Positions 1 through 64,000 of a DNA stretch of 64,000 nt are shown here, one piece after another (positions within the stretch are counted from its first letter, which is position 1; the number at the start of each line of letters is the position of its first letter). A program made the position numbers and the translations under genes. Source of the DNA: an uncultured bacterium (GTDB lineage: Bacteria > Cyanobacteriota > Vampirovibrionia > Gastranaerophilales > Gastranaerophilaceae); assembly GCA_949286705.1 (NCBI GenBank), contig CASEDF010000005.1:1-64000 (forward strand). The letters run 5' to 3'. Below the pieces are notes generated by a model. That model did not search any database, had not been told where the DNA came from, and worked only from the letters and a program-made list of their open reading frames with translations.

Positions 1-176
1 AGTTTTTAAAACTTTTTTTTGATAATTTGCCACAAGCGTCGGAATAGTCATAGCGGCAACTATTCCAATAATAGCAAGGGTAATTAAGACTTCAGCTAAG
101 GTAAAAGCCCTGTCTAGTCTGTATATCGGGGGGGGGCGACTATCTGAACCGCTTTTCGTGCAACCTTTTTCAACAT
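1..176 (-). CDS. Prepilin-like protein, partial at left edge, start out of frame (locus A)
   Basis: The reverse strand encodes a class III prepilin signal: RAFTLAEVLITLAIIGIVAA followed by MTIPTLVANYQKK, running off the left edge. Such proteins are processed by PilD-type peptidase before the Phe and assembled by type IV pilus or type II secretion machinery in the inner membrane. The only good start is the ATG at 176, with AGGAG just upstream and a promoter at 198-226, but a run of nine C (coding strand; 128-136) shifts it out of frame, so that translation from 176 stops after about 20 codons. With ten C the product would have a 24-residue basic leader and then the FTLAE motif. The fine frame reading was done by hand. 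Either phase-variable and OFF, or a homopolymer error. Confidence 0.8.
128..136. repeat. G9/C9 homopolymer tract in locus A prepilin leader
   Basis: Nine G on the plus strand, flanked as TCGGGGGGGGGCGACT. The same flank occurs at 17961 and 29763, but there the G strand is the coding strand; here it is the template strand, so the unit is inverted relative to the gene. One extra base would restore the reading frame. Confidence 0.95.
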
Positions 177-197
177 ATTTAATCTCCTTTTTCCTTT

Positions 198-226
198 ATT
201 AAATATTATTTTTAATAAATTGTCAA
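198..226 (-). promoter_or_regulatory. Sigma70-type promoter of locus A prepilin
   Basis: On the reverse strand TTGACA (226-221) and TTTAAT (203-198) are separated by 17 bases. A start around 191 would give a short leader containing AGGAG before the ATG at 176, which supports this ATG as the real start upstream of the homopolymer. Confidence 0.7.
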
Positions 227-231
227 GAAAT

Positions 232-257
232 AAAAAGAGCCCCTTCGGGCTCTTTTT
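232..257. terminator. Terminator at the end of the hydrogenase operon
   Basis: GAGCCC-CTTC-GGGCTC hairpin with A-run on one side and T-run on the other. It abuts the stop codon of the hydrogenase gene and separates that operon from the promoter of the next minus-strand gene. Confidence 0.9.
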
Positions 258-1731
258 ATTTTTCTATTTTTTCTTCGTTTACAAGGTGTTCGCTTTCGTT
301 TACATAACCCGTTAATTGTTTGAGTGCCTGCTTATAGGCATTTACAGTGCCGTTTCCGCCCAGACAGCCTCCGGGGCATGCCATAACTTCAATCAGGTTG
401 CCGAGTTCGCAAACTCCGTTTTTCGCATATTTTTTCAAATCGCGTATGGTTTGTTTGTCTAATCCGTTAATTATAACAGGATATGTAGGCAAGTGTTCCG
501 GCAGCATTGTCTGAACCGCATTTGCAACACCGCCTGTTACTGCGTAATTTCTGGCTTCGGCAGAGGCTTCTGTTTTAAATTTGGATTCACCGCATTCAGA
601 TACCTGTATTCCCAATGCTACAAACCATGCGCCGAGTTCTTCGTAATTCAATACGTAATTGACATTCGGATTTTGCATTGCCTCTTTACGTTTTGCGTTA
701 CACGGGCTGAAAAATACCGTTACAGCATCAGGATGTTCTTTTTTAACAATTTCTGCCGTGTAGTAAAGCGGGGTTTTTGTGTCTGATCTGAAAGGTTTCA
801 TCTCAGGAATATGTTTTTCAACAAGTTCATTGTAACCCGCACAACATGAAGTTGTCATAAATTCAGCGCCTGCTTCAAGTCTTTCTTCAAATTCTTTTGC
901 CTCTGTTTTTGTCGTAACATCAGCACCCTGAGCTACTTCATATACATCCGCAAATCCTAATTTCATTATAGCTTCTTTTAATTGTGCCGGTGTACAAGGT
1001 AATTGCCCCATAATGGCAGGTGCTACCATTGCGATAACTTTTTTGCCGGATTTAATATTTTTTAATATATCAATAATCTGGCTTTTTTCATGTACTGCTC
1101 CAAAAGGACATGCTGCAACGCATTTGCCGCATGAAATACATTTTTCAAAGTCGATTTTTGCATGACCGTCTTCGCCCTTGGCTATTGCTCCTACAGGACA
1201 TGCGTTTTCGCAGGGAACAATAATTTTGGTTATTGCATGGTATGGACAAACTTGAACGCACATTCCGCAGTTTTTGCATTTTTCCGGATCAATTACCGAT
1301 TTACCGTTTTGTATGCTTATTGCTCCGAATTTGCAGGTGTTTACGCAAGGTCTTGCAACACAACCCTGACAAAGATCGGTTACGTAAATCCTTGAAGGTA
1401 CACATCCTTTGCAAGCTGTTGTAAGTACTGTCAGAGGATTTTTTTCAGGCTCTGTACGCTCTAAAGATTCTTTTGCAAGTGTTGATAATTCAATGCTGTC
1501 ATCAGCTTCTTCAATTGCCATTCCAAGCCCTGCAACGGCTCTGTCGCGTAATATTGCGCGTTCTTTGTGGATACAGCATCTGTACGGAACTTCACTCCCT
1601 TTCGGACGCATTGCATAAGGGATTAAGCGCGTGTTTTCCGGGAAATCGTCGCTTAAGTATGCTTTTATTAATCTTACTAAAATTTCACGCTTCAGGTGTG
1701 AAGTTTGTTTCGGGGCACTATTCATACTCAT
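256..1731 (-). CDS. [FeFe] hydrogenase, group B-like, catalytic
   Basis: A 491-residue iron-sulfur enzyme for reversible H2 formation, probably cytosolic. The N-terminus (LKREILVRLIKA, CCIHKERAILRDR) and the array of Cys clusters at about residues 105-215, including two ferredoxin motifs (CKNCGMCVQVCPYH, CISCGKCVAACPFG), are typical of monomeric group B1/B3 [FeFe] hydrogenases. The H-cluster motifs are TSCCAGY (L1; Ala where Pro is usual), FFSPCNAKRKEA (L2) and EVMACPGGCLGG (L3), so all cluster Cys ligands are present. Last gene of a five-gene operon and directly followed by a terminator. Maturation would need HydE, HydF and HydG; HydF lies at 36224. The physiological electron donor cannot be read from the sequence; the adjacent 2Fe-2S protein is a candidate. 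Confidence 0.95.
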   Translation of the reverse strand: MSMNSAPKQTSHLKREILVRLIKAYLSDDFPENTRLIPYAMRPKGSEVPYRCCIHKERAILRDRAVAGLGMAIEEADDSIELSTLAKESLERTEPEKNPLTVLTTACKGCVPSRIYVTDLCQGCVARPCVNTCKFGAISIQNGKSVIDPEKCKNCGMCVQVCPYHAITKIIVPCENACPVGAIAKGEDGHAKIDFEKCISCGKCVAACPFGAVHEKSQIIDILKNIKSGKKVIAMVAPAIMGQLPCTPAQLKEAIMKLGFADVYEVAQGADVTTKTEAKEFEERLEAGAEFMTTSCCAGYNELVEKHIPEMKPFRSDTKTPLYYTAEIVKKEHPDAVTVFFSPCNAKRKEAMQNPNVNYVLNYEELGAWFVALGIQVSECGESKFKTEASAEARNYAVTGGVANAVQTMLPEHLPTYPVIINGLDKQTIRDLKKYAKNGVCELGNLIEVMACPGGCLGGNGTVNAYKQALKQLTGYVNESEHLVNEEKIEK

Positions 1732-1746
1732 ATTTCTTTTTCCTTA

Positions 1747-2004
1747 CTAACTTAATTTTTTTTCAATTGCTGCTAAAACTTTTTCAACGGTTGCTTCTTT
1801 TATAATATCGTCATCAACTTTTACATACGGTGCTTTTGAAAATTCCCAGTCGATTGAGCATAAGCCAAGACACGGAACGCCTGATACATCTACTCTGTCA
1901 CCATATTTTTTAGGAACAAGTTCAATCAATTCCTGTAAATTTGCTGAACCCATTACGAAACATGTTGTTCCTAAACACACCTTAACACTAACTTTTTTGT
2001 CCAT
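1747..2004 (-). CDS. Thioredoxin-like [2Fe-2S] ferredoxin
   Basis: An 85-residue protein with the thioredoxin-fold ferredoxin pattern seen in NuoE/HydC C-termini: CLGTTCF near residue 10 and CLGLC near residue 45, four Cys to hold one 2Fe-2S cluster. It sits 15 bases upstream of the catalytic hydrogenase and 16 bases after the phosphatase gene, so it is probably an electron carrier for one of the two hydrogenases. A paralogue of 79 residues opens the same operon (4926-5165). Confidence 0.88.
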   Translation of the reverse strand: MDKKVSVKVCLGTTCFVMGSANLQELIELVPKKYGDRVDVSGVPCLGLCSIDWEFSKAPYVKVDDDIIKEATVEKVLAAIEKKLS

Positions 2005-2020
2005 ACTTCTATCCTCTCGT

Positions 2021-3184
2021 TTATATATACTGTATGCTTACTTTTTTAAAATATTTACTTTGCAGTACTTCTGCAATCTTTTTGATTATGTTTTTACGAA
2101 TTTCTATTTCAACCGGAAGTGCCGGATCATAATGCGCCTGGTTTAGTTTTGCTCCAACCATAAAGTTTATGCAATCACTATCCAATAAAAAGTTTACCAG
2201 CTTTCCTGCTGCGTTGTCAATATCCGATGTACCGTTTTCAAGATATTCCAATGTTTTTGTTAAAGTTAAAACGCCTTCGGTCACTAAATCCACACCGTCC
2301 ATATAAGAACATGAAGGTAGTTTTCCTATACTTATTGTGGTATCCATTGTTATTGGTCTGTTTAGTTCTCTGGATATCAGGTTGGCTGTTGTACCGCCGC
2401 ATATTGCTTTTTTGCCTTTGAAATTTGCAAACATTCTGGCATATTCAGCGTCTTTTGATTGATGGTACGGCGGGCCGGTAAATATTAACGACTCCCTCGG
2501 ATCGCGGAAATATAAAACACATGCGGATATATCATCTTTCGGTCGTCTGTCTGTTTCAATATTTCGTGCTTGGTTTACAAGATAGTGGGACAATTCAGAG
2601 CTTGAAATATCCGGATGTTCCTTTAGTTTGTCCTGTAAAAGTACAATTAATCCGTCACGTCTTAAGCCCAGTTTTAATCTTCCTCCGCCAAGTCCCGATT
2701 GTGTTACACCGTCAGAACAAAAAATAAGTCTGTCACCAAGTTTTAAATCTATTTTGTAAATCTTCATTTTGCGGTTTTTGAAAGTTTTTGATTGTATTGT
2801 TTCAAAATTCGGTTTCAAAACTTCGTTGTTTCTTATCCAGATGAATTCAGGGTTGCCTTCTTCGACTATTTTGGCATGTCCGTCATCATTAACATCAATT
2901 GCAGAAAATGTTGAATAGCTTATGTGGCGGACTTTGCATACAGGAAGCGCATTCATTACAATTTCGGCTGCTTTGCGGATTGAAATTTGTTGATTTTCTA
3001 TGAATTGTAAAAGCATAGTTGCCGTCATACAAGACAAAATGTTTGCTTTAATCCCGCTGCCGAGTCCGTCGGATAAAACAGCTATAAGGCGAGCTTCATC
3101 CGGATATCTTTTTGATACAAAATAATCTCCGAAGGCATTTTGATCATATTTTTTCATTTGACTGCAATCAATGTCAATGAACAC
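2021..3184 (-). CDS. SpoIIE/PPM-family serine phosphatase
   Basis: A 387-residue protein with PPM/SpoIIE phosphatase signatures: AVLSDGLGSGIKA near residue 40, FCSDGVTQSG near residue 155 and DDISACVLYF near residue 215, holding the metal-binding Asp residues. The C-terminal third has no recognised domain. A GTG start at 3184 is preceded by GGAGGA at good spacing and overlaps the sensory hydrogenase gene by 11 bases, so the two are translationally coupled. Phosphatases of this kind accompany group C sensory [FeFe] hydrogenases; the likely role is to turn H2 or redox sensing into dephosphorylation of a partner, perhaps an anti-sigma antagonist. The partner is not in the window. Confidence 0.9.
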   Translation of the reverse strand: MFIDIDCSQMKKYDQNAFGDYFVSKRYPDEARLIAVLSDGLGSGIKANILSCMTATMLLQFIENQQISIRKAAEIVMNALPVCKVRHISYSTFSAIDVNDDGHAKIVEEGNPEFIWIRNNEVLKPNFETIQSKTFKNRKMKIYKIDLKLGDRLIFCSDGVTQSGLGGGRLKLGLRRDGLIVLLQDKLKEHPDISSSELSHYLVNQARNIETDRRPKDDISACVLYFRDPRESLIFTGPPYHQSKDAEYARMFANFKGKKAICGGTTANLISRELNRPITMDTTISIGKLPSCSYMDGVDLVTEGVLTLTKTLEYLENGTSDIDNAAGKLVNFLLDSDCINFMVGAKLNQAHYDPALPVEIEIRKNIIKKIAEVLQSKYFKKVSIQYI

Positions 3185-4904
3185 TTACGTCCTCCGTAGT
3201 TTCATCCTTATCGTCAAAATCGTTTGCAATTGAACTTAAAAGTGTTTCGGTTTCTACCATGTGTTCACCTAAAAGGCAGGCTATTTCTTGAACTATTGAA
3301 ATATTTTTTGAGATAACTTCATGTGCCTTTTGTGAAATTTTTTCACGATTTGTTTCTGTTTGAGTTACATCGGTTATAATTGCACCTACAATTTCGTTTT
3401 CTTCAATTGTAAACGCACTTATATCAAGCAGACGGTTTTTAACAGGATAGCGTTCTTTATGAAGATCTTTGCCGGTTTTTAATATGGTTTTGAAAATATC
3501 AGCAAAATCTACAATTCTGTCAATTGCGGCGCCTGTCATTCCATCAGGTCTTGCTTTGAAAATTTCATACATATCTCCTGTAAACATTTTCATAAAGCTG
3601 TCATTGGCTTCCAGAATGTTCATATTTTTATCCACCATAACAACTGCTGCCGGCATACATCTAAACAGTGCCGCAGCTTTTCTGACTGCAATTTTTCTCA
3701 TATATGATACGCACATGGAAGTTTCTGCATCCCCGTTTAAAAGTGCTACAGCCATATCACGACATGTAGGATAACCGCATCCTCCGCAGTTTAATTCATC
3801 ATCAACCGAATGCTTACCAATCCTTTTTAGTGCTTCTAAAATATCTTCCAAAGGATAAGTTTTATGTTTAACTTTTGATGAGGTGTAATCAATATCTACA
3901 ACAACTGTAGGTTTTTTGGGTACTACCAGACGATGTTTTACGTTTGAAAGTACATCTGATACAACGCTTATACCGGCCTTGTCGGTTGAAATACACGGTC
4001 CTGCTACACATCCGCCCTCGCATGATAAGCCTTCTATAAAAATGACTTTATCAAGTTTCCCGGGTTTTAAATTTGTTAAAGCTCTCTCAAAATTTGACAG
4101 TCCGCATATATCAATTAATTGTATATTTTCTTTTATTCCGACTTTTTTTATTGTTTCGTTCATTCCTCCGTCTATGGGGTATAAGGCACCTTCGTGGGCA
4201 GAGTGAGGAACAAATTTGTTTTTATTGTCTGACGAAACATTTGAAATATCGCCGATATCCTCATTTATCCACATTTTTAATTCTTCAAATGTCAGTGCAA
4301 CATCTATTAATTCTCCATGGTCGGATTCATTTTTTTTGCCGATACAGGGACCTATAAATACGATTGAAATCTCTTCGCCAAATTTTTCTTTAAGCATTTT
4401 GGCATGTGTCATCGCAGGTGAACCTATTGGTGTAATGTTATTAGTGAATTCCGGATGATAATGTCTAATAAAGTCAACTATTACAGGACATGCACTGGAT
4501 ATAAATAGACCTTTTTCTGCGTTATTCAATAATTCCGCCGTTTTTATTGAAACTTCTTCAGCTCCCAATGCGGTTTCGGACACATCTTTGAAACCCAAAC
4601 GTTTTAATACGGATATAATTTTTTCTTCAGACATTTCAAAAACACCGCTCCATGATGGGGCAAGTGATACATAAACATCTTTTTTAGAAAGCAATAATTT
4701 TCGTGCTTTATCAATATCAGTTCTTACACGCTTTGCTCCTGCGGGGCATGCTTTTACGCATGCGCCGCAAGCAATGCATTTGTCAGGAATTACAGATGCA
4801 TGACCGTCTTCTATTTTGATTGCTTTTACATGGCATTCACGAACGCATTTGTAGCAGTCGTGGCATTCGTTTACAAGCGTATAAACCGGATTTTGTTTGT
4901 CCAT
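3174..4904 (-). CDS. Sensory [FeFe] hydrogenase with PAS domain (group C-like)
   Basis: A 576-residue protein: two 4Fe-4S ferredoxin motifs at the N-terminus (CHDCYKCVRECHVKA, CIACGACVKACPAG), a hydrogenase large domain, a four-Cys cluster domain (CGGCGYPTC, around residue 375), and a PAS-like domain (PAAVVMVDKNMNILEANDSF) followed by a helical tail. The H-cluster loop L1 reads SSACP: the Cys next to the cluster ligand, which relays protons in catalytic enzymes, is Ala. L2 is FIGPCIGKK and L3 is LSCEGGCVAGPC. This pattern, with a PAS domain and a neighbouring SpoIIE phosphatase, matches the sensory hydrogenases thought to detect H2 rather than turn it over quickly. The sensory role is inferred from family knowledge. 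Confidence 0.9.
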   Translation of the reverse strand: MDKQNPVYTLVNECHDCYKCVRECHVKAIKIEDGHASVIPDKCIACGACVKACPAGAKRVRTDIDKARKLLLSKKDVYVSLAPSWSGVFEMSEEKIISVLKRLGFKDVSETALGAEEVSIKTAELLNNAEKGLFISSACPVIVDFIRHYHPEFTNNITPIGSPAMTHAKMLKEKFGEEISIVFIGPCIGKKNESDHGELIDVALTFEELKMWINEDIGDISNVSSDNKNKFVPHSAHEGALYPIDGGMNETIKKVGIKENIQLIDICGLSNFERALTNLKPGKLDKVIFIEGLSCEGGCVAGPCISTDKAGISVVSDVLSNVKHRLVVPKKPTVVVDIDYTSSKVKHKTYPLEDILEALKRIGKHSVDDELNCGGCGYPTCRDMAVALLNGDAETSMCVSYMRKIAVRKAAALFRCMPAAVVMVDKNMNILEANDSFMKMFTGDMYEIFKARPDGMTGAAIDRIVDFADIFKTILKTGKDLHKERYPVKNRLLDISAFTIEENEIVGAIITDVTQTETNREKISQKAHEVISKNISIVQEIACLLGEHMVETETLLSSIANDFDDKDETTEDVSVH

Positions 4905-4925
4905 TGATTCTCCTTAGGATGTATT

Positions 4926-5165
4926 TTATGCATTTTGTTCTAAAATTTTTTTTAATTTGTCTATATCAACGCCGTTATATTCTTTGCCGTTGATGTAGAT
5001 ATTTGGACCGGATGCGCATTTGTTTTCGCATCTTGTGCCTTCCAGCTCTATATTTGCATCAATTCCGTGTTCATTTATATAATCTTCAAGGAAAGCTAAA
5101 TTTTCCTGATTGCCGCGGGCGAAACAGGAACTTCCCATACATACCGTTATGTTTAACTTTGTCAT
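4926..5165 (-). CDS. Thioredoxin-like [2Fe-2S] ferredoxin, first gene of hydrogenase operon
   Basis: A 79-residue protein with CMGSSCF near residue 9 and CENKC near residue 46, the four-Cys pattern of thioredoxin-fold 2Fe-2S ferredoxins. It starts the minus-strand operon, 21 bases before the sensory hydrogenase, and may pass electrons to it. It is shorter than and only distantly similar to the other ferredoxin in the operon. Confidence 0.88.
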   Translation of the reverse strand: MTKLNITVCMGSSCFARGNQENLAFLEDYINEHGIDANIELEGTRCENKCASGPNIYINGKEYNGVDIDKLKKILEQNA

Positions 5166-5217
5166 ACTGTCCTCTCAATGTATATTTTAGCTTATGTTCC
5201 AAAATAGAGCAAGTTTT

Positions 5218-6507
5218 TTATAAAATTCTTGCATAAATTTTATCAATATTCTGCAGGAAGGCTTTTTTGTCAAAAATTGTGTCAAGCTCTTGTGGTGTGA
5301 GCAATTTCATCACATCTTTATCATTCAATAGGTTTTCTTTAAAATTCCCGTGGTTGTTAAAGGCATCAAGCGCATTTCTTTGAACAATTGAATAGGCTTC
5401 TTCGCGGCTTAAACCTTTTGACACAAGCGTTAAAAGGACTTTTTGTGAAAATACAATCCCGCCGAATTTATCAGTATTTTTAAGCATGTTGTCTTTGTGG
5501 ACAACAAGATTTTCAACAATTCCGTTAAATCTGTTCAGCATAAAATCCACAAGGGTTAAGCTGTCAGGAAAAATTATTCTTTCTGCGGAACTGTGGGAAA
5601 TATCTCTTTCATGCCATAGCGGAATATTTTCCAAGGCAACGATAGAATTTGCTCTTACAACTCTTGCAAGTCCGCATAAATTCTCGGATAAAACCGGATT
5701 TTTCTTATGGGGCATTGCTGAAGACCCTTTTTGGTGTTCTCCGAAGCCTTCTTCAACTTCCAGAACTTCAGTCCTTTGCAGATGTCTGATTTCTGTTGCG
5801 AATTGTTCAATAACACTTGCAATCAAAGCCAAAGACTGCATAAAGTATGCGTGGTAATCTCTTGCGATAATTTGTGTGGATATTCTTGCAGGCTTAAGTC
5901 CGAGGTGTTTACATGTAATTTGTTCAACGTCGGGTGAGATGTTGCTGTAAGTGCCAACAGGACCCGAAATTTGTCCGACGCGGATTTGTTCAAGCGCATG
6001 TTCAAAGTTATTTTTCTGGCGTTCAAGGATATCTATCCAGCTGCATAATTTTACGCCAAATGTCATAATTTCCGCATGTATTCCGTGCGAACGTCCTATG
6101 CAAATTGTATTTTTGTGTTTCTCGGCTAATTTTTTAATTGAATTAATGGTTTTATTCAAATCTTCAAGGATAATTTTGCCGCTGTCTTGAATTTGCAGGG
6201 CAAAAGCCGTATCAATTACGTCGGAACTTGTAAGACCGACATGCATATATCTTCCTAAATCGCCCAGACTTTCGTTGACATTGGTTAAAAATGCGATGAC
6301 GTCGTGTCTGACTTCACGTTCGATTTCGTCAATGCGTTTTACATCAAATCTTGCGCGTTGTTTGATTATTAGAACATCTTCTTTCGGAATTTCGCCGAGT
6401 TCCGCATAAGCCTCGCAAACCGCTATTTCTACATTAAGATAATATTGAAATTTGGATTCCAATGTCCAAATTTTTGCCATTTCTTCGCGTGAATATCTTT
6501 CTATCAT
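5218..6507 (-). CDS. purB: Adenylosuccinate lyase
   Basis: A 429-residue fumarase/aspartase superfamily enzyme that removes fumarate from SAICAR and from adenylosuccinate in purine synthesis. The family signature SSAMPHKKNP lies near residue 262, the HVGLTSSDV motif near residue 89 and the GRSHG motif with catalytic His near residue 138. Full length for PurB. The gene ends 52 bases before the hydrogenase operon and probably has its own promoter in the AT-rich region upstream of 6507. Confidence 0.97.
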   Translation of the reverse strand: MIERYSREEMAKIWTLESKFQYYLNVEIAVCEAYAELGEIPKEDVLIIKQRARFDVKRIDEIEREVRHDVIAFLTNVNESLGDLGRYMHVGLTSSDVIDTAFALQIQDSGKIILEDLNKTINSIKKLAEKHKNTICIGRSHGIHAEIMTFGVKLCSWIDILERQKNNFEHALEQIRVGQISGPVGTYSNISPDVEQITCKHLGLKPARISTQIIARDYHAYFMQSLALIASVIEQFATEIRHLQRTEVLEVEEGFGEHQKGSSAMPHKKNPVLSENLCGLARVVRANSIVALENIPLWHERDISHSSAERIIFPDSLTLVDFMLNRFNGIVENLVVHKDNMLKNTDKFGGIVFSQKVLLTLVSKGLSREEAYSIVQRNALDAFNNHGNFKENLLNDKDVMKLLTPQELDTIFDKKAFLQNIDKIYARIL

Positions 6508-6536
6508 AGTTTTATTTTAACATAAATAAATATTTA

Positions 6537-6603
6537 CATAATGTATATTATCGGAGGCATATAAGCAGGAGTGCTTTGTTATGTTTCGATAATATGTATT
6601 ATG
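6537..6603. other. Long inverted repeat between divergent genes
   Basis: Arms at 6537-6553 (CATAATGTATATTATCG) and 6587-6603 (CGATAATATGTATTATG) match at 15 of 17 positions; in RNA the two mismatches become G-U pairs, giving a fully paired 17-base stem with a 33-base loop. No T-run follows. It could be an operator, an RNA structure in the leader of the gene at 6683, or a small palindromic element. Confidence 0.5.
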
Positions 6604-6682
6604 TAATAAAACTTAACAAAAAAGGCAATTTCGGGGCTGTTATATACTTTATATATAAAAGAGGATAATATAAGGGACAGCT

Positions 6683-7174
6683 ATGAGCAGAGTAGATCAG
6701 ACAAATGGGATTTTAACAGAGCAGCAATTTAAGAATTCGCCGTTCAAAAATCTTATGTCTTATTCAGATTATCTGGATAAGGCTCTTAAACTCGGTTCGG
6801 CTTTTACTTTTCAAAGAGCTTTTAAGTTACAACAGGCTGAGGATAATGTTAATGAAATAAATGCTTCTGTTAAAGGCTGGGCAATTGAAAAAGAAGCTAA
6901 AAAAGATGAGGCTGAAGCCCGATATTATGCTGCACTCGCCCAGTATGATGCGATGAAAGATGCGGAATATAATGCTGTTCAGAATTTGAAATATGCAACT
7001 AATATGTTTGGTGAAAATTCTTCCAAATACAATGATGCATTTAAAAAATATAATTTGTCCGCAAAGTCATTGTTTGAAGCTGATATTGATTTAGGCTGTG
7101 CAAGAGATCAATTTAATTTTGCAAATACATCTGCGTTTAAAGCATTTTTAACTGCCAGAACTCTGAATGCTTAA
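6683..7174 (+). CDS. Hypothetical helical protein
   Basis: A 163-residue protein without signal peptide or membrane segment. Residues 60-140 are rich in Ala, Glu, Lys and Tyr with heptad-like spacing and are probably a helical hairpin or coiled coil. AGGGACAG lies just before the ATG, and TATATAAAA-type sequence upstream may be the promoter. I do not recognise the family. It resembles in style the other small, signal-less proteins in the window (12331, 12693, 27690). Confidence 0.75.
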   Translation: MSRVDQTNGILTEQQFKNSPFKNLMSYSDYLDKALKLGSAFTFQRAFKLQQAEDNVNEINASVKGWAIEKEAKKDEAEARYYAALAQYDAMKDAEYNAVQNLKYATNMFGENSSKYNDAFKKYNLSAKSLFEADIDLGCARDQFNFANTSAFKAFLTARTLNA

Positions 7175-7285
7175 TTATATTTAACATGTAATGTTTTAGG
7201 TATTGCAATTTTTTTTTGATATATTAAAATTTCCTTTGTAGAGTGCTTACGCCAATATGTCACTCAACAATAAAGGAAAAACAAT

Positions 7286-7555
7286 ATGTCAATTAACTTG
7301 AAAAACAAAAAAGAAATCGTGAAAAAATACGGTGCAAACGAAAAAGATACAGGTTCTGCTGCCGTTCAAATCGCGATGATGAGCAAAAAAATCGCTGAAC
7401 TTACCGAACATTTGAAAACTAATCAAAAAGATTTCGCTACAAAAAGAGGTCTTTTGATGTTGGTCGGTAAAAGAAAAAGATTACTTGCTTACGTTAAAAA
7501 TCAAAATCTTGATGAATACAGAGATTTGATTAAAAAGTTAAAAATCAGAGGTTAA
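7286..7555 (+). CDS. rpsO: 30S ribosomal protein S15
   Basis: An 89-residue protein of exactly S15 length. It binds the central domain of 16S rRNA. The conserved stretches DTGSAAVQIAMMSKKIAELT and HLKTNQKDFATKRGL are present, ending in the usual KKLKIRG tail. AAAGGAAAAA precedes the ATG. A terminator follows immediately, so it is probably a single-gene unit. The 70 bases upstream contain a possible hairpin (GAGTG...CACTC, near 7240-7264) that could be an autoregulatory site, as S15 often represses its own mRNA. Confidence 0.97.
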   Translation: MSINLKNKKEIVKKYGANEKDTGSAAVQIAMMSKKIAELTEHLKTNQKDFATKRGLLMLVGKRKRLLAYVKNQNLDEYRDLIKKLKIRG

Positions 7556-7560
7556 TTCTT

Positions 7561-7597
7561 AAAAAAAATACCGGTCTTTATGACCGGTATTTTTTTG
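7561..7597 (+). terminator. Terminator of rpsO
   Basis: ATACCGGTC / GACCGGTAT hairpin (7568-7590) followed by seven T. The A-run on the left may let it work for gyrA on the other strand as well. Confidence 0.92.
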
Positions 7598-7615
7598 TCT
7601 AAATTATTTATTTTG

Positions 7616-10162
7616 TTATTCCTGACTATTATCCAGCAGACTTGTCTGTTCAATTTCCTGTTCCGGTTGAACTGGAGTTTCTGATTTAATAGTTACATCA
7701 TCTTCATCAGGATTAATAATTTTGTTTACTGAAACAACAGAGTCGTTGTCAACAAGGTTTTGAGCCCTTACACCGGTTGCCGGACGACCTTGCTGCGAAA
7801 TTGAGCCTGCGTTAATCCTTGTTACAATTCCGTTTGCCGTAACAAGCATTATATCGTCGCTGTCTTTTACAATTGTCAGGGCAACAAGTCTGGATGAACT
7901 TGTCTTGAATTTGGTTGCAATAAGACCAATACCGCCTCTGTTTTGTGTCCTGAATTCTGAAAGTTTTGTACGTTTTCCAAAACCGTCAGAAGTTACAACA
8001 AGCAGGTCAGCGTCGTAATCTTTCGGGACAATATCGCATCCTACAATTTCATCGCCGGTGCGTAATTTCATTGAAGTTACGCCGCGTGCGCTTCTGCCGA
8101 GAGGTCTTAAGTCCTGTATCGGGAATCGGATTGCCATACCGCAGGATGTTCCGATTATAATTTCGTCTTTTGCGGTTGCAAGTTTTACCCAATTTAATTT
8201 GTCGCCTTCTTCAAGTCCGATTGCGATTATGCCGTTTCGTCTTATGTTTGCAAAGTTATCAAGTTCGATACGTTTGATGTAACCTTTTTTCGTCAGCATA
8301 ATTAAATTCAAGTCATGTGAGAAAGTGCTTACAGGAACTACTGCCGTAATGCTTTCATCCTGTTCAATCGGAAGAACGTTTACAATCGGCAAGCCTTTTG
8401 CCTGACGTCCGCCTTCGGGGAAGTCGTATACATTCAGGCTGTACACGGTTCCTTTTGATGAGAAGAACAATACTTTATCATGCATCATTGCCGTGAAGAA
8501 GTGTTGTATGTCATCGTCTTCTTTTGTCTTAATGCCTGATTTGCCGCGTGTTGCACGGTTCTGGCGTTCAAATGTATCAAGTGAAATACGTTTCAGATAC
8601 CCTTGATGTGTTATAAATACAGCCATTGGTGTGTTTGGAGTCAAGTCTTCAATTGTAACTTCGCCCTGTTCCGGCAGAATTTGGGTTTTTCTGTCGTCGC
8701 CGTATTTTTCTTTGTCTTCCAAAAGTTCTGTTTTAATTATGTTCAAAACTTTCTGGCGGCTTGCAAGTATATCTTCGTATTCTGCAATCTTTTTGACTAA
8801 TTCATCATATTCGGCTTTAACTTTATCCTGCTCTAATCCTGTCAAACGTCTTAATTGCATTTCCAGAATAGCGTTTGATTGGTCTGCATCAAGCCCGAAT
8901 CTTGACATTAAAGCTGTTCTTGCATCCTCAATAGTTTTGGATTTTTTGATAATTTCAATAACTTCGTCTATTGAACCAAGTGCTATGATTAAACCTGCCA
9001 AAATGTGCGCTCTGATTTTAGCTTTTTTGAGGAAGAAAATAGTTCTTCTTGTAACAATTTCAACCCTGTGTTCAACAAATTCTTCCAGAACTTGTTTTAA
9101 ATTCAATAATCTCGGCTGTTTGCCGCATAATGCAAGCATATTTACGCCGAAAGTCGTTGCAAGCTGGGTGTATTTGAATAAGTTATTTTTAACAACATCG
9201 GGTTTCGCGTCACGTTTAAGCTCAATAACAATTCTCATTCCTTCGCGGTCGGATTCGTCGCGAATGTCTGAAATGCCGTTAATTCTCTGTTCTTTAACAA
9301 GATCGGCAATTTTTTCAATAAGCATTGATTTATTGACCTGATAAGGAATTTCGGTAATAACAATGGCTGTTCTTGCCTGACGTCCGCCGCCACCTGCAAT
9401 TTCTTCAAAATTTGCAACAGCGGACATTTTAATAGAGCCTCTGCCTGTTTCATAAGCCTGTCTTATGTCATTTAATCCGATAATTGTTGCCGCAGTCGGG
9501 AAATCAGGTCCTTTAATATATTCCATAAGTCCGTCAACTGTGATGTCAGGATTATCTATTAATGCAACCGTGCCGTCAACAATTTCGCAAAGGTTGTGGG
9601 GTGGAACGTTTGTTGCCATACCTACCGCAATTCCTGAACATCCGTTTAATAAAAGCATCGGAAGTCTTACGGGCAAAACAGAAGGCTCCTGCAATGATCC
9701 GTCAAAGTTTGGTTCAAATTCAACCGTTTCACAGTCAATATCCGCGAGCATTGATTGAGTTATTTTGTGCATACGGGCTTCCGTATAACGCATTGCAGCA
9801 GCTCCATCGCCGTCAACCGAACCGAAGTTTCCGTGTCCGTCAACAGTTAAGTATCTTGTTGAAAAGTCTTGAGCCATACGAACTAAAGCTTCATATACAG
9901 CTGTATCACCGTGCGGGTGGTATTTACCGAGAACTTCACCGACTATACGGGCACATTTCTTAAACGGTTTGTCAGGTGTCATACCAAGTTCGTTCATTGC
10001 GTATAAAATACGTCTGTGAACAGGTTTTAAGCCGTCCCTTACATCAGGCAGCGCGCGGCCTACAATTACGCTCATTGCATAATCAATGTATGAACGTTTC
10101 ATTTCTTCTCTTATATTAACAGGAACAATTTTTCCGTCATTAAAAATATTCTGCTGGCTCAA
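7616..10162 (-). CDS. gyrA: DNA gyrase subunit A
   Basis: An 848-residue type II topoisomerase A subunit, cutting and rejoining DNA with GyrB to add negative supercoils. The winged-helix/tower domain holds the catalytic Tyr in AAMRYTE at residue 126. The C-terminal half has beta-pinwheel blades and a GyrA-box-like QGRPATG near residue 790; an acidic tail ends the protein. At the quinolone-resistance positions (E. coli 83 and 87) the residues are Thr87 and Glu91. No intein. Single gene between rpsO and the RNase P RNA. ParC of topoisomerase IV is similar, but the pinwheel and Q-rich box favour GyrA. Confidence 0.95.
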
Positions 10163-10263
10163 AATTTTCTCCTTCTACTCCCTTTTATACCAAAATTATA
10201 GCATAAACACATTATAAAGTCCTAATTTTAAAGTAATCTTTACATACAATTGTCTATTATATT

Positions 10264-10300
10264 TAAAATAAGAGGGGAAATATTTTCCTCTCTTATTTTA
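10264..10300 (-). terminator. Terminator of the RNase P RNA gene
   Basis: A near-perfect inverted repeat, AAAATAAGAGGGGAAA with TTTTCCTCTCTTATTTT, lying just after the 3' end of rnpB on the reverse strand. Confidence 0.75.
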
Positions 10301-10301
10301 T

Positions 10302-10754
10302 AAAGCAGTTCATAAGCCGTGTTCTGTTTCTAGATAATCATCTGTCTGGGAATGCGGTTACCCGCAAACTCTAGCGATTTTTCCGAAGTGGGCGGACAGC
10401 CTTTATAACCTTCGATTTAATCTTGCATTCGACCGGGGGTTGCCTAGCTGATACCTCTCGATACCACTGGTGAAGCTCTTAACTCACCGTTGCACCATCG
10501 CCTGTGATATAAAATCCATCGGCAGTCTCGGCGTTAAGTTTAACGCCTCGAATTATTGGCGGTTCGGAAAAGCGTGGTTTTCCTCACCTGGTCGTGCTGG
10601 GTTCGTGCCTTATGGCACTCACGCGGCGCACTAGCCAAAATTCGACATTTCTGTGGTCCTTTCCACCGACTCACGTCGTCCGGAGTTTCTCCGGCGGCCT
10701 GTCCTTGAATGCACGGACTTTCCTCACATTTCTGCGCGATTATCCGGCTGCTTT
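10302..10754 (-). ncRNA. rnpB: RNase P RNA, bacterial class A
   Basis: The catalytic RNA that trims the 5' leaders of pre-tRNAs. On the reverse strand it starts AAAGCAGCCGGATAATCGCG, followed by the conserved GAGGAAAGTCCG core and GACAGGCCGCCGGAG, and ends with the conserved ACAGAACACGGCTTATGAAC. The 5' and 3' ends pair as expected. Length about 450 bases fits class A, as in cyanobacteria. Ends are set to within a few bases. Confidence 0.95.
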
Positions 10755-10775
10755 ATAGTTTTATTATATCACAAA

Positions 10776-11471
10776 TTAATCTGTCAAAGATGAACTTACC
10801 TGCAAAGCTTCTCTTGCCCAGGTTTGTGCTTCGGGAATTGTTATGGTTCCATCATCGCTTATTTGCATTGAAAATCTGTCAAAGTCTTTTGTTCTGGACT
10901 TACATTTGTCGTCTGCGCTTGAATCACCTTGCATACAATTTGGTTTCTTGTCACCGTTTACATCTACGGTAATGACGGTGGTTGTTTTGAATGTCTCAAC
11001 TGTATGTGTTGTTCGTAAATCCCATTGAATGCCATCGGGAGTTGTAAATATTCTGCAATATTTCCAGTTGCTATATATACTTATTCCTCCTCCTGAGCCT
11101 GAACTCGGACATGTATCTTCAATTTCGCCATCTATATTTAAATGAGCGGCAAATAACCCTATAAACTTTGCAAATGCACCATTACCATCATTTGTCATAG
11201 CGCCGCCATAGGTCTTTCCGCTATAAGTTACTTCTTCCATATTATCAAAGCCTACTTTTGTATTACCGCTGGAATCAACTGGTGAATATAAATTAGGGTC
11301 GTTAATCAAGTCACTGACTACATTTGATGTTGTGTAATATGCTCTTTTCATCATTACCTTATTTTGATTTGGCATTGTTCGTACAATAGCAGGTAATAGT
11401 ATTGCGCATAAAATCCCGAGTACGGTTAGCGCTATCATTAATTCTGATAATGTGAAAGCTGTTTTTTTCAT
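10776..11471 (-). CDS. Prepilin-like protein (FTLSELMIAL type), tandem copy 2
   Basis: A 231-residue secreted or pilus-like subunit with a class III prepilin leader (MKKTA before FTLSELMIALTVLGIL) including Glu5 of the mature protein. The predicted cut is between Ala and Phe. A domain with Cys pairs follows (DTCPSSG, CMQGDSSADDKC). Two motifs, VDVNGDKKPNC and DRFSMQISDDGTI, recur in the neighbouring paralogue and in modified form in the other prepilins. Starts 10 bases after the upstream paralogue, so they form a pair. No homopolymer tract or long leader here, unlike loci A-D. Confidence 0.9.
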   Translation of the reverse strand: MKKTAFTLSELMIALTVLGILCAILLPAIVRTMPNQNKVMMKRAYYTTSNVVSDLINDPNLYSPVDSSGNTKVGFDNMEEVTYSGKTYGGAMTNDGNGAFAKFIGLFAAHLNIDGEIEDTCPSSGSGGGISIYSNWKYCRIFTTPDGIQWDLRTTHTVETFKTTTVITVDVNGDKKPNCMQGDSSADDKCKSRTKDFDRFSMQISDDGTITIPEAQTWAREALQVSSSLTD

Positions 11472-11481
11472 ATTCCTCCGG

Positions 11482-12153
11482 TTATTCTGTTAATGATGAA
11501 CTTGCATGAATCGCTTCCATTGCCCATTCATCATCTTCATGTATTTTTACTGTTCCGTTTGCATATAGTTTTATTCTGAATTGATCAAAATTATTGTTTC
11601 TGTTTTTGCAGTTTTCTGTTGTACTGCCTTGATAACAATTAGGTTTTTTATCGCCGTTAACGTCTACGCCTATAAGTATAGTATCAGTATAACTTCCTTT
11701 GGTTAATTTGGATTTTTCAAATGACCAGCTTATTCCGTCTTCTGATTTAAAAAAGTAGCAGGATGCTCCTGCTCCGCTGCAGTTAGCCTGTCCGGTACGT
11801 GTATAATTGGCATCTGATTTCATTGTGTCTTCATCCAGCGGTAACGTGCTTTTTGATTGAAATTGTTTTAAAAAAAGATATGGAAACTTTGAATCTGTTT
11901 CGGTACAATCAAATCCAAGATAACCGCCTTCTCTGGTGTCAGGACACAGGCCGTATATGACAGGATAATTCTCTGTATCATTTATTAAATCATTCGTTAC
12001 ATCCAAAAAAACATTGTAAGCCTTTTTCATCATCATTTTGTTCTGGTTAGGGTTATTGTTTATTACTCCGGGCAGTACAATTGCACATAATATCCCTAAT
12101 ACTGCCAGAGCTACCATTAATTCGGATAAAGTGAATGCTTTAATTTTTTTCAT
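11482..12153 (-). CDS. Prepilin-like protein (FTLSELMVAL type), tandem copy 1
   Basis: A 223-residue paralogue of the next gene downstream. The ATG at 12153 gives the leader MKKIKA before FTLSELMVALAVLGIL; the frame is open further upstream, but that would add 35 residues unlike any prepilin leader. AGAGGA lies upstream. It shares PNQNKMMMKKAY, VDVNGDKKPNC and the final EDDEWAMEAIHASSSL with its neighbour, showing gene duplication. Likely a minor pilin or pseudopilin handled by the inner-membrane pilus machinery. Confidence 0.9.
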   Translation of the reverse strand: MKKIKAFTLSELMVALAVLGILCAIVLPGVINNNPNQNKMMMKKAYNVFLDVTNDLINDTENYPVIYGLCPDTREGGYLGFDCTETDSKFPYLFLKQFQSKSTLPLDEDTMKSDANYTRTGQANCSGAGASCYFFKSEDGISWSFEKSKLTKGSYTDTILIGVDVNGDKKPNCYQGSTTENCKNRNNNFDQFRIKLYANGTVKIHEDDEWAMEAIHASSSLTE

Positions 12154-12330
12154 ATTAATATCTAAATCCTCTGTATTTTTATAATACCATAGTTTATTGT
12201 CTTTTTCAATAAAAGTGATATAATTGCAGTATGTAAATATTTTTTTACATTGTAGCAAATTAATTTATTTAGTGGAGTTAAAATTACATCAGGTTAGTTA
12301 TAATCTAATAAACACAAAGGATATAAACTT

Positions 12331-12696
12331 ATGGTCGATAACAGATCTGCAGGATTTTTTGGAATCGGCGGCGCATTTAATTTTAAAAGCGGCGACATAT
12401 CCGGCACCGCTGCCCGTACTCAGGATGACAAAATGGGTCAGGGTGGAGAGTATTTTGCGCAGCAAAAAAGAGAAGATGATGAGGCTCAAGAACAAAATAA
12501 ATATATGGACCAAAGTGCTGTTTTGCGTGCAACATTGAATTCTCTTGCTATGATGAATGTTGCAGATGTTATCAATGCAAAGAAAAAAAAGATTACCCTC
12601 AAAGGTAAGTCCAAAGAGGATATCAAAAACAAAAAAATTGAGGAATCTTTAACAATTAACACTAATCAAGACACTGAAGACGAAGATTTTTATTAA
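12331..12696 (+). CDS. Hypothetical small hydrophilic protein
   Basis: A 121-residue protein with no signal peptide or membrane segment; a Gly/Phe-rich start, an acidic/Gln-rich middle and a Lys-rich then acidic tail. A TATAAT-like box (12298-12303) and AAAGGA lie upstream of the ATG. The end overlaps the convergent gene by 4 bases. Family not recognised. Confidence 0.75.
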   Translation: MVDNRSAGFFGIGGAFNFKSGDISGTAARTQDDKMGQGGEYFAQQKREDDEAQEQNKYMDQSAVLRATLNSLAMMNVADVINAKKKKITLKGKSKEDIKNKKIEESLTINTNQDTEDEDFY

Positions 12697-13196
12697 CCAA
12701 AAATGTTAATATCTTCGCGTTTTTCTTCTTTTTTGTGTCCGTCAGCCAAAAGTTCTCCGTGATAGAAAGGATTTGAACCCTTTTTATCTTTTGCGGTGCT
12801 GAAACTTATAATTGAGTTGAATTTGGGTGCTTCTGCAGCTTTTTGTACATCTGCACCTTCATAAACTGAAAACGCAAGTTTGCCTTCAACATTTTTCTGC
12901 ACTTGCTGAGCTGCTTGTGTGTTTAAAAATTTGATTGAATTCAAAACATTCTCATTGAGTTGAATTTGAATACCTGAATTGTTCATTGCAATCTGACGGG
13001 CGGTTTGGGTATCTACTTTCCCTTGATATAAATCCAAACCTAAATCTGCGGCTTTAAAAACGCTGTTTGCAGAACCTGTTTGAGCATTCATAGCTTTTGC
13101 TTGCGCTCTTTTGAGGATTTCAGCAGATACTTCTTTTAAAATAGAAGTATCAATGCCGGTTTTGTAATTTTGAGTGTAATTTACATTAAGACCCAT
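12693..13196 (-). CDS. Hypothetical protein
   Basis: A 167-residue protein starting MGLNVNYTQNYKTG; the frame is open for 13 codons further upstream, but AAAGGGATAAT before the ATG at 13196 supports the shorter form. Mostly helical, with an Ala/Gln-rich middle and a charged C-terminus. No signal peptide. Family not recognised. It converges with the gene at 12331. Confidence 0.72.
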   Translation of the reverse strand: MGLNVNYTQNYKTGIDTSILKEVSAEILKRAQAKAMNAQTGSANSVFKAADLGLDLYQGKVDTQTARQIAMNNSGIQIQLNENVLNSIKFLNTQAAQQVQKNVEGKLAFSVYEGADVQKAAEAPKFNSIISFSTAKDKKGSNPFYHGELLADGHKKEEKREDINIFG

Positions 13197-13362
13197 CAGA
13201 TTATCCCTTTTTCCTTGTATTTCTTTAATCGGCATTATGCCTTTTAAACTTTAATTTTTTATTTATATCCTGTTACAATACTTAACATTTATAAAATTCA
13301 TGGCAATTATTCTGTTACTAAATGTGTTTATATATATAGAGTATATAAAATGAGGTATATTA

Positions 13363-13806
13363 ATGACTTATTGGTGCGGTTATAATCCGGGATTTTCAGA
13401 TACTGTAACGGGTATTCAGGCAGGGCTTGCCGGTTTGAACGGTGTAGTTAATTACCTGGAGGCTCGAAATAACGGTGCAAATGTTGGTCAGGCAATATCT
13501 TACGGCTTGGGCAGTACCAGTATGGGTATTGGGAATGCCCTTTTGGGTAATGTTATTGATAAGACGACACATAGTTATTTGGGTTCTACTATGAATAGTG
13601 TTATGAATACCTTTACGGGAAATAATCCGTTTGCAACATCTGTTGGTATGACCGGAGCAGCACTTACTACATCATTGTTTATGGCACCTCCGGTGCCTAT
13701 GTTTGGCGGATTTGGATATTATTCCGCATGGTCTGCACCAATGATGTTCGGCTCTCCTATGATGTTTGGGATGCCTGCGTTTGGCGGATTTTGCTGCCGT
13801 TGTTAA
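13363..13806 (+). CDS. Hypothetical Gly/Met-rich hydrophobic protein
   Basis: A 147-residue protein rich in Gly, Ala, Met and Phe. The middle has a Gly-rich, repeated pattern like glycine-zipper helices, and the C-terminus is a run of Pro/Met/Phe/Gly (APMMFGSPMMFGMPAFGGF) ending CCRC. It may be membrane-associated. AT-rich promoter-like sequence and GAGGTATATTA precede the ATG. The last 50 bases overlap the 3' end of the convergent solute-binding gene, and its terminator lies inside that gene. Family not recognised. Confidence 0.7.
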   Translation: MTYWCGYNPGFSDTVTGIQAGLAGLNGVVNYLEARNNGANVGQAISYGLGSTSMGIGNALLGNVIDKTTHSYLGSTMNSVMNTFTGNNPFATSVGMTGAALTTSLFMAPPVPMFGGFGYYSAWSAPMMFGSPMMFGMPAFGGFCCRC

Positions 13807-15058
13807 AAATTTTCCAATTTTTAGACACCCTGTTCAAAATGGACGGGGTGTTTTGTTTATTAAGTAAAACTTCTTGTGTCGCTGAATTTATGAGGGTATT
13901 AATTTCTTTTTGATTTCTTTGGGATTTTAGAGCCGGCTGTACTTTAGATAACTGTTTTGCGCTTATAACGCGTGCTTTTGACATCAAATCCCTATTATCG
14001 TATTTTGTATAAAAGTCGTCTTTCAGCGTATATTTGTTTACTGCAATAACATTAGTTAATTTTGCGAGTTCAAGCTGATTTTTTTCGTTAGTTAAAAATA
14101 AAGCAAATTTTAAAGCTGCTTCTTTATTTTTGGCGCGAAAAGGGATTATAAAATTCATCAAAGAAAAGTCATATTGTCCTATATCGCCTGTTAATTGTGA
14201 GGCAACGTCCGTATGAGCATAGGTAGACGGCGCATTTTCTTTAATCATATTTAAAAAATTAGCACCTGCCTGAAACATTGCAATATTTTCGGACATATAT
14301 TTTTCCAGGGCTTCCCTGTGGGTTTGGGTTATCGATTCTTTCGGGATAAGATCATTTGTGTAAAGAGTCTTGAAAAAGTCAAAGACTTCAACTGATTTTG
14401 CCGAATTAATATTTTCTGCGGAATTGATGCCGTATTTGTTCAGAATTCTAAGCATCGTGTCATTTTCAGAAATGTTCGGAAGCCAGATATAAGCATTTGT
14501 CTTTGTTTTCATTTGTTTGGCTATTTGTCCCATTTCAGAATATGTTTCCGGAACTTTTAAATTTGCCTTTTTAAACAAATCTTTATTATAAATTGTAACG
14601 GCTGAAGTCGCATACCAGGGAATTGAATAGAGTTTGCCGTTGTATTTTAATGAATCAACAATCTGCGGAACAAATTGTTCGGTGGAGTTCGAATTTATTT
14701 CGAATAAAGCTCCTTTTTGTGCCAGAATTGCCGTAAAATCAGGGTTAAGGTTGATTAAGTCAGGAGGATTGTCGCTTAATACTGAGGCAAGTGTGCGCTT
14801 TTCCCCTTCTGAAAAAGGTACATCTATCCATTTTATTTTAATCTCAGGGTTTTCTGTTTCAAAATCTTTTATAACTCCGTTAATATATTCTGAAAAATCG
14901 CTCATCTGCAGTGTCCAGAAAACCACTTCATTTTGGGATTTTTTATTTATAAAAATTGAAGTCGAGCCGTCAGCCTGCCCTATAATATTTGTTTTATAAA
15001 TGGCAAAAAATAACCCGCATATGAGAATAAGTCCTAAAATAATAAGAATTTTTTTCAT
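13757..15058 (-). CDS. Extracellular solute-binding protein (family 1, sugar ABC transporter type)
   Basis: A 433-residue periplasmic binding protein of the MalE/UgpB kind. It has an N-terminal hydrophobic segment (LIILGLILICGLFFAIY) that is either a signal peptide or an anchor, then VVFWTLQMSDF, the FETENPEIKIKW motif and PDLINLNPDF of sugar-binding proteins, and a closing FALFLTNEKNQLELA segment. No lipobox is clear. The permeases and ATPase of an ABC transporter are not next to it. The neighbouring secreted GH13 enzyme suggests an oligosaccharide substrate, but this is inference. The C-terminal 16 codons overlap the convergent gene. Confidence 0.88.
   Translation of the reverse strand: MKKILIILGLILICGLFFAIYKTNIIGQADGSTSIFINKKSQNEVVFWTLQMSDFSEYINGVIKDFETENPEIKIKWIDVPFSEGEKRTLASVLSDNPPDLINLNPDFTAILAQKGALFEINSNSTEQFVPQIVDSLKYNGKLYSIPWYATSAVTIYNKDLFKKANLKVPETYSEMGQIAKQMKTKTNAYIWLPNISENDTMLRILNKYGINSAENINSAKSVEVFDFFKTLYTNDLIPKESITQTHREALEKYMSENIAMFQAGANFLNMIKENAPSTYAHTDVASQLTGDIGQYDFSLMNFIIPFRAKNKEAALKFALFLTNEKNQLELAKLTNVIAVNKYTLKDDFYTKYDNRDLMSKARVISAKQLSKVQPALKSQRNQKEINTLINSATQEVLLNKQNTPSILNRVSKNWKIFNNGSKIRQTQASQTS
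13824..13853 (+). terminator. Terminator of the gene at 13363
   Basis: ACACCCTGT / ACGGGGTGT imperfect hairpin with TTTTG after it. It lies inside the coding end of the convergent solute-binding gene. Confidence 0.65.
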
Positions 15059-15093
15059 TCGACACCCGTTTCTTTTGATGTTACAATTATACT

Positions 15094-16326
15094 ATGAATA
15101 ATTTATTTACGGAACTGGAAAATCAAAATAAGCAGGTACCGCTTGCGGAAGTTCTCCGCCCGAAAACTTTAGAGGATTTTTTAGGGCAGAGTAATGTTGT
15201 TGCGCCTAATAGTCCTATTTTAAATCTTTTAAAAACGAACAGGTTATTTTCTTTAATCTTTTGGGGGACACCGGGGTGCGGCAAAACTACTCTTGCAAGG
15301 TTAATTGCAACAAAAACAAATGCGAATTTTATTGAAATTTCCGCTGTAACTTCAGGGGTCAAAGAAATTAAAGAAGCTGTAGAAAGTGCAAAAGAAGCTT
15401 TGCGTGTCGGGACAAAAACCATTTTGTTTATAGATGAAATCCACAGATATTCCAAAACACAGCAGGATGCTCTTTTGCCGCATTTGGAAAACGGTACGTT
15501 GTTTTTGATAGGTTCTACTACTGAAAACCCCTCATTTCAGGTTATTCCGGCACTTTTATCAAGGGTTCAGGTTATAAGACTCAATTCTATTGACGATAAA
15601 AGCATGGAAAGTATTATTAAAAAAGGATTTGCGTACCTTGCAAAAAATTATACCGCAATGGATTGTGAGTCCGGTGTTATTGATTTTATTGTAAATCTTG
15701 CCCGCGGTGATGCAAGATATGCGTTGAATATTGTTGAAAATGCTTATTTCGCAAGTGATTTAAAAGATAACAGACGAAATTTGACGGTTAATATTATTGA
15801 AAGTATTTGTCAGAAAAGGAATACCAGATATTCACAGCAGGAACATTATGATTGTGCATCGGCGTTTCAAAAAAGTCTAAGGGGAAGTGACCCTGATGCT
15901 GCTATATATTATTTGGCTAAAATGATTACGGCGGGTGAGGATCCTCGATTTATTGCGCGAAGATTAATAGTTTGTGCGGCGGAAGATGTCGGGTTGGCTG
16001 ATCCTATGGCGTTGAATGTTGCAGTTAATGCTTACAAGGCAGTTGAACTTTTGGGGCTTCCGGAAGGGAGAATTCCTCTTGCAGAAGCCGTTATTTACGT
16101 CGCCCGTGCCAAGAAATCCAATGAGGCTATTTGTGCAATTGATGAAGCCCTTTCGGATATCGGATCAGGCAAGGATTTTCCTCCGCCTATGCACTTAAGA
16201 GATGCGCATTATAAGGATGCTCAAAAATACGGGTTTGGAATTGGTTATATTTATACTCATGATGCACCGGAGGTTTATCAGCAGTTTTTGCCTGATGAGT
16301 TAAAAGACAGAAAATATACAAGATAA
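15094..16326 (+). CDS. rarA: Replication-associated recombination protein A (AAA+ ATPase)
   Basis: A 410-residue AAA+ ATPase of the RarA/MgsA/WRNIP1 family, acting at stalled replication forks. N-terminal LAEVLRPKTLEDFLGQ, Walker A GTPGCGKTTLA near residue 55, Walker B FIDEIHR near residue 112, the GSTTENPSF sensor motif and the C-terminal tetramerisation part (EDVGLADPMAL, GRIPLAEAVIYVARAKKSN, PPMHLRDAHY) are all present. Divergent from the solute-binding gene. Confidence 0.95.
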   Translation: MNNLFTELENQNKQVPLAEVLRPKTLEDFLGQSNVVAPNSPILNLLKTNRLFSLIFWGTPGCGKTTLARLIATKTNANFIEISAVTSGVKEIKEAVESAKEALRVGTKTILFIDEIHRYSKTQQDALLPHLENGTLFLIGSTTENPSFQVIPALLSRVQVIRLNSIDDKSMESIIKKGFAYLAKNYTAMDCESGVIDFIVNLARGDARYALNIVENAYFASDLKDNRRNLTVNIIESICQKRNTRYSQQEHYDCASAFQKSLRGSDPDAAIYYLAKMITAGEDPRFIARRLIVCAAEDVGLADPMALNVAVNAYKAVELLGLPEGRIPLAEAVIYVARAKKSNEAICAIDEALSDIGSGKDFPPPMHLRDAHYKDAQKYGFGIGYIYTHDAPEVYQQFLPDELKDRKYTR

Positions 16327-16330
16327 TTAT

Positions 16331-16359
16331 TTGCAAAAAATTCCTCTGTCTGCTAAGAT
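16331..16359 (+). promoter_or_regulatory. Promoter of the GH13 gene and downstream prepilin
   Basis: TTGCAA (16331-16336) and TAAGAT (16354-16359) with a 17-base spacer, starting five bases after the rarA stop. AAGGGGA precedes the GH13 start. Confidence 0.6.
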
Positions 16360-16379
16360 GGTTTTAAGAAGGGGAATAT

Positions 16380-17921
16380 ATGATTAAAAAATTTTTAATA
16401 GGGCTTTGTGTAATATATTTATCTGTGTCAAATGTATTTGCATCTGACGTTTGGGTTAATGATTTAAGGTCTTTGTTTTTGAATAACAATGCGATAATTT
16501 ATGAGATAAATTTGAGGACTTTTGGGGCGCAAGATATTAATAAGGACGGAATTATTGATGTATCCGAAGGTGAAGAAAGCGGTAACTTTTTAAATGCAAT
16601 TAGCAGATTTGATGAGCTTATGGCATCAGGTGTTAATACAATTCATGTAATGCCGGTTATGACTGTCGGTAAAACTAAAGCTCTGGGGTCTGCAGGATCT
16701 TTATATGCCGCAGCAAGTTTTAATGAATTAAATCCACAATTAAAAAGTGATAAAACAGCGTTGTCGTTGGAAGAACAGGCAATAAAATTTATTAACGAAG
16801 CACATAAAAGAAAAATAAGAGTAATGATTGATCTTCCGGCATGCGGGGCATATGATCTTTATCTGAAACGTCCGGAACTTTTTGTCAAAGACGACTCAGG
16901 GCAGCCTGTAATTCCGTCTGATTGGACTGATGTAAGACTTTTGAATGCAGGTAATGAAAATAATATTAACATGGATGTTTATAACCTGTATAAAGGTTTT
17001 GTTGATTATGTAATGCAGCTCGGGGCTGACGGTATAAGAGCTGATGTAGCTACAACTAAGCCTGCAAAATTCTGGCAGGAGCTTATAAGTTATTCAAGAA
17101 AAAGGGATCCTCAGTTTATGTGGCTTGCAGAGGCTTCTGATTCCTGGACAGAAGCAGTTTCAAAAGATGCGGTTTTCACACCTTATGATAAGTTGCTTGA
17201 AGCCGGTTTTGACGGTTTTTATGCAAGTTACTTTAATATGAAAGACTGGCGTACCGCATCAGAATTAATGGAGCATATCAAATTTACTAATTCATTAAAA
17301 AATAAATATGGTGAACAAAAGGCTGTTATAGGCAGTTTCACAACACATGATGAATTAAGTCCTGTTTTAATTAACGGACAGCCGTACAGTAATATGATTT
17401 TGTGGCTTAATTCAACGCTGCCGGTAAATTCTTATTATGTAGACGGTTTTGATACAGCAGATAATTATATTTATCTGTGGGGAAATAAAAAGGCTCGTGC
17501 TACTTATACTGATGATGAATATTATTTTGTACATAGAGGTAAGCTTGATATATTTAATTTTTCACGTCAGCCCGGCGGTAAAAATACGAATTTCAAAAGG
17601 GATTTTGCTATGGCAAACAGCTTTAAACAGTTTATAGCTCCAGTTGTTGCAAACGGAAAATTTGTTGAATTAAAAACAAATAATTCCTCTGTTTTTGCGT
17701 ATGGATTGTCGTATAATAAAACTACAGTTTTGGTCTTCGGTAATATGAATTTTAGAGCTAATAATGAAGCAGTTATTAAGGTTCCGCGTTATAATGATTC
17801 TTTTTTAACTATTCCCGTAGAAATGGATACGGCACCGGTTGCAGAAAAGGATAAGTTTAAGGTTAATCTTATGCCCGGAGAAATTCAGGTGCTGCTTGTG
17901 AATGAATTTGAGTTGAAATAA
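16380..17921 (+). CDS. Secreted alpha-amylase family (GH13) glycosidase
   Basis: A 513-residue exported enzyme of the alpha-amylase clan, expected to hydrolyse or transfer alpha-glucosidic bonds. A signal peptide covers residues 1-21 (cut after VFA). The GH13 regions are visible: IYEINLRTF near residue 41, MPVMTVGKT near 97, GADGIRADVA (nucleophile Asp) near 221, WLAEASD (acid/base Glu) near 247 and FTTHDEL (His-Asp) near 321; the C-terminal 100 residues form a beta-domain. An EF-hand-like DINKDGIIDVSEGE near residue 53 may bind calcium. The prepilin of locus B starts 15 bases later and is probably co-transcribed. Substrate unknown. Confidence 0.9.
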   Translation: MIKKFLIGLCVIYLSVSNVFASDVWVNDLRSLFLNNNAIIYEINLRTFGAQDINKDGIIDVSEGEESGNFLNAISRFDELMASGVNTIHVMPVMTVGKTKALGSAGSLYAAASFNELNPQLKSDKTALSLEEQAIKFINEAHKRKIRVMIDLPACGAYDLYLKRPELFVKDDSGQPVIPSDWTDVRLLNAGNENNINMDVYNLYKGFVDYVMQLGADGIRADVATTKPAKFWQELISYSRKRDPQFMWLAEASDSWTEAVSKDAVFTPYDKLLEAGFDGFYASYFNMKDWRTASELMEHIKFTNSLKNKYGEQKAVIGSFTTHDELSPVLINGQPYSNMILWLNSTLPVNSYYVDGFDTADNYIYLWGNKKARATYTDDEYYFVHRGKLDIFNFSRQPGGKNTNFKRDFAMANSFKQFIAPVVANGKFVELKTNNSSVFAYGLSYNKTTVLVFGNMNFRANNEAVIKVPRYNDSFLTIPVEMDTAPVAEKDKFKVNLMPGEIQVLLVNEFELK

Positions 17922-17935
17922 GGAGGAATAATCAA

Positions 17936-18990
17936 ATGAAAAATAGGGTATGCATAAATCTCGGGGGGGGGCGACTCTCCTAGGTATACAGGAAAAGGGT
18001 TTTGACGGTATTGGTTGTGTAAAGTTACTAAGATACTATGGCACTAAGGCACTAAGAAGTAACAGAAAAGTAGGTTGGCATTACCAGACCGACAACGAAA
18101 TTGGCAAAGAAGCAAATGCAAATTATAATTCAGAAAACAAAACCGTGAGCGAAGCTCACAGAAAACACACCCCTCACTCTACTCACGTTAAACAAGAGAT
18201 CCTGAAACGAGTTCAGGATGACAAAAAAACTCACTTCACTCACGTTAAAAAAGCCGCCTTCACGTTAGCCGAGGGTGCTACGCACGTAGACATGTCAGAC
18301 AACATTCATCGTGTCGCGTTTACTCTGGCTGAGGTTTTGATAACCCTCGGTATAATCGGTATTGTAGCAGCAATGACTATCCCTGCGTTAGTTCAAAATT
18401 ATAGGGAAAAAGCCGATGTAATCAGGCTTAAAAAAGCCGTATCTGCTTTGGAGCAGGCAAAACTTATGGCGATAAATGACGGTTTATTTTTAAAACTTAC
18501 GTATCTTCAGGCCGGTGGTGTGTATATTCAAGAAGAACATGAAAAATTCGCAAATTATTTTAAACCATATTTTAAGGTGGCGATTGACTGCGCGCTTCCC
18601 GATGTTTCAAATACGGCATGTATTGGAGATTATGATAATGCTAAAATTTACAAAATTGATAAATTTTCGCAGGCTACAAGCTTAGCACAAAATACGTTTC
18701 GTGGATTTATTACAAATGATGGTATATCTTACTTTTTTTATGCAATGAATGGAACCATTCTAATTGATTTAAATACTCCAAAAAACGGTCCTAATGCATA
18801 TGGACATGACATCTTTAAATTTAATATTGATTCGACCGGAAGATTAGTTGTCTATGGTAATATCGAAACTTTGGAAGAATGTAAGATAACTGGCAGTACT
18901 TGTTCAAATTGGGTAATGAAATATGGTAATAAAGCTTATATTAATTGTCCTGATAAGGTTGAGTACGGGGGTAACATAGCATGTCGTTGA
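17936..18990 (+). CDS. Prepilin-like protein with repeat-rich leader, start out of frame (locus B)
   Basis: The C-terminal part is a prepilin: MSDNIHRVA, then FTLAEVLITLGIIGIVAA and a 220-residue domain with Cys near the end. The ATG at 17936 has AGGAGG eight bases upstream, but the nine G at 17963-17971 put it out of frame, giving a stop after 15 codons. With ten G the reading frame runs through a 128-codon leader into the pilin. The leader includes short palindromic repeats and a first KKAAFTLAE box (18259) 20 codons before the real one (18319). Internal starts at 17950 or 18292 could give pilin without slippage, but neither has a clear ribosome-binding site. Probably co-transcribed with GH13. 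Confidence 0.8.
17963..17971. repeat. G9 homopolymer tract in locus B
   Basis: CTC, nine G, then CGACTCTCC. Same flanks as the tract at 29765 and, inverted, at 128. A tenth G would join the ATG at 17936 to the prepilin frame. Confidence 0.95.
18021..18065. repeat. ACTAAG-rich repeat unit in prepilin leader
   Basis: AAAGTTACTAAG..ACTATGGCACTAAGGCACTAAGAAGTAACAG (shown in part) is nearly identical at 29823-29867, and occurs in the opposite orientation relative to the gene at 38321-38353. Contains GTTACT near its start and AGTAAC near its end, a short terminal inverted repeat. Confidence 0.85.
18145..18223. repeat. Two palindromic REP-like units inside the locus B leader
   Basis: GTGAGCGAAGCTCAC (18145-18159) and, at 18196-18223, GATCCTGAAACGAGTTCAGG plus ATGAC, which translates as EILKRVQDD. 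Related units lie in locus D at 38359-38373 and 38441-38467, where they read SEAHS and EMLKQVQHD. Confidence 0.8.
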
Positions 18991-19006
18991 TAAATACGCT
19001 AAAAAT

Positions 19007-20140
19007 TTAAGTAAGATTTTTTACAAATTCTGCAATGGAGTATGCCTCTATTGTTCCCACTATTATTTCAAATTCCGGCAATGCTTTTTCCAGTTCGTTT
19101 TTCATGGGAGCTAAAAGCCCCGGGATTATTATTTTTCTTGTTTTAACTTTATTTGCTAAATCGAATTTTTTTAAGGTTTTTGCAACCATTTTTGATGTGA
19201 ATTTTTCCGCAGAAAAGGCTGTTAATACGCTCATTCCGCCTGCCGGTGTTACTATAAGATATGACGGCACTTTTAAGTTTTGCAGTTCATTTGCAACAGC
19301 GTGAAATGTCAGTGCAAAATTTGTAGTCATAAATACAAGCGAATTTTCATCAGGATTGTTGAATTCATAAATCTTTGCCTCTACCTGTAAAGGTTTTTGC
19401 GGGTCTGTGTATATATTCTGGCGAAGTGTCATCAGTGTTGCAAAAAGGCTTTCGTCAAAATCCTCAAAAACAAGCATATTCGCGTATTTGCATATATAAT
19501 AACTTGCTCTTGCGCATAAGTTATATTTGTTTGCTGTGGATTTAAAATAAACATATACAGGGTCACAATATTTTGCATCGTGTTCCGTAATAGCTTTTGT
19601 CCGAAATTTTATCAGCTTTTGGGCAGTTTTGTCGAAATTGTTATCCGTAATTCTTGTTAAGGAAAGTTTTAAAAAGTCTTTTTCTTCAATATAAATTGTT
19701 TCATCACATAAATTTTTAAGTGTGTGTTTTTCTGCATTTTTTAAAATAACAAGATCGACCTTTAATTTTTCATTTATACGATTTATTTCAAAATTTTTAA
19801 TTCGTTTTAGTTTTTGTTCAAAATCAGAAGCTTTACAGTCGAGAACAACTGCAAACACAGTTTTATTTATAAATTTTTTTTCGTGGCGGTATAGAACATT
19901 TTCTCCTCCGATTTTCAACCCGTCAATTTTTACGGTTTTTTGAGCGGCTTTTATATTTTTGGCATATAATGTTTTGAGTTCTTCTGCCATATATTTACAT
20001 CGGTCATAAGATATTTGTTTTTGTGAAAGCTTAATGGCAAACGTCATACAGGTCGGACATCCGCATTCTTTACAATTCGTGTGCGCTGCTTTTTTGCTGC
20101 CGGGAAGGTATTTGAAAATTTCAAGCCCTGAAAGTTTCAT
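19007..20140 (-). CDS. acsC: Corrinoid iron-sulfur protein large subunit-like (AcsC/CdhE)
   Basis: A 377-residue protein resembling the gamma subunit of the corrinoid iron-sulfur protein, which carries a methyl group on cobalamin in the acetyl-CoA pathway. The N-terminal 4Fe-4S motif is clear: LPGSKKAAHTNCKECGCPTC with a fourth Cys in YDRCKYMAEE, near residues 22-52. A TIM-barrel-like middle and a C-terminal corrinoid-binding-like region (VTPAGGMSVLTAF, LLAPMKNELEKALP) follow. It is shorter than typical AcsC (about 440 residues) and divergent. Its start shares one base with the stop of the acsD-like gene. No acetyl-CoA synthase or CO dehydrogenase gene is near. Confidence 0.82.
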   Translation of the reverse strand: MKLSGLEIFKYLPGSKKAAHTNCKECGCPTCMTFAIKLSQKQISYDRCKYMAEELKTLYAKNIKAAQKTVKIDGLKIGGENVLYRHEKKFINKTVFAVVLDCKASDFEQKLKRIKNFEINRINEKLKVDLVILKNAEKHTLKNLCDETIYIEEKDFLKLSLTRITDNNFDKTAQKLIKFRTKAITEHDAKYCDPVYVYFKSTANKYNLCARASYYICKYANMLVFEDFDESLFATLMTLRQNIYTDPQKPLQVEAKIYEFNNPDENSLVFMTTNFALTFHAVANELQNLKVPSYLIVTPAGGMSVLTAFSAEKFTSKMVAKTLKKFDLANKVKTRKIIIPGLLAPMKNELEKALPEFEIIVGTIEAYSIAEFVKNLT

Positions 20141-20913
20141 TATGAGAGTCCTTTCATAACTTTTATATTTTCCGGATTATACATTACTATAATATCCGCA
20201 CCTGCAGCTTTTACTGCTGACACTGACGCAATTTCAAACATATTTGCACGTGTTTTTATGTCGCCCCAGCTATTTGAAAACATATCATATTGGGCTTCCT
20301 TTGTTCGTAAACTTTCCTGAGAAACAAAACTTATAATCGGTACTTTTAAATATTCATCATTTTCAAGTTTTATTTTTTCTATAATACTATATCCGTAATC
20401 CAGCCCGTATCCCAAACCTCCTATATCTGTGTCAATTATTAATTGCTCAAGAGGAAGGCCGGCATCTGTTACTAAAATGTTTAATTCTCTGCATAAATTT
20501 ATATCAATAGGGCTTTTAAGAACAAGATTATGACCTCCTTGTATGACAGCAGGCAGGATTTTTTTGTATGTTTGTTCATTTACAGAAGATATTATGCATT
20601 TTCTGTCAAGTATTTTTATAAGTGCGGGCAAAAGTTTTATGTTAAGATTATTATCATATACTCCGTTTATCATCAACGGTTTTGAAATTTTAGGCAAAAG
20701 AGTTTTTAAAATTTTTACTGCTTTGGGGATATCGGATTCGGTTTTTGCGTTGAATTTCAGACACAAGATGTCACAGGCACTTGATTGTGCCTTATCAATC
20801 AATAGTCCCCTTTTTTTTGTACGAAAGAACTCTTTTGCAATTTGAAAATTATTTTCAGGATTGAAAATATTTATTTCAAGTGCGTAAAGAGTTTTATGAA
20901 TTTTCCCTTTCAC
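20140..20913 (-). CDS. acsD: Corrinoid iron-sulfur protein small subunit-like (AcsD/CdhD)
   Basis: A 257-residue TIM-barrel protein resembling the small subunit of the corrinoid iron-sulfur protein. [17 protein letters not shown] and the [21 protein letters not shown] segment fit this family, as does the pairing with an AcsC-like gene. A GTG start lies 20 bases inside the end of ftsH, so translation is coupled to ftsH. Shorter than typical AcsD (about 310). The likely partner is the protein encoded directly downstream; the methyl acceptor is not known. Confidence 0.75.
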
Positions 20914-22777
20914 TTTGAACTTTTTCCATTAATTCCACGAAACGTTTTTCGTCAATAGTTTCTTCATCCAGTAAAGTTTTTGAAATATATTCAAGCATAT
21001 CCCTGTTTTCTGTGAGAAGTTTTTTTGCTATATCATAGCGTTCATCAACAATCTTTTTAACTTCTTTGTCAATTTCTGCGGCAATTTCTTCAGAAAAATC
21101 TCTTGTATGACCGAAATCACGTCCCATAAATACGTGTTCTTCGCTTTTTCCGTATTGCAGGTTACCCATTTTTTCGGACATCCCGTAAGTTGTTACCATA
21201 TTTCTTGCAAGCGAAGTTACTTTTTCCAAATCATTTGAAGCACCTGTTGTGATTGAATCTTTGCCGTAAACAATTTCTTCCGCAACACGTCCGCCGAGTG
21301 TCATTGTAATTCTATCCAGCAATTGAGATTTTTTCATCGTCAGGTGGTCTTTTTCAGGTAAAGTCATTGTAACACCGAGTGCCATGCCGCGAGGAATTAT
21401 TGATACTTTATGCAAAGGATCGGTATTTTTTAAAAGTTTTGCCAGAAGGGCGTGACCAACTTCATGGTAAGCTGTATTTTCTTTTTCTTCATCAGATATA
21501 ATTCTGCTTTTCTTTTCCGGTCCGGCCATAACTTTGTCAATAGCTTCTTCAAGATTTTCCATATTTATTTCTTTCTGGTCGTGGCGCGCTGCAAGAAGTG
21601 CCGCTTCGTTCAGCAGGTTCTGCAAATCAGCACCGGTAAATCCGGGTGTGCGTTTTGCAAGAACTTTTAATTCAACATCACTTGCAAGCGGTTTATTTTT
21701 TGCATGAACCTGTAAAATTTGTTCTCTGCCCAAAATATCAGGACGATTAATTACAATTTGTCTGTCAAATCTTCCCGGTCTTAGTAGTGCGTTATCCAGA
21801 ATGTCGGGTCTGTTGGTAGCCGCTATAACTATTATATTAACGTTTTCATCAAATCCGTCCATTTCAACGAGCAATTGGTTCAGGGTTTGTTCTCTTTCGT
21901 CGTGTCCGCCGCCCAAACCTGCGCCTCTTTGACGACCTACGGCATCAATTTCATCAATGAAAATTATACAAGGCTGATGTTTTTTAGCCTGTTCAAACAA
22001 ATCTCTTACACGGCTTGCACCGACACCGACAAACATTTCAACAAAGTCAGATCCGCTTATTGAGAAAAACGGAACGCCTGCTTCTCCGGCAACTGCTTTT
22101 GCCATAAGAGTTTTACCTGTACCGGGTGCGCCGACTAAAAGTACGCCTTTCGGAATTTTTGCCCCGAGTTTTATGTATTTTTCACCGTGTTTTAAAAAGT
22201 CGACTATTTCTTCAAGTTCTTTCTTTTCTTCGTCTATACCTGCAACATCTTTAAATGTTGTTTTTACTTTGCTGTCCAAAAGCATTTTTGCTTTGCTTTT
22301 GCCAAAAGACATTGCCTGAGAACCGCCTGCCTGAATGCTTTTTGCCATTACAACAAGAAAAACTATAAATAAAAGCGGTAACAATAAGGAGCCAAGAATT
22401 CCCAATAACTGTGAGGATTCGGCAGGTTTTTTTACTGTAATTTCAACATTGGCAGCTTCCAATTTTTTCATTAAATCCGGATCATCAGGTGTTAAAACTT
22501 TATATTGCACCTGAGGAACTTTTTTTTCTACAATGCCGAAAGGGCTTTGTTCTTTTACGGTTTGTTCCGCAGCCGGCTGGTTTGCGGGTATTGCAATTAA
22601 GTAGTCATCTGCCTTTTCAATTTTTTTGAATTCTTTATTGTTTAATTTTTCAATAAAATTTGAATATGAAAGTTCGCTTGTGCTTGTTGTCGGGCCTGCC
22701 ATAAATACTGATGATGCAAATACCAGTACAACTATAGCTAATACTATATACATACCTGCAGATTGACTTTTGTTCAT
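20894..22777 (-). CDS. ftsH: ATP-dependent zinc metalloprotease FtsH
   Basis: A 627-residue inner-membrane AAA+ protease degrading misfolded membrane and short-lived proteins. Two membrane segments at about residues 7-27 and 122-143 enclose a periplasmic domain; Walker A GAPGTGKT near 214, Walker [14 protein letters not shown] near 272, second region of homology RPGRFDRQI near 328, zinc motif HEVGH near 438 and third ligand Asp in the 510-520 region. First gene of a unit with the two corrinoid-protein-like genes. Confidence 0.97.
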
Positions 22778-22951
22778 TTAATTAACCTCTCACTAATAAA
22801 ATCCTTTTTTATTATATCGCAAAAAGATTAAAATGTGTATAGGTAAAAATACCAGAAAAAAATATTGCTAAATTGTAATAATAACGGGCTTTTAAGCAAT
22901 TTTTAATAATGAAAAGTTTTTATATATATGAGAGATATTAAAGGAGAATAA

Positions 22952-23407
22952 ATGTCAGTAAACGGACCGTTTAACAAAAAAGATCCGCGCTATTTGGCTC
23001 ATACCGGTATATCAAAAGCAGATATGGAAGAGGTCAATGAAGTTTGTGATTGGCTTTATGATGCAATTGATAGTTTGGGTACTAATAATATCGGATTTGA
23101 GCGTGCTTTATTAAAAATTGAAAAAAATAATGTTATAGAAATAATGAACAGGTGGGATTCCACATACGGAAAACAATACGGCGAAAGTTTTGTACAGTGT
23201 TTTTTGAATGATGCGGATAAAAGGCAAAGACGTGTTTACGGGGCAAGGATTATTGATTGCATGTTACAAAGGGCAGAGGATTACGGCTTGAATTTGCATC
23301 CGTATATTGACAATGCCAAAAATGAGCTTTATACAATCGGCAGCAGTTATACAATAAATGAAAATATTGAAGAAATGCGCAGAATTTTATACGGAACCGA
23401 TTATTAA
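22952..23407 (+). CDS. Hypothetical protein with one annexin-repeat-like segment
   Basis: A 151-residue cytoplasmic-looking protein. Residues 24-80 resemble one annexin repeat: LYDAIDSLGTNN with the Gly-Thr turn, then RALLKIEKNNVIEIMN, then YGKQYGESFVQCFLND. Annexins bind phospholipid through calcium held at the GxGT loop; here Leu replaces the first Gly (SLGT) and only one repeat is seen. AAAGGAG precedes the ATG. The similarity was judged by eye, so the family link is tentative. Ends 4 bases into the convergent ExbD gene. Confidence 0.7.
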   Translation: MSVNGPFNKKDPRYLAHTGISKADMEEVNEVCDWLYDAIDSLGTNNIGFERALLKIEKNNVIEIMNRWDSTYGKQYGESFVQCFLNDADKRQRRVYGARIIDCMLQRAEDYGLNLHPYIDNAKNELYTIGSSYTINENIEEMRRILYGTDY

Positions 23408-23796
23408 ATTTGCGTTACGGAAATGCTTGTTATGCCTGAATTTCTCGCATTATCCATTAATTTAACAACGGCACCGTGGGTTGCGTCACCGTCGGATTCT
23501 ATCATTAATCCGTCGGGATAATCCTTTGCAAGCTGTTTTAACGTCGTTTCCAAGCTGTCAGCAGCTATTTCTTCCCCGTCAATATAATATCTGTCATCTG
23601 CAGACACCGTGACTGATAATATTTTTGTTTCGTTATTTTGAATTTGTTCCTGATCAACCATTTCAGGTACTGTCAAATTTAGACCCTGCTGATCCAATAA
23701 CGGCGCAATTACCATCATAATAATCAACAGTACCAAAAATATATCAGTTAACGGTGTTATATTAATTTCATTAAATGTATCACGGTTTCTGGACAT
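23404..23796 (-). CDS. exbD: ExbD/TolR-family protein, second copy
   Basis: A 130-residue inner-membrane protein with one N-terminal membrane helix carrying the proton-path Asp in NITPLTDIFLVLLIIMMVIA, then a periplasmic domain. Works with ExbB and TonB to use the proton gradient. Five bases after the first ExbD gene, with which it shares the membrane segment almost letter for letter. Last gene of the four-gene TonB system operon. Confidence 0.92.
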   Translation of the reverse strand: MSRNRDTFNEINITPLTDIFLVLLIIMMVIAPLLDQQGLNLTVPEMVDQEQIQNNETKILSVTVSADDRYYIDGEEIAADSLETTLKQLAKDYPDGLMIESDGDATHGAVVKLMDNARNSGITSISVTQI

Positions 23797-23801
23797 TATT
23801 A

Positions 23802-24251
23802 TTACCCTTTGATTTCATTTTCTTTTTTAAGTTCTTTTTGTTCTTTTTTGGATAAAGGTTCACCTGCAACAATTAATTTTTTGTATTCGGCATCCTGTGC
23901 AGCATTCATAACCTGCATTATTTCGGAACTTTTCACCTGTGAATCTGCTTTTACAACCACTTCAGGTTTTTCGAGCATATCTCTTATTGCCAAAAGTTCA
24001 TCTACCAGTTGGTCAGGCGTGATTTGTTTACCGTTTATGAACATCAAGCCTTCTTTAGTAATTGCAATTTCCGCTTTATTTTGTTCAATGGCAATGCCGC
24101 TGTTGATTTCCGGTACCGTAATAGTGTTATCTATTGATTGGAATGACGGTGCAATAACCATCATAATAATCAACAGAACAAGGAAAATATCCGTCAGCGG
24201 TGTTATGTTGATTTCTGTAAAAAGCTTGCCTTTTTTTGAATTCATTGCCAT
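23802..24251 (-). CDS. exbD: ExbD/TolR-family protein, first copy
   Basis: A 149-residue paralogue of the next gene, with the same EINITPLTDIFLVLLIIMMV helix near residues 12-31 and a longer, Lys/Glu-rich tail. ExbD pairs are found in some TonB and gliding-type systems, and the two copies may form a heterodimer in an ExbB pentamer. Thirteen bases after exbB. Confidence 0.92.
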   Translation of the reverse strand: MAMNSKKGKLFTEINITPLTDIFLVLLIIMMVIAPSFQSIDNTITVPEINSGIAIEQNKAEIAITKEGLMFINGKQITPDQLVDELLAIRDMLEKPEVVVKADSQVKSSEIMQVMNAAQDAEYKKLIVAGEPLSKKEQKELKKENEIKG

Positions 24252-24264
24252 TTTTTATTAATCC

Positions 24265-24912
24265 TTATATTGCATTAGATGTCGGAGATGTTATGGTTGT
24301 TTCATCTTCCGAGTCAACAAAGCTTAAGAAGAGCAATTTGATTAACTGGAAGTCATCTTCATAACGTTTAACAATGGATTGGAAAGAGTTGTAGAAAATA
24401 ACCGCAACAATCGCAACACCAAGACCGAATGCGGTTGCAATCAAAGCGGAACCGATACCCATTGCAACTGCTGCTGATTGATTGCCTTGTACTGCCAGAT
24501 CCTGAAATGTATAAAGAATTCTTACAACCGTTCCGAACAAACCTAAAAACGGTGCCACACCGCCGATTGTACCTAAAATGGTCAGGTGGCTTTCGAGTTT
24601 TCTTGTTGCAAGTGCCGCAGCAATATCGAATGAGCGGGAAAAACCGTTTCTTTGTTCCGAGAAAATTCTGACAGCTTCTTCAGTAACTTCACCAATTACG
24701 CCGCCGCATTGGATTGCAAGACTTTGTGCGCCTTGAAGATTGTTTTTTGCAAGTTCTTTTTGTAATTTAGGAATAAAAAGAACAACGTCCCTTTTGTTTC
24801 TTTTGTAGAAAGAAAATCTGTTGATAACTACTGCAACAACAAGTATTGAGCAGATTAAAATCGGCAGCAATACGGGCCAGTCCAGTTTGATTGAGTGTAA
24901 TAATAATTCCAT
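24265..24912 (-). CDS. exbB: ExbB/TolQ/MotA-family proton channel
   Basis: A 215-residue inner-membrane protein with three predicted membrane helices (near 15-35, 115-140 and 150-175) and the family signature HLTILGTIGGVAPFLGLFGT near residue 110. Forms the proton channel with ExbD. In the operon tonB-exbB-exbD-exbD. Confidence 0.94.
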   Translation of the reverse strand: MELLLHSIKLDWPVLLPILICSILVVAVVINRFSFYKRNKRDVVLFIPKLQKELAKNNLQGAQSLAIQCGGVIGEVTEEAVRIFSEQRNGFSRSFDIAAALATRKLESHLTILGTIGGVAPFLGLFGTVVRILYTFQDLAVQGNQSAAVAMGIGSALIATAFGLGVAIVAVIFYNSFQSIVKRYEDDFQLIKLLFLSFVDSEDETTITSPTSNAI

Positions 24913-24936
24913 AGTTTTATCCTCTTTTTATGTACT

Positions 24937-26073
24937 TTAGTTATATCCTGATGCTCCAAATACGTTATAATCAAACGTAAATTGAATATCTATACTTGAG
25001 CCTTTGTATTCTGCAGGAAGCGGTCTGAATGGTGCTGTAAGTTGAACCGCATTTATTGCAGCTTTATCCGCACTCGGAAGTCCTGACGACTTGAATACAC
25101 TGCAAGTCAATAATCTTCCGTCTTTTGCGATTTTGAATAAAAGAACTACACGTTTACTTTCGTTTCCTTTCGGAGGATCCCAATTCATTTTAATCCTTCT
25201 TTGCAGATCTCTCATATAAGGTCCGAAATCGGGTTCTCTGATTGCATCAATTCCGGGTCTGCCGCCACCGCCTCCGGGGTTGCCGATATTACCCGTACCG
25301 CCTCCTCCTCCTTGGGCAAGACGTGTTCCTGAAGATGAACCGCCGCCTGTTGGTGCAAGTGACGGAGCTGGTGCGTAACTCGCACCTCCGCCTTTTGCGG
25401 ATGAACCGGAACTGCTTATCGGTCCTGTAGAATAGCTTCCTGATTTCGTGCCGCCTGACGGTACAGGAACTTTAAATGCTGATGACGGTTTTGATGCTGT
25501 TTTTGGCGTCATCGGAGGTTTTAAACTCGGACGAGCTGTTGGCGGCTGAGGTTTTGCCTGCTGTGAAGTTTTAGCAGGTGCCGTTTGTGCTGCAGGTTGT
25601 TTTTGAACAGGTTTAGCCGGTGTTTGGGGTGTTTTAACAGGCTCCGGTCTTTTTGTCGGAGTACTTGCCGTCGGTACTTGTGCCGGTTGTGCCTTGGAAG
25701 GTGCAGGTGACGGCATTGAAACTTTTCTTGTCGGATCGTTTATTCCGCCTGTTCGGGAATTTCTGTCAGAACGGTATGGTGTGTTTTTGTTTAAAGGAGT
25801 ATCCTCCCTGTCAACAAGTACAAATTCAATATCGTTCATCTTAGGTTTTGGTCTTTCAAATAATGCAAAATTAATTCCGAAAAATGCCAGAATAAGAAAG
25901 CTAAGCCAAGCTGCCACAAGCACAGACGGGTGTAAGATTGTTGAGATAACAATGGATTTTTTCAAAGTTAATTCATCTTTATCTTTTCTTAAAACCGCCG
26001 GTGTGGTGTAGCCGTTTGTTTGCTCATCTTCTTCTGTTATTAAATTGTCTGTGTATTTTCCTAAGATAGACAT
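24937..26073 (-). CDS. TonB-like energy transducer
   Basis: A 378-residue protein: a cytoplasmic N-terminus, one membrane helix near residues 48-70, a long Pro/Ala/Lys-rich linker (about 95-210), a Gly/Ser-rich section with GGGGG runs (about 215-270), and a C-terminal TonB/TolA-type domain (residues 280-378; YMRDLQRRIKMNWDPPKG, VFKSSGLPSADKAAINAV). It would span the periplasm and pass force from ExbBD to an outer-membrane partner. No TonB-dependent receptor is in the window. The N-terminus is longer than in classic TonB. Start chosen at the ATG after AAAAGGGAAAA. Confidence 0.88.
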   Translation of the reverse strand: MSILGKYTDNLITEEDEQTNGYTTPAVLRKDKDELTLKKSIVISTILHPSVLVAAWLSFLILAFFGINFALFERPKPKMNDIEFVLVDREDTPLNKNTPYRSDRNSRTGGINDPTRKVSMPSPAPSKAQPAQVPTASTPTKRPEPVKTPQTPAKPVQKQPAAQTAPAKTSQQAKPQPPTARPSLKPPMTPKTASKPSSAFKVPVPSGGTKSGSYSTGPISSSGSSAKGGGASYAPAPSLAPTGGGSSSGTRLAQGGGGGTGNIGNPGGGGGRPGIDAIREPDFGPYMRDLQRRIKMNWDPPKGNESKRVVLLFKIAKDGRLLTCSVFKSSGLPSADKAAINAVQLTAPFRPLPAEYKGSSIDIQFTFDYNVFGASGYN

Positions 26074-26139
26074 TTTTCCCTTTTGTATTTCCGGTAATAA
26101 TTTTAGTTGAAATCTTGAATAATATTATTACCTGATTTA

Positions 26140-26886
26140 CTAATAATTGTTTTGATAAAGTGCGGGATTGACAGTGATTGGCTGGGTAAGCATCAATTCA
26201 ATGGAAGCATTTGCCGGAATTTCCACATCATTTCCTTTATCGATGATGGATTTAACCAGTCCTCCGCCTGCACCTACAGCTGTACCTAAAGCAGCGCCTT
26301 TACCTACACTGCCGCCGGCTAATGCTCCGAATACAACACCTGAAAGTGCACCGGCACCCGCGCCTATAGTTAAATCTTTCGTATATTCTTTGGTGACATC
26401 AATTTTTGTTCCACCGACTAATACGCCCGTATTATCATCTGTTTTGATTACTGCTGATATAGGAATTTGTATGCCGTATGGCGTTGTAATTTGCGTAAAT
26501 CTTACAAGTAATTTACCGTTCATACTGCCGCGTTTGGCTTTTGAAACTTCAAGGACGGTTCCTGTAACCGAGCTTCCTGCGGGGGCTATCAGATTATTAC
26601 CGTAGTAAAAATCTGAACCGAGTGCTAATGTAACATTTTGACCCAATGTTAAATTCTTTGAGCTTAAAGGTGTTGTAACTACAGTTTTAAACTGTTGACC
26701 TGCAGGTACGCTAACGACACTGCCTTTTAGAGTTCCGTTATTATAGTTATAATTATTTTGTTGATAATAATTCGGTTGATAAAGCGGTGCAGGAGTGTTT
26801 TGTGTATAATTGTAATTTGCAGCGGCAAATACGGATGTTCCTGTTAAAAGTAAAGCTGCGACAGCTAAATTAATTTTTTTTAACAT
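26140..26886 (-). CDS. Exported hypothetical protein with glycine-zipper segment
   Basis: A 248-residue protein with a signal peptide (residues 1-22, cut after VFA) and a Tyr/Asn/Gln-rich N-terminus. A beta-rich domain follows, and then a glycine-zipper-like hydrophobic segment (GAGAGALSGVVFGALAGGSV, near 172-191) that could insert in a membrane. The IAPAGSSVTGTVLEV part resembles a segment in the next gene (IPKGTEFFGYVEEI), suggesting that both share a fold. Outer-membrane or periplasmic location is likely. It may belong with the TonB operon (67 bases apart). Confidence 0.78.
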   Translation of the reverse strand: MLKKINLAVAALLLTGTSVFAAANYNYTQNTPAPLYQPNYYQQNNYNYNNGTLKGSVVSVPAGQQFKTVVTTPLSSKNLTLGQNVTLALGSDFYYGNNLIAPAGSSVTGTVLEVSKAKRGSMNGKLLVRFTQITTPYGIQIPISAVIKTDDNTGVLVGGTKIDVTKEYTKDLTIGAGAGALSGVVFGALAGGSVGKGAALGTAVGAGGGLVKSIIDKGNDVEIPANASIELMLTQPITVNPALYQNNY

Positions 26887-26932
26887 ATTTCTCCCCTTTC
26901 TTTTTACATTTTATTTTATTATTAAAAAGTTG

Positions 26933-27541
26933 TCAATTTGTTAAGGTGTGTGTTATATAGGCAGGTGCAGTAAGGATAATTAAGCCGTCTTCGCCGGCAT
27001 TCACTTTTGTATGTTCTCCCATTAAGCGTTTACCGCCCGGTCTTATTTGCAGCGTAGGTCCTCTGTGGGACCAAAAGCGTCCTTGAAATTTTTGCTGGTA
27101 ATGCGGAACTTTTACATATTCGGCGGGGGCGGAAAGACCTCCTCCTATAAGGTTGTCGTTTGATGTATAGATGTAACCTTTGATAGGAATTTCAAATGTG
27201 TCGGAAAGAAGCATTTTGTTAATACGTATTTTCATTGATGCGTGAGTACCTATAACAGGTTCGTGAATTTCTTCAACATATCCGAAAAATTCAGTGCCTT
27301 TGGGAATAATATTTGTTTCATGCAAAAATAAGTCGTTAGATGCTATAAATTTTACTTTATAACCTTCCGGACAATATTCGGTAGATATATCTTGAGTGTT
27401 AATAATAGGAATAAATGTCCCGGCAGGAAGCTCTATACCGTCATAATCTCTCATTGGCAATTGGATGTTATCAAATTCTTCCGCTGTCGAAAATGATACC
27501 AGTCCAAAAATTATAAATATTACCGAAAGAATTTTTTTCAT
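26933..27541 (-). CDS. Exported hypothetical protein
   Basis: A 202-residue protein with a signal peptide (MKKILSVIFIIFGLVSFSTA). It is beta-rich, with IIPKGTEFFGYVEEIHEPVI similar to a part of the gene downstream, and IPIINTQDIST near residue 45. Function unknown; likely periplasmic. First gene on the minus strand before the TonB operon, 46 bases from the next. Confidence 0.75.
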   Translation of the reverse strand: MKKILSVIFIIFGLVSFSTAEEFDNIQLPMRDYDGIELPAGTFIPIINTQDISTEYCPEGYKVKFIASNDLFLHETNIIPKGTEFFGYVEEIHEPVIGTHASMKIRINKMLLSDTFEIPIKGYIYTSNDNLIGGGLSAPAEYVKVPHYQQKFQGRFWSHRGPTLQIRPGGKRLMGEHTKVNAGEDGLIILTAPAYITHTLTN

Positions 27542-27689
27542 AATTGTTATTATAACAGTTTTTTCAAAAATATCAATAAAGTGCGTATAAGATTAAATAT
27601 TACAATTGTAAACATTTTTTTTAAGTACGCAATTATTATTAAAAAAAAAACTTTATATAAGTGTGTATAGTGTTTAAGTGTGTAAAATT

Positions 27690-28244
27690 ATGTCAAATGC
27701 AGTTTCATCATTAATATTCGCATGCAGAAATGTCAATAAAACCGAGAACGGTGAAATCGGCAGAGCACCGGTTGCTGCGGCTCAAAGTATAAATGTACTT
27801 AATCAGGTTTCTAAATATAATAAAGCCATTGCACAAGGTACAGATGCAGCGGTGAGTGTATTTGAAAACTTGGCTCAAAAGAGTAAAGCAGTAGATTATG
27901 CTGTTAAAGGTGTGAAATGGGCGACAAAAAATGTTAACCCGTTGATTTGTGTATCAGGCGGTATTAAGGTTGCTATGTCTGATGATAAAACTTCTGCGGC
28001 AATAAAGGAAGTTGCTGCATTATCTACAATGTTTGCGGGCGAAGCTACTGCTAAAAAGTTATTGCCTAAGCTTATTGAAAAACTTCCTGTTGGAAGCAAA
28101 GCAGGCGCAGTTATAAAAGGATTATTATTTGTCGGCGCGTCTATTGCTTCTTATTCCGTTGGTGAAAAATTCGGTACGGATTTGGCTAAGGAAGTTGGGA
28201 CTAATTGGGCTAAAGAGCCTAAAAAAATCAATCAAATGGCTTAA
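27690..28244 (+). CDS. Hypothetical protein with hydrophobic helices
   Basis: A 184-residue protein starting MSNAVSSLIF; a GTG four codons upstream (27678) is an alternative and neither has a clear ribosome-binding site. Ala-rich helices and two hydrophobic stretches (NPLICVSGGIKVAM, GAVIKGLLFVGASIASYSVG) suggest membrane association. No signal peptide. Family not recognised. Confidence 0.68.
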   Translation: MSNAVSSLIFACRNVNKTENGEIGRAPVAAAQSINVLNQVSKYNKAIAQGTDAAVSVFENLAQKSKAVDYAVKGVKWATKNVNPLICVSGGIKVAMSDDKTSAAIKEVAALSTMFAGEATAKKLLPKLIEKLPVGSKAGAVIKGLLFVGASIASYSVGEKFGTDLAKEVGTNWAKEPKKINQMA

Positions 28245-28278
28245 GCAAACATATTTTTAAATATGTTATAATAATTGT

Positions 28279-29157
28279 ATGAAAAAGATTATTATAGCTT
28301 GTTTTGTTTGTATATTAAATCTTTTTATCCAGAGTCCTTGTTTTGCCATAAAGATAGGGCTTCAAACCGCTGTTAAAGAAATTGGTATAGGGGCAAGTAC
28401 CGAGGCTGTTATTATAGATGCAAATACTAATAAAAGCGTCTGCTCTTTGGATGCAATGAGGGGCTATGAGGTTCGCCCCTACAGAAATAAAATTGCTATT
28501 AAATATAACGGCAAATATTATAAAATTGACAGCGATAATGTCGTTTTGAAAACCGAAAAAGAAGGCTTTGTCAGTGTAAAAAACAAATGGTACCGCGGAA
28601 ACTTGATGATACAGAATAAAGACGGCAGATTGACAGTTATAAATAACGTTAATATAGAAGATTACATAAAAGGGGTAGTCCCTTCAGAAATGCCGTCCGG
28701 ATGGGAGCCGGAAGCTTTAAAAGCTCAGGCAATTGCCGCAAGAAGTTTTGCTCTTGCTAATTTGGGCAAGCGTGCACAATTCGGATATGACCTGAATGAT
28801 ACAACTGAGGATCAAGTGTATGGCGGTGCTGCGGTTGAAACGTATAAAACAAACCAAATTGTTGATGATACAAAAGGTTTGGTACTAACTTATGATTTAA
28901 AAATTATTCCGGCATACTATTCAGCGTCAGCCGGCGGACAAACCATTAATTCATCCGATGTCTGGGGAAGCGAATTGCCTTTCATAAGATCTGTCCCTTC
29001 ATATGACGATAATGTCAAAAAAAACGGGCATGGTGTCGGCATGTCACAGCATGGTGCTAATAATTTGGCAAAACAGGGCTATAATGCATACCAAATTTTA
29101 CAATATTTTTACAAAAATGTTAAGTTTGCCCGTATAAATCCCGAGTATTATCATTAG
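28279..29157 (+). CDS. SpoIID/LytB-domain protein
   Basis: A 292-residue exported protein with signal peptide (cut near residue 23). The SpoIID signature is clear: EDYIKGVVPSEMPSGWEPEA near residue 125, LKAQAIAARSFAL, YYSASAGGQT near 212 and HGVGMSQHGAN near 253. SpoIID is a lytic transglycosylase acting on denuded peptidoglycan; homologues in non-sporulating bacteria, including cyanobacteria, are common and probably act in wall remodelling. TATAAT-like sequence (about 28267) precedes the start. Confidence 0.93.
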   Translation: MKKIIIACFVCILNLFIQSPCFAIKIGLQTAVKEIGIGASTEAVIIDANTNKSVCSLDAMRGYEVRPYRNKIAIKYNGKYYKIDSDNVVLKTEKEGFVSVKNKWYRGNLMIQNKDGRLTVINNVNIEDYIKGVVPSEMPSGWEPEALKAQAIAARSFALANLGKRAQFGYDLNDTTEDQVYGGAAVETYKTNQIVDDTKGLVLTYDLKIIPAYYSASAGGQTINSSDVWGSELPFIRSVPSYDDNVKKNGHGVGMSQHGANNLAKQGYNAYQILQYFYKNVKFARINPEYYH

Positions 29158-29253
29158 AACTTATTTATGACTAAAACCTTTGCACAGTGTGCTTTTGAGG
29201 TGAGCTTGTCGGTGGATATCCACAATATATTTAAAAAATTTTTAAAAAAAGGC

Positions 29254-29281
29254 TTGCCAAAAACAAAAAAAATGCTATAAT
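29254..29281 (+). promoter_or_regulatory. Promoter of the HU gene
   Basis: TTGCCA (29254-29259) and TATAAT (29276-29281), spacer 16 bases. An untranslated leader of about 70 bases follows, with AAGGAGG before the ATG. Confidence 0.75.
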
Positions 29282-29358
29282 AAGTTTTGTCGATATACAA
29301 AAGCATGCGGAAAATGGTTTCTAATTTACCGTAGGCAAAAGGAAGAAGGAGGTTCGTA

Positions 29359-29631
29359 ATGAACAAAGAAGAATTAGTAAAAGAAGTATCAAAAAAAGCA
29401 AAAGTTTCTCAAAAAGCATCTGCTGATGTAATCGCAGCGACTTTAGAAACTATTCAAAAAACTGTTGCTAAAGGCAAAAAAGTTACTTTAGTTGGCTTTG
29501 GTACTTTTGAACCGCGTAAGAGAGCTGCTAGAACTGGTAGAAACCCGCAAACCGGTGCAGTATTGAAAATTGCTGCTAAAACAGTTCCTGCTTTCTCAGC
29601 TGGTAAAAAATTCAAAGAATTAGTAAAATAG
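29359..29631 (+). CDS. hup: HU-family DNA-binding protein
   Basis: A 90-residue nucleoid protein that bends DNA. It shows the HU pattern from MNKEELVKEVSKKA through FGTFEPRKRAARTGRNPQTG (the DNA-binding arm) to KTVPAFSAGKKFKELVK. Strong AAGGAGG site at the start. Single-gene unit with its own promoter and terminator. Confidence 0.97.
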   Translation: MNKEELVKEVSKKAKVSQKASADVIAATLETIQKTVAKGKKVTLVGFGTFEPRKRAARTGRNPQTGAVLKIAAKTVPAFSAGKKFKELVK

Positions 29632-29651
29632 TTTTTTGAAAAATAAGTTGA

Positions 29652-29680
29652 AGAGCCGGTCATTTATGACCGGCTCTATT
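29652..29680 (+). terminator. Terminator of the HU gene
   Basis: AGAGCCGGTCAT / ATGACCGGCTCT hairpin followed by ATTTTG. Confidence 0.92.
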
Positions 29681-29683
29681 TTG

Positions 29684-29712
29684 TTGCCAAAAATTAAAAT
29701 TTTTGATATAAT
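29684..29712 (+). promoter_or_regulatory. Promoter of locus C prepilin
   Basis: TTGCCA (29684-29689) and TATAAT (29707-29712) with a 17-base spacer. Transcription from about 29719 would give a short leader with AAGGAG before the ATG at 29738, upstream of the G9 tract. Confidence 0.78.
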
Positions 29713-29737
29713 AAACCCAAAAATAAGGAGAAAGCCA

Positions 29738-30786
29738 ATGAGAAATACGAAAAAAGAGAAACTCGGGGGGGGGCGACTCCTCCAGGTAGAAATAGCAAGG
29801 TTTTAGGCGGTATTGTTTGGGAAAAGTTACTAAGTTACTATGGCACTAAGGCACTAAGAAGTAACAGCAATGTAAGTCGGCATTACCAAGCCGACAGAAA
29901 AATTTACACCCCTCACTTCACTCACGCTATTCACGTTAAAAAAGCCGCCTTCACGTTAGCCGAGTGTGCTACGCACGTAGACATGTCAGATAACATTCGT
30001 CGTGTCGCGTTTACTTTGGCTGAAGTCCTTATAACCCTTGGTATAATCGGGATTGTGGCTGCGATGACGATACCGACAATTTCACATAACATTCAGCAGG
30101 CAGTATTAAAAAATCAATTCAAGAAATTTTACAGCACTTTCTGGCAGGCAGTAATCGGGATACAAACAAAAGAGGGCAGACCTGTACAGTGTTATTATTG
30201 GGATGGCACAAATCCATATACGGGCAAATGCACCCCGACATGTGATGAAGATGAAAAAAATCAATACGGTAACTGTACTGTATATAGGTGTGCGGAAACA
30301 GGAGAACCCATTCCGACGGATATAAACGGTCTAAGCTCAGAGTGCAGTGATTTTTACGAAGAATTGTTTTTAAGAACATTGAAAACAACAAAAATATGCA
30401 AAGATAAGGCATATGAACAGGGCTGCCTGCCGAAAGACTTTAGAGGTGCGGATGTTGTAAAATCAGAACAAAATCCGGATAAAGAATATGACCCTGCAGG
30501 AATTTTTGCTGATTCCCCTGTGAAAAATAAATATCCTGTATTTGTTTTAGCTGACGGAACATATATTGTATGTTATAGTACTCGTTATTTAGCGGGTTTG
30601 CCTATTTTTGTTGCGGACATAAATGGTGCTAAAGGTCCAAACAAATGGGGTTATGATATATTTACCTTTGGTTTTTCAGGGAATAGAAATGCAGGTATAG
30701 CTTCAATTATCCAACGCCCCTTCAATTATGCAACTGAAAAAGGCGGGAAAACCTTTCAACAGATGTATGAAGAATGTTTTAAATAG
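29738..30786 (+). CDS. Prepilin-like protein with repeat-rich leader, start out of frame (locus C)
   Basis: The prepilin part starts MSDNIRRVA (29983), then FTLAEVLITLGIIGIVAA and a domain with four to six Cys (CYYWDG, CTPTCDEDEKNQYGNC). The ATG at 29738 has a promoter and AAGGAG, but the nine G at 29765-29773 put it out of frame, and translation would stop after about 22 codons. With ten G the frame is open for a 91-codon leader into the pilin, passing a first VKKAAFTLAE box (29950) exactly 20 codons before the true one (30010), as in locus B. An internal start at 29983 would give a good short leader but has no clear ribosome-binding site. Ends 8 bases into rsmD. Confidence 0.82.
29765..29773. 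repeat. G9 homopolymer tract in locus C
   Basis: CTC, nine G, CGACTCCTCC. Same flanks as locus B. Ten G would bring the upstream ATG into the prepilin frame. Confidence 0.95.
29823..29867. repeat. ACTAAG-rich repeat unit, second copy
   Basis: Nearly identical to 18021-18065; both lie at the same distance after the G tract, so the leaders of loci B and C derive from a common ancestor or by copying. Confidence 0.85.
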
Positions 30787-31297
30787 TCGATAAAAACGTT
30801 ACAAATTTATCGCTGTATTTTTTCTGTTTGATGAGTTTATAACCGCAAAAATCAACATCGTCAACATGTTCCAGAATTATTATATCAGAGGCAATATTTT
30901 TTATTGCCTCTAAACTTTTTTCGTAAATCTCTGAAAAGTATGGCGGGTCAATATAGATTACGTCAAATTCGCGGTCAAATTTAGAGCAGATTTTTAAGCT
31001 GTCACCAACAAATAATTCAGGTGCATTATCAAATTTTTTAAAATTATTTTTAATGACGGCAGCGGCTTTCGGGTTCTTTTCGATTGCAACGACGGATTCA
31101 AATTCTCTGGAGATTGCTTCCAGCCCCATAATACCGGATCCCGCATACATATCAAGAAAACTTTTGCCTTCAAAATCTATCATTGACTGCAGAGTATTAA
31201 AAACACTCATTCTCACCTTGGACAGCGTCGGACGGGTAATATTTTCATCCGGTGCGGTAATTTTTCGCCCCTTATATTTTCCTGCAGTTATAATCAT
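30779..31297 (-). CDS. rsmD: 16S rRNA (guanine(966)-N2)-methyltransferase
   Basis: A 172-residue SAM-dependent methyltransferase. MIITAGKYKGRKI is the usual RsmD start, so the ATG at 31297 is chosen over an open upstream extension of 41 codons. SAM motif FLDMYAGSGIMGLEA near residue 47 and catalytic YIDPPY near residue 117 are present. Slightly short of E. coli RsmD (198). It converges with the locus C prepilin (8-base overlap) and is divergent from fixC. Confidence 0.93.
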   Translation of the reverse strand: MIITAGKYKGRKITAPDENITRPTLSKVRMSVFNTLQSMIDFEGKSFLDMYAGSGIMGLEAISREFESVVAIEKNPKAAAVIKNNFKKFDNAPELFVGDSLKICSKFDREFDVIYIDPPYFSEIYEKSLEAIKNIASDIIILEHVDDVDFCGYKLIKQKKYSDKFVTFLSTI

Positions 31298-31353
31298 ATT
31301 AACTATTTTACAACGAATAAAATTTAGTGTATAATTAATATCACGGAGAGGAA

Positions 31354-32661
31354 ATGACGGAAAATAAAAAAACAGATGTAATAGTCGTTGGTGCAGGTCC
31401 GGCCGGTATTTCGTGCGCAATTACAATTGCAAGAGCAGGCAAAAAAGTTGTTTTGATTGAGCGCGGAAGTTTTGCGGGCAGTAAAAATGTCTTTGGCGGC
31501 GCGATTTATACACAGCCGACAAAAGAAATTTTTCCGGATTTTGAAACGTCTGCACCGCTTGAAAGGCGTAATGTTGAACATAAATTTGCTATTTTAGGTG
31601 AAGATGACAGCACTGTTGTTTCTTATAAAAATAAAACAGAAACTGCCGGAAGTTATACGGTAATTCGCGCAAAATTTGACCGTTGGATGGCGGAAGAAGC
31701 CAAAAAAGCAGGGGTTTATCTTGTTGAAAAGACCGTTGTAAAAGAGCTTTTGACTGAAAATAGCAAGGTCACGGGCGTCAGGACGGAGCTTGAAGATTAT
31801 TGCGCGGATATTGTTATTCTTGCGGACGGTGTCAATTCACTTCTCGCAAAACAGATCGGTTTGCGTGAAGATATTCAGCCAAAAGACGTTGCTCTGAGCG
31901 TGAAAGAGGTTATTAAGCTTGATAAAAACATAATTAACGACAGGTTTAATATATCGGATGACGAGGGGTGTATTTATGAAATTTTCGGCGGTCCGATGCT
32001 CGGGATGTTAGGGCTGGGCTTTATGTATACAAACCGGAATTCAATAACTATCGGTCTGGGGATTACGTTAAGCGAGCTTGTTGAGCGCGGAATACGTCCG
32101 TATGACATGTTGGAAGAATTAAAAAAACATCCGACTATTGCACCTTTGATAAAAGGGGGAGAACTTGAGGAATACTCAGCGCATTTGATTCCGGAAGGCG
32201 GGTATAATAAGGTTCCGAAACTTTTTGCGGATGGTGTTATGATTGCGGGTGACGCGGCGATGCTTGTTAATAATCTTCACTGGGAAGGCACAAACCTTGC
32301 TATGATCAGCGGTAAGCTTGCTGCTGAAACTGCTCTTGAAGCTTTAAATAAAAATGATTTTTCCGCCAAAACTTTGCGGCTTTATGAAGAAAAACTTAAA
32401 AATTCTTTTGTTATGAAGGATTTGAAGACATATAAAGATTTGATGGATATTGCACATAAAAAAAGCGATGCGTTTTTGGATTACTATCTGAGAACTGTTA
32501 ACGGGTTTTTCAAAATGTTTACATCTGTTGACAGTGTTCCGAAACGTCAAAAATATTATAATTTTGTCGGAACTTTCTTTAAAGAACGGAAGTTTATGAA
32601 TATAATCAGCGATATATGGCATGGGATAAGGCTTTTGTGGAGCATTTTAAAATGGTATTAG
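31354..32661 (+). CDS. fixC: FixC-like electron transfer flavoprotein dehydrogenase
   Basis: A 435-residue flavoprotein of the FixC/ETF-quinone oxidoreductase family. FAD-binding DVIVVGAGPAGISCAITIAR near residue 9, the GD motif MIAGDAAMLVN near 297 and WEGTNLAMISGKLAAETA follow the family. It would take electrons from an ETF (FixAB) and pass them to a quinone or, with FixX, help bifurcation. FixX follows with a 10-base overlap. No fixA or fixB gene is in the window. Confidence 0.93.
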   Translation: MTENKKTDVIVVGAGPAGISCAITIARAGKKVVLIERGSFAGSKNVFGGAIYTQPTKEIFPDFETSAPLERRNVEHKFAILGEDDSTVVSYKNKTETAGSYTVIRAKFDRWMAEEAKKAGVYLVEKTVVKELLTENSKVTGVRTELEDYCADIVILADGVNSLLAKQIGLREDIQPKDVALSVKEVIKLDKNIINDRFNISDDEGCIYEIFGGPMLGMLGLGFMYTNRNSITIGLGITLSELVERGIRPYDMLEELKKHPTIAPLIKGGELEEYSAHLIPEGGYNKVPKLFADGVMIAGDAAMLVNNLHWEGTNLAMISGKLAAETALEALNKNDFSAKTLRLYEEKLKNSFVMKDLKTYKDLMDIAHKKSDAFLDYYLRTVNGFFKMFTSVDSVPKRQKYYNFVGTFFKERKFMNIISDIWHGIRLLWSILKWY

Positions 32662-32927
32662 AAGATAAATTGTTTACGGTTAAATATACGCCTGATACGG
32701 TTTCTCATTTGACACCGGATAATGAAATGTGTAAAATTTGTACAAACAGGATTTGTACAAAAATTTGTCCCGCAAATGTTTATGAGTGGGATGAAACACA
32801 CCAAAAACTTATCGTAAATTTTGAAAACTGTCTGGAATGCGGCGCATGCAGAATTGCCTGTGTAAAACAGAGTTTAAAGTGGGAATACCCCAAAGGCACA
32901 AAAGGAGTTACTTTTAAATTAGGATAA
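32652..32927 (+). CDS. fixX: FixX-like ferredoxin
   Basis: A 91-residue ferredoxin starting MVLEDKLFTV inside the end of fixC. Cys motifs CKICTNRICTKICPA and CLECGACRIAC hold one or two iron-sulfur clusters as in FixX. It docks on FixC. The open frame allows a start 12 codons earlier, but the shorter one fits the family and the stop/start overlap. Confidence 0.93.
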   Translation: MVLEDKLFTVKYTPDTVSHLTPDNEMCKICTNRICTKICPANVYEWDETHQKLIVNFENCLECGACRIACVKQSLKWEYPKGTKGVTFKLG

Positions 32928-32942
32928 AAAGGAGACGGAAAG

Positions 32943-33317
32943 ATGAAAGAAGAGTATAGTAATCATCAAAGACGCTGGTATGACAAGGATCCCGTATTGT
33001 CGCAGGCAGTAAGTACGCTTGAGCATAGCGATGATCAAACTCAAATCAGAATCGCTTTGAATTTGATTAAAATTATCATTGAACACAACATTGAAGATGA
33101 AAAGTTTGAAGCTGTTGAGGATATTATTAATGCTGTCGGGTCAGGTTTGGACGACAACAGAAAAGGTCGCTGGTACGATATAGATACCACACTCAGAACA
33201 GCCATGAATATGCTTCAGAATTGTCCTGAAGCAACTCAACATGTTATTGCAAAAGAAATGGCAAAAATGGTTGTTGATAAGATTAAAACTGACGATTCTG
33301 ACGAGGGTGAAGAATAG
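32943..33317 (+). CDS. Small acidic protein with RWYD internal repeat
   Basis: A 124-residue helical protein. Two similar halves: RRWYDKDPVLSQAVSTLE (near 10-27) and GRWYDIDTTLRTAMNMLQ (near 79-96), an internal duplication. AAGGAGACGG precedes the ATG, 15 bases after fixX, so it is probably in the fixCX operon. Function unknown. Confidence 0.85.
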   Translation: MKEEYSNHQRRWYDKDPVLSQAVSTLEHSDDQTQIRIALNLIKIIIEHNIEDEKFEAVEDIINAVGSGLDDNRKGRWYDIDTTLRTAMNMLQNCPEATQHVIAKEMAKMVVDKIKTDDSDEGEE

Positions 33318-33320
33318 TAT

Positions 33321-33884
33321 TTATAAGCCGACTGTTCTGAATATCATATAGTATCTGTGAGTACCCCAGTATACAACAAGCGACAGGAAGTTGTTATCCA
33401 GATCGGTTGCTTCAAGGTAAGTTTGCGGTGCGGGTTTTCTTTTGGAATTTTGAAAATGTTTTCCGACAAAATCCAGAAAGTTTATATGCACTTTTTGTGA
33501 CCATGTTAATTGCGGTTTTGGAAGGTTTTCGTCATAGAAAAATTCCGGCGTTATATCCCTTTCATACACGGGGATTATGTATTTGATTTTGCCCTGAACT
33601 TTAAACAGCATATACCATTTGCCTTCGTGTTCTCTCGGAGTCAGAAGGTAGTAGCCCGGTTCTATGGTGATTGTTTTGAAAAATAATGGACCTGTGAGGC
33701 GGAATAAAGGATAAGGCGACCATGAAGTGTCTTTCATGTCGTAATATTCTCCGGGGTCAATATTGTGAACGTATTTGTGTTCCGGAACGGGTAAATCTCT
33801 GTAGATTTGTTCGTAATCCACCTCTTTTGCCGCTGCACACAAAGCAAACATCATTAAAAATAAGGTTACAAGAATTTTTCTCAT
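33321..33884 (-). CDS. Exported hypothetical protein
   Basis: A 187-residue protein with signal peptide (MRKILVTLFLMMFALCAAA). Rich in Tyr, Pro and Phe; probably beta-rich and periplasmic. The gene converges with the one at 32943 with only 3 bases between. Family not recognised. Confidence 0.75.
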   Translation of the reverse strand: MRKILVTLFLMMFALCAAAKEVDYEQIYRDLPVPEHKYVHNIDPGEYYDMKDTSWSPYPLFRLTGPLFFKTITIEPGYYLLTPREHEGKWYMLFKVQGKIKYIIPVYERDITPEFFYDENLPKPQLTWSQKVHINFLDFVGKHFQNSKRKPAPQTYLEATDLDNNFLSLVVYWGTHRYYMIFRTVGL

Positions 33885-33939
33885 AACCTTATTTTAATAA
33901 ATTTTTCTCTAAAATCAATCAGCTAAAAAACGTAAAAGT

Positions 33940-34239
33940 TTAGCCGTATATAACAATATAATCTTTTTCAATTTCTTTTTGAAAAGATTCGGGTAATTGT
34001 TTTAATTCATGAATATCAACAATGAACGGTATATTACTTTCGTTGATAAGGGCTTTTAAATCATAAATATTTTTATCGTCTCCGTGAAAATCTTTTACTG
34101 CCAAATCCAAATCACTGCCGGAATGAGCTTCATTTTTTATTCTGCTTCCGTAAGCCCAGATTTCTGCGTGAGGGCAATAACTGTCAAAAATATCAGTCAG
34201 CATTTTCAGATATTCAGGTTTTATAAATAATTCAGCCAT
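33940..34239 (-). CDS. mntA: MntA-like nucleotidyltransferase antitoxin
   Basis: A 99-residue minimal nucleotidyltransferase. The signature GSRIKNEAHSGSDLDLAV fits GSx10DxD exactly. In MntA/HepT systems this enzyme adds AMP to a Tyr of the HEPN toxin and silences it. The start lies inside the end of the toxin gene (8-base overlap), a normal arrangement for this pair. Confidence 0.9.
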   Translation of the reverse strand: MAELFIKPEYLKMLTDIFDSYCPHAEIWAYGSRIKNEAHSGSDLDLAVKDFHGDDKNIYDLKALINESNIPFIVDIHELKQLPESFQKEIEKDYIVIYG

Positions 34240-34645
34240 TACTTATAATATCCTTAAGGTGATAGACATCTTTTAAAAATTCGTCCATAAGAGTCAAAGT
34301 TTCTTCCGCAAATGCTTTGCCGTAATCGTGTGCGGTGTTGTTGCGGTTGTCGCGGTATTTCATCCAGCGGATAACTTCATCTTCCGTCAAAAGAGAATGT
34401 TTATTTGCTTCTCTGAATAAATCTTTAAAAGTCAGTGTATCAACGGCTTTTTTGCTCGCAAAAAAAGGTGTAAGACGTTTTTTCAAAAGTTTTCCGCTTT
34501 GTTCAAGCGTAATCTCAAAACTTTTTACCAGAGAATTGCGGTACATTTCATAATCAATTGTTCCTTCCGGTACTGTTTTAATCAATTGATATGATTTTTC
34601 AAGCGTTTCAATACATTTTTCAAGATATTCAGTATTAATAGTCAT
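34232..34645 (-). CDS. hepT: HepT-like HEPN toxin (HI0074 family)
   Basis: A 137-residue helical protein of the nucleotidyltransferase-substrate-binding (HI0074) family, a HEPN RNase toxin. The RNase motif Rx4HxY is seen as RNNTAHDY near residue 104. The Tyr is the usual AMPylation target. Upstream partner of MntA. Role: RNA cleavage under stress or phage attack, inferred from studied HepT proteins. Confidence 0.88.
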   Translation of the reverse strand: MTINTEYLEKCIETLEKSYQLIKTVPEGTIDYEMYRNSLVKSFEITLEQSGKLLKKRLTPFFASKKAVDTLTFKDLFREANKHSLLTEDEVIRWMKYRDNRNNTAHDYGKAFAEETLTLMDEFLKDVYHLKDIISNG

Positions 34646-34656
34646 TAAATACCCCG

Positions 34657-36120
34657 TTATATATTAGCTAATTTTGTATAGTAATCGTTTGCACGTTCAA
34701 ATTTGTGCGCTGCATTGAACAATTTAGCTTCCTGCAATTGCGGTGCAAGGATTTGCAAGCCTATCGGCATACCGTCTCTGTCAAATCCTGCAGGAACGCT
34801 CAATCCCGGAATACCTGCAAGGTTTGCGCTGATTGTTGCAATATCTGTCAAATACATTGCTAACGGATCATTTGATTTTGCACCGAGTTCAAATGCAGTG
34901 TTCGGGCATGTCGGTGAAATTAACACATCAGCTTTTTTGAACGCTTCTACAAAATCTTGCGTTACCAATGCTCTCATCTGCTGGGCTTTTTTATAATAAG
35001 CATCATAGTAGCCGGAGCTTAGAGCATAAGTTCCGAGCATTATACGGCGTTTGACTTCCGGGCCAAAACCTTCCGCACGGGTTTTGGTGTACATTTCAAG
35101 AAGATTTTTAGCATCAGGTGTTCTGTAACCGTATCTTACACCGTCAAAACGTGCAAGGTTTGATGAGCATTCAGCTGTTGCAAGAATATAGTAAATTCCG
35201 ATTGAATGTTTCAAATTCGGCAGAGAAATTTCAACAATTTCGGCGCCGAGTTTTTTGTAGCATTCAATTGCATTTTCAACGGCTTTCTGGACATCTTCCG
35301 ACAATCCTTCCGACATTAATTCTTTTATAACACCGACTCTTAAGCCTTTTATATCATTATTCAGGCTTGAGGCGTAGTGTTCTACCGGAAGATTCAATGA
35401 TGTAGAATCTTTAGGGTCGTGACCTGAGATAACTTCTAAAAGATTTGCTGCATCTTCAACCGTTCTTGCAAAAGGTCCGATCTGATCAAGTGATGATGCA
35501 AATGCTATTAGTCCGTATCTTGAAACACGTCCGTAGGTCGGCTTCATACCTACAATTCCGCAGAATGATGCCGGTAATCTTATTGATCCGCCCGTATCGG
35601 AACCCAGTGACAGAGTAACTTCGCATGATGCAACACTTGCTGCTGAACCGCCCGAGGAGCCTCCTGGAACTTTGTTTAAATCCCACGGGTTATGAACTTT
35701 TTTGAATGCGGAGTTTTCGTTTGAAGAACCCATTGCAAATTCGTCTAAGTTAGCTTTTCCCAAAATAGGAACGAGATTATCAAGTAATTTTTGTGAAATA
35801 GTTGCGTTGAAAGGTGACACAAAATTTTCTAAAATTTTGCTTGAAGCGGTTGTTCTTGAACCTACCAGATTCATGTTATCTTTTAGTGCAAGCGGAATAC
35901 CTGCAAGAAGCGGTAATTCTTCACCGCGCGCAATTTTTTCGTCAACTTTTTTAGCTGTCTCAAGCGCTGTTTCTTCGGTTAAAGAATTAAAAGCACCTAA
36001 TTTTTCGTCAATATCTTTTATTCTTTCCAATGCCGCTTTTGTAAGCTCAACAGCGGAAACTTCTTTATTTCTCAAGGCTTCAGATTGCTCTTTTGCCGTT
36101 TTTCTTAAAAGCTCGTTCAT
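34657..36120 (-). CDS. gatA: Glutamyl-tRNA(Gln) amidotransferase subunit A
   Basis: A 487-residue amidase-signature enzyme that releases ammonia from glutamine for conversion of Glu-tRNA(Gln) to Gln-tRNA(Gln). Catalytic triad Lys in PLALKDNMNL (near 78), cis-Ser in GGSSGGSAA (near 154) and nucleophile Ser in GSDTGGSIRLPA (near 178). Full length. gatB and gatC are not adjacent. The gene ends 11 bases before hepT, so the toxin operon may read from here. Confidence 0.97.
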   Translation of the reverse strand: MNELLRKTAKEQSEALRNKEVSAVELTKAALERIKDIDEKLGAFNSLTEETALETAKKVDEKIARGEELPLLAGIPLALKDNMNLVGSRTTASSKILENFVSPFNATISQKLLDNLVPILGKANLDEFAMGSSNENSAFKKVHNPWDLNKVPGGSSGGSAASVASCEVTLSLGSDTGGSIRLPASFCGIVGMKPTYGRVSRYGLIAFASSLDQIGPFARTVEDAANLLEVISGHDPKDSTSLNLPVEHYASSLNNDIKGLRVGVIKELMSEGLSEDVQKAVENAIECYKKLGAEIVEISLPNLKHSIGIYYILATAECSSNLARFDGVRYGYRTPDAKNLLEMYTKTRAEGFGPEVKRRIMLGTYALSSGYYDAYYKKAQQMRALVTQDFVEAFKKADVLISPTCPNTAFELGAKSNDPLAMYLTDIATISANLAGIPGLSVPAGFDRDGMPIGLQILAPQLQEAKLFNAAHKFERANDYYTKLANI

Positions 36121-36223
36121 ATTTTCTCCTTAAAAGCTATCTTTATGAAAAAATTGTATGACAAAAATAAGAACTTGTAAATCTTTATTTGATTTTGTGT
36201 TAAAATAGCTCCGGGGAATTAAT

Positions 36224-37399
36224 ATGAAAACGCTAAAATCAATGAGACTTCACATAGGAATTTTCGGCAAAACCAATGTCGGAAAGTCTTCATTATTAAA
36301 CAAAATTTCCAATCAAAGTATTTCAATAGTTTCGGATATTGCAGGAACAACAACAGATGTTGTGGAAAAATCAATGGAGCTTTTGCCTATTGGTCCTGTG
36401 ACTTTTTTAGACACGGCAGGGCTTGATGACAAAACAGATTTGGCAGAAAAGCGTATTGAAAAAACAATGAAAATTATTAACCGTTGTGATGTTGCGGTTG
36501 TTGTCTGTGATTATAACGGAATTGATGAATATGAAGAAGAATTGATTAAAAAGTTCAAAGAGCTTAATATACCGTACTTAATTGTTGTTAATAAGTGTGA
36601 TGTAAAACGGATTTCGCTTGAGGATTATGAAAACGTTTTATATACGTCAACTGTCAGTGATAAAGATATCGTATTCCGGTTTAAGGAAGCACTTGTAAGG
36701 CTTTTGCCGGAGGATTTTGTAAACACTCCGAAAATCGCAGGTGACCTTGTTCCTGAAAAAAGCACGGTAATTCTTGTTGTACCGATTGATAAAGAAGCTC
36801 CGAAAGGCAGAATTATCTTGCCTCAGGTGCAGACAATAAGGGATTTACTTGATAGTAACTGCCTTCCGTATGTTGTGAAGGAAAACGAATTGAAAGATGC
36901 ACTGGATAATTTAAAAACACCGCCGGCACTTGTAGTAACGGATTCTCAAGCATTTAAAAAGGTTGCGGAAATTGTTCCTGACGATATTCCGTTAACTTCT
37001 TTTTCGATACTTTTTGCAAGATTAAAAGGTGATCTTAATGAATTTGTCAAAGGTGCGCAGGCTATTGAAAATTTGCGGGACGGCGATAAAGTTTTGATAC
37101 TTGAAAGCTGTTCTCATCATGCAATTGATGACGATATCGGAAAAGTTAAAATCCCGAACTGGCTTAAGCAAAAGACCGGTAAAGAGTTGATTATTGAAAA
37201 TTATTCAGGACATGATTTTCCTGATATAACCCCGTACAAGCTCATAATACATTGCGGGGCATGCATGACAAACCGCCGCGAGGTTTTATCAAGAATTCTA
37301 GTCGCAAACAATAAAAATATTCCAATAACCAATTACGGCATCGTTATATCGTATTGCCTCGGCATTTTGCCAAGAGCTGTTAAAGTGTTTAGTATTTAG
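36224..37399 (+). CDS. hydF: [FeFe] hydrogenase maturation GTPase HydF
   Basis: A 391-residue scaffold and carrier that delivers the 2Fe subcluster to apo-hydrogenase. The N-terminal GTPase has P-loop GIFGKTNVGKSS (near 11) and NKCD (near 124); the C-terminal metal site has SCSHH (near 298) and HCGACM (near 346), the CxH/HCxxC pattern. It serves both hydrogenases at 256-4904. HydE and HydG are not in the window. GGGGAA precedes the ATG. It converges on the locus D prepilin, 6 bases apart. Confidence 0.96.
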   Translation: MKTLKSMRLHIGIFGKTNVGKSSLLNKISNQSISIVSDIAGTTTDVVEKSMELLPIGPVTFLDTAGLDDKTDLAEKRIEKTMKIINRCDVAVVVCDYNGIDEYEEELIKKFKELNIPYLIVVNKCDVKRISLEDYENVLYTSTVSDKDIVFRFKEALVRLLPEDFVNTPKIAGDLVPEKSTVILVVPIDKEAPKGRIILPQVQTIRDLLDSNCLPYVVKENELKDALDNLKTPPALVVTDSQAFKKVAEIVPDDIPLTSFSILFARLKGDLNEFVKGAQAIENLRDGDKVLILESCSHHAIDDDIGKVKIPNWLKQKTGKELIIENYSGHDFPDITPYKLIIHCGACMTNRREVLSRILVANNKNIPITNYGIVISYCLGILPRAVKVFSI

Positions 37400-37405
37400 A
37401 AATAT

Positions 37406-38648
37406 CTAGCGGCAAGAATGTTTGCCGTTCCACGATAAATCATCACAATCCCAGTAATCCATATTGCCGTTATAAATTACCCATGCTGTACATGTTATAT
37501 TAATTCCCGTATAAGTTTTATTCAGACAGGCATTCTCAAAAGATGAACCAGTATATGTTCTGTTGGGCATGCCTTGCGGTAAAATCCCATCACGATATAT
37601 ATCAAATTTAAATACGTCTTTTCCGATTTGATTTGGTGAAGCGCTTCCGTTTAAATCTACTGTAACGGTTCCGCAATTTCTAAAATACAATTCGCGTTCT
37701 TCAGTGGAATTTTTATATGCTTGACACCATACTTCTGCAGCGTTGTCTCCGTTCGACCCTAAAAATTTTATTGAGGTACCATTATTGAGTATAAAAGTTT
37801 TTTTCATTCTTCCCGGATGATCCAGATAAGATTTATCCAGTTTGTAGTAGTCTTTACCCCAGCAGGCTGTATATATTTTTTCATCATTGCTTGCTTCACA
37901 TGTTCTTAAAATTTTAAGAAATTGAGGCATAATTTTATTGTATATCGGTTCTATATCGTATCTATTATTTGCTCCCCAAAAATTAATCGGTCCATATTCC
38001 TTAATCGCCATATCAAATGCACTGTTCAGGATACTGTAGGTGTTTTTTAATTTTGTTACGAATACTTTTTCTCGATAATTCGCAACCAGCGTCGGAATAG
38101 TCATGGCGGCAACAATGCCGATTATGCCGAGGGTTATTAAAACCTCAGCGAGGGTAAACGCAGCACGACGAATATTGTCAAACATGTCTACGTGTCTTGG
38201 ATTGTGCACAGCTCGCAAAAGCGTGGTTTTGCTCGCAGGGACGAACTCGCTGCGCTCCGTTCTTGTGCAAATCCGCTGCGTAGCACCTTCCGCCAGAGTA
38301 AACGCGACTTTTTTAGAAGATACTAAGTTACTAAGGCAGTAAGGCACTAAGAATTTACTGTGAGCTTCGCTCACGGTTTTGTCACAGTCTTGCCCCTCTC
38401 CCTTAATCCCTCTCCCCTGGGGGCGAGGGGAGGTATTTTTGTCATGCTGAACTTGTTTCAGCATCTCATTAACTTTTTGCGATCCTTCGGCTAACGCCTC
38501 AGGATGACCTGTAAAATTCCAAAAAGCCCTAGAATGTTGTTGTGCCTTTGGCACCTCAGGATGACCTGAAAAAGAGTAGTGTTCGGAGGTTAAGCTACTG
38601 CCCCCCCCCCCTGGCTGAAAAGTAGTTGTGATAAGTGTTTGCGTCCAT
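37406..38648 (-). CDS. Prepilin-like protein with repeat-rich leader, start out of frame (locus D)
   Basis: The prepilin part (DNIRRAA, FTLAEVLITLGIIGIVAA, then a 230-residue domain with several Cys and a closing GKHSC) lies at 37406-38180. The ATG at 38648 has GGAGG six bases upstream and a promoter, but eleven G (coding strand; 38601-38611) put it out of frame; translation would stop after 17 codons. With ten G the frame runs 163 codons to the pilin. Between tract and pilin lie REP-like palindromes, ACTAAG repeats, a first VAFTLAE box (38302) and an 84-base insertion (38195-38278), all open in frame. The GTG at 38554 or the internal Met before DNIRR are alternative starts. Confidence 0.8.
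38195..38278. repeat. 84-base in-frame palindromic insertion in locus D leader
   Basis: In loci B and C the sequence runs GCTACGCA directly into CGTAGACATG; in locus D the same flanks are separated by 84 extra bases (28 codons, frame kept). The insert contains the palindrome GAACGGAGCGCAGCGAGTTC and TTGCACAA near one end with TTGTGCACA near the other (strands differ). Confidence 0.75.
38321..38353. repeat. ACTAAG-rich repeat, inverted copy
   Basis: TACTAAGTTACTAAGGCAGT and AAGGCACTAAGAA on the plus strand, whereas the prepilin is on the minus strand, so the unit is inverted compared with loci B and C. Confidence 0.75.
38359..38467. repeat. Cluster of three palindromic REP-like units
   Basis: GTGAGCTTCGCTCAC (38359-38373), CCCTCTCCCCTGGGGGCGAG with GGGA (about 38408-38432), and GTCATGCTGAACTTGTTTCA with GCATCTC (38441-38467). 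The first and third also occur in locus B; the second is similar to the stem at 52459-52479. All lie inside the open leader of the locus D prepilin. Confidence 0.8.
38601..38611. repeat. C11/G11 homopolymer tract in locus D
   Basis: Eleven C on the plus strand. Flanks differ from the other three tracts (TACTG before, TGGCT after). Loss of one base, to ten, joins the ATG at 38648 with the prepilin frame. Confidence 0.95.
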
Positions 38649-38679
38649 TCGTAACCTCCAAAGTATTTATTACTTTTTT

Positions 38680-38708
38680 ATTATATCAATACAGGCTTAT
38701 TTACGCAA
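38680..38708 (-). promoter_or_regulatory. Promoter of locus D prepilin
   Basis: On the reverse strand TATAAT (38685-38680) with TTGCGT (38708-38703), 17 bases apart. The -10 is perfect and the -35 weak. It lies just before GGAGG and the ATG at 38648. Confidence 0.6.
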
Positions 38709-38767
38709 CTTTATATTTCCACCATAAATATGATAAAAAATTATTACTCTTTGAGTAAAATAGCTTT

Positions 38768-39091
38768 ATGTACGAGTACGAATTGGAATATGAAGACAAA
38801 GAGCTTAAAAAAGTCGGGCTTGAATTGATGTTTATGACGCCCGAAAAATGCGAAAAATCGGAAGGCATTACGGCCGTTGAGCTTGCAAAGCTTGTTGAGC
38901 TGCCTGTCGAAGTTGTTAAAAAAAAGCTCAATATCTTAAAAGATGCAGGGATTGTACGTGTCAAGGGGATTAATCCGAAATTCTGGAAATTTGATGAATA
39001 TAATTTTCAGCGTATGGATGAACATGACGATATTTTTAAGCTGTTGTGCAGCTTTGATGATGTTGACTTTGACAGATATTTTACTTACTAA
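38768..39091 (+). CDS. Small winged-helix-like protein
   Basis: A 107-residue acidic protein. Residues 35-65 (ITAVELAKLVELPVEVVKKKLNILKDAGIVRVKG) read as a helix-turn-helix followed by a wing, with a phenylalanine- and acid-rich tail. It may be a DNA-binding regulator or part of a complex; the high negative charge is unusual for a DNA binder. The gene ends one base before mnmE on the other strand. Confidence 0.78.
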   Translation: MYEYELEYEDKELKKVGLELMFMTPEKCEKSEGITAVELAKLVELPVEVVKKKLNILKDAGIVRVKGINPKFWKFDEYNFQRMDEHDDIFKLLCSFDDVDFDRYFTY

Positions 39092-40429
39092 TTATTTTCC
39101 GATACAAAAATGGTCAAAAATATTATTCAAAATCTCATCGGTTATGACTTCGCCCGTGAGTTCATTTAAAAATAGCAGGGCTGATTTTAAATCAATACTT
39201 ATTAAATCCTGTAATTCCTGTGATTTTGCGGCATCCAAAGCTTTTGTTAAACTGTCGCGGCATTTTATAAGACAATCTGTTTGACGTTTGTTTGTTATGA
39301 ATTCAGTTTCTTCCGCGGAAAAATCACATACAATATTTTTAATTTTTTTGCGTAAATCGTCCAGTCCTTCATTTGTTAAAGTGGAGATGTAAATTGCGTT
39401 CTTATCTGTCCTGTCGTCGGTTAAATCGCATTTGTTGGCGATAATAAGATGTTTTTTGTCTTTGATAAGATTATAGATTTCTTCATCTTCTTTATTAAGA
39501 CCGCTTTTAGCATCATAGACAAATAGTATTAAATCAGCTTCTTCTGCTGATTGTTTTGAAAATTCAATTCCTATTCCTTCGACCTGTCCCACGTCATCGG
39601 TATTTCTTATGCCTGCCGTATCAATAAGAGTAACCGCAACATCCAGATCAAGAGTTTCTTTTAAAACATCCCTTGTGGTTCCTGCAATATCCGTTACAAT
39701 TGCACGTTTTGCATTTAGTAATTTATTGAAAAGTGATGATTTGCCGACATTGGGTTTGCCGACGATTGCTACTTTTATGCCCTGTCTTAAAATATCCGAT
39801 GATTTTGCGCAGGCAAGGACGCTGTCAACTTCTTTTACGGTTTCTTCAAATTGGCTGATTAATAAATCATATGAAGGCTCATTGACATCTTCCGGAAAAT
39901 CTATTGCCGCAATAATAAGCGACAGGCTGTTGAAAATTTTGCTCCGGATTTCGTTTACTTTTCTGTATAACACACCGGAGAGATTTTTGGCGGATTGTAT
40001 TGCAAAATTTTGGGTTTTTGCATGGATTAAGTCCGCAACCGCTTCTGCTTGGGATAAATCCATTTTTTTGTTTAAAAAGGCTCTTTTGGTAAATTCGCCG
40101 CGTTCAGCCATCCTTGCGCCGTTTTTCAGAACAAGGTCAAGAATATTCCTCACAACATTTACGCCGCCGTGGCATTGAATTTCTATGACATCTTCTCCCG
40201 TATAGCTGTTTGGATTTTTAAAAGAAAGAACAATTACTTCATCTATTTTTGTTCCGTTGTCCTCTATCCAGCCGTGAGAAATTTTGCCGGCTTCAAGCGG
40301 TTTGCCTTTGAAAATTTTTTCAGCTATATCAAAACTTTCATTGCCGGAAATCCTTATAACACCTACTCCGCCTGTCCCAAGAGGCGTTGCAATTGCGGCT
40401 ATTGTGTCAAATTCTTGAATTATATTCAT
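39092..40429 (-). CDS. mnmE: tRNA uridine-5-carboxymethylaminomethyl GTPase MnmE
   Basis: A 445-residue GTPase modifying wobble uridine of tRNA together with MnmG. The N-terminal folate-binding domain (DTIAAIATPLGTGGVGVIRI), G1 GKPNVGKSS near 218, G3 DTAG, G4 NKCD near 329 and the C-terminal CIGK that ends the protein are all typical. The ATG at 40429 (MNIIQEF) is preferred to one five codons upstream. Confidence 0.96.
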   Translation of the reverse strand: MNIIQEFDTIAAIATPLGTGGVGVIRISGNESFDIAEKIFKGKPLEAGKISHGWIEDNGTKIDEVIVLSFKNPNSYTGEDVIEIQCHGGVNVVRNILDLVLKNGARMAERGEFTKRAFLNKKMDLSQAEAVADLIHAKTQNFAIQSAKNLSGVLYRKVNEIRSKIFNSLSLIIAAIDFPEDVNEPSYDLLISQFEETVKEVDSVLACAKSSDILRQGIKVAIVGKPNVGKSSLFNKLLNAKRAIVTDIAGTTRDVLKETLDLDVAVTLIDTAGIRNTDDVGQVEGIGIEFSKQSAEEADLILFVYDAKSGLNKEDEEIYNLIKDKKHLIIANKCDLTDDRTDKNAIYISTLTNEGLDDLRKKIKNIVCDFSAEETEFITNKRQTDCLIKCRDSLTKALDAAKSQELQDLISIDLKSALLFLNELTGEVITDEILNNIFDHFCIGK

Positions 40430-40473
40430 ATCTAAATTATACATGAAAACTTTTTTAATGTATAATAAATGTT

Positions 40474-42225
40474 ATGGAAGAAATAAACGAGCTTATTGCG
40501 GAAAATAAATTTAAAGAAGCGCAGGAAAAGTTAGAAGAAATTCTGAAATCTGAAGGCAAAAATATTGAGGCCTTAAAGCTTTTGGGGCTTTGTTATGTTA
40601 ATCTGGAAAAATACAAAGAGGGGCAAAGTGTTTTTGAAACGGTAGTAAAATATTTGCCGGATGACGCTTCAAGCTGGTTTTATCTCGCAAATTGTTATGA
40701 TAATCTGGAAGATTTTTTACACGCGAAAACAGCTTATTTGGAGGTTATAAAGCTTAGGCCGGAATTTTTGGATGCTTATAAAAATCTTTGCGTTGTTTAT
40801 GTGAAATCCAATGAAGCTGAAAAAGGAATTGAACTGGGTAAAAAAGCACTTGAATTCGCGGGTGAGGATTATACTTTATTCTATATAATCGGTACAGCCG
40901 GTATGTCTTTGAAAAAATTTGAAGAAAGTGTTTATTATCTTGAAAAGGCACTTGCTTTGAATCCTTCACATTCCCAGCTTTATAATAACCTCGGAACATG
41001 TTATGTCACAATCGGCAATCTTGATAAGGCATACGAAAATTATCTCAAGGCAAGCGAATATGATCCGGAAAATTCTTTGACATATTTTAATATAGGATCC
41101 GTCCTTCAAATTCAAAACAAACATAAAGAGGCTTGTGAATATTTTAAAAAGGCTTATGAAAAAGAGCCGTCCGATAATTATCTTGTGGCATTAGCTTTGT
41201 CGGAGGTAAAATCAGGCGATATACATTCCGCTATTGAACATTATAAACATCTGATTGTTCAGTTTCCGGCAAAACATAACTTTCAATATAATCTGGTATG
41301 CTGTTATGAATTAATCGGAGAATATCAGCTTGCCGTAAATATTTTGCAAAATCTTGTTATGCTCAATCCTAAGTCTGTTAATATGGCGCATAAGCTCGCA
41401 AATCTTTATTTAAAGCTTAATCAGCCGCAGTATGCAAAACAGATTTTTGAAAAGATTTTAATTCAGGGTAATGTATCTTTTGAACTATATTATGAATTTG
41501 CACATGTTTGCATTATGACTAATGATTTTGACAGGGCTGAGAAGATTTTGAAAAAAGTTATTGAGCTTAATCCTGAATATGCTCCGGCGCATAAAGATCT
41601 CGGTGTAATCTATCTTACAAAGCGTTTGTTTGATTACGCAAAAGATGAGTTTGAAGCAGCATACAAGCTCGCACCCGAAAATTATTCAATAATTTTTGAA
41701 TATGCAAATTATCTTCACGCTACAACAGATTTTAAACGTGCTGATGAAATGTATCAAAAAGCACTGGAGTTTGAACCGGAAAATCCGAATGCGCTTGCTT
41801 TTTCAGCTTTAAATAAAATTCAGCTTAATGACCTGGAAAAAGCAAAAGAGCAGATTGATGCAGCATTAAAATTTGCAAATGATCAGCCGTTTTTGTTGTT
41901 TATTGCAGGTAAAATAAGATTTTTGCTGAAAGATTACGAACAGGCAAAAATGTTTTTAGTCAAATCTTATGAAGGTGATAAGACAAGCGATTGTGAAAAT
42001 TTGTTGGGGCTTTGTTATTATGAACTCGGGGATTTTCAACAGGCAAATTCAATATTTAAAAATCTGCTTGAAAAAAGCCCGATGAATATTAATATTCTGT
42101 TAAATAGTGCAAAATGTTATGCAAAACTTGAAGATAAAGATTCTGCATTAAAAGTTCTGGAACAGGCTGTGGAAATTTTTCCGGATTGCGAAGAAGCACA
42201 TGAACTTATACGTAAATTGTCATAA
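40474..42225 (+). CDS. Cytoplasmic TPR-repeat protein
   Basis: A 583-residue protein consisting almost wholly of about 16 tetratricopeptide repeats (for example ALKLLGLCYVNLEKYKEGQ, AWFYLAN-type helices and PSHSQLYNNLGTCYVTIGN). No signal peptide, so a cytoplasmic scaffold is likely. Divergent from mnmE with a 44-base gap containing TATAAT at 40460-40465. A terminator follows. Partner proteins unknown. Confidence 0.92.
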   Translation: MEEINELIAENKFKEAQEKLEEILKSEGKNIEALKLLGLCYVNLEKYKEGQSVFETVVKYLPDDASSWFYLANCYDNLEDFLHAKTAYLEVIKLRPEFLDAYKNLCVVYVKSNEAEKGIELGKKALEFAGEDYTLFYIIGTAGMSLKKFEESVYYLEKALALNPSHSQLYNNLGTCYVTIGNLDKAYENYLKASEYDPENSLTYFNIGSVLQIQNKHKEACEYFKKAYEKEPSDNYLVALALSEVKSGDIHSAIEHYKHLIVQFPAKHNFQYNLVCCYELIGEYQLAVNILQNLVMLNPKSVNMAHKLANLYLKLNQPQYAKQIFEKILIQGNVSFELYYEFAHVCIMTNDFDRAEKILKKVIELNPEYAPAHKDLGVIYLTKRLFDYAKDEFEAAYKLAPENYSIIFEYANYLHATTDFKRADEMYQKALEFEPENPNALAFSALNKIQLNDLEKAKEQIDAALKFANDQPFLLFIAGKIRFLLKDYEQAKMFLVKSYEGDKTSDCENLLGLCYYELGDFQQANSIFKNLLEKSPMNINILLNSAKCYAKLEDKDSALKVLEQAVEIFPDCEEAHELIRKLS

Positions 42226-42230
42226 TACTA

Positions 42231-42270
42231 AAAAATCGGCTTTCGATGACAGCCGACTTTTGATTTTTTA
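42231..42270 (+). terminator. Terminator of the TPR gene
   Basis: AATCGGCT / AGCCGACTT hairpin flanked by A-run and T-run. Confidence 0.82.
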
Positions 42271-42284
42271 AAATTAATTTGTGT

Positions 42285-42443
42285 TTAAGCAAGTCCTAAA
42301 ACTTTTTTGTACCAAGAGAATGTCTCCAGTTCCAAACCATTAAAAGTTGTCTTAAGGCATTGTGCTTTTAAATAGTTTTCGAACTCGTCATTGAATTTTG
42401 ATTTGACCTTTTTGTCTTCGGTCTTTGTTACGAGTGTTGCCAT
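42285..42443 (-). CDS. Small hypothetical protein (52 residues)
   Basis: An ATG at 42443 with AGGAGT six to eight bases upstream opens a 52-codon frame: MATLVTKTEDKKVKSKFNDE and on to FSWYKKVLGLA. Lys/Glu-rich and probably helical. Codon use is like the neighbours. A conserved small protein is plausible; no family recognised. Confidence 0.65.
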   Translation of the reverse strand: MATLVTKTEDKKVKSKFNDEFENYLKAQCLKTTFNGLELETFSWYKKVLGLA

Positions 42444-42757
42444 AGAATCCTACTCCTTTTTTATTTAGTTATATTTTATATAACTTTGTGTATTATTATA
42501 TCATATTTGCCTGATTTTTTCTAGTAGTATAAAGTATAAAAATACAAAAACTTGCGCCATAAAAGGGATTTGATTGTAAATTTTTGTAAAGAATTTGCCC
42601 GAGAATTATAGCGGTAAAATTAATAATTCTTGAGGATTAATTTTATGGAAGTAAAATTTTTTGAAGTTTAAGTCGGGTAAAATTATTCGAACTTAAATCT
42701 AACTTTACATGGAATAAATTTTTTGGTAAAATGTAAATTAACTGAGGAGTAGTAAAA
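42444..42757. other. AT-rich intergenic region upstream of the exported TPR gene
   Basis: About 310 bases with no gene I can support. It holds the octamer GGTAAAAT three times (near 42613, 42675 and 42725), two possible GAGGA ribosome-binding sites, and an 8-codon frame MEVKFFEV (42645-42671) that could be a leader peptide. Promoters for the TPR gene and for the small gene at 42443 should lie here. Confidence 0.5.
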
Positions 42758-44794
42758 ATTAAAAAGCATCTTTTAATATCAACAATTATAGCAATGAGTA
42801 TAACCACAGGTATTAATGCACAAGCGGCAATGACACCTCAGGTTAATACATTGTATCAGCAGGCATGTTCTGCCGAATATCAGAATAATTTGCCGGATGC
42901 GATTGAAAAGTTAAAACAGGCAATTGCACTCGCCGGCAATGACAGCATGCTTTATACCAAACTTGCCGGAATATATTCCGATTTGGGTGAATATGATCTG
43001 GCTTTGCAGGCTTATTCAAAAGTTTTGGAATTAAAGCCGGATGATGCGTTTGTTTATATAAGTGTCGGGAGTATTTATGAAACTCAGGGCAAATATCAGG
43101 AGGCTTTGGCGGCTTATAATAAATCAATACAAATTTTTCCCGAGTACAAATATAATTTGTTAAATATTGCAAATGTTCAATATAAAATGCAGGATTATAA
43201 ATCTGCGGTTCAAAGTTACGTAAGATTTTTGGAAATTTATCCTCAGCATAAAGAGGCGCGTGAAAATCTTGCAGCAGCTTATCTTGTTATGGATATGCCG
43301 GAAAAAGCAGTTAAAGAATATACAACGCTTTATAACAAAAATTCGTCAACCTTTAAGGATTATGCAAATTATGGTATTGCACTTGTAAAAACAGGTGATT
43401 ATTCTAAAGGTTCCGAAATTTTGGAAAAAGCAGTTGAGTTGGATCCTGAAAATACATCTTCTCATATAAGTCTGGCACTTGCATATCAAGAGCTTGATAA
43501 TAATGATTTGGCGCTCGAACAATACGGAATTGTATTTAAGCAATTACCGAATCTGCATTCAATAAGACTGGATTATGCAAATCTTCTTGCGGATATGAAG
43601 AAAAACGCAGAAGCAATTGAGCAGTATAAAATTTATGCCCAAAATTATCCGACTGACGCAAGAGCATATAAAAATATGGCAATTGTGTATAAGCGAATGA
43701 ACGATATAGATTCTGCCATTACAAATTTTGAAAAATCTATTGCCATAAAATCCGATGATACAGACGTAAAAAAAGATTTGGCTGAATGCTATCATGCCAA
43801 AAAGGATTATATATCTGCTTTAAAATATTATGATGAAGTTTTGAAAGTTAAACCGGATGATTTAGAAGCTAAAACCAATAAGGCTTTTGCGCTTCATGCA
43901 TTGGAACAATACGATGAAGCAATTGCGTTATATGAGCAGGTTTTGGGTGTAAAGGATAATCCGACAGTAAGTGCAAATTTGACAAAGGCAATTGTGGCAC
44001 AGGGATTTGTATCTTTGAATGCCAAGAATTATTCCAAGGCATCAGAGTATTTTCAAAAAGCAGTAGCGCGTGATTCTGCGGATGATTACGCTTATTACGG
44101 GTTGGCAAAGGCATACAGGGGCTTGGAATTGAATGAAAAAGCTGCTGAAATGTATGAAAAAGCAATTGCTTTAAATCCTGAAAAATCATTATACAGCACA
44201 GAATATGGGGATTTTATATCTGCTCTGTACAGTCAGCAGCCGGCCGCAAATGAAGCAGGGGATGATTTGCCGGAAATTTCACTTAATTCAGAGGGTGATA
44301 TCCTGCAAAAACAGCAAAAATCTGTTGATATGACAAAAAATAAAGATTTAATTGCTTTAGGCGATGAAAATTATAGAAAAAAAGATTTTGATTTAGCAAT
44401 TCAAAATTATCAGGAAGCTTTGACAATAAATCCGGGCGATGAAGTTACTTTACTTAAGATAGGCAACATTTACGGGTTGAAAAATGACAACAAAACTGCC
44501 GCTGAATTTTACAAACGTGCAATTGTTGTAAAGCCTGAATATGCAGATGGCTGGTTTAATTTGGGATTAGCTTATGCAAATGAGAAAAACTATTCCGATG
44601 CAAAAAAATCTTTCAGCAAGGTGGTTGAATTAAAGCCTGATTATGCTTATGCCTATTATGCTCTGGCAATAGCTTATGAGACAGAGGCAAACAAACCTGA
44701 GGCTTTGAAATATTACAAATTATTCCTGCAATATAATAAAGATGCGGAAAACGTTGCACAGGTTCAGGATAAAATAAGAAGTCTGGAAAAATGA
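42758..44794 (+). CDS. Exported TPR-repeat protein, probable ATT start
   Basis: A protein of about 678 residues with some 16 TPR units (e.g. SMLYTKLAGIYSDLGEYDLA, AWYNLGLAYANEKNY-like near the end). The first ATG (42794) gives MSITTGINAQA, with no ribosome-binding site. Read 12 codons further up, the frame starts at an ATT with GAGGAG eight bases before it and gives KKHLLISTIIAMSITTGINA, a complete signal peptide with basic, hydrophobic and cleavage regions. An ATT start is known for infC and pcnB. The export and a periplasmic scaffold role are inferred. The lipoprotein gene at 44791 overlaps its stop (ATGA). Confidence 0.85.
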   Translation: MKKHLLISTIIAMSITTGINAQAAMTPQVNTLYQQACSAEYQNNLPDAIEKLKQAIALAGNDSMLYTKLAGIYSDLGEYDLALQAYSKVLELKPDDAFVYISVGSIYETQGKYQEALAAYNKSIQIFPEYKYNLLNIANVQYKMQDYKSAVQSYVRFLEIYPQHKEARENLAAAYLVMDMPEKAVKEYTTLYNKNSSTFKDYANYGIALVKTGDYSKGSEILEKAVELDPENTSSHISLALAYQELDNNDLALEQYGIVFKQLPNLHSIRLDYANLLADMKKNAEAIEQYKIYAQNYPTDARAYKNMAIVYKRMNDIDSAITNFEKSIAIKSDDTDVKKDLAECYHAKKDYISALKYYDEVLKVKPDDLEAKTNKAFALHALEQYDEAIALYEQVLGVKDNPTVSANLTKAIVAQGFVSLNAKNYSKASEYFQKAVARDSADDYAYYGLAKAYRGLELNEKAAEMYEKAIALNPEKSLYSTEYGDFISALYSQQPAANEAGDDLPEISLNSEGDILQKQQKSVDMTKNKDLIALGDENYRKKDFDLAIQNYQEALTINPGDEVTLLKIGNIYGLKNDNKTAAEFYKRAIVVKPEYADGWFNLGLAYANEKNYSDAKKSFSKVVELKPDYAYAYYALAIAYETEANKPEALKYYKLFLQYNKDAENVAQVQDKIRSLEK

Positions 44795-45201
44795 AGAAAT
44801 TAGTTCTTTGTTTAGCTGTATTTTTAGTAGTTTTTTGTACATGCGGCTGCAATCGTGACAAAGCGGCAATACTGTTTAACCATGACAAAATTACGGTTGA
44901 TAATGTTATGAATTACAGTACAGCTTTTCGGCCGAATGAGCGGATATATTACCTTGTAATCATACCGAAAAAGATTAAAACCCGCGCCATAAATATTCAG
45001 GTAATAAAAAAAGACAATAAATATATGACATTAGGGTATAATCTTTACTGGAGTTATTCAGCGGTGTTAAAGGATGATCAGATGTATTATTACGATGATT
45101 ATGTCGTGATATCGCAGCCCGGATTGTATATTATGAAGGTGTTTTCAAAAGATAACCCGCAAAAGACGCTTTGTATGGCGCAATTTTTGGTGCAGGAATA
45201 G
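44791..45201 (+). CDS. Small lipoprotein-like protein
   Basis: A 136-residue protein with an N-terminal hydrophobic segment and Cys residues (CTCGC near residue 17-20) that fit a lipoprotein signal, though the lipobox is not ideal. Beta-rich remainder (YYYDDYVVISQPGLYIMKVF). Overlaps the TPR gene by four bases, so translation is coupled and the two probably act together in the periplasm. Confidence 0.82.
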   Translation: MKKLVLCLAVFLVVFCTCGCNRDKAAILFNHDKITVDNVMNYSTAFRPNERIYYLVIIPKKIKTRAINIQVIKKDNKYMTLGYNLYWSYSAVLKDDQMYYYDDYVVISQPGLYIMKVFSKDNPQKTLCMAQFLVQE

Positions 45202-45210
45202 ATTTTGGGC

Positions 45211-45239
45211 TTGAAAAATTCGGAGAAAAATGTTATAAT
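45211..45239 (+). promoter_or_regulatory. Promoter of the Fic gene
   Basis: TTGAAA (45211-45216), 17-base spacer, TATAAT (45234-45239). The spacer contains ATTCGGAGAAAAA, repeated at 45250-45262 where it supplies the ribosome-binding site. Confidence 0.75.
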
Positions 45240-45263
45240 ATCCGTAAAATATTCGGAGAAAAA

Positions 45264-46358
45264 ATGAAATATATATACCAAAACGCAGACTGGCACAGCT
45301 TTAGATGGTGCGGAGAAAAAATTCAAAAATTGCTTTTAGAAATCAGAAAAGCACAGGGATATCTGCTTGGCAAAATGGATTTGTTAGGATTTGATGTTAA
45401 AAATAATGCGTTGTTGCAGGTTTTAACGGAAAATATTATTAAATCATCTGAAATTGAAGGGCAAATTCTTGATAAACATCTTGTTCGCTCATCTATAGCA
45501 CGGCGATTGGGAATTGATATCGGCGGAGAAATACCTGTTTCAAGAGATATTGAGGCTATTGTGGAAATGATGCTTGATGCTACACAAAATTATGCTAAAG
45601 AGATGACTAAGGACAGGCTGATAGGTTGGCATGCAGCACTTTTCCCAACCGGTTACAGCGGAATGTATAAAATTAATGTCGGAGGATACAGGACTGATGA
45701 ACTTGGTTCAATGCAGGTTGTATCAGGTTATGCAGGTAATGAAAAAGTTCACTATGAAGCACCGAAGGCAGAATTACTTGAAAGTGAGATGAATGAACTT
45801 ATCAATTATATAAATACTGAAAAAGAAACAGATTTTCTGATACAAGCCGCAATCGTGCATTTGTGGTTTGTTATTCTTCATCCGTTTGATGACGGAAACG
45901 GCAGAATTGCAAGAGCATTAACCGATATGATTTTAGCAAGAAGTGATGACAGTAAATTCCGTTTTTATTCAATGTCTGCTCAGATTCAAAAGAATAGAAA
46001 AAGTTATTATGAGATTTTGGAAAAAACGCAAAAGGGTTCAATGGATATAACGAATTGGCTTGTATGGTTTTTCGAAAATCTTTTGATTGCTATTCAATCG
46101 AGCGGAGAGATTACGGATAAAGTTTTGCAAAAAGCAGAATTCTGGCAAAAACATACAAATACTGTTTTTAACGAAAGGCAAATAAAAGTTTTAAACAGAT
46201 TTATGGATAATTTTGAAGGAAATCTTACGACAACTAAATGGGCTAAAATGTGTAATTGCTCACAAGATACCGCAACTTTAGATATTAATGATTTAATAGA
46301 TAAAAAAATATTGAAGAAAACGGGTAAAGGACGAGTTACACATTATGTTTTATATTAA
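45264..46358 (+). CDS. Fic-family AMPylator with N-terminal DUF4172-like and C-terminal winged helix
   Basis: A 364-residue protein starting MKYIYQNADWHSFRW, which fits the DUF4172 domain; CGGAGA precedes this ATG. The inhibitory motif SSEIEGQ near residue 65 is of the (S/T)xxxE(G/N) type, and the Fic core HPFDDGNGRIAR lies near residue 206. A C-terminal winged helix (TTKWAKMCNCSQDTATLDIN) follows. Fic enzymes transfer AMP to a target side chain; the inhibitory helix in the same chain suggests self-control. Target unknown. Confidence 0.93.
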   Translation: MKYIYQNADWHSFRWCGEKIQKLLLEIRKAQGYLLGKMDLLGFDVKNNALLQVLTENIIKSSEIEGQILDKHLVRSSIARRLGIDIGGEIPVSRDIEAIVEMMLDATQNYAKEMTKDRLIGWHAALFPTGYSGMYKINVGGYRTDELGSMQVVSGYAGNEKVHYEAPKAELLESEMNELINYINTEKETDFLIQAAIVHLWFVILHPFDDGNGRIARALTDMILARSDDSKFRFYSMSAQIQKNRKSYYEILEKTQKGSMDITNWLVWFFENLLIAIQSSGEITDKVLQKAEFWQKHTNTVFNERQIKVLNRFMDNFEGNLTTTKWAKMCNCSQDTATLDINDLIDKKILKKTGKGRVTHYVLY

Positions 46359-46364
46359 TATCAG

Positions 46365-47087
46365 TTATTTCCAATAGGGTTTAAAGTTTTTGATTAAGCG
46401 GTAAGTTTTGTCAAAATCTCCGTCAAAGTTGATGGCTCTGTCGTCCAAAAATATTGAAGAAAAAGGGTTTTTGACATCCGTAATATCTTCGACAAATTGG
46501 ATTAAGTCGTTTCGGATAAGCCAGTTTCGGACAAGGGTTTTGTCGCGTACCGTAAAAATTGCGATTCGGTAATCTTCGGATAATTTTTGCAAAAATTCAA
46601 AAGCGCCGTCTTTTATCGGGGCAATTTCGTTTTTGGCATATTGCCCGGAATATGTGTTCAAAACGCCGTCCAAATCTATGCTTATGAGTTTTTTGCGCGG
46701 TATTTTCTGTTTTGATTTTCGTATCATAAAAATAATTACCGTAATAATAAGACAAATATTTATTCCGAAGTTAATCAAAAGCCCTGCGTCACAGGGTGTT
46801 TGACAGTTCATCAAAATATTTGTAAAGCGTGCTATATAGTAATACAAAATTATCCCGAACCCGACGATATATACATTGCCGTAAAGTTTAGTCTTAAGGG
46901 CGGCAAAAAACAAAAGATTAATTACAGGGTAATAAATCCATGCCTCATAAAACAACTCTAAAAAGGCAACTGAACGTGCAAAATCGGATTCCACAGGAAT
47001 ATTTCCCATCCGCAAAAAGCAATAAATAATATATGTGATATTAATCCATATGAATACGAGAATTTTTTTGTTAAAGAAGGAAGTCAT
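46365..47087 (-). CDS. Membrane protein with C-terminal HAD-like hydrolase domain
   Basis: A 240-residue protein. The first half has three to four hydrophobic segments (near 8-25, 50-65, 72-95, 105-125). The second half is HAD-like: LISIDLDGVLN (catalytic Asp-x-Asp, near residue 136), FTVRDK (near 183) and SIFLDDRAIN (near 215). The start at 47087, after AAAGGAG, is preferred to a 33-codon upstream extension. It overlaps the upstream membrane gene by 17 bases. Substrate unknown; a membrane-tethered phosphatase is plausible. Confidence 0.82.
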   Translation of the reverse strand: MTSFFNKKILVFIWINITYIIYCFLRMGNIPVESDFARSVAFLELFYEAWIYYPVINLLFFAALKTKLYGNVYIVGFGIILYYYIARFTNILMNCQTPCDAGLLINFGINICLIITVIIFMIRKSKQKIPRKKLISIDLDGVLNTYSGQYAKNEIAPIKDGAFEFLQKLSEDYRIAIFTVRDKTLVRNWLIRNDLIQFVEDITDVKNPFSSIFLDDRAINFDGDFDKTYRLIKNFKPYWK

Positions 47088-47346
47088 GTTTTCTCCTTTT
47101 ATATTTTTCAAGGCAAAAGACAACAAAGATAATTGAATACGCGACAACGATTTCAAAAAAGCATTCCCTGCGTACCGAATAATCATTAATCAAGAAGTTA
47201 TCGGGCAGGTCAAGTGCAAATCGGGCAAAGTTGCAAACCCAATCCGCATACGGGTTAAACAAAAACCGTAAAGCAAAAGCCACATGCGGAATTACCGCAA
47301 GAAATATAAGTATTGATGTGATTGTTTGTTTTAAAATTTTATACAT
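47071..47346 (-). CDS. Small membrane protein
   Basis: A 91-residue protein with two hydrophobic helices (near 8-28 and 66-80) and a basic C-terminus (KYKRRKHDF). Its end overlaps the start of the HAD-like gene, so the two form an operon. Family not recognised. Confidence 0.72.
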   Translation of the reverse strand: MYKILKQTITSILIFLAVIPHVAFALRFLFNPYADWVCNFARFALDLPDNFLINDYSVRRECFFEIVVAYSIIFVVFCLEKYKRRKHDFLL

Positions 47347-47464
47347 TTTTCATTTAATAAGAATAATTAAAGTTTATTAACAATAATATTATTTTTAATT
47401 GTAATAAAGAATTTTTAATTAAAATAACTAGATATAGCCAAAAAAATAAATTACCATATACATT

Positions 47465-47803
47465 ATGGTAACAAGCAGTGACATAAAGAAAATTTTTGGT
47501 ACTAATGTTAAAAAAGCTCGAGTTGCAAAAGGATTGACTCAGGAACAATTAGCTGAAATTCTTGACTTGCAAGTACAGACTATAACTTTCATTGAAACTG
47601 GCAGAACATTTATTTCAAGCGAGGTTTTAGCTAAGTTATGTAATTATTTTAATGTAGAAATAAGTTATTTCTTTAAATCAAGAAATCCCGAACCTACTGA
47701 GAAACAAATAAACTTGAAGCGTGAAATTAATCGTTCCTTATCTGATTGCAGCGAAGAAGTGCTTTCGTCTATTTATAATGTTGTTACTGCTTTGAAGAAG
47801 TAG
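47465..47803 (+). CDS. XRE-family HTH regulator
   Basis: A 112-residue protein with a Cro/CI-type helix-turn-helix at residues 12-66 (VKKARVAKGLTQEQLAEILD, then TITFIETGRTFIS) and a helical tail that may dimerise. A TATAAT-like box and little ribosome-binding signal upstream. First of four small XRE genes in a row on this strand. Confidence 0.9.
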   Translation: MVTSSDIKKIFGTNVKKARVAKGLTQEQLAEILDLQVQTITFIETGRTFISSEVLAKLCNYFNVEISYFFKSRNPEPTEKQINLKREINRSLSDCSEEVLSSIYNVVTALKK

Positions 47804-47874
47804 TTTTTAGCTTGAGTTCATTTTTGTTCCTTGTAGGGTACACACAAAATTAGATTACCAATTATTATGGATAA

Positions 47875-48150
47875 ATGCAAGAGCCTGTTGACAAAAATTT
47901 ACAGATATCAATTTTGTTAGGTAAGACAATTGAAAATCTTCGTATAAATAAGAAAAAGTTGTCTTTAAATAAGTTTGCAAATGAATATGAGATTGGAAAA
48001 ACAACGGTTCATAAAATTGAGAATGCTTTGGTTGAGTGTAAGCTGGTCACAGCATGGAAAATTGCCAATGCTTTAGATATGAAATTGTCGGATTTGGTAA
48101 AAATTTTAGAAACAGAACTTGGTGATGATTTTAAACTTATAGATGAATAA
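47875..48150 (+). CDS. Small HTH protein (paralogue 1)
   Basis: A 91-residue XRE-type HTH protein (LNKFANEYEIGKTTVHKIEN) ending LVKILETELGDDFKLIDE. The gene at 48562 is a paralogue with ending LEKELGSDFKLGDK, and a remnant of a third copy lies at 48422. Start codon uncertain. Confidence 0.82.
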   Translation: MQEPVDKNLQISILLGKTIENLRINKKKLSLNKFANEYEIGKTTVHKIENALVECKLVTAWKIANALDMKLSDLVKILETELGDDFKLIDE

Positions 48151-48161
48151 AAGTTCATATT

Positions 48162-48395
48162 ATGAAACGTAATAATAGCAAGAATCTTAAATATTTTAAA
48201 ATATTAGGAAATAATATTAGAACCCGCCGTGAAGAAATGCATATTTCCCAAGAAGAGCTGGCTTTTCGTATTTCAAGTACAAGAAATTATATTGGTTGTA
48301 TTGAGAGAGCCGAAAAATGTCCGAGTCTTGCTATTATTATTGACATTGCAAATGCTTTGAATTGCTGTGTTAAAGATTTGGTTGAAAATATCTAG
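48162..48395 (+). CDS. XRE-family HTH regulator
   Basis: A 77-residue Cro/CI-type HTH protein (RTRREEMHISQEELAFRIS, YIGCIERAEKCPSLAIIIDI). Starts 12 bases after the previous gene. Related more to the classic XRE type than to its neighbours. Confidence 0.88.
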   Translation: MKRNNSKNLKYFKILGNNIRTRREEMHISQEELAFRISSTRNYIGCIERAEKCPSLAIIIDIANALNCCVKDLVENI

Positions 48396-48421
48396 AGTTA
48401 GCTTGATTTTTTCATTTAAAA

Positions 48422-48454
48422 CTTGGTGAAGACTTTAAACTAATTGACGAATAA
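48422..48454 (+). pseudogene. Remnant of a third paralogue's 3' end
   Basis: Reads LGEDFKLIDE followed by a stop; nine of ten residues match the end of the gene at 47875 (LGDDFKLIDE). No HTH-coding part precedes it, only the end of the XRE gene at 48162. Best explained as a deleted duplicate. Confidence 0.7.
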
Positions 48455-48561
48455 GTCAAATCTTTTGATTTATAAGCTTTAAGGTCATCTTTATGTAAAT
48501 ATTTTTTAAATAATCTTTTATATTTCTTGCATTATTATGAACTTTTGGATATAATTTATTT

Positions 48562-48837
48562 ATGAGACAAAAGACTGATAAAACAAGATATTTTGACAAA
48601 AAATTGGGCGAAGTTCTTAAAACTTTCAGGCGTACCAGACTTAAATGCACTGCAGCCAAGCTGGCTGATGATTATAATTTTGACAAAAGTAATCTTAACA
48701 GAATGGAAAACGGCATAATAGACAGCAGAATTTCCAATGTTTGGCTTGTTGCCGAAGCCATGGGTGTCAAGTTGTCTGATGTTATTAAAGCTCTGGAAAA
48801 AGAACTCGGATCTGATTTCAAGCTTGGCGATAAGTAA
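48562..48837 (+). CDS. Small HTH protein (paralogue 2)
   Basis: A 91-residue HTH protein (AAKLADDYNFDKSNLNRMEN) with the same length and C-terminal pattern as the gene at 47875. TATAATTTA-like sequence upstream (48549) may be its promoter. Confidence 0.82.
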   Translation: MRQKTDKTRYFDKKLGEVLKTFRRTRLKCTAAKLADDYNFDKSNLNRMENGIIDSRISNVWLVAEAMGVKLSDVIKALEKELGSDFKLGDK

Positions 48838-48870
48838 TAATTCAATGACAATCTATCACCGGTTAAGTCG

Positions 48871-49539
48871 TTAAACGTGTTTTTGCGGATTTTTTATATC
48901 TCCCAGAGTTCTTGAGATTTGTGTGTGGAGCTGGTTCGCCTGATAAAGGTATTCAGTCAGCTTTTCGTAGTTGTCGTTTTTTTCCCCGTACGGAACTTTC
49001 ATCTCTATCAGTGCATCAACGCTTTTGTTTATTGCGGATAATTTTTCAAGAGAGTCCCCTAAAAATACAATTGAATTGAATTTTTTTGAAACTTTTGCGA
49101 GTACTTTTCTTGAAAAAAATGTCTGTGCCTTTTTAATCCACGGAAGCTCAAAAACTTCTCCTTTGGGCATTTTAATTTTTTTATCAGCATATTCGCGGTT
49201 CAGCTCAAACAGTTCCTGTTCAAGCCTTTGTTTGCGGACTCTGAGGCTCAAAACCTCCGTCTGCGTACCGTAAAGCTCGGCATTTTTAATTTTGCCGTTT
49301 ATGTCCGTCAACGCCTTTTGTTTTTCGGAAATTTTGTATTCAAGTTTGAGCTTTTCGCTGTTGCCTTGAGGTAATGTTTTGTCGTTTAAAATGTTTGAAT
49401 CGTATCCGTTAAGCCTGTTTTGCATAGGATTTGATACCGCGGATTTCGGCTCCTCTAAAATATTCTCGGAGCTTGTAAACGGATTTTGTTTAACTGAATT
49501 TATCGGGCTAACGTTAAAAAAGTTACGATTATTATCCAT
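48871..49539 (-). CDS. Hypothetical coiled-coil protein
   Basis: A 222-residue protein. The first 55 residues are Asn/Ser/Pro-rich and probably disordered; residues 62-125 form a coiled coil (KLKLEYKISEKQKALTDING, LRVRKQRLEQELFELNREY); a helical C-terminus follows. No signal peptide. Family not recognised. Confidence 0.75.
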   Translation of the reverse strand: MDNNRNFFNVSPINSVKQNPFTSSENILEEPKSAVSNPMQNRLNGYDSNILNDKTLPQGNSEKLKLEYKISEKQKALTDINGKIKNAELYGTQTEVLSLRVRKQRLEQELFELNREYADKKIKMPKGEVFELPWIKKAQTFFSRKVLAKVSKKFNSIVFLGDSLEKLSAINKSVDALIEMKVPYGEKNDNYEKLTEYLYQANQLHTQISRTLGDIKNPQKHV

Positions 49540-49592
49540 AATTTCATTTTACGATAAAAAAATTCAATTTTTTACCTGCAAAAAGAGGAATT

Positions 49593-50717
49593 TTATTCAA
49601 TAGTGAACACTTTTTTGTAATACAAAATCATACCCCATATAGTGAGAACAATATTAGGCATCCATGCAGCTAAAAACGGCTCAAGCTTGCCGGATTCACC
49701 GAATGATATTGAAAGCGCCCTGATTAGATAGTATATGAAAATTATTAAAATACTGAATAAAAATCCGCGGTTATACCTTACCCTCGGCGGCGTAATCGCA
49801 AGCGGCACACCGATTAGAACAAGTACAACTGTTGTGACGGGTAATGCAATTTTGTCAAATAATTCAATAACAAGCTCACGTTTTTGGTCGGCATCAATTT
49901 TGGTCGTTGCCAGATATTTTACAAGGTTAGGAAAATTCATTTCTTTTGCAACGTTTTTGTTCAATTCTTTTGACATATCAACACCGAATTGAGCATTCAA
50001 GTCGTCAAATAGCGTTGTATTAAGAACTTTTCCTTCCCTGTCAACAGTATAAATAGCACCTTTTTCAAAATTCCAGCCCTTAGGTGAGGTTTTACCTTCT
50101 CTTGCCTGCAAAACCTGAATAGTGCCTTCTTTTGACGTATCAAGAACTGTTATGTTATGCAGGGTCTTATCTTCACAATATCCAACATAAAATAATCTTT
50201 TTAAAAATCCGTGGTCATTTAATTCTTTGAACACAAAATTCTGTTTCCCGTCAGGAATGTTTTTTTGTCCCAACGCCCACAGCGCCAGATCTTTTGACTG
50301 TTTTGTCATAACAGGTACTATGCTTTCATTTATAAAAAAGCTGAAAATTGACATTACAATTGCAAATACAAAAATCGGTTTTGCAATTCTGTTAAGACCT
50401 ATTCCGCAGGCTCTCATAACCGTAATTTCGGATTTCAAGCTCAAATCATTAAGTGTCATAACCGTTGCCAGAAGTACACCCATAGGGATTGTCATAACAA
50501 CAACTGACGGCAGGTTTAAGATAATCATCATTAATGCGACCTTAAACGGAATTCCAAATAGCGATATCTGTTTAATAAGTGTAATGAAGGTGTCTGATGC
50601 AAATATGATTGATGTGAATACGCATACCCCCATCAAAAACATTTCTATAACCTGCCTGAGAATGTATTTGTCAAGCAGTGTTATACTTTTTAATTTAATT
50701 ATCAGACTATCAAACAT
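49593..50717 (-). CDS. LptF/LptG-family permease
   Basis: A 374-residue YjgP/YjgQ-type inner-membrane protein, part of the lipopolysaccharide export transporter LptBFG. Three helices near the N-terminus (SLFGIPFKVALMMIILNLPS region), a periplasmic beta-jellyroll in the middle, and three helices at the C-terminus (VLVLIGVPLAITPPR). Whether it is LptF or LptG cannot be decided. Shows that the cell has an outer membrane. Confidence 0.92.
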   Translation of the reverse strand: MFDSLIIKLKSITLLDKYILRQVIEMFLMGVCVFTSIIFASDTFITLIKQISLFGIPFKVALMMIILNLPSVVVMTIPMGVLLATVMTLNDLSLKSEITVMRACGIGLNRIAKPIFVFAIVMSIFSFFINESIVPVMTKQSKDLALWALGQKNIPDGKQNFVFKELNDHGFLKRLFYVGYCEDKTLHNITVLDTSKEGTIQVLQAREGKTSPKGWNFEKGAIYTVDREGKVLNTTLFDDLNAQFGVDMSKELNKNVAKEMNFPNLVKYLATTKIDADQKRELVIELFDKIALPVTTVVLVLIGVPLAITPPRVRYNRGFLFSILIIFIYYLIRALSISFGESGKLEPFLAAWMPNIVLTIWGMILYYKKVFTIE

Positions 50718-50753
50718 ATTTTTATTTTATTCTAAAAGATTGATTTAAGCAAA

Positions 50754-51719
50754 TCAGAATTTAATTAAGACTTTCAGTGTATTCTTTTCTTTATTTTTTT
50801 CAAAAGCTTCAATCGCGTCATCAACGGGATAAGTTGCGGAAATCAGCGGTGAAAAATCAATTTTTTCGGATTTTAAAAGCCTTAATGCAGCACCGAATTG
50901 ACCGCACCGTGAGCCTAAGACGGTAATCTCATCAATTACAATCGGCGCAAGATTGAATTCTTTAGAGGCGGCAACCGTGCTTTTTAAAACAAGAGTTCCG
51001 CGGGGTTTGGTGAGTGCAAGCGCTGTTTCAAAACCTGAAATTGACCCTGTAGCCTCAACTACAACGTCATATTTCTTCTCAACCGCAAAATCATTTAACA
51101 GGTGTGTTTCAACCCCTTGAGCTTTTGCAATGTCAAGTTTGTTTTGGTGTTTGCCGACCAGAATCACGTCAATATTTTGGGCATTAAGTGTAAGTGCCGT
51201 GATAAGCCCTAATTTACCGTCGCCGAGAACTACAACTTTTTCAAAAGGTTTTATGTGAAGTTGTTCCGTTATTTCGCATGCTGCGGCAAGCGGTTCCACA
51301 AATACGGCCTGCTCATCAGTAACATTATCAGGTACTTCAAAGAGAACTTCCAAAGGCATGGTGAAGTATTCGGCAAAGCAGCCGTCTTTTCTCCAGATGC
51401 CGAGGGTGTGGCGTCCGGGGCAGTGACGGTAAAGTTTTTCCGCGCAATAGGGGCAGTCAGGCTCTTTGCAGCCGTAGCTTATTTCTGACACAACGCGTTT
51501 ACCTAAAAGTGATTGATCAGAATCGTTGATCTCTTCAACAACCCCGACAGCTTCATGTCCTAAAACTCCGACGTAACCCATATAGCCTTTTGTGATTTCG
51601 TAATCCGTATTGCAAATTCCGCCTAAAGTTACGCGGATTAACGCTTCGCCTTTTTGCGGCACGGGTTTTTTATAATCTTTTACCAGTTTTAATTCTTTAT
51701 CAAATACTACAGCTTTCAT
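50754..51719 (-). CDS. Zinc-dependent MDR alcohol dehydrogenase-like protein
   Basis: A 321-residue medium-chain dehydrogenase. Catalytic zinc ligands Cys in GGICNTDY (near 35) and GHEAVG (near 53), structural zinc Cys in CKEPDCPYCAEKLYRHC (near 80-95), and Rossmann VVLGDGKLGLITA (near 167) with cofactor-binding region. Shorter than typical MDR (about 340-350). Substrate unknown. Single gene between lptF/G and cysE on the same strand. Confidence 0.88.
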   Translation of the reverse strand: MKAVVFDKELKLVKDYKKPVPQKGEALIRVTLGGICNTDYEITKGYMGYVGVLGHEAVGVVEEINDSDQSLLGKRVVSEISYGCKEPDCPYCAEKLYRHCPGRHTLGIWRKDGCFAEYFTMPLEVLFEVPDNVTDEQAVFVEPLAAACEITEQLHIKPFEKVVVLGDGKLGLITALTLNAQNIDVILVGKHQNKLDIAKAQGVETHLLNDFAVEKKYDVVVEATGSISGFETALALTKPRGTLVLKSTVAASKEFNLAPIVIDEITVLGSRCGQFGAALRLLKSEKIDFSPLISATYPVDDAIEAFEKNKEKNTLKVLIKF

Positions 51720-51754
51720 TATCTCTACTCCAAATAAATTTTAGCATAAAATAT

Positions 51755-52405
51755 TTACGTTATGTTCAATTTTTCTTTCAATTCCTGAACTTCATATTTA
51801 AGCCTGTTAAGTTCGCATCTGACAGGGTCGGGAATTCTGTTGTGCATTAAAACTCCGTTTTTGTCGCGGATTTTGCGGTGTACAATTCTTCCCGGGACGC
51901 CTACAACAGTTGAATATTCAGGGACATCTTCCACAACAACTGAACCTGCTCCGACTCTTACATAATCTCCGATTGAAATGTTGCCTAAAATTTTTGCGCC
52001 TGCACCGACTATAACGTTATTTCCTAAACTCGGATGGCGCTTGCCGTGTTCTTTGCCCGTGCCGCCGAGTGTTACCTGCTGGTAAATTAATACGTCATCG
52101 CCTATGGTTGTTGTTTCACCGATTACAACACCTTCTCCGTGGTCTATAAAAAATCTTCTGCCGATTTTTGCTCCGGGGTGGATTTCAATTCCTGTTATAA
52201 TTCTTGTGATATAAGAGATTATTCTCGGGATTAAAGGAATATGCCATTTGTATAATCTGTGTGCAAATCTGTAGGCAATAAGCGCATGAAGCCCAGGATA
52301 GCACAACAAGACTTCCAAAATGTTTCTTGCTGCCGGATCTTTGTCGTAAATTACCTGTATATCTTCTTTTACTTTTGTTATTCCGCGTTTTATAAGTTTG
52401 AACAT
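51755..52405 (-). CDS. cysE: Serine O-acetyltransferase
   Basis: A 216-residue enzyme making O-acetylserine for cysteine synthesis. The hexapeptide-repeat helix starts at [20 protein letters not shown], with the catalytic His in DHGEG and the loop [14 protein letters not shown]. The ATG at 52405 (MFKLIKR) is preferred to a TTG two codons up; GAGGG precedes it. Shorter than the E. coli enzyme (273), of the short type common in many bacteria. Confidence 0.95.
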
Positions 52406-52458
52406 AAACAACCCTCACCCGAATTTCTAAACTTGCTTGTGCCTGTTAAGAAATTCTG

Positions 52459-52479
52459 CCCTCTCCCAAAAGGAGAGGG
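52459..52479. repeat. Palindromic stem between tyrS and cysE
   Basis: CCCTCTCC-CAAAA-GGAGAGGG without a T-run on either side. A similar G/C-rich stem (CCCTCTCCCC...) lies in the locus D prepilin leader, so it is probably a dispersed palindromic repeat and only perhaps a terminator. Confidence 0.65.
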
Positions 52480-52483
52480 AAAA

Positions 52484-53704
52484 TCATTTAACCAGTTTGG
52501 CAAATTTTCTTTTACCTGCCTGCAATATTACACTTTCATCAAAGTTCAGGGTATAAGCCATATCGGTAATCTTTTCACCGTCAATTTTTACCCCGCCGCC
52601 TTGAATTAAGCGTTTTGCTTCACCTTTTGATTGTACAAAGTTGAGTTCAACCAACAAGTCCAACATCCCTTTGCCGTTTTCTGTTTTAACTTCAGGGATG
52701 TCTTCCGGAATTCCTTTATTTGAAACCACATTTATAAATTCTGTCTGAGCGTGGTCTGCGCCTTTTTTTCCGTGGTATTCTTCCGTAATCATATAGGCGA
52801 GTTTAAGTTTTAAATCTCTAGGGTTAACCTCAGGATTTTTCAGGCTTTCTTCAATATTTTTAAGTTCTATATCGGATATGTCAGTCAAAAGCGTAAAGTA
52901 TTTAAGTATTAATGTATCAGGAATACTCATTAATTTGCCGAACATATCTTTTGCACTGTCGGTCAGCGAAATACAATGTTCCGGATAGGTTTTTGACATC
53001 TTAACCAGTCCGTCAGTACCTTCAATTAAAGGCAAAAGCATAACCATTTGCGGGTATTTTTTGCCGTAAGCTTCTTGAATCTGGCGTCCCAAAAGGGTGT
53101 TGAATCTCTGGTCTGTTCCGCCGAGCTCAATATCCGCGTCAATTACAACAGAATCGTATGCCTGCATAAGCGGATAGAAAAATTCATGAACTGAAATCGG
53201 TCTGCCTTCCGCATAACGTTTTGCAAAATCGTCGCGGGTCATCATCTGCGCAACCGTCATTTGTGCCGCAAGTTTCAAAAGATCCGTAAAACTCATTTTG
53301 TGGAGCCAGTCGGCATTATTTACAACTTCGGCTTTTTCAACGTCTACAACTTTTGACATCTGTTCAAAATAAGATTTGGCATTCTCTTCAACCTGTTCTT
53401 TTGTCAATGACGGCCTTGTCTCGGATTTTCCGGAAGGGTCTCCGACCATTGCCGTTGCACCGCCAACGATTAAAACAACTTTGTGACCGAGTTTTTGAAA
53501 TTCTCTTAATTTACGCATTACAACCGTATGCCCTAGATGTAAATCAGGTCTTGTCGGATCCATGCCGAGTTTTACCCTTAAAGGTGTATTTGTATCTTTT
53601 GCATGCTGTAATTTTACAGCTAATTCTTCAATTCCGCCGGGTAAAATCTCTGCCCCGCGTGATAATTTTTTTGCCTGTTCTATAAATTCTTCTCTTATTT
53701 CCAT
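52484..53704 (-). CDS. tyrS: Tyrosyl-tRNA synthetase
   Basis: A 406-residue class I aminoacyl-tRNA synthetase charging tRNA(Tyr). HIGH motif as DLHLGHTVV near residue 54, KMSK motif as VKMSKTYPEH near 230, and a C-terminal S4-type RNA-binding domain (SKGEAKRLIQGGGVKIDG, near 350). Belongs to the TyrZ-like type. Full length. Confidence 0.96.
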   Translation of the reverse strand: MEIREEFIEQAKKLSRGAEILPGGIEELAVKLQHAKDTNTPLRVKLGMDPTRPDLHLGHTVVMRKLREFQKLGHKVVLIVGGATAMVGDPSGKSETRPSLTKEQVEENAKSYFEQMSKVVDVEKAEVVNNADWLHKMSFTDLLKLAAQMTVAQMMTRDDFAKRYAEGRPISVHEFFYPLMQAYDSVVIDADIELGGTDQRFNTLLGRQIQEAYGKKYPQMVMLLPLIEGTDGLVKMSKTYPEHCISLTDSAKDMFGKLMSIPDTLILKYFTLLTDISDIELKNIEESLKNPEVNPRDLKLKLAYMITEEYHGKKGADHAQTEFINVVSNKGIPEDIPEVKTENGKGMLDLLVELNFVQSKGEAKRLIQGGGVKIDGEKITDMAYTLNFDESVILQAGKRKFAKLVK

Positions 53705-53743
53705 AATTTTCCCTCTTGTTTATTATAACAAAAAAATTGAAAA

Positions 53744-54598
53744 TTATGCCTGACTTTTTTCATAAGAACCTAAAAATCTGTAAAATATTGTTCTGGATTT
53801 GATTGAATTTAAGACGTCGGCTATATTTCTTTCTTTTATATGACCGTTAAAATTCACTACAAAAATGTATTCTTCCATGTCATCTTTTGAAGGCTGAGAA
53901 GAAATGTAGGTTAAATTTATGTCATTTTCCAAAAATATTTTTAAAACTTCTAATAAAGCACCGGGGGTATTGTTGGTTGCAAAAGCTATTGTGGTTTTGT
54001 CGTTTCCGGTAACAGGTGTTTCAAAGTTGCCGATTAAAATGTATCTGGTTTGGTTTGTTTTGTCGTCATTTATGTTTTCTTTCAAGATATTCAGCCTGTA
54101 TGTTTCGGCGGTTTTTCGGTTTCCTATGGAGCCGTAGGTAAGGTTGTAGTTCGCAAGATTTCTTGCGCATTCAGACATCGTAGTGTTTTCAATAATATTC
54201 AAATGCAGCGGAAGTTCGTGTTTTATGAACTCCTGACATTTACCGAGAAGATAAGGCGTTCCGATTATTCCGGTTATGCTGTAAAATTCCGTTGTTCTTG
54301 ACAAAAGGCAGTATTCAATAGGCAAAACAACTTCGGATAGAATTTTTATATTTGAGTTTTTTGTCATCATAAGACTGTCAAGTGATGCTCTGAGCGTACC
54401 GTCTATTGAGTTTTCGGCAGGGATAACCCCGAGTGTAAACGGATTTTTGTCCACAAATTCAACTACATCCGGAATAGTTTTTAACGGAGTTGAAAATGTA
54501 TTTATATTGTATTTTTGGCAGAAAACGTCACGCGCCATCTCTGAAAATGATGCTTCCGGACCAAGGTATGCAATATTTAATACGTTTTTAAATTCCAT
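53744..54598 (-). CDS. pheA: Prephenate dehydratase
   Basis: A 284-residue enzyme converting prephenate to phenylpyruvate. N-terminal IAYLGPEASFSEMA, LGVIPAENSIDGTLRASLD (near 75), the TRY variant of the TRF motif in NQTRYILIG (near 192), and a C-terminal ACT domain for feedback by phenylalanine (TTIAFATNNTPGALLEVL). No chorismate mutase domain. Confidence 0.95.
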   Translation of the reverse strand: MEFKNVLNIAYLGPEASFSEMARDVFCQKYNINTFSTPLKTIPDVVEFVDKNPFTLGVIPAENSIDGTLRASLDSLMMTKNSNIKILSEVVLPIEYCLLSRTTEFYSITGIIGTPYLLGKCQEFIKHELPLHLNIIENTTMSECARNLANYNLTYGSIGNRKTAETYRLNILKENINDDKTNQTRYILIGNFETPVTGNDKTTIAFATNNTPGALLEVLKIFLENDINLTYISSQPSKDDMEEYIFVVNFNGHIKERNIADVLNSIKSRTIFYRFLGSYEKSQA

Positions 54599-54659
54599 AT
54601 TTACTAAACTCCGTATTTCAGTTAAAATTATAACATAATAAATAAAAAGGGCAAGACAA

Positions 54660-56024
54660 ATGGCTAATATTAAATTTGGAACAGACGGCTGGAGAGCTGT
54701 TGTGGGAAAAGATTTTACCGCAGGAAATGTGGAAATTGTTACAAAAGCGATTGCAAAGTATGTTTTTGAAAATTTCGGGATATATAAAAAAATTCTTGTC
54801 GGTTATGATCCGAGAAACATGGCAAAAGAATTTGCAAAACAATGCTCGGATAGTCTTGCTGGATTTGGCTTTAGAGTTTTATTAAGTAATAAGGTTATTC
54901 CGACGCCGGTTCTTGCGTATAATGCCAGAATTAAAGACGCATGTGCGGTTATGTTTACGGCATCGCATAATCCGCCCGAGTATTTGGGAATAAAATTTAT
55001 TCCTGATTATGCAGGTCCTGCAACAAGTGATATTACGGATGAAATTGTGGCAAATCTTGAGGCGGAATTTGAGCCGAAGATAAAAGGAAGCGTTAAAGAG
55101 GTTGATTTTGCGCCGAAATATTTTGAGCATATAAAATCATTAATAAATTTTGATAAAATCCGTGAACTTAATAAAAATATTATTTTTGACGGGTTGTATT
55201 CTGCGACGATAGGGTATTTTGACAAAATACTTTCAAATGGAGATATAAAATTTGACGCAATAAATATGCGCCATGATCCTCAATTTGGCGGTGGAATGCC
55301 TGAACCGAAACCTCAATATATGCAGGATTTAATAGAAATGGTTAAAAAAACGCCTAATGCTGTCGGGTTTGCAAATGACGGCGACGGCGACAGGTTCGGG
55401 GTTATTAATGAAAACGGCGAATATGTTACGCCCAATGAGATTATTGCGATATTGCTTTTACATTTGAAAAAACATAAAAATATGGAAGGCAGTCTTGTAA
55501 AAACAGTCGGTGCAAGCCTTATGCTGGACAAAATTGCCGAAAAATGCGGGGTGGAAGTTATTGAAACTGCTGTCGGGTTCAAACATGTAGGCGATGCCAT
55601 GCGAAAATTCAACCCGATTATTGGCGGGGAAGAATCAGGCGGCTTGAGTATCAGAGGGCATATTCCCGAAAAAGACGGAATTCTTGCTAATCTTCTCGTG
55701 TTAGAAGTAATGGCTTATGAAAATAAAACTCTTATTGAATTGCAAGAGGAAATACAGCAGCTTGCCGGATGTAAATTCTATAATGACAGGGTTGATTTGA
55801 AGCTTGAAACCCGTGAAGAAATCGAAAAAGTTCTTGATAAATTCAAAACAACCGATGAATTTGCAGGCATGAAAGTTTTGCGAAAAGATTTTAAAGACGG
55901 AGTTAAGCTCTATCTTGACGATAACGCAAGCTGGGTGCTTGTCCGCCCGAGCGGAACAGAACCGTTATTGAGAATTTATTTTGAAAGCGACAGTTTGGAT
56001 AAAATTGAAAAGTTTAAAAAATAA
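54660..56024 (+). CDS. Phosphoglucomutase/phosphomannomutase-family enzyme
   Basis: A 454-residue alpha-phosphohexomutase. Catalytic Ser in FTASHNPPEYLG (near 99), metal-binding NDGDGDRFG (near 238), sugar loop GGEESGGLSI (near 323) and phosphate loop RPSGTEPLLRIYF (near 427). Substrate preference (glucose or mannose phosphate) cannot be told. Divergent from pheA; terminator follows. Confidence 0.94.
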   Translation: MANIKFGTDGWRAVVGKDFTAGNVEIVTKAIAKYVFENFGIYKKILVGYDPRNMAKEFAKQCSDSLAGFGFRVLLSNKVIPTPVLAYNARIKDACAVMFTASHNPPEYLGIKFIPDYAGPATSDITDEIVANLEAEFEPKIKGSVKEVDFAPKYFEHIKSLINFDKIRELNKNIIFDGLYSATIGYFDKILSNGDIKFDAINMRHDPQFGGGMPEPKPQYMQDLIEMVKKTPNAVGFANDGDGDRFGVINENGEYVTPNEIIAILLLHLKKHKNMEGSLVKTVGASLMLDKIAEKCGVEVIETAVGFKHVGDAMRKFNPIIGGEESGGLSIRGHIPEKDGILANLLVLEVMAYENKTLIELQEEIQQLAGCKFYNDRVDLKLETREEIEKVLDKFKTTDEFAGMKVLRKDFKDGVKLYLDDNASWVLVRPSGTEPLLRIYFESDSLDKIEKFKK

Positions 56025-56047
56025 GACCGCCGAAGCGGTCTTTTTAT
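56023..56047 (+). terminator. Terminator shared by the mutase and the zinc-ribbon gene
   Basis: AGACCGC-CGAA-GCGGTCT hairpin followed by TTTTTA; lies between two convergent genes. Confidence 0.9.
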
Positions 56048-56562
56048 TATCCGTAAATCATTTTGTCAAACAGTTTTTTCAGCGGTGAGCGGTTTGCGCG
56101 GAGCTGTTCGTTTTCTGCCTCAAGCCGTTTGATTTCCAATCCGACCGTGCTGTAGACTTCTTTCATTATGTCGGCGCTTCTGTCTTCTTCCGTTGCATAT
56201 TGCGCTCTGATTTTTTCCAATTCGCCGTGGTCTAAAAATTTCCCTCCGCAGGCATAGCATTCGTCTATTTTAACTTCTTTTTTGACGCTTGCGTAATTTT
56301 TTACCATTCTTGCGCCGCAAACAGGACAGGTCCTCGGAAGATTTTCATTAACTGGCTGAAAAGTTCTTCCCTCAGCTGCTTTTACAATTTCGTCTATATT
56401 TTCATCCTGCTCGTCAAAATATTTGAATTCCCTCGTGTCAAAGTAAATTCCGCCGCATCCGTCCAAACAGATGTCAACATTTACACCCTCTGACGGTACA
56501 AAAACTTTTGTCATTTCTTTCTGGCATGCAGGACATTTTAATGTTTTGAAGTTATCTGACAT
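56047..56562 (-). CDS. Double zinc-ribbon (TFIIB-like) protein
   Basis: A 171-residue protein with two zf-TFIIB-type repeats: CPACQKEMTKVFVPSEGVNV then CLDGCGGIYFDTREF (near 10-50), and CPVCGARMVKNYAS then CYACGGKFLDHGELEK (near 81-113), each with four Cys. A coiled-coil C-terminus follows. Function unknown; proteins of this family are common in bacteria. Confidence 0.9.
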   Translation of the reverse strand: MSDNFKTLKCPACQKEMTKVFVPSEGVNVDICLDGCGGIYFDTREFKYFDEQDENIDEIVKAAEGRTFQPVNENLPRTCPVCGARMVKNYASVKKEVKIDECYACGGKFLDHGELEKIRAQYATEEDRSADIMKEVYSTVGLEIKRLEAENEQLRANRSPLKKLFDKMIYG

Positions 56563-56703
56563 ATTATCTCCTTATATTTACCATTCAAGATTATCATATT
56601 TTGCGGAATTTTCCTCATATAATTAAATTATTTTTTGAAAAAATGTAACTATTTTTGAAAAATTTGCGGAAATATTGTACAATGATTAAAAAGAGGATGA
56701 TAA

Positions 56704-58416
56704 ATGACGGAAGTTTTAGATATTCAATTAGAGGGTAAAGATCTTATCAGAAAAGGGATAAGTGAACTTAATGATAAGAATTATGAGGGTGCAAAATACA
56801 GTTTTTTGGAGGCTCAGAAAAAATTCACGGCTATGAAATTGTCCGAATATATTTCTGTTTGTATGAGCCTTGCTGCTATGACATCTTATTTTCTGGATAA
56901 AAATTCATACAAAACCGTTCTTGAAACAATAAATGATGCGGTTTATATGGCGCAGCATTCAAAAAGCAATACCGCAAAACTTATTGCCGAAATTGCATTA
57001 GGCAACATTAATTTTGATGAAAAAAATAACGATGTCGCACTTTTGCATTACAACAACGCAAAAGAATTCGCTCAGGCAAATGATGAATTTTTAATGTCGG
57101 ATTACATTAACGCACGAATAAATCAGCTTCAAAGCGGAATGGAATTTTCACTTCCCATGAAAAGCGATCCGCTTGTATCATTGGTAAAAATCGGGCGCTC
57201 CATCACTGCTTTGACTGATATAAATGTTTTGTTAAAAGTTATCGCCGAAGAAACAAAAAATGCAATTCAGGCTGACAGATGTACGGTTTTTCTTTTTGAT
57301 AAAGAAAAAAATGAACTCTGGTCAAAGGTAGCTCTCGGGATGGAAAGTCAGGAAATTCGTTTTCCTGCGGATAAAGGGCTTGCCGGTTATGTTGTCCAGA
57401 CCGGTGAAAGCGTTAATATCGCCGATGCTTACAGCGATCCGAGATTTAACAAAGATGTGGACAGCAAATCCGGCTATCATACTAAATCAATCCTTTGTAT
57501 GCCGATTAAAAATAATAACCAGGAAATCATAGGCGCTTTTCAGGTTTTGAACAAACTAGACGGTGTGTTTACAAAAAATGATGAAGATCTTCTTGTTGCA
57601 ATCGGCGGAAGTGCAAGCATAGCTTTAGAAAATGCACAACTATTTGAACAGCAAAAAGAACTTTATAAAGAACAAAAAGAACTTTTCGAAAGTTTTATTG
57701 ATACGCTTGCAACCTCTATTGATGCGCGTGACAAAATTACATCCGGTCATTCAAGCAGAGTTAAGTTATATACCATGCTTATTGTAGATGCTTTGAATAT
57801 GGCGCCTCATGACAGAGAAATTATTGAAAAAGCCGCAATATTACACGATATAGGCAAAATCGGTATCCGTGACGCTGTTTTGCAAAAAGAAGGAAAGTTA
57901 ACTCCGGAAGAATATGCACATATTCAGCAGCACGTTAAAATTACGCATGACATATTGGAAAAAATTCATATGTCCGATGATTTTAAGCTTATAACGGATA
58001 TTGCCTGCTCACACCATGAAAAATGGGACGGCTCCGGTTATTACAGACATTTGAAAGGCGAAGAAATCCCTTACGGAGGTCGAATTCTTGCGGTATCCGA
58101 TGTTTTTGACGCCATTACCTCAAAACGTCATTACCGTGACAAGATGCCTATCGCAAATGTTATCAGAATTTTGATTAATGATTCAGGTACTCATTTTGAT
58201 AAAAATATTGTCGATGTGTTCCTGTCAATTTCAGCAGATAAAATAATTGATGTGTTTTTGACCGAAAGCCATATTGTTTTCAAAGATGAGGATAAAGAGC
58301 TATTGAGTCATTACAATCTTTTGGATATATATAATTTTATTAATGATGAGAATTCATATAACAAACATATTGTGGATTTGTTTAATCATTATTATTCAGG
58401 CAGCGAGGTTCAATGA
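56704..58416 (+). CDS. GAF and HD-GYP domain signalling protein
   Basis: A 570-residue protein: helical N-terminus (1-155, TPR-like), GAF domain (about 170-315, DRCTVFLFDKEKNELWSKVA), short coiled coil (QKELYKEQKELFESF), and an HD-GYP-type phosphodiesterase domain (about 335-520). HD residues are seen in ILHDIGKIGIRD (near 380) and the HHEKWDGSGY motif (near 440), but the GYP reads GYY, so Pro is missing. Whether it breaks down cyclic di-GMP is open. First gene of a five-gene operon; the next start overlaps its stop (ATGA). Confidence 0.9.
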   Translation: MTEVLDIQLEGKDLIRKGISELNDKNYEGAKYSFLEAQKKFTAMKLSEYISVCMSLAAMTSYFLDKNSYKTVLETINDAVYMAQHSKSNTAKLIAEIALGNINFDEKNNDVALLHYNNAKEFAQANDEFLMSDYINARINQLQSGMEFSLPMKSDPLVSLVKIGRSITALTDINVLLKVIAEETKNAIQADRCTVFLFDKEKNELWSKVALGMESQEIRFPADKGLAGYVVQTGESVNIADAYSDPRFNKDVDSKSGYHTKSILCMPIKNNNQEIIGAFQVLNKLDGVFTKNDEDLLVAIGGSASIALENAQLFEQQKELYKEQKELFESFIDTLATSIDARDKITSGHSSRVKLYTMLIVDALNMAPHDREIIEKAAILHDIGKIGIRDAVLQKEGKLTPEEYAHIQQHVKITHDILEKIHMSDDFKLITDIACSHHEKWDGSGYYRHLKGEEIPYGGRILAVSDVFDAITSKRHYRDKMPIANVIRILINDSGTHFDKNIVDVFLSISADKIIDVFLTESHIVFKDEDKELLSHYNLLDIYNFINDENSYNKHIVDLFNHYYSGSEVQ

Positions 58417-59951
58417 TAAAAAAATTGGTCAGTTTAATATTAATATTTTCGGCATGCTCTGTGAATGCTTATGCCTTGAATATTAACGACCTCATTAAGC
58501 CTGTTAACCCTCTGGAAACTAAATTTCCCGTAGATAAAGACATTATATCGGTGCCTAAAAAGGCTACATTGACTAAAAATGATATCCACAATCAATATGC
58601 AATTGCTTTGAATAAATATATTCAAAGCAATGTGAAATCGTCATATTCGGATTTTGAGGTTTTGATAGAAAGTGTATCCCCGCTTGATTATGTTTACCTT
58701 CAAATGGCAGAAAAAATGGCGGATCTTGGCTTTTTTAACTTGTCGGAACTTTCTATGTCGAAGCTTCAGGATGAAGATATTTCATATATGCTCTCGGAAG
58801 ACGTAAAGCATTTTTATTTTCCTGCCGTAAAGCTTTCACCCAATGACGAAATTTATCTTGCCGAAATGTATTCGAATATTGTTTATAATGACCAGAGCCG
58901 TGAAGTTACTGCGGAATTGGTTAAAAATACCGCACTTCTTCAAAAAAATGATTACGCTAATTATATAGCTGCTCTTGGATATTTAAAGTCTAATAATATT
59001 ATTGATGCGGAAAAATATATTGATACAGCAATCAGTAAAAATCCGAAGAATTTGAATTATAAAAAATTGAAGGCAGAGATTCTTGCTCAATCAAATAAAC
59101 CTCAAAATGCGCTTAAGGTTGTTGATGATATTAAAAAACAAAACCTTTTGACAACTCAATTCAAAAGAAAAGTTGATTCAATTGAACAGTATACTCTTTA
59201 CAAAACCAAAAAAAATGAGTTTGAAAAAAAATATCATCTGGCATACTATTTTTATTACGAAAATGAGCTTAACAAATCAATGCGAACCCTGCAAACGGCA
59301 TTTAACACCAAAAAAAGCAACAATAAAAATGTCTATGCCCTTTTGTCACGTGTTTATTATGATTTAAAAGAATTTGAAAAAGCGGAGGATAATGCAACAA
59401 AAGCTTATAAGCTCGATAAATCAAATGTTATAGCATTACTGGTTCTCGGTGATCTGGCATTTAGAGATAATAATTTTGAGGCGGCATTAAAATATTATGA
59501 AAACGCTGCCTCAAAAGAAAAACAATCTTATACTCCGGATATAAAAGTGGCTGATACATGTCAAAAACTCGGGAAAAATAAGAAAGCGCTTGAAATTTAT
59601 TCAAAAATTTTGCGCACTCATTCCGATTGTTATGAAGCGTATTATAATATGGCTTTACTGGACAAAACAAGAGAATTGTCTTATCTTAAAAAATCAGTTG
59701 CAATTAATTTACAATTCAAAGACGGCTGGATTGATCTGGCAAGAGTTGCAATAGGCGCAAATAAACTTAATCTTGCGTCAAATTATCTTGCAATCGCAAA
59801 ATATATTGACGAAAATGATTTTAGATATTATTATTATCAAGGACTTGTTTATAAAAATAAAGGTCTGACAGGCGATGCCAAAAGAAGTTTCAGAAAAAGC
59901 ATCATGCTGAACCCTGATTACGCACCCGCAAAAGAGGAATTGAGTATATGA
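58413..59951 (+). CDS. Exported TPR-repeat protein
   Basis: A 512-residue protein with signal peptide (cut near residue 21, VNAYA) and TPR units in the second half (ALLSRVYYDLKEFEKAEDNA, AEKYIDTAISKNPKNLN-like). Overlaps the genes on both sides by four bases, so it is translated with the signalling proteins. Periplasmic or membrane-edge location. Confidence 0.88.
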   Translation: MIKKLVSLILIFSACSVNAYALNINDLIKPVNPLETKFPVDKDIISVPKKATLTKNDIHNQYAIALNKYIQSNVKSSYSDFEVLIESVSPLDYVYLQMAEKMADLGFFNLSELSMSKLQDEDISYMLSEDVKHFYFPAVKLSPNDEIYLAEMYSNIVYNDQSREVTAELVKNTALLQKNDYANYIAALGYLKSNNIIDAEKYIDTAISKNPKNLNYKKLKAEILAQSNKPQNALKVVDDIKKQNLLTTQFKRKVDSIEQYTLYKTKKNEFEKKYHLAYYFYYENELNKSMRTLQTAFNTKKSNNKNVYALLSRVYYDLKEFEKAEDNATKAYKLDKSNVIALLVLGDLAFRDNNFEAALKYYENAASKEKQSYTPDIKVADTCQKLGKNKKALEIYSKILRTHSDCYEAYYNMALLDKTRELSYLKKSVAINLQFKDGWIDLARVAIGANKLNLASNYLAIAKYIDENDFRYYYYQGLVYKNKGLTGDAKRSFRKSIMLNPDYAPAKEELSI

Positions 59952-60589
59952 ACATACTTATTGTAGAAGATCATGAACTTACCAGATTCGGTTTAAAAAC
60001 GACATTTGAAGGCGTAGATTACGTTGAAAGGATTTTCGAAGCCGATTCTGCGGAAGCTGCCATTGATATTTTTAACAACAACCATATTGATATAATCATT
60101 ATGGATTTGGGTTTACCTAAAATGAACGGGATTGATGCAACTAAACAAATTAAAGCATCTAATAAAGATGTAAAAGTTATTATGCTGACTTCTCATAATG
60201 ATGAAAAAGAGGTTTTGAACAGTCTTAAGGCAGGCGCAAATGCTTATTGTTCAAAAGAAATTAACCCTCAAAGACTTGTTCAGGTTGTTCAATCCGTGGC
60301 TGACGGTGCGGCATGGTTTGATCCGAGCGTTGCGCATATTGTATTAAAAGCGAGTGCGAATTCTCCGAGTTTTGATACGGATAATAACCGCAAAGATTAT
60401 GATTTGACAACGCGTGAAGCTCAGATACTTAAACTTATGACAGAGGGTTACAGCAATATGGAAATCGCTCAAATGCTTGTAATAAGTATTAATACTACAA
60501 AAGCGCATGTGGCAAATATTTTACAAAAATTGGAAGTTGATGACAGGCTTCAAGCAGCATTAAAAGCACTTAAAAATAAAATTGTTTAA
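59948..60589 (+). CDS. NarL/FixJ-type response regulator
   Basis: A 213-residue regulator: receiver domain (1-120) with phosphorylated Asp in IIIMDLGLPKMNG (near 53) and Lys near 106 (SKEI), then a LuxR-type HTH (150-210, LTTREAQILKLMTEGYSNME). Starts in the stop of the TPR gene. No histidine kinase is near; the input may come from elsewhere. Confidence 0.93.
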   Translation: MNILIVEDHELTRFGLKTTFEGVDYVERIFEADSAEAAIDIFNNNHIDIIIMDLGLPKMNGIDATKQIKASNKDVKVIMLTSHNDEKEVLNSLKAGANAYCSKEINPQRLVQVVQSVADGAAWFDPSVAHIVLKASANSPSFDTDNNRKDYDLTTREAQILKLMTEGYSNMEIAQMLVISINTTKAHVANILQKLEVDDRLQAALKALKNKIV

Positions 60590-60597
60590 AGGATTAT

Positions 60598-61209
60598 ATG
60601 ACAACAGTATTACTTGTTGACGACAACCCTAAATATCTGAAAGAAGCGCTTCCTCATTACGGATATGATGTTTTTACCGCCGGGGATGGTATTCAGGCGC
60701 TAAAAATATTATCTCAAAATAAGTTTGATATTATACTGCTGGATGTTATGATGCCCAATATGAACGGCTGGGAAACATTAAAAGAAATAAGAAAACATGT
60801 TGAAACAAAACATGTTCCTGTTATAATGATTACAGCAGTCGATGATGAACAAAAAATGGTAGCAGGACTCAGAAATGGTGCGGATGACTATATAATAAAA
60901 CCATTTATACTGCAAAACCTTTTAGCCAGAATGGAAGCTGTGTTAAGACGCTCAAGACGTCAGCAAAATTTACCCAAAGAATTGCCTTTCACATCGTCTG
61001 ATAAATCTGTACAAACTTTGACTTCACGAGAAAAAGAAGTTTTGCAGTTAGCCGCAAAAGGTGCTAATAATAAAGAAATTGCTGAAAAATTGATTCTGAG
61101 TGAAGTTACCGTAAAAAGTCATATGAATAGTATCTTTAAGAAACTAAAGGTAACAAATAGAACTCAGGCGGTTTTACTGGCAATTCAAATGAATTTGATA
61201 GAAAATTAA
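60598..61209 (+). CDS. LuxR-type response regulator
   Basis: A 203-residue regulator with receiver (Asp in DIILLDVMMPNMNGW, near 50; Lys in YIIKPF, near 100) and LuxR-type HTH (LTSREKEVLQLAAKGANNKE, near 140-195). It resembles cyanobacterial Ycf29/RpaB-like short forms more than OmpR types. AAGGATTAT precedes the ATG, 8 bases after the previous stop. Confidence 0.93.
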   Translation: MTTVLLVDDNPKYLKEALPHYGYDVFTAGDGIQALKILSQNKFDIILLDVMMPNMNGWETLKEIRKHVETKHVPVIMITAVDDEQKMVAGLRNGADDYIIKPFILQNLLARMEAVLRRSRRQQNLPKELPFTSSDKSVQTLTSREKEVLQLAAKGANNKEIAEKLILSEVTVKSHMNSIFKKLKVTNRTQAVLLAIQMNLIEN

Positions 61210-61219
61210 GGAGAACAGA

Positions 61220-61750
61220 ATGATAGATTATACAAAAGAAGAATTGGTTGATTTATTAAGAAGAAATCCGGAAAAGTTTAACGAGTGGAAGATTGATCAG
61301 GAAGAAGTCGATTTGAGTGAAACTGATTTTTCCGGAATTGTTTTAAGAGAAATTGATTTTTCTGATGTTGATTTGAATTCAAGTTCATTTGCGGATTGCA
61401 GTTTATCTTTTGTAAATTTTTCAAATGCGGATTTGACATCGGTTGATTTTACGAGAGCAAGAGTTTTGGAATGTGATTTTACCGAGAGTTTAATGACGGG
61501 TGCGGATTGCAGTTATGCCGAGATGACATATTGCAATTTTACGGATTGTGATCTGGCGGGATGTATATTCTCCGAATCCGATTTGAGTAATTCGGATTTT
61601 ACGGCATCATACAATTTGCATGCATCAAGGTATGATTCTGATACGGTTTGGCCGGATGATGAATTGCTGCCGGAAGATTTTGACGTGACAAGTCATGATG
61701 ATCTGTCGTCTTTAAAAGACGATGACGATGTTCAAATAAGTGATTATTAA
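61220..61750 (+). CDS. Pentapeptide-repeat protein
   Basis: A 176-residue acidic protein. Residues 30-125 have the A(D/N)LXX pattern in five-residue steps (DFSGIVLREIDFSDVDLNSS, CNFTDCDLAGCIFSESDLSN), forming a square beta-helix. An acidic C-terminal tail (DDLSSLKDDDDVQ) follows. Last gene of the signalling operon; a terminator follows. Function unknown. Confidence 0.92.
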   Translation: MIDYTKEELVDLLRRNPEKFNEWKIDQEEVDLSETDFSGIVLREIDFSDVDLNSSSFADCSLSFVNFSNADLTSVDFTRARVLECDFTESLMTGADCSYAEMTYCNFTDCDLAGCIFSESDLSNSDFTASYNLHASRYDSDTVWPDDELLPEDFDVTSHDDLSSLKDDDDVQISDY

Positions 61751-61778
61751 AAAAAACGGGCATTAAGCCCGTTTTTTT
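61751..61778. terminator. Bidirectional terminator
   Basis: AAAAAACGGGC-ATTAA-GCCCGTTTTTTT between convergent genes; serves the signalling operon and the large gene to the right. Confidence 0.93.
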
Positions 61779-64000
61779 ATTTTACTGCATATCCGTATAA
61801 AGCAGCTCTGCGTTTTTTAATTTTTTTGATTAAGGATTTGCCTTTTTTCATATTTGATAAATGAAGAACGTTTCTGGCAGCTTCTTGTTCGGGTTGTTCA
61901 TTCAGGCTTTTGATTGCGGAATAAGCTTGTAAGCCCTGGCTTCCTACTTCAAGTGCGGTACTGCCAATGTTCATCGCTTTTTCCATTCTTTCTTGTCTTT
62001 CAAATTTACGTTGTGCATCAGTTTTTCCGCGTTCCGGCTGAATAATTTCACCATTGTCAGCGGTAAGTGCTCTTTGTTCTTCCTCATCAAGTAATTCATT
62101 GAGATTATTTTCAGGTTCTTCAAGTTTTTCTATTTTTTCATTTTCGGAACCCTCATCAGCCAAAATAGTTTCTTGCGGATCTTGAGAAGCAGCAGCTTCA
62201 ATTTCTTCTTTTGTTTCCGGTTTAATAATGTCACCGTTGTCAGCAGTAAGGACTCTTTGCACTTCTTCATCAAGTTTTTCATCAAGATTATTTTCAGGTT
62301 TTTCAAGTTTTTCTAAAACTTCATTTCTTGGATTCTGATTGTTAGAAGCGGGGTTCTGAGAATCTTTAGAATCTGTTTCATCAACCTTATCTAAATTGGA
62401 TTTATCATCTGAATTTTTCTTATCATTTTTGCCTTTTTTTATGTTGCCTTTTTCATCAACGATGCTGTTTTCATCTTTTTGACCTGAGCTAGCATAACCG
62501 CTGATTAAATTAGTTAACGAACCTGCTATTGATAATGAACTTCCGACTAAGCTTAAAACTGCTTCGGCTTTACCGGAGGCTTTGCCTTGAGTTTGTTTTA
62601 TTAAAGAACTGATTTGTGAAGCAGAGGTTACAGTCGTACCAACAGCAGATGCTACCTGACCTATTTTTTGACCTATATTGCTGCCCTGCATTCCTCCTGC
62701 AATACCGCCTGCAGCGCCTGTAGTTGATGATACGATACCGGCTATAGAATTGATTGTATTCAAATTCTTGCTTGATTGTTTACCATTAAGTGTATTGGTA
62801 TTTGAAATCATTTGTGTCGTTGAACCAACAAGGTTTGCGGCACTTGAAGTTGCTTGTAAACCTGTGCTTATAGCTTGACCGGCAGTCATACTTGCTGTTT
62901 GTGCAACTTGTCCTGCAGCTTGTGCACCTGCTTGAGCTGCTTGAGCTGCTGCTTGACCGGCTTGAACACCGGCCTGTGCTACTTGAGTACCTGTTTGAGC
63001 TGCTTGACCTGCTGCTTCTGCTGCGGCACCGCCTGCCGGGATAAATGACATTGCTGCGCTTGCTATACTTGTACCCAAAGTCATCCAAGCTTCTTTACTT
63101 AGACCGTTTTCAAACATAACAGCTGCTTTTGCAATGCCGCAGGCAAGTTGACCGGCAATTAGTACTATGTCCAATGCTGATAATTGAACTTTTGCTACGC
63201 CGTCTGTTATTTCCAGAGCGGTAGTCAAAGGTACAAATACGATTTGACCGATAATCGGGATACCTGATAAGCCTGCTGTAACTTTACCTGTTATAAATAA
63301 TATTTTTTCAACTAATTTGAGAATGGTAAGTACAGTTTGGACTATTGTTAAAACATTAGAAACTACGCCTATTACAGCTAATGATTTTTGCATTTTGGCT
63401 TGCTTTTCTTTTTCTTTTTTCTGAGCAGCCTTTTGCATTTTTATTCTTTGTTTTGTTATTTTTTCATATTTTCTGTGATTTTTATTGGAAGATTGGAAAA
63501 GTTTTGTTATAGATAATTTATTATCATTTATACGTGCTGTCAAAACATTAAATCTGCCTGAAATAGCAGTCATTCTTTCTTGATTTGCAGTGACTAAAGC
63601 AATATCACTTTGAGTTTCTGTTCCGTTGCCTGCAGAAGATGTCAACAGACCGCCGCCTTGCTGACCGTTATTTTGTCCTGCTGCCATGCCTCCGCCTGAT
63701 TGCTGGCTTGCTAATATACGTGAATTTGCTTCTTCTGTTTGTGCATTTAAGGCTTCAAATTCTGCTGCCAATGTGTTTTGTTCTTGCATTGCCTCTTCGG
63801 AATCTTTTGTTAATTCTTCTATTTCTTTTTGGTCTTTATTAATTTGTTTGACAACTTTTTTAGATTCCTTTTCTAAATCTTTTTCTTCTTTTTTGGCATC
63901 TTTTGTTACTTTTTCAGAATCTTTGCTTGCTTCTTCTGCTTCTTCAGTTGCCTCATTAGACTGTTCTTCACCTTTTTCACCTTCTTTTTGGGTTTCTTTT
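61777..64000 (-). CDS. Very large Ala/Gln-rich membrane-associated protein, partial at right edge
   Basis: The frame is open from the right edge to 61777; the Met at 63789 is internal, since the upstream 70 codons (Glu/Lys/Ser-rich, EEAEEASKDSEKVTKDAKKE) also read through. Order: charged coiled coil; Gly/Gln/Asn-rich linker; basic helix; hydrophobic block (near 130-235 from Met 63789: VIGVVSNVLTIVQTVLTILK, FITGKVTAGLSGIPIIGQIV); Ala/Gln-rich repeats (QAAQTGTQVAQAG and so on); Ser/Gly-rich hydrophobic part; charged tail with two copies of an acidic repeat (QRVLTADNGDIIKPE and QRALTADNGEIIQPE). No signal peptide seen since the start is outside. It has the look of pore-forming translocator or effector proteins, but no family is recognised. 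Confidence 0.78.
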   Translation of the reverse strand, partial: KETQKEGEKGEEQSNEATEEAEEASKDSEKVTKDAKKEEKDLEKESKKVVKQINKDQKEIEELTKDSEEAMQEQNTLAAEFEALNAQTEEANSRILASQQSGGGMAAGQNNGQQGGGLLTSSAGNGTETQSDIALVTANQERMTAISGRFNVLTARINDNKLSITKLFQSSNKNHRKYEKITKQRIKMQKAAQKKEKEKQAKMQKSLAVIGVVSNVLTIVQTVLTILKLVEKILFITGKVTAGLSGIPIIGQIVFVPLTTALEITDGVAKVQLSALDIVLIAGQLACGIAKAAVMFENGLSKEAWMTLGTSIASAAMSFIPAGGAAAEAAGQAAQTGTQVAQAGVQAGQAAAQAAQAGAQAAGQVAQTASMTAGQAISTGLQATSSAANLVGSTTQMISNTNTLNGKQSSKNLNTINSIAGIVSSTTGAAGGIAGGMQGSNIGQKIGQVASAVGTTVTSASQISSLIKQTQGKASGKAEAVLSLVGSSLSIAGSLTNLISGYASSGQKDENSIVDEKGNIKKGKNDKKNSDDKSNLDKVDETDSKDSQNPASNNQNPRNEVLEKLEKPENNLDEKLDEEVQRVLTADNGDIIKPETKEEIEAAASQDPQETILADEGSENEKIEKLEEPENNLNELLDEEEQRALTADNGEIIQPERGKTDAQRKFERQERMEKAMNIGSTALEVGSQGLQAYSAIKSLNEQPEQEAARNVLHLSNMKKGKSLIKKIKKRRAALYGYAVK

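Follow-up and report, generated by a model that had tools for sequence, protein, structure and literature searches.

Locus B lies on the forward strand of a stretch of 64,000 nucleotides, hereafter called the window. Its Shine-Dalgarno (SD) sequence, recognized in the sequence as GGAGG (17922–17926), adjoins the stop codon of an amylase-like gene located upstream. The start codon opens a 5' stub of nine codons (MKNRVCINL, 17936–17962) that leads to a tract of nine G (G9, 17963–17971). The ATG is thus exactly 27 nt ahead of the tract, and most loci of the genome are spaced alike. As assembled, the locus is OFF; one more G puts the ATG in the pilin frame. The OFF-frame product, of 15 aa (MKNRVCINLGGGRLS), is closed by a TAG at 17981–17983, and most G9 loci have a stop equally far beyond their tract. 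With ten G, the ATG at 17936 reaches the pilin in 128 codons, the F of FTLAE being at 18319. The post-tract leader (17972–18318) has 115 codons; its joined frame is free of stops, and the other two have 9 and 7. It contains an array of ACTAAG repeats corresponding to element E1 in one orientation and read as LRYYGTKALRSN (18022–18063), as well as palindromes, which an earlier note on this DNA had described as REP-like: GTGAGCGAAGCTCAC, within a unit read as VSEAH (18137–18165; an inverted copy of this unit is found at 38354–38382), and a REP palindrome read as EILKRVQDD (18199–18219). The cleavage motif also has an upstream copy, AFTLAE (18256–18273), seen in the sequence and followed by GATHVDMSDNIHRV. 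The pilin body, counted from the predicted first mature residue, has 223 aa (18319–18990). It carries the class III motif FTLAEVLITLGIIGIVAAM and scores 15.3 bits with PF07963, under the Pfam cut-off.

In locus C, also on the forward strand, the start codon and 5' stub (29738–29764, ATG at 29738) precede a G9 tract (29765–29773) that is OFF as assembled. The leader (29774–30009) has 78 codons, without a stop in the joined frame and with 6 stops in each of the other two. The pilin body (30010–30786, 258 aa) is below the Pfam N_methyl cut-off. With ten G, 91 codons separate the ATG from FTLAE. Locus D is on the reverse strand, with a start codon and stub at 38612–38648 (ATG at 38648) and a G11 tract (38601–38611) that is OFF as assembled and would be ON at 10 or 13. 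Its leader (38159–38600) has 147 codons, again stop-free in the joined frame (7 and 14 stops in the others), and contains E1 in the opposite orientation as well as an upstream FTLAE at 38302. The pilin body (37406–38158, 250 aa) has an N_methyl match above the Pfam cut-off, and 163 codons lead from ATG to FTLAE with ten G, 164 with thirteen. The total lengths of 128, 91 and 163 codons that had been proposed for B, C and D with a ten-base tract are therefore correct to the codon, and all three lack stops in the frame that links the ATG to the pilin. With tracts of 9, 9 and 11 in the assembly, the three loci are out of frame, and early stops limit their products to 15, 22 and 17 aa. Locus A represents a second tract class, with a C9 tract on the reverse strand (128–136), an ATG at 176 and the pilin F at 105; its pilin body is truncated by the contig end, at the left end of the window. 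The AFTLAE motif is duplicated within several leaders (18256–18273; 38302 on the minus strand), followed by a GATHVDMS-like sequence, as if a motif-carrying unit had inserted at the motif itself.

The earlier note had expected random sequence of this composition to hit stops, and this is the case. Dinucleotide shuffling leaves the locus B leader stop-free in only 0.12% of cases (0.4% when any one of the frames may be the open one), and base shuffles without any stop amount to 0.08% for B, 0.9% for C and 0.04% for D. Taken alone, such single-locus chance figures, of about 0.04–1%, are suggestive. Genome-wide counts are overwhelming. The 1.85-Mb draft genome contains about 80 FTLAE prepilin genes and one prepilin peptidase gene, and the prepilins show the class III motif, FTLxE with Glu5 and about 20 hydrophobic residues. 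Of these prepilins, 51 are preceded, at no more than 700 nt, by a G-tract of at least 7. Nearly all of these loci have an SD sequence and a start codon ahead of the tract, and the distance to the tract is constant, 27 nt in most cases. The joined frame between tract and pilin is stop-free in 43 of the 51 leaders; summed over 4,744 codons, the stops number 42 in the joined frame, 341 in +1 and 460 in +2. The 42 joined-frame stops sit in eight loci. Two of these, L030 and L064, have a short leader and a start of their own close to the pilin, so that the tract is probably outside their reading frame; the six other tract-linked leaders (L009, L042, L053, L085, L101, and L124) look broken. In the second class, a C-tract of 7–10 has an ATG mostly 37–40 nt upstream. 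Eight such loci were seen in the genome, the C9 ones likewise needing one base more, and C-tract leaders pooled from this and related species have 0, 62, and 95 stops in the three frames over 835 codons. Tractless pilins mostly have a short open leader, several of them with a nearby SD start.

The same organization extends beyond this genome. The succession SD-ATG-G9 is present in 15 of 15 congeners and in many genomes of the same family, mostly in numbers, and is next to absent in other families of the order. Leaders sampled from relatives, mostly congeners, have 15, 397, and 577 stops over 5,482 codons, the 15 joined-frame stops being confined to three loci. In another genus (G018), where the repeats are different, three leaders give 0, 19, and 25 stops. 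In a third one (G024), the tract reads openly into the pilin in 8 of 10 sampled loci, with mostly short leaders. Homologous leaders full of stops, which the earlier note had named as the finding that would speak against its reading, were looked for in the congeners and in another genus, and none were encountered. The frame-wise stop counts, in the genome itself and in its relatives, rule out openness by chance. For the pilin of locus B in particular, no orthologue useful at the DNA level was found in the genus. A scan of named genomes with this pilin returned only two distant relatives, in Candidatus Scatousia and in a Gastranaerophilales genome; one has an 11-G tract (L270) and the other has no tract.

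The repeats themselves do not account for the open frame. A satellite is present in the leaders in both orientations, giving the peptides LRYYDTKAVRRN and LVPYCLSNLVSS, and so is REP, read either as VILNLFQDL or as EILKRVQDD; satellite and REP occur almost only in the open frame. Inside leaders, one single frame is used (E1f, 16/16; E1r, 16/18). Since each element is open in some frames only and yet keeps a fixed frame within leaders, the view that the repeats are merely open by chance is excluded. That they are open in every frame is also ruled out, because the other frames are rich in stops and the copies found elsewhere close: outside leaders, the frame used within leaders mostly closes within about 40 codons. 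Genome-wide, with leader space approximated, leaders hold 38 of the 59 E1 copies and 21 of the 42 REP copies, and the repeats are about 80–150 times denser per base there than elsewhere. The ACTAAG-rich units reported in the leaders are present as an array, which is the leader-specific feature (9 of the 13 hexamers of the window fall in the three leaders); the hexamer as such is not over-represented in the window as a whole (13 occurrences for 22 expected). The proposal that repeats are tolerated in the leaders stands as far as they keep the frame open, not as openness by chance. Three REP copies outside leaders (L261, L263, and L264) lie in long open frames and are perhaps in-frame inserts in other genes.

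These data bear on whether the leaders are translated at all. The pilins could start near FTLAE, in which case the open frame upstream would be incidental, a side effect of repeats that are open by accident. The same genome does contain pilins that have a short leader and an SD start close by, and internal SD-like starts occur in some leaders, 13 in the joined frame and 14 and 3 in the other two, so that internal initiation from those of the joined frame is possible. However, only the joined frame is open, in 43 of 51 leaders and whichever the orientation of the repeats, openness is also found in a genus with different repeats, and copies outside leaders close. An untranslated leader, already unlikely from these observations, has in our opinion very little chance of being the right explanation.

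Selection on the leader sequence was evaluated with nearest-neighbor leader pairs. Leader differences are spread evenly over codon positions (393/407/417), with a dN/dS-like ratio of 1.11. In the pilin bodies, the corresponding figures are 346/146/1226 and 0.08. Only stop-free leaders entered this set, and for this reason the observation of 0 stops, where 29.6 were expected, adds no independent evidence, unlike the genome-wide comparison of the three frames. The 8 codons nearest the cut behave differently from the rest, with 365 synonymous and 192 nonsynonymous single differences, as compared with 46 synonymous and 156 nonsynonymous ones beyond 30 codons from the cut; as leader pairs are not independent, these codon figures are contrasts rather than exact tests. 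Ala occupies position −1 in 78 of 80 cases. Hence, the amino-acid sequence of the leader drifts neutrally save near the predicted cleavage site. Together with the frame-specific absence of stops, this supports a combination of the two readings in the earlier note: the leader behaves as translated, as the first of them has it, but is not selected for its amino-acid sequence. A leader peptide with a conserved function, in targeting, chaperoning, or regulation, might be suspected from the basic character of the leaders (mean net charge, +7.7) and from the constraint on the last 8 codons. Substitutions are nonetheless neutral beyond the cleavage-proximal part, and another genus uses other repeats, so that we give such a function very little credence and, apart from the cleavage-proximal codons, find it unsupported. 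No membrane-like window was found in the joined frame of 75 leaders; 16 and 8 were found in two reverse frames.

The tracts show two properties of a phase-variable gene: a mononucleotide run of 8 or more in the coding start region, the length of which determines, from the sequence, whether the start codon and the body share a frame. Among 42 usable loci of the genome, 30 are G9 and OFF, 7 are G10 and ON, one is G7 and ON, and a few have other lengths, all as draft-assembly consensus in which length errors are possible. Related loci are similar, with a G9 needing +1 in 29 of 41. Because G9 lacking one base predominates, the distribution suggests a default state that would be OFF, one step from ON. 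The tracts of G024 have 11, 12, or 13 bases, 12 being ON, and those of G018 have 11 and need −1; the analysis of these two genomes picks the open frame by construction and is used for the state only. These lengths favor length change over one programmed frameshift.

The predominance of G9 nevertheless has another possible meaning. G9 would not be OFF, and transcriptional slippage or −1 ribosomal frameshifting would let almost all loci produce a little pilin at all times, the DNA remaining unchanged. The identical +1 need of the dominant G9 class (30/42 and 29/41, as above) agrees with this, as does the same need in the C9 class; moreover, G-runs are slippery, and in most loci the zero frame meets a stop 9 nt beyond the tract. 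A single −1 rule would not fit the other lengths, however: G10 is ON, G11 and G13 need −1, and G12 is ON elsewhere. We consider constitutive slippage rather unlikely.

We think it probable that each locus is one phase-variable prepilin gene, in which a long leader is translated and then discarded and the tract sets the ON or OFF state. The architecture, the openness, the neutrality, and the differences in tract length between loci are established directly; from them we infer translation of the leader, reversible switching, and cleavage. Initiation would occur at an ATG with a good SD sequence, about 27 nt before the G-tract or mostly 37–40 nt before the C-tract. Slipped-strand changes in the tract would then decide whether this start joins the pilin frame. 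A length of 9, the common one in this genus, would be OFF and mostly yield a peptide of about 15 aa, and a length of 10 (or 7) would be ON. In the ON state, translation would run through the leader, roughly 10 to 180 codons long, and on into the pilin; the prepilin peptidase would remove this leader ahead of FTLAE. As the leader is discarded, its amino-acid sequence would be nearly free, with only openness under selection. The leader could thereby become a harbor for palindromic and satellite repeats, of which only frame-preserving inserts would survive.

Leader similarity and body similarity are nearly uncorrelated (r = 0.08), and in 197 pairs of loci sharing over half of the leader at 80% identity or more, the body is also shared in only 5. 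Four genomes (G000, G002, G011, and G001) have a tract-leader pilin at the site that follows the amylase-like gene; the bodies in G002 and G011 are 53–55% identical to each other and neither is close to that of G000, and no pilin was seen at this site in G009 and several other genomes. Leaders thus look as though they had been exchanged between pilins with unrelated bodies. Together, the decoupling and the contents of this site indicate that leaders may often be exchanged or bodies often replaced. The repeats might then be kept because they promote recombination between pilin loci, tolerance alone being insufficient to account for their density. The 197 leader-sharing pairs with 5 shared bodies, the little-related pilins of the amylase site (G000 vs. 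G002 and G011) and their absence from G009, and a repeat density of about 80–150 times that elsewhere, for an approximated leader space, agree with this idea. Copying of leaders or low-harm insertion could also produce such a density, and we hold a recombination role, which is compatible with phase variation through a discarded leader, to be possible but doubtful. In a broader and equally tentative form, the leaders would be a platform for both recombination and switching: open but otherwise free coding DNA, cleaved off from the product, whose shared repeats let about 50 default-OFF pilins trade switches and bodies between sites. Were this so, each cell would have a different small set of pili.

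The components of this system are known individually. In the contingency genes of Neisseria and Campylobacter, which encode surface proteins, a tract near the start codon sets the reading frame by its length. A tract near the start would set the frame here too, judging by the sequence, but some 50 pilin loci in a 1.85-Mb genome share a 5' layout and an ON length, and a long repeat leader follows the tract. Similarities with the pilE/pilS system of Neisseria are the many pilins, the shared start, the variable body, and signs of exchange; in contrast, there is no evidence of silent, start-less cassettes, and a start and a switch of its own accompany almost each of the loci. The likeness to type IV prepilins lies in FTLAE with its Glu5 and hydrophobic stretch and in the prepilin peptidase gene. 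Canonical class III prepilin leaders are of 6–26 aa and end in Gly (PMC4471445), whereas those described here have about 10 to 180 codons and mostly end in Ala. Rickettsia palindromic elements are palindromic repeats kept open, in frame, within protein-coding genes; their description is that of inserts about 150 bp long, found in unrelated genes and encoding a conserved peptide (PMC10969869). The leaders also carry in-frame palindromic repeats within genes, and the resemblance noted earlier is a good analogy. It does not amount to membership, because several families, in either orientation, are piled up between a slippery tract and a predicted cleavage site, and because amino-acid substitutions are neutral where the Rickettsia elements have a conserved peptide. 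We found no report of their combination, and searches of the open literature returned no description of this system, which does not prove absence. Coding DNA seemingly selected only to stay open separates “translated” from “functional as sequence,” and makes the fate of selfish repeats within genes directly testable. The loci also suggest a phase-variable repertoire of surface proteins that is very large for the genome size in this gut lineage. Annotators should be aware that gene callers will assign wrong starts to these pilins and list peptides derived from repeats as protein.

Several isolated features may be mentioned. In L140 (C8:53017), a tract leader opens into a pilin body without FTLAEVLITLGIIGIVAAM, as if a deletion had joined repeat to body. 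Tracts of G9–G10 precede non-pilin reading frames in L138 (C6:46597) and L145 (C2:94824); judged by eye, these frames resemble glycosyltransferase or polysaccharide genes and are possibly phase-variable as well. In L139 (C16:19587), G13 and G12 tracts lie on opposite strands, almost back to back. Finally, the window contains at 62032–62326 a directly repeated unit of 112 nt, 83% identical, inside a long minus-strand frame (61777–63789).

Follow-up and report, generated by a model that had tools for sequence, protein, structure and literature searches.

Tiny folded elements of Gastranaerophilales, probably mobile, form a family not filed before, with a copy in frame in a pilin-like leader

Nostoc and other cyanobacteria, a related phylum, have small dispersed repeats that are mobile and carry no transposase. 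For the Rickettsia palindromic elements (RPEs) we know of no mobiliser. In the excerpts of PMC3767692 and PMC10969869 that deal with them, RPEs (Ogata et al. 2000, 2002) are short structured repeats that occur between genes and also inside genes, where the frame is not broken; their reported hosts are Rickettsia and Wolbachia, and in R. conorii almost half of them fall within open reading frames. REPs, as outlined in part of PMC3733652 (Di Nocera et al. 2013), are GTAG- or CGTC-tagged palindromes of 20-40 bp, some of which have entered other palindromes; T. roseum has hundreds of targets that are still free. REP-targeting insertion sequences include IS1397, ISKpn1, IS621, ISPsy8 and others, according to excerpts of PMC1525189 (Tobes and Pareja 2006).

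The family described here consists of tiny folded elements, probably able to jump, in Gastranaerophilales of the gut, and had not been filed before. It was recognized in a window of 64,000 nucleotides, the whole stretch of DNA analysed, from a genome of 1.85 Mb. Three prepilin-like genes in the window, loci B, C and D, carry FTLAEVLITLG motifs. At locus B (18277-18294, plus strand) and locus C (29968-29985, plus strand) the sequence is GCTACGCA-CGTAGACATG, with the flanks joined directly (fuller read GCTACGCACGTAGACATG). At locus D, which runs on the minus strand, these flanks are separated by 84 extra bases, and the palindrome CTACGCACGTAG, intact in B and C, is thereby interrupted. The original prediction, made from the sequence alone, was of 84 in-frame bases added in D and absent from B and C, and it is confirmed. 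The D insert belongs to a family whose ends are GCGGATT...AATCCAAGACA. Members of this family share a conserved three-way-junction fold and insert precisely, hairpin loops being among the sites entered. We consider it likely that the family is mobile and non-autonomous and that the D copy was duplicated within a leader unit. The features of the three loci are as follows.

37406-38554, minus strand: locus D open frame, a leader with the element followed by a prepilin-like protein (Pfam N_methyl PF07963)
38159-38302, minus strand: leader unit from one FTLAE motif to the other, 144 bases long against 60 in B and C
38601-38611, minus strand: 11-base G tract between an ATG preceded by a Shine-Dalgarno sequence (38648-38646) and the leader, with the pilin out of frame in the assembly
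38193-38276, minus strand: element, 84 bases, GCGGATTTGCAC...AATCCAAGACA, boundaries from relatives
38265-38274, minus strand: 5' arm of stem P1, GGATTTGCAC (alignment fold A1)
38199-38209, minus strand: 3' arm of stem P1, with one bulged base (alignment fold)
38243-38262, minus strand: hairpin P2, GAACGGAGCGCAGCGAGTTC (alignment fold)
38210-38237, minus strand: hairpin P3, with internal GA/GA and loop CCACGC (alignment fold)
38277-38283, minus strand: CTACGCA, left half of the host palindrome that the element splits (comparison with B and C)
38188-38192, minus strand: CGTAG, right half of the host palindrome that the element splits (comparison with B and C)
18277-18288, plus strand: intact (empty) palindrome of locus B
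29968-29979, plus strand: intact (empty) palindrome of locus C

The insert had been placed at 38195-38278. These positions and 38193-38276 (GCGG...AAGACA) describe one insertion event, because the dinucleotide CA is present at both ends, and 38193-38276 (GCGGATT to AATCCAAGACA) is taken as the natural unit because relatives show these boundaries. The reading frame is preserved, FTLAE and FTLAE being 144 bases apart in D versus 60 at the other two loci. Of the three frames of the D leader, the pilin frame is open and the others contain 14 and 7 stops; this openness was equalled in 14 of 20000 dinucleotide shuffles. The D copy of the element is open in all six frames, as were 139 of 5000 shuffles. 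Its middle hairpin, GAACGGAGCGCAGCGAGTTC of P2, occurs once in the window (0 expected by chance).

Across the family, copies are about 65-146 bases long with the exact ends 5'-GCGGATT ... AATCCAAGACA-3', and 24 diverse copies align end to end with a single common fold, a three-way junction. P1 comprises 10 pairs and closes the element, P2 is variable in length, and P3 carries a tandem GA and a CCACGC loop. The insert had been called palindromic with inverted ends; the TTGCACAA-type ends are indeed inverted and form the closing stem P1, but the element as a whole folds as a three-way junction and not as a simple palindrome. Compensatory changes on both sides were found in 14 of the 23 base pairs of the 24-copy alignment, and 98.0% of paired cells were able to pair, versus 82.9% with shuffled partners and 30-46% with slid partners. 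The single-sequence folding energy of the D insert is unexceptional (RNA z -0.89, DNA z -0.85); the structure rests on covariation across copies, and on the same grounds a chance hairpin was rejected. When 15 loci were compared with the 4227 families of Rfam, with E values as high as 5 and 3 admitted, no convincing match over the element emerged, the sole weak overlap being PtaRNA1 at one locus (L044), far below the gathering score. A known RNA family or group II intron was accordingly rejected, and no catalytic core such as known introns or ribozymes possess was found over the element in Rfam.

The distribution of the family was assessed in 118 related genomes, the window's own genome included. 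Copies were found in 17 of the 118 by blastn and in 56 of the 118 using a covariance model built from the 24 aligned copies (E <= 0.01), which bears out the suspicion that the insert belongs to a repeat with copies elsewhere. By model match alone, carriers number 52 of 72 in the family Gastranaerophilaceae, 4 of 22 in the order's other families and 0 of 24 outside the order, with up to at least 38 copies scored in a genome. In the window's own genome, blastn gave no second close copy, the only other match being 22 bases in rnpB; the covariance model recovered the D copy (95 bits), the rnpB copy and five longer relatives of 115-130 bases that have the same ends and weak scores of 32 to 20 bits. 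Nine exact AATCCAAGAC sites are present in this genome, of which six end a recognised element, one is a fragment beside one, and two have no left end within 150 bases upstream; an autonomous copy in this genome was rejected after inspection of all nine.

A 20-base gapped pattern retrieved 103 stretches from a named genome collection, of which the 80 listed were tested with the model and the remaining 23 entered script counts only. The model matched 77 of the 80, and the three that failed (a spirochaete, a proteobacterium and Caballeronia) look like chance. The 77 loci are titled Gastranaerophilales, Melainabacteria, Cyanobacteria, uncultured bacterium or bin Gx481_bin9. The last is titled Heliobacteriaceae (L162 and other JAISCP loci), and its contigs match a genome (G035) of the Gastranaerophilales family, so the title is probably wrong. 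Among the candidates rejected were a plasmid-borne repeat, of which none was found, and a virus-borne repeat, with 0 exact matches in viral contigs. In the open-licence literature we found no description of the family for Melainabacteria or Gastranaerophilales, and none of mobile elements with a three-way junction.

Copies occupy the centres of several unrelated palindromic repeats, and the same target palindromes are found both empty and occupied. The following counts were made distinct by 15-base context, with loci that overlap in part; a slash marks the insertion point. Empty versus occupied sites numbered 47 versus 36-40 for CTACGCACGTAG (CTACGCA/CGTAG), 76 versus 18-20 for CTGAAACAAGTTCAG (CTGAAACA/AGTTCAG, outer stems variable), 67 versus 7-10 for CTGAACTnGTTTCAG, the same palindrome type in reverse orientation (CTGAACTT/GTTTCAG), 3 versus 5 for CCGGGTCA/AGCCCGG, 1 versus 2-3 for GCGAGGA/ACGAAG, and 13 versus 4 for TCATTCTGA/GCGCAGCGAAGAATC, with one or more of these 13 empty sites lying in a non-carrier (L183). 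An empty CTGAAACAAGTTCAG is present within the D leader itself. Occupied and empty sites are separated by the element alone, with a possible duplication of at most one A, and insertion is precise and without clear target duplication.

When the flanks were rejoined, a perfect stem of at least 5 bp was formed in 39 of 117 distinct junctions (33%), versus a mean of 7.3% for swapped flanks (largest of 200 controls, 13.7%) and 5.6% for random positions. The table of element boundaries comprised 161 rows, one of them empty, leaving 160 copies. Target clustering was performed on 147 copies, from which 20 tandem copies (copies lying end to end also occur) were dropped, and the 127 non-tandem copies fell into 31 target families. 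Stems of at least 5 bp were found in seven of the 31, versus a swapped mean of 1.1 and a maximum of 5. The mean energy of -3.80 was outside all 200 controls, none of which was lower than -3.60; the mean number of junction-spanning pairs, 4.65, was within the control range of 1.9-5.8, and the fraction of families with at least seven such pairs equalled the largest control and did not exceed it. Since the excess shrinks upon collapse to 31 families, many targets are not visible hairpins. Taken together, the junctions indicate that hairpin loops are preferred as targets, though not all targets are hairpins. At the left end, A occupies position -1 in 20 of the 31 target clusters, and nothing is fixed at positions -2 to -4.

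Some longer copies lie in duplicated tRNA 3' ends. Behind tRNA-Gly, tRNA-Lys and tRNA-Asp of the window's own genome, a longer copy interrupts a repeated 3' end of the respective tRNA at the T-loop, and for a fourth, behind tRNA-Arg, the T-loop case is less clear. In another genome, the copy at L256 splits the duplicated 3' end of a tRNA-Arg in the T-loop. The four elements of the own genome (G000) that lie behind intact tRNA genes (L084-L087) are at these positions.

C9:41739-41853: longer element behind an intact tRNA gene
C3:118358-118487: longer element behind an intact tRNA gene
C4:152114-152233: longer element behind an intact tRNA gene
C1:203130-203249: longer element behind an intact tRNA gene

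The split 3' ends at these four loci are displaced second copies, the tRNA genes themselves being intact. At two further loci, L083 (G000 C4:185461-185581) and L239, the element stands at a gene end and its first base supplies the last letter of a TAG stop codon. The L083 copy lies between two genes, and L239 likewise adjoins genes, which we take to be ribosomal protein genes.

The gene for RNase P RNA provides a target site at which the direction of change can be read. It too lies in the window.

10297-10755, minus strand: rnpB gene (Rfam RF00010), with a long insertion after ACAGAAA
10545-10645, minus strand: diverged element copy within rnpB (R1 match, 70.9 bits, E 7.4e-15)

The extra domain of about 116 bases in this gene consists of the diverged element copy and a short hairpin. 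Twenty of 24 rnpB genes were parsed. Full copies are present in five genomes of one genus (G000, G002, G009, G011 and G015), the copy is decayed in G012, and G013 has another stretch of 68 bases at the insertion site. The site is empty (7-8 bases) in two members of the genus, G004 and G006, and in all 11 genes parsed from other genera. Because the outgroups are empty at the same orthologous site of this essential gene, the rnpB insert is read as a gain. Its ends are diverged, and it is an old copy.

Most copies of the family lie outside genes, and 16 of the 160 are in a frame that stays open for 45 codons or more to either side. Of these 16, three do not convince: L045 and L071 have no evident gene, and L255 is probably a false element. 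Twelve are in pilin-like leaders, where more than one frame is used and one copy is on the opposite strand. The remaining copy is inserted in frame in a glycosyltransferase of 424 residues (Pfam Glycos_transf_1) in G065, and we take this as evidence that family members can sit within real coding sequence. The insert is common to G065 and G030 (95% identity), two species of one genus, and eight glycosyltransferase homologues from other genera match only up to residues 256-258, the start of the insert; in a further comparison, 4 of 9 homologues passed the filter. As the insert is confined to one genus and the homologues stop at the insertion point, gain is favored over loss here also. The family as a whole has not been tuned for coding tolerance: 47 distinct cores had an average of 2.87 open frames of six versus 2.34 in shuffles, with one core open in all six, and family-wide selection for open frames was rejected, stops being avoided only slightly. 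With copies and empty sites elsewhere, the proposal of a small mobile repeat able to enter coding sequence without breaking it is supported.

The history of the D copy itself is less direct. The ortholog of D in G011 (94% identity) is without the element and without the whole leader unit, and its leader runs KKPAFTLAEVLITLA where D has its second FTLAE 144 bases upstream. Empty and occupied leader units stand side by side in a gene of G029 (L035), and pilin genes of G001 and G010 contain near-identical occupied units. Since the G011 ortholog lacks the whole unit, it appears that the D element came inside a copied 144-base unit. Where the original prediction saw an insertion at D, the extra element is confirmed, but it probably arrived with the copied leader unit and not by its own insertion at D. 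The element would have entered the CTACGCACGTAG palindrome once in a pilin-leader unit, and unit and passenger would then have been copied between pilin genes. The 84-base copy was presumably tolerated because the leader is variable, the length is divisible by three and there is no stop codon.

The same loci raise the question of whether the element is itself still active, as the elements and flanks in the pilin loci of G000, G001 and G010 are 92-99% identical between genes and two target clusters contain 42 and 19 of the 127 non-tandem copies. Both would be expected if the element no longer moved and were only a passenger of host repeats, spread by recombination or gene conversion. We consider this unlikely: independent insertions are needed at some time to account for the 31 target clusters, for the use of the CTGAAAC/GTTCAG palindrome in either orientation, and for the single insertions in rnpB, tRNA T-loops and the glycosyltransferase. 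A deletion history, with D ancestral and a hairpin between two CA dinucleotides lost from B and C, is more improbable still. CTACGCA and CACGTAG do share CA, slippage deletion would give the B and C sequence exactly, and stem-forming sequence favors deletion of that type, but the element lies precisely in many unrelated palindromes, the D ortholog of G011 has neither element nor unit, the rnpB site is empty throughout the 11 genes parsed outside the genus, and the glycosyltransferase copy is confined to one genus. An ancestral insert was thus not borne out where polarity is readable. Individual loss in B or C may still have taken place, being compatible with the data.

Other observations concern the leaders. 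The leader unit duplicates the prepilin motif FTLAE in B, C and D (window positions 18259-18337, 29950-30028 and, on the minus strand, 38158-38302), which gives two possible processing motifs in series. The D leader at 38277-38600 (minus strand) is a mosaic of dispersed repeats in one open frame, for example GTCATCCTGAGGCGTTAGCCGAAGGATC, CTGAAACAAGTTCAGCATGAC and CCGTGAGCGAAGCTCAC, and some of these recur in the leader of the G011 ortholog. An ATG, a run of 9-11 G and a long leader are found at 17936-18337, at 29738-30028, at 38158-38648 (minus strand), in G011 (C7, L278) and at L291 and L304 of the own genome. The start codon of such prepilin genes is an ATG with a Shine-Dalgarno sequence, or GTG in L291, and the leader is open in the pilin frame only. 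With the number of G observed, the ATG is out of frame in B, C and D, and 10 G would place all three in frame; L304 has 10 G and is in frame. The poly-G tract of these prepilin genes looks like phase variation.

It is hypothesized that the element would move as a folded single strand, and that a trans-acting factor would recognise the three-way junction and join the element into exposed hairpin loops, such as the centres of palindromic repeats and tRNA T-loops. We infer movement from static assemblies, most of which are metagenome bins. Further, and only tentatively, insertion may be directed by the shape of the target and not its sequence, through a putative enzyme, the shape being an exposed hairpin loop of a palindromic repeat, a tRNA T-arm or another structured site; in some species of one genus the element would have settled as a stable domain of RNase P RNA. 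This combined reading is possible, and we hold it with clearly less confidence than mobility itself.

Candidate mobilisers were sought among transposases and reverse transcriptases. IS110 was rejected, with matches in the family only in G021, G030 and G052 and not in G000, G007, G029 or G035. Because metagenome bins often lose repeated genes, absence of candidate genes is weak evidence. Y1 was rejected as well, on account of copy-rich genomes without Y1 and of Y1 genes with no copy nearby. As an explanation for the family, a miniature element of a Y1 (HUH, RAYT, IS200-like) transposase, moved as single-stranded DNA, is nonetheless slightly more plausible than the passenger account, although we think it on balance unlikely. 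It would agree with a structure-dependent element, the lack of target duplication and the hairpin targets; the window's own genome has one Y1 gene, and the element occurs in 24 of 27 Y1-bearing genomes of the family versus 28 of 45 without Y1 (Fisher p 0.012, kinship ignored). Y1 is, however, absent from G007, G029, G035, G043, G048, G060 and G065, each of which has at least 10 copies, no copy lies in any of 20 regions surrounding Y1 genes, and no conserved tetranucleotide precedes the left end.

Movement through RNA, in which a transcribed three-way junction would enter RNA hairpin loops and be reverse-transcribed back in the manner of an intron, would fit the conserved unpaired bases, the tandem GA in P3, the T-loop and rnpB targets and the precise insertion without duplication. 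This route is very doubtful, given that five copy-rich genomes (G007, G016, G020, G026 and G035) lack RVT_1 and that Rfam gave no known intron or ribozyme core; RVT_1 was rejected as the mobiliser on the first of these grounds. We favor the non-autonomous DNA element moved in trans.

Gene-less palindromes inside genes were formerly a Rickettsia curiosity, and the present family is an independent case in Melainabacteria. The fold is conserved, the ends are sharp, empty sites are many and the targets form a natural set (repeat loops, T-loops, rnpB, a pilin leader and an enzyme), which would make the question of the mobiliser testable. The rnpB and glycosyltransferase copies are natural examples of new RNA and protein segments from mobile DNA.

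Among known systems, a classical MITE of the DDE type has terminal inverted repeats and a target duplication; here, occupied and empty sites differ by the element alone. A miniature IS200/IS605 element would have a fixed tetranucleotide at its left end, which is missing. The REP-targeting insertion sequences, as they appear in the excerpted account, resemble our element in their specific insertion into palindromic repeats but are autonomous and carry a transposase; the element has no gene, and the IS110 transposases expected for an IS110/IS1111 miniature are nearly absent from carriers. From REPs as described in the part of the source cited above, the element is distinguished by its 65-146 bases and untagged ends, and it enters REP-like repeats rather than being one; neither a GTAG or CGTC tag nor a linked RAYT was found, as seen in the 20 Y1 regions lacking a copy. 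The Nostoc-type repeats are likened to it by description. RPEs, again by their description in the excerpts, are set apart by host and structure: the confirmed carriers of our element are Gastranaerophilales and not Rickettsiales, most copies lie outside genes, and the element sits inside other palindromes and shares one three-way junction, in which RPEs differ. Within genes, 12 of 160 copies lie in pilin-like leaders and one of 160 in a glycosyltransferase. By analogy, then, the element appears to work like an RPE, being small, structured and tolerated in frame, with a different structure and in a different phylum.
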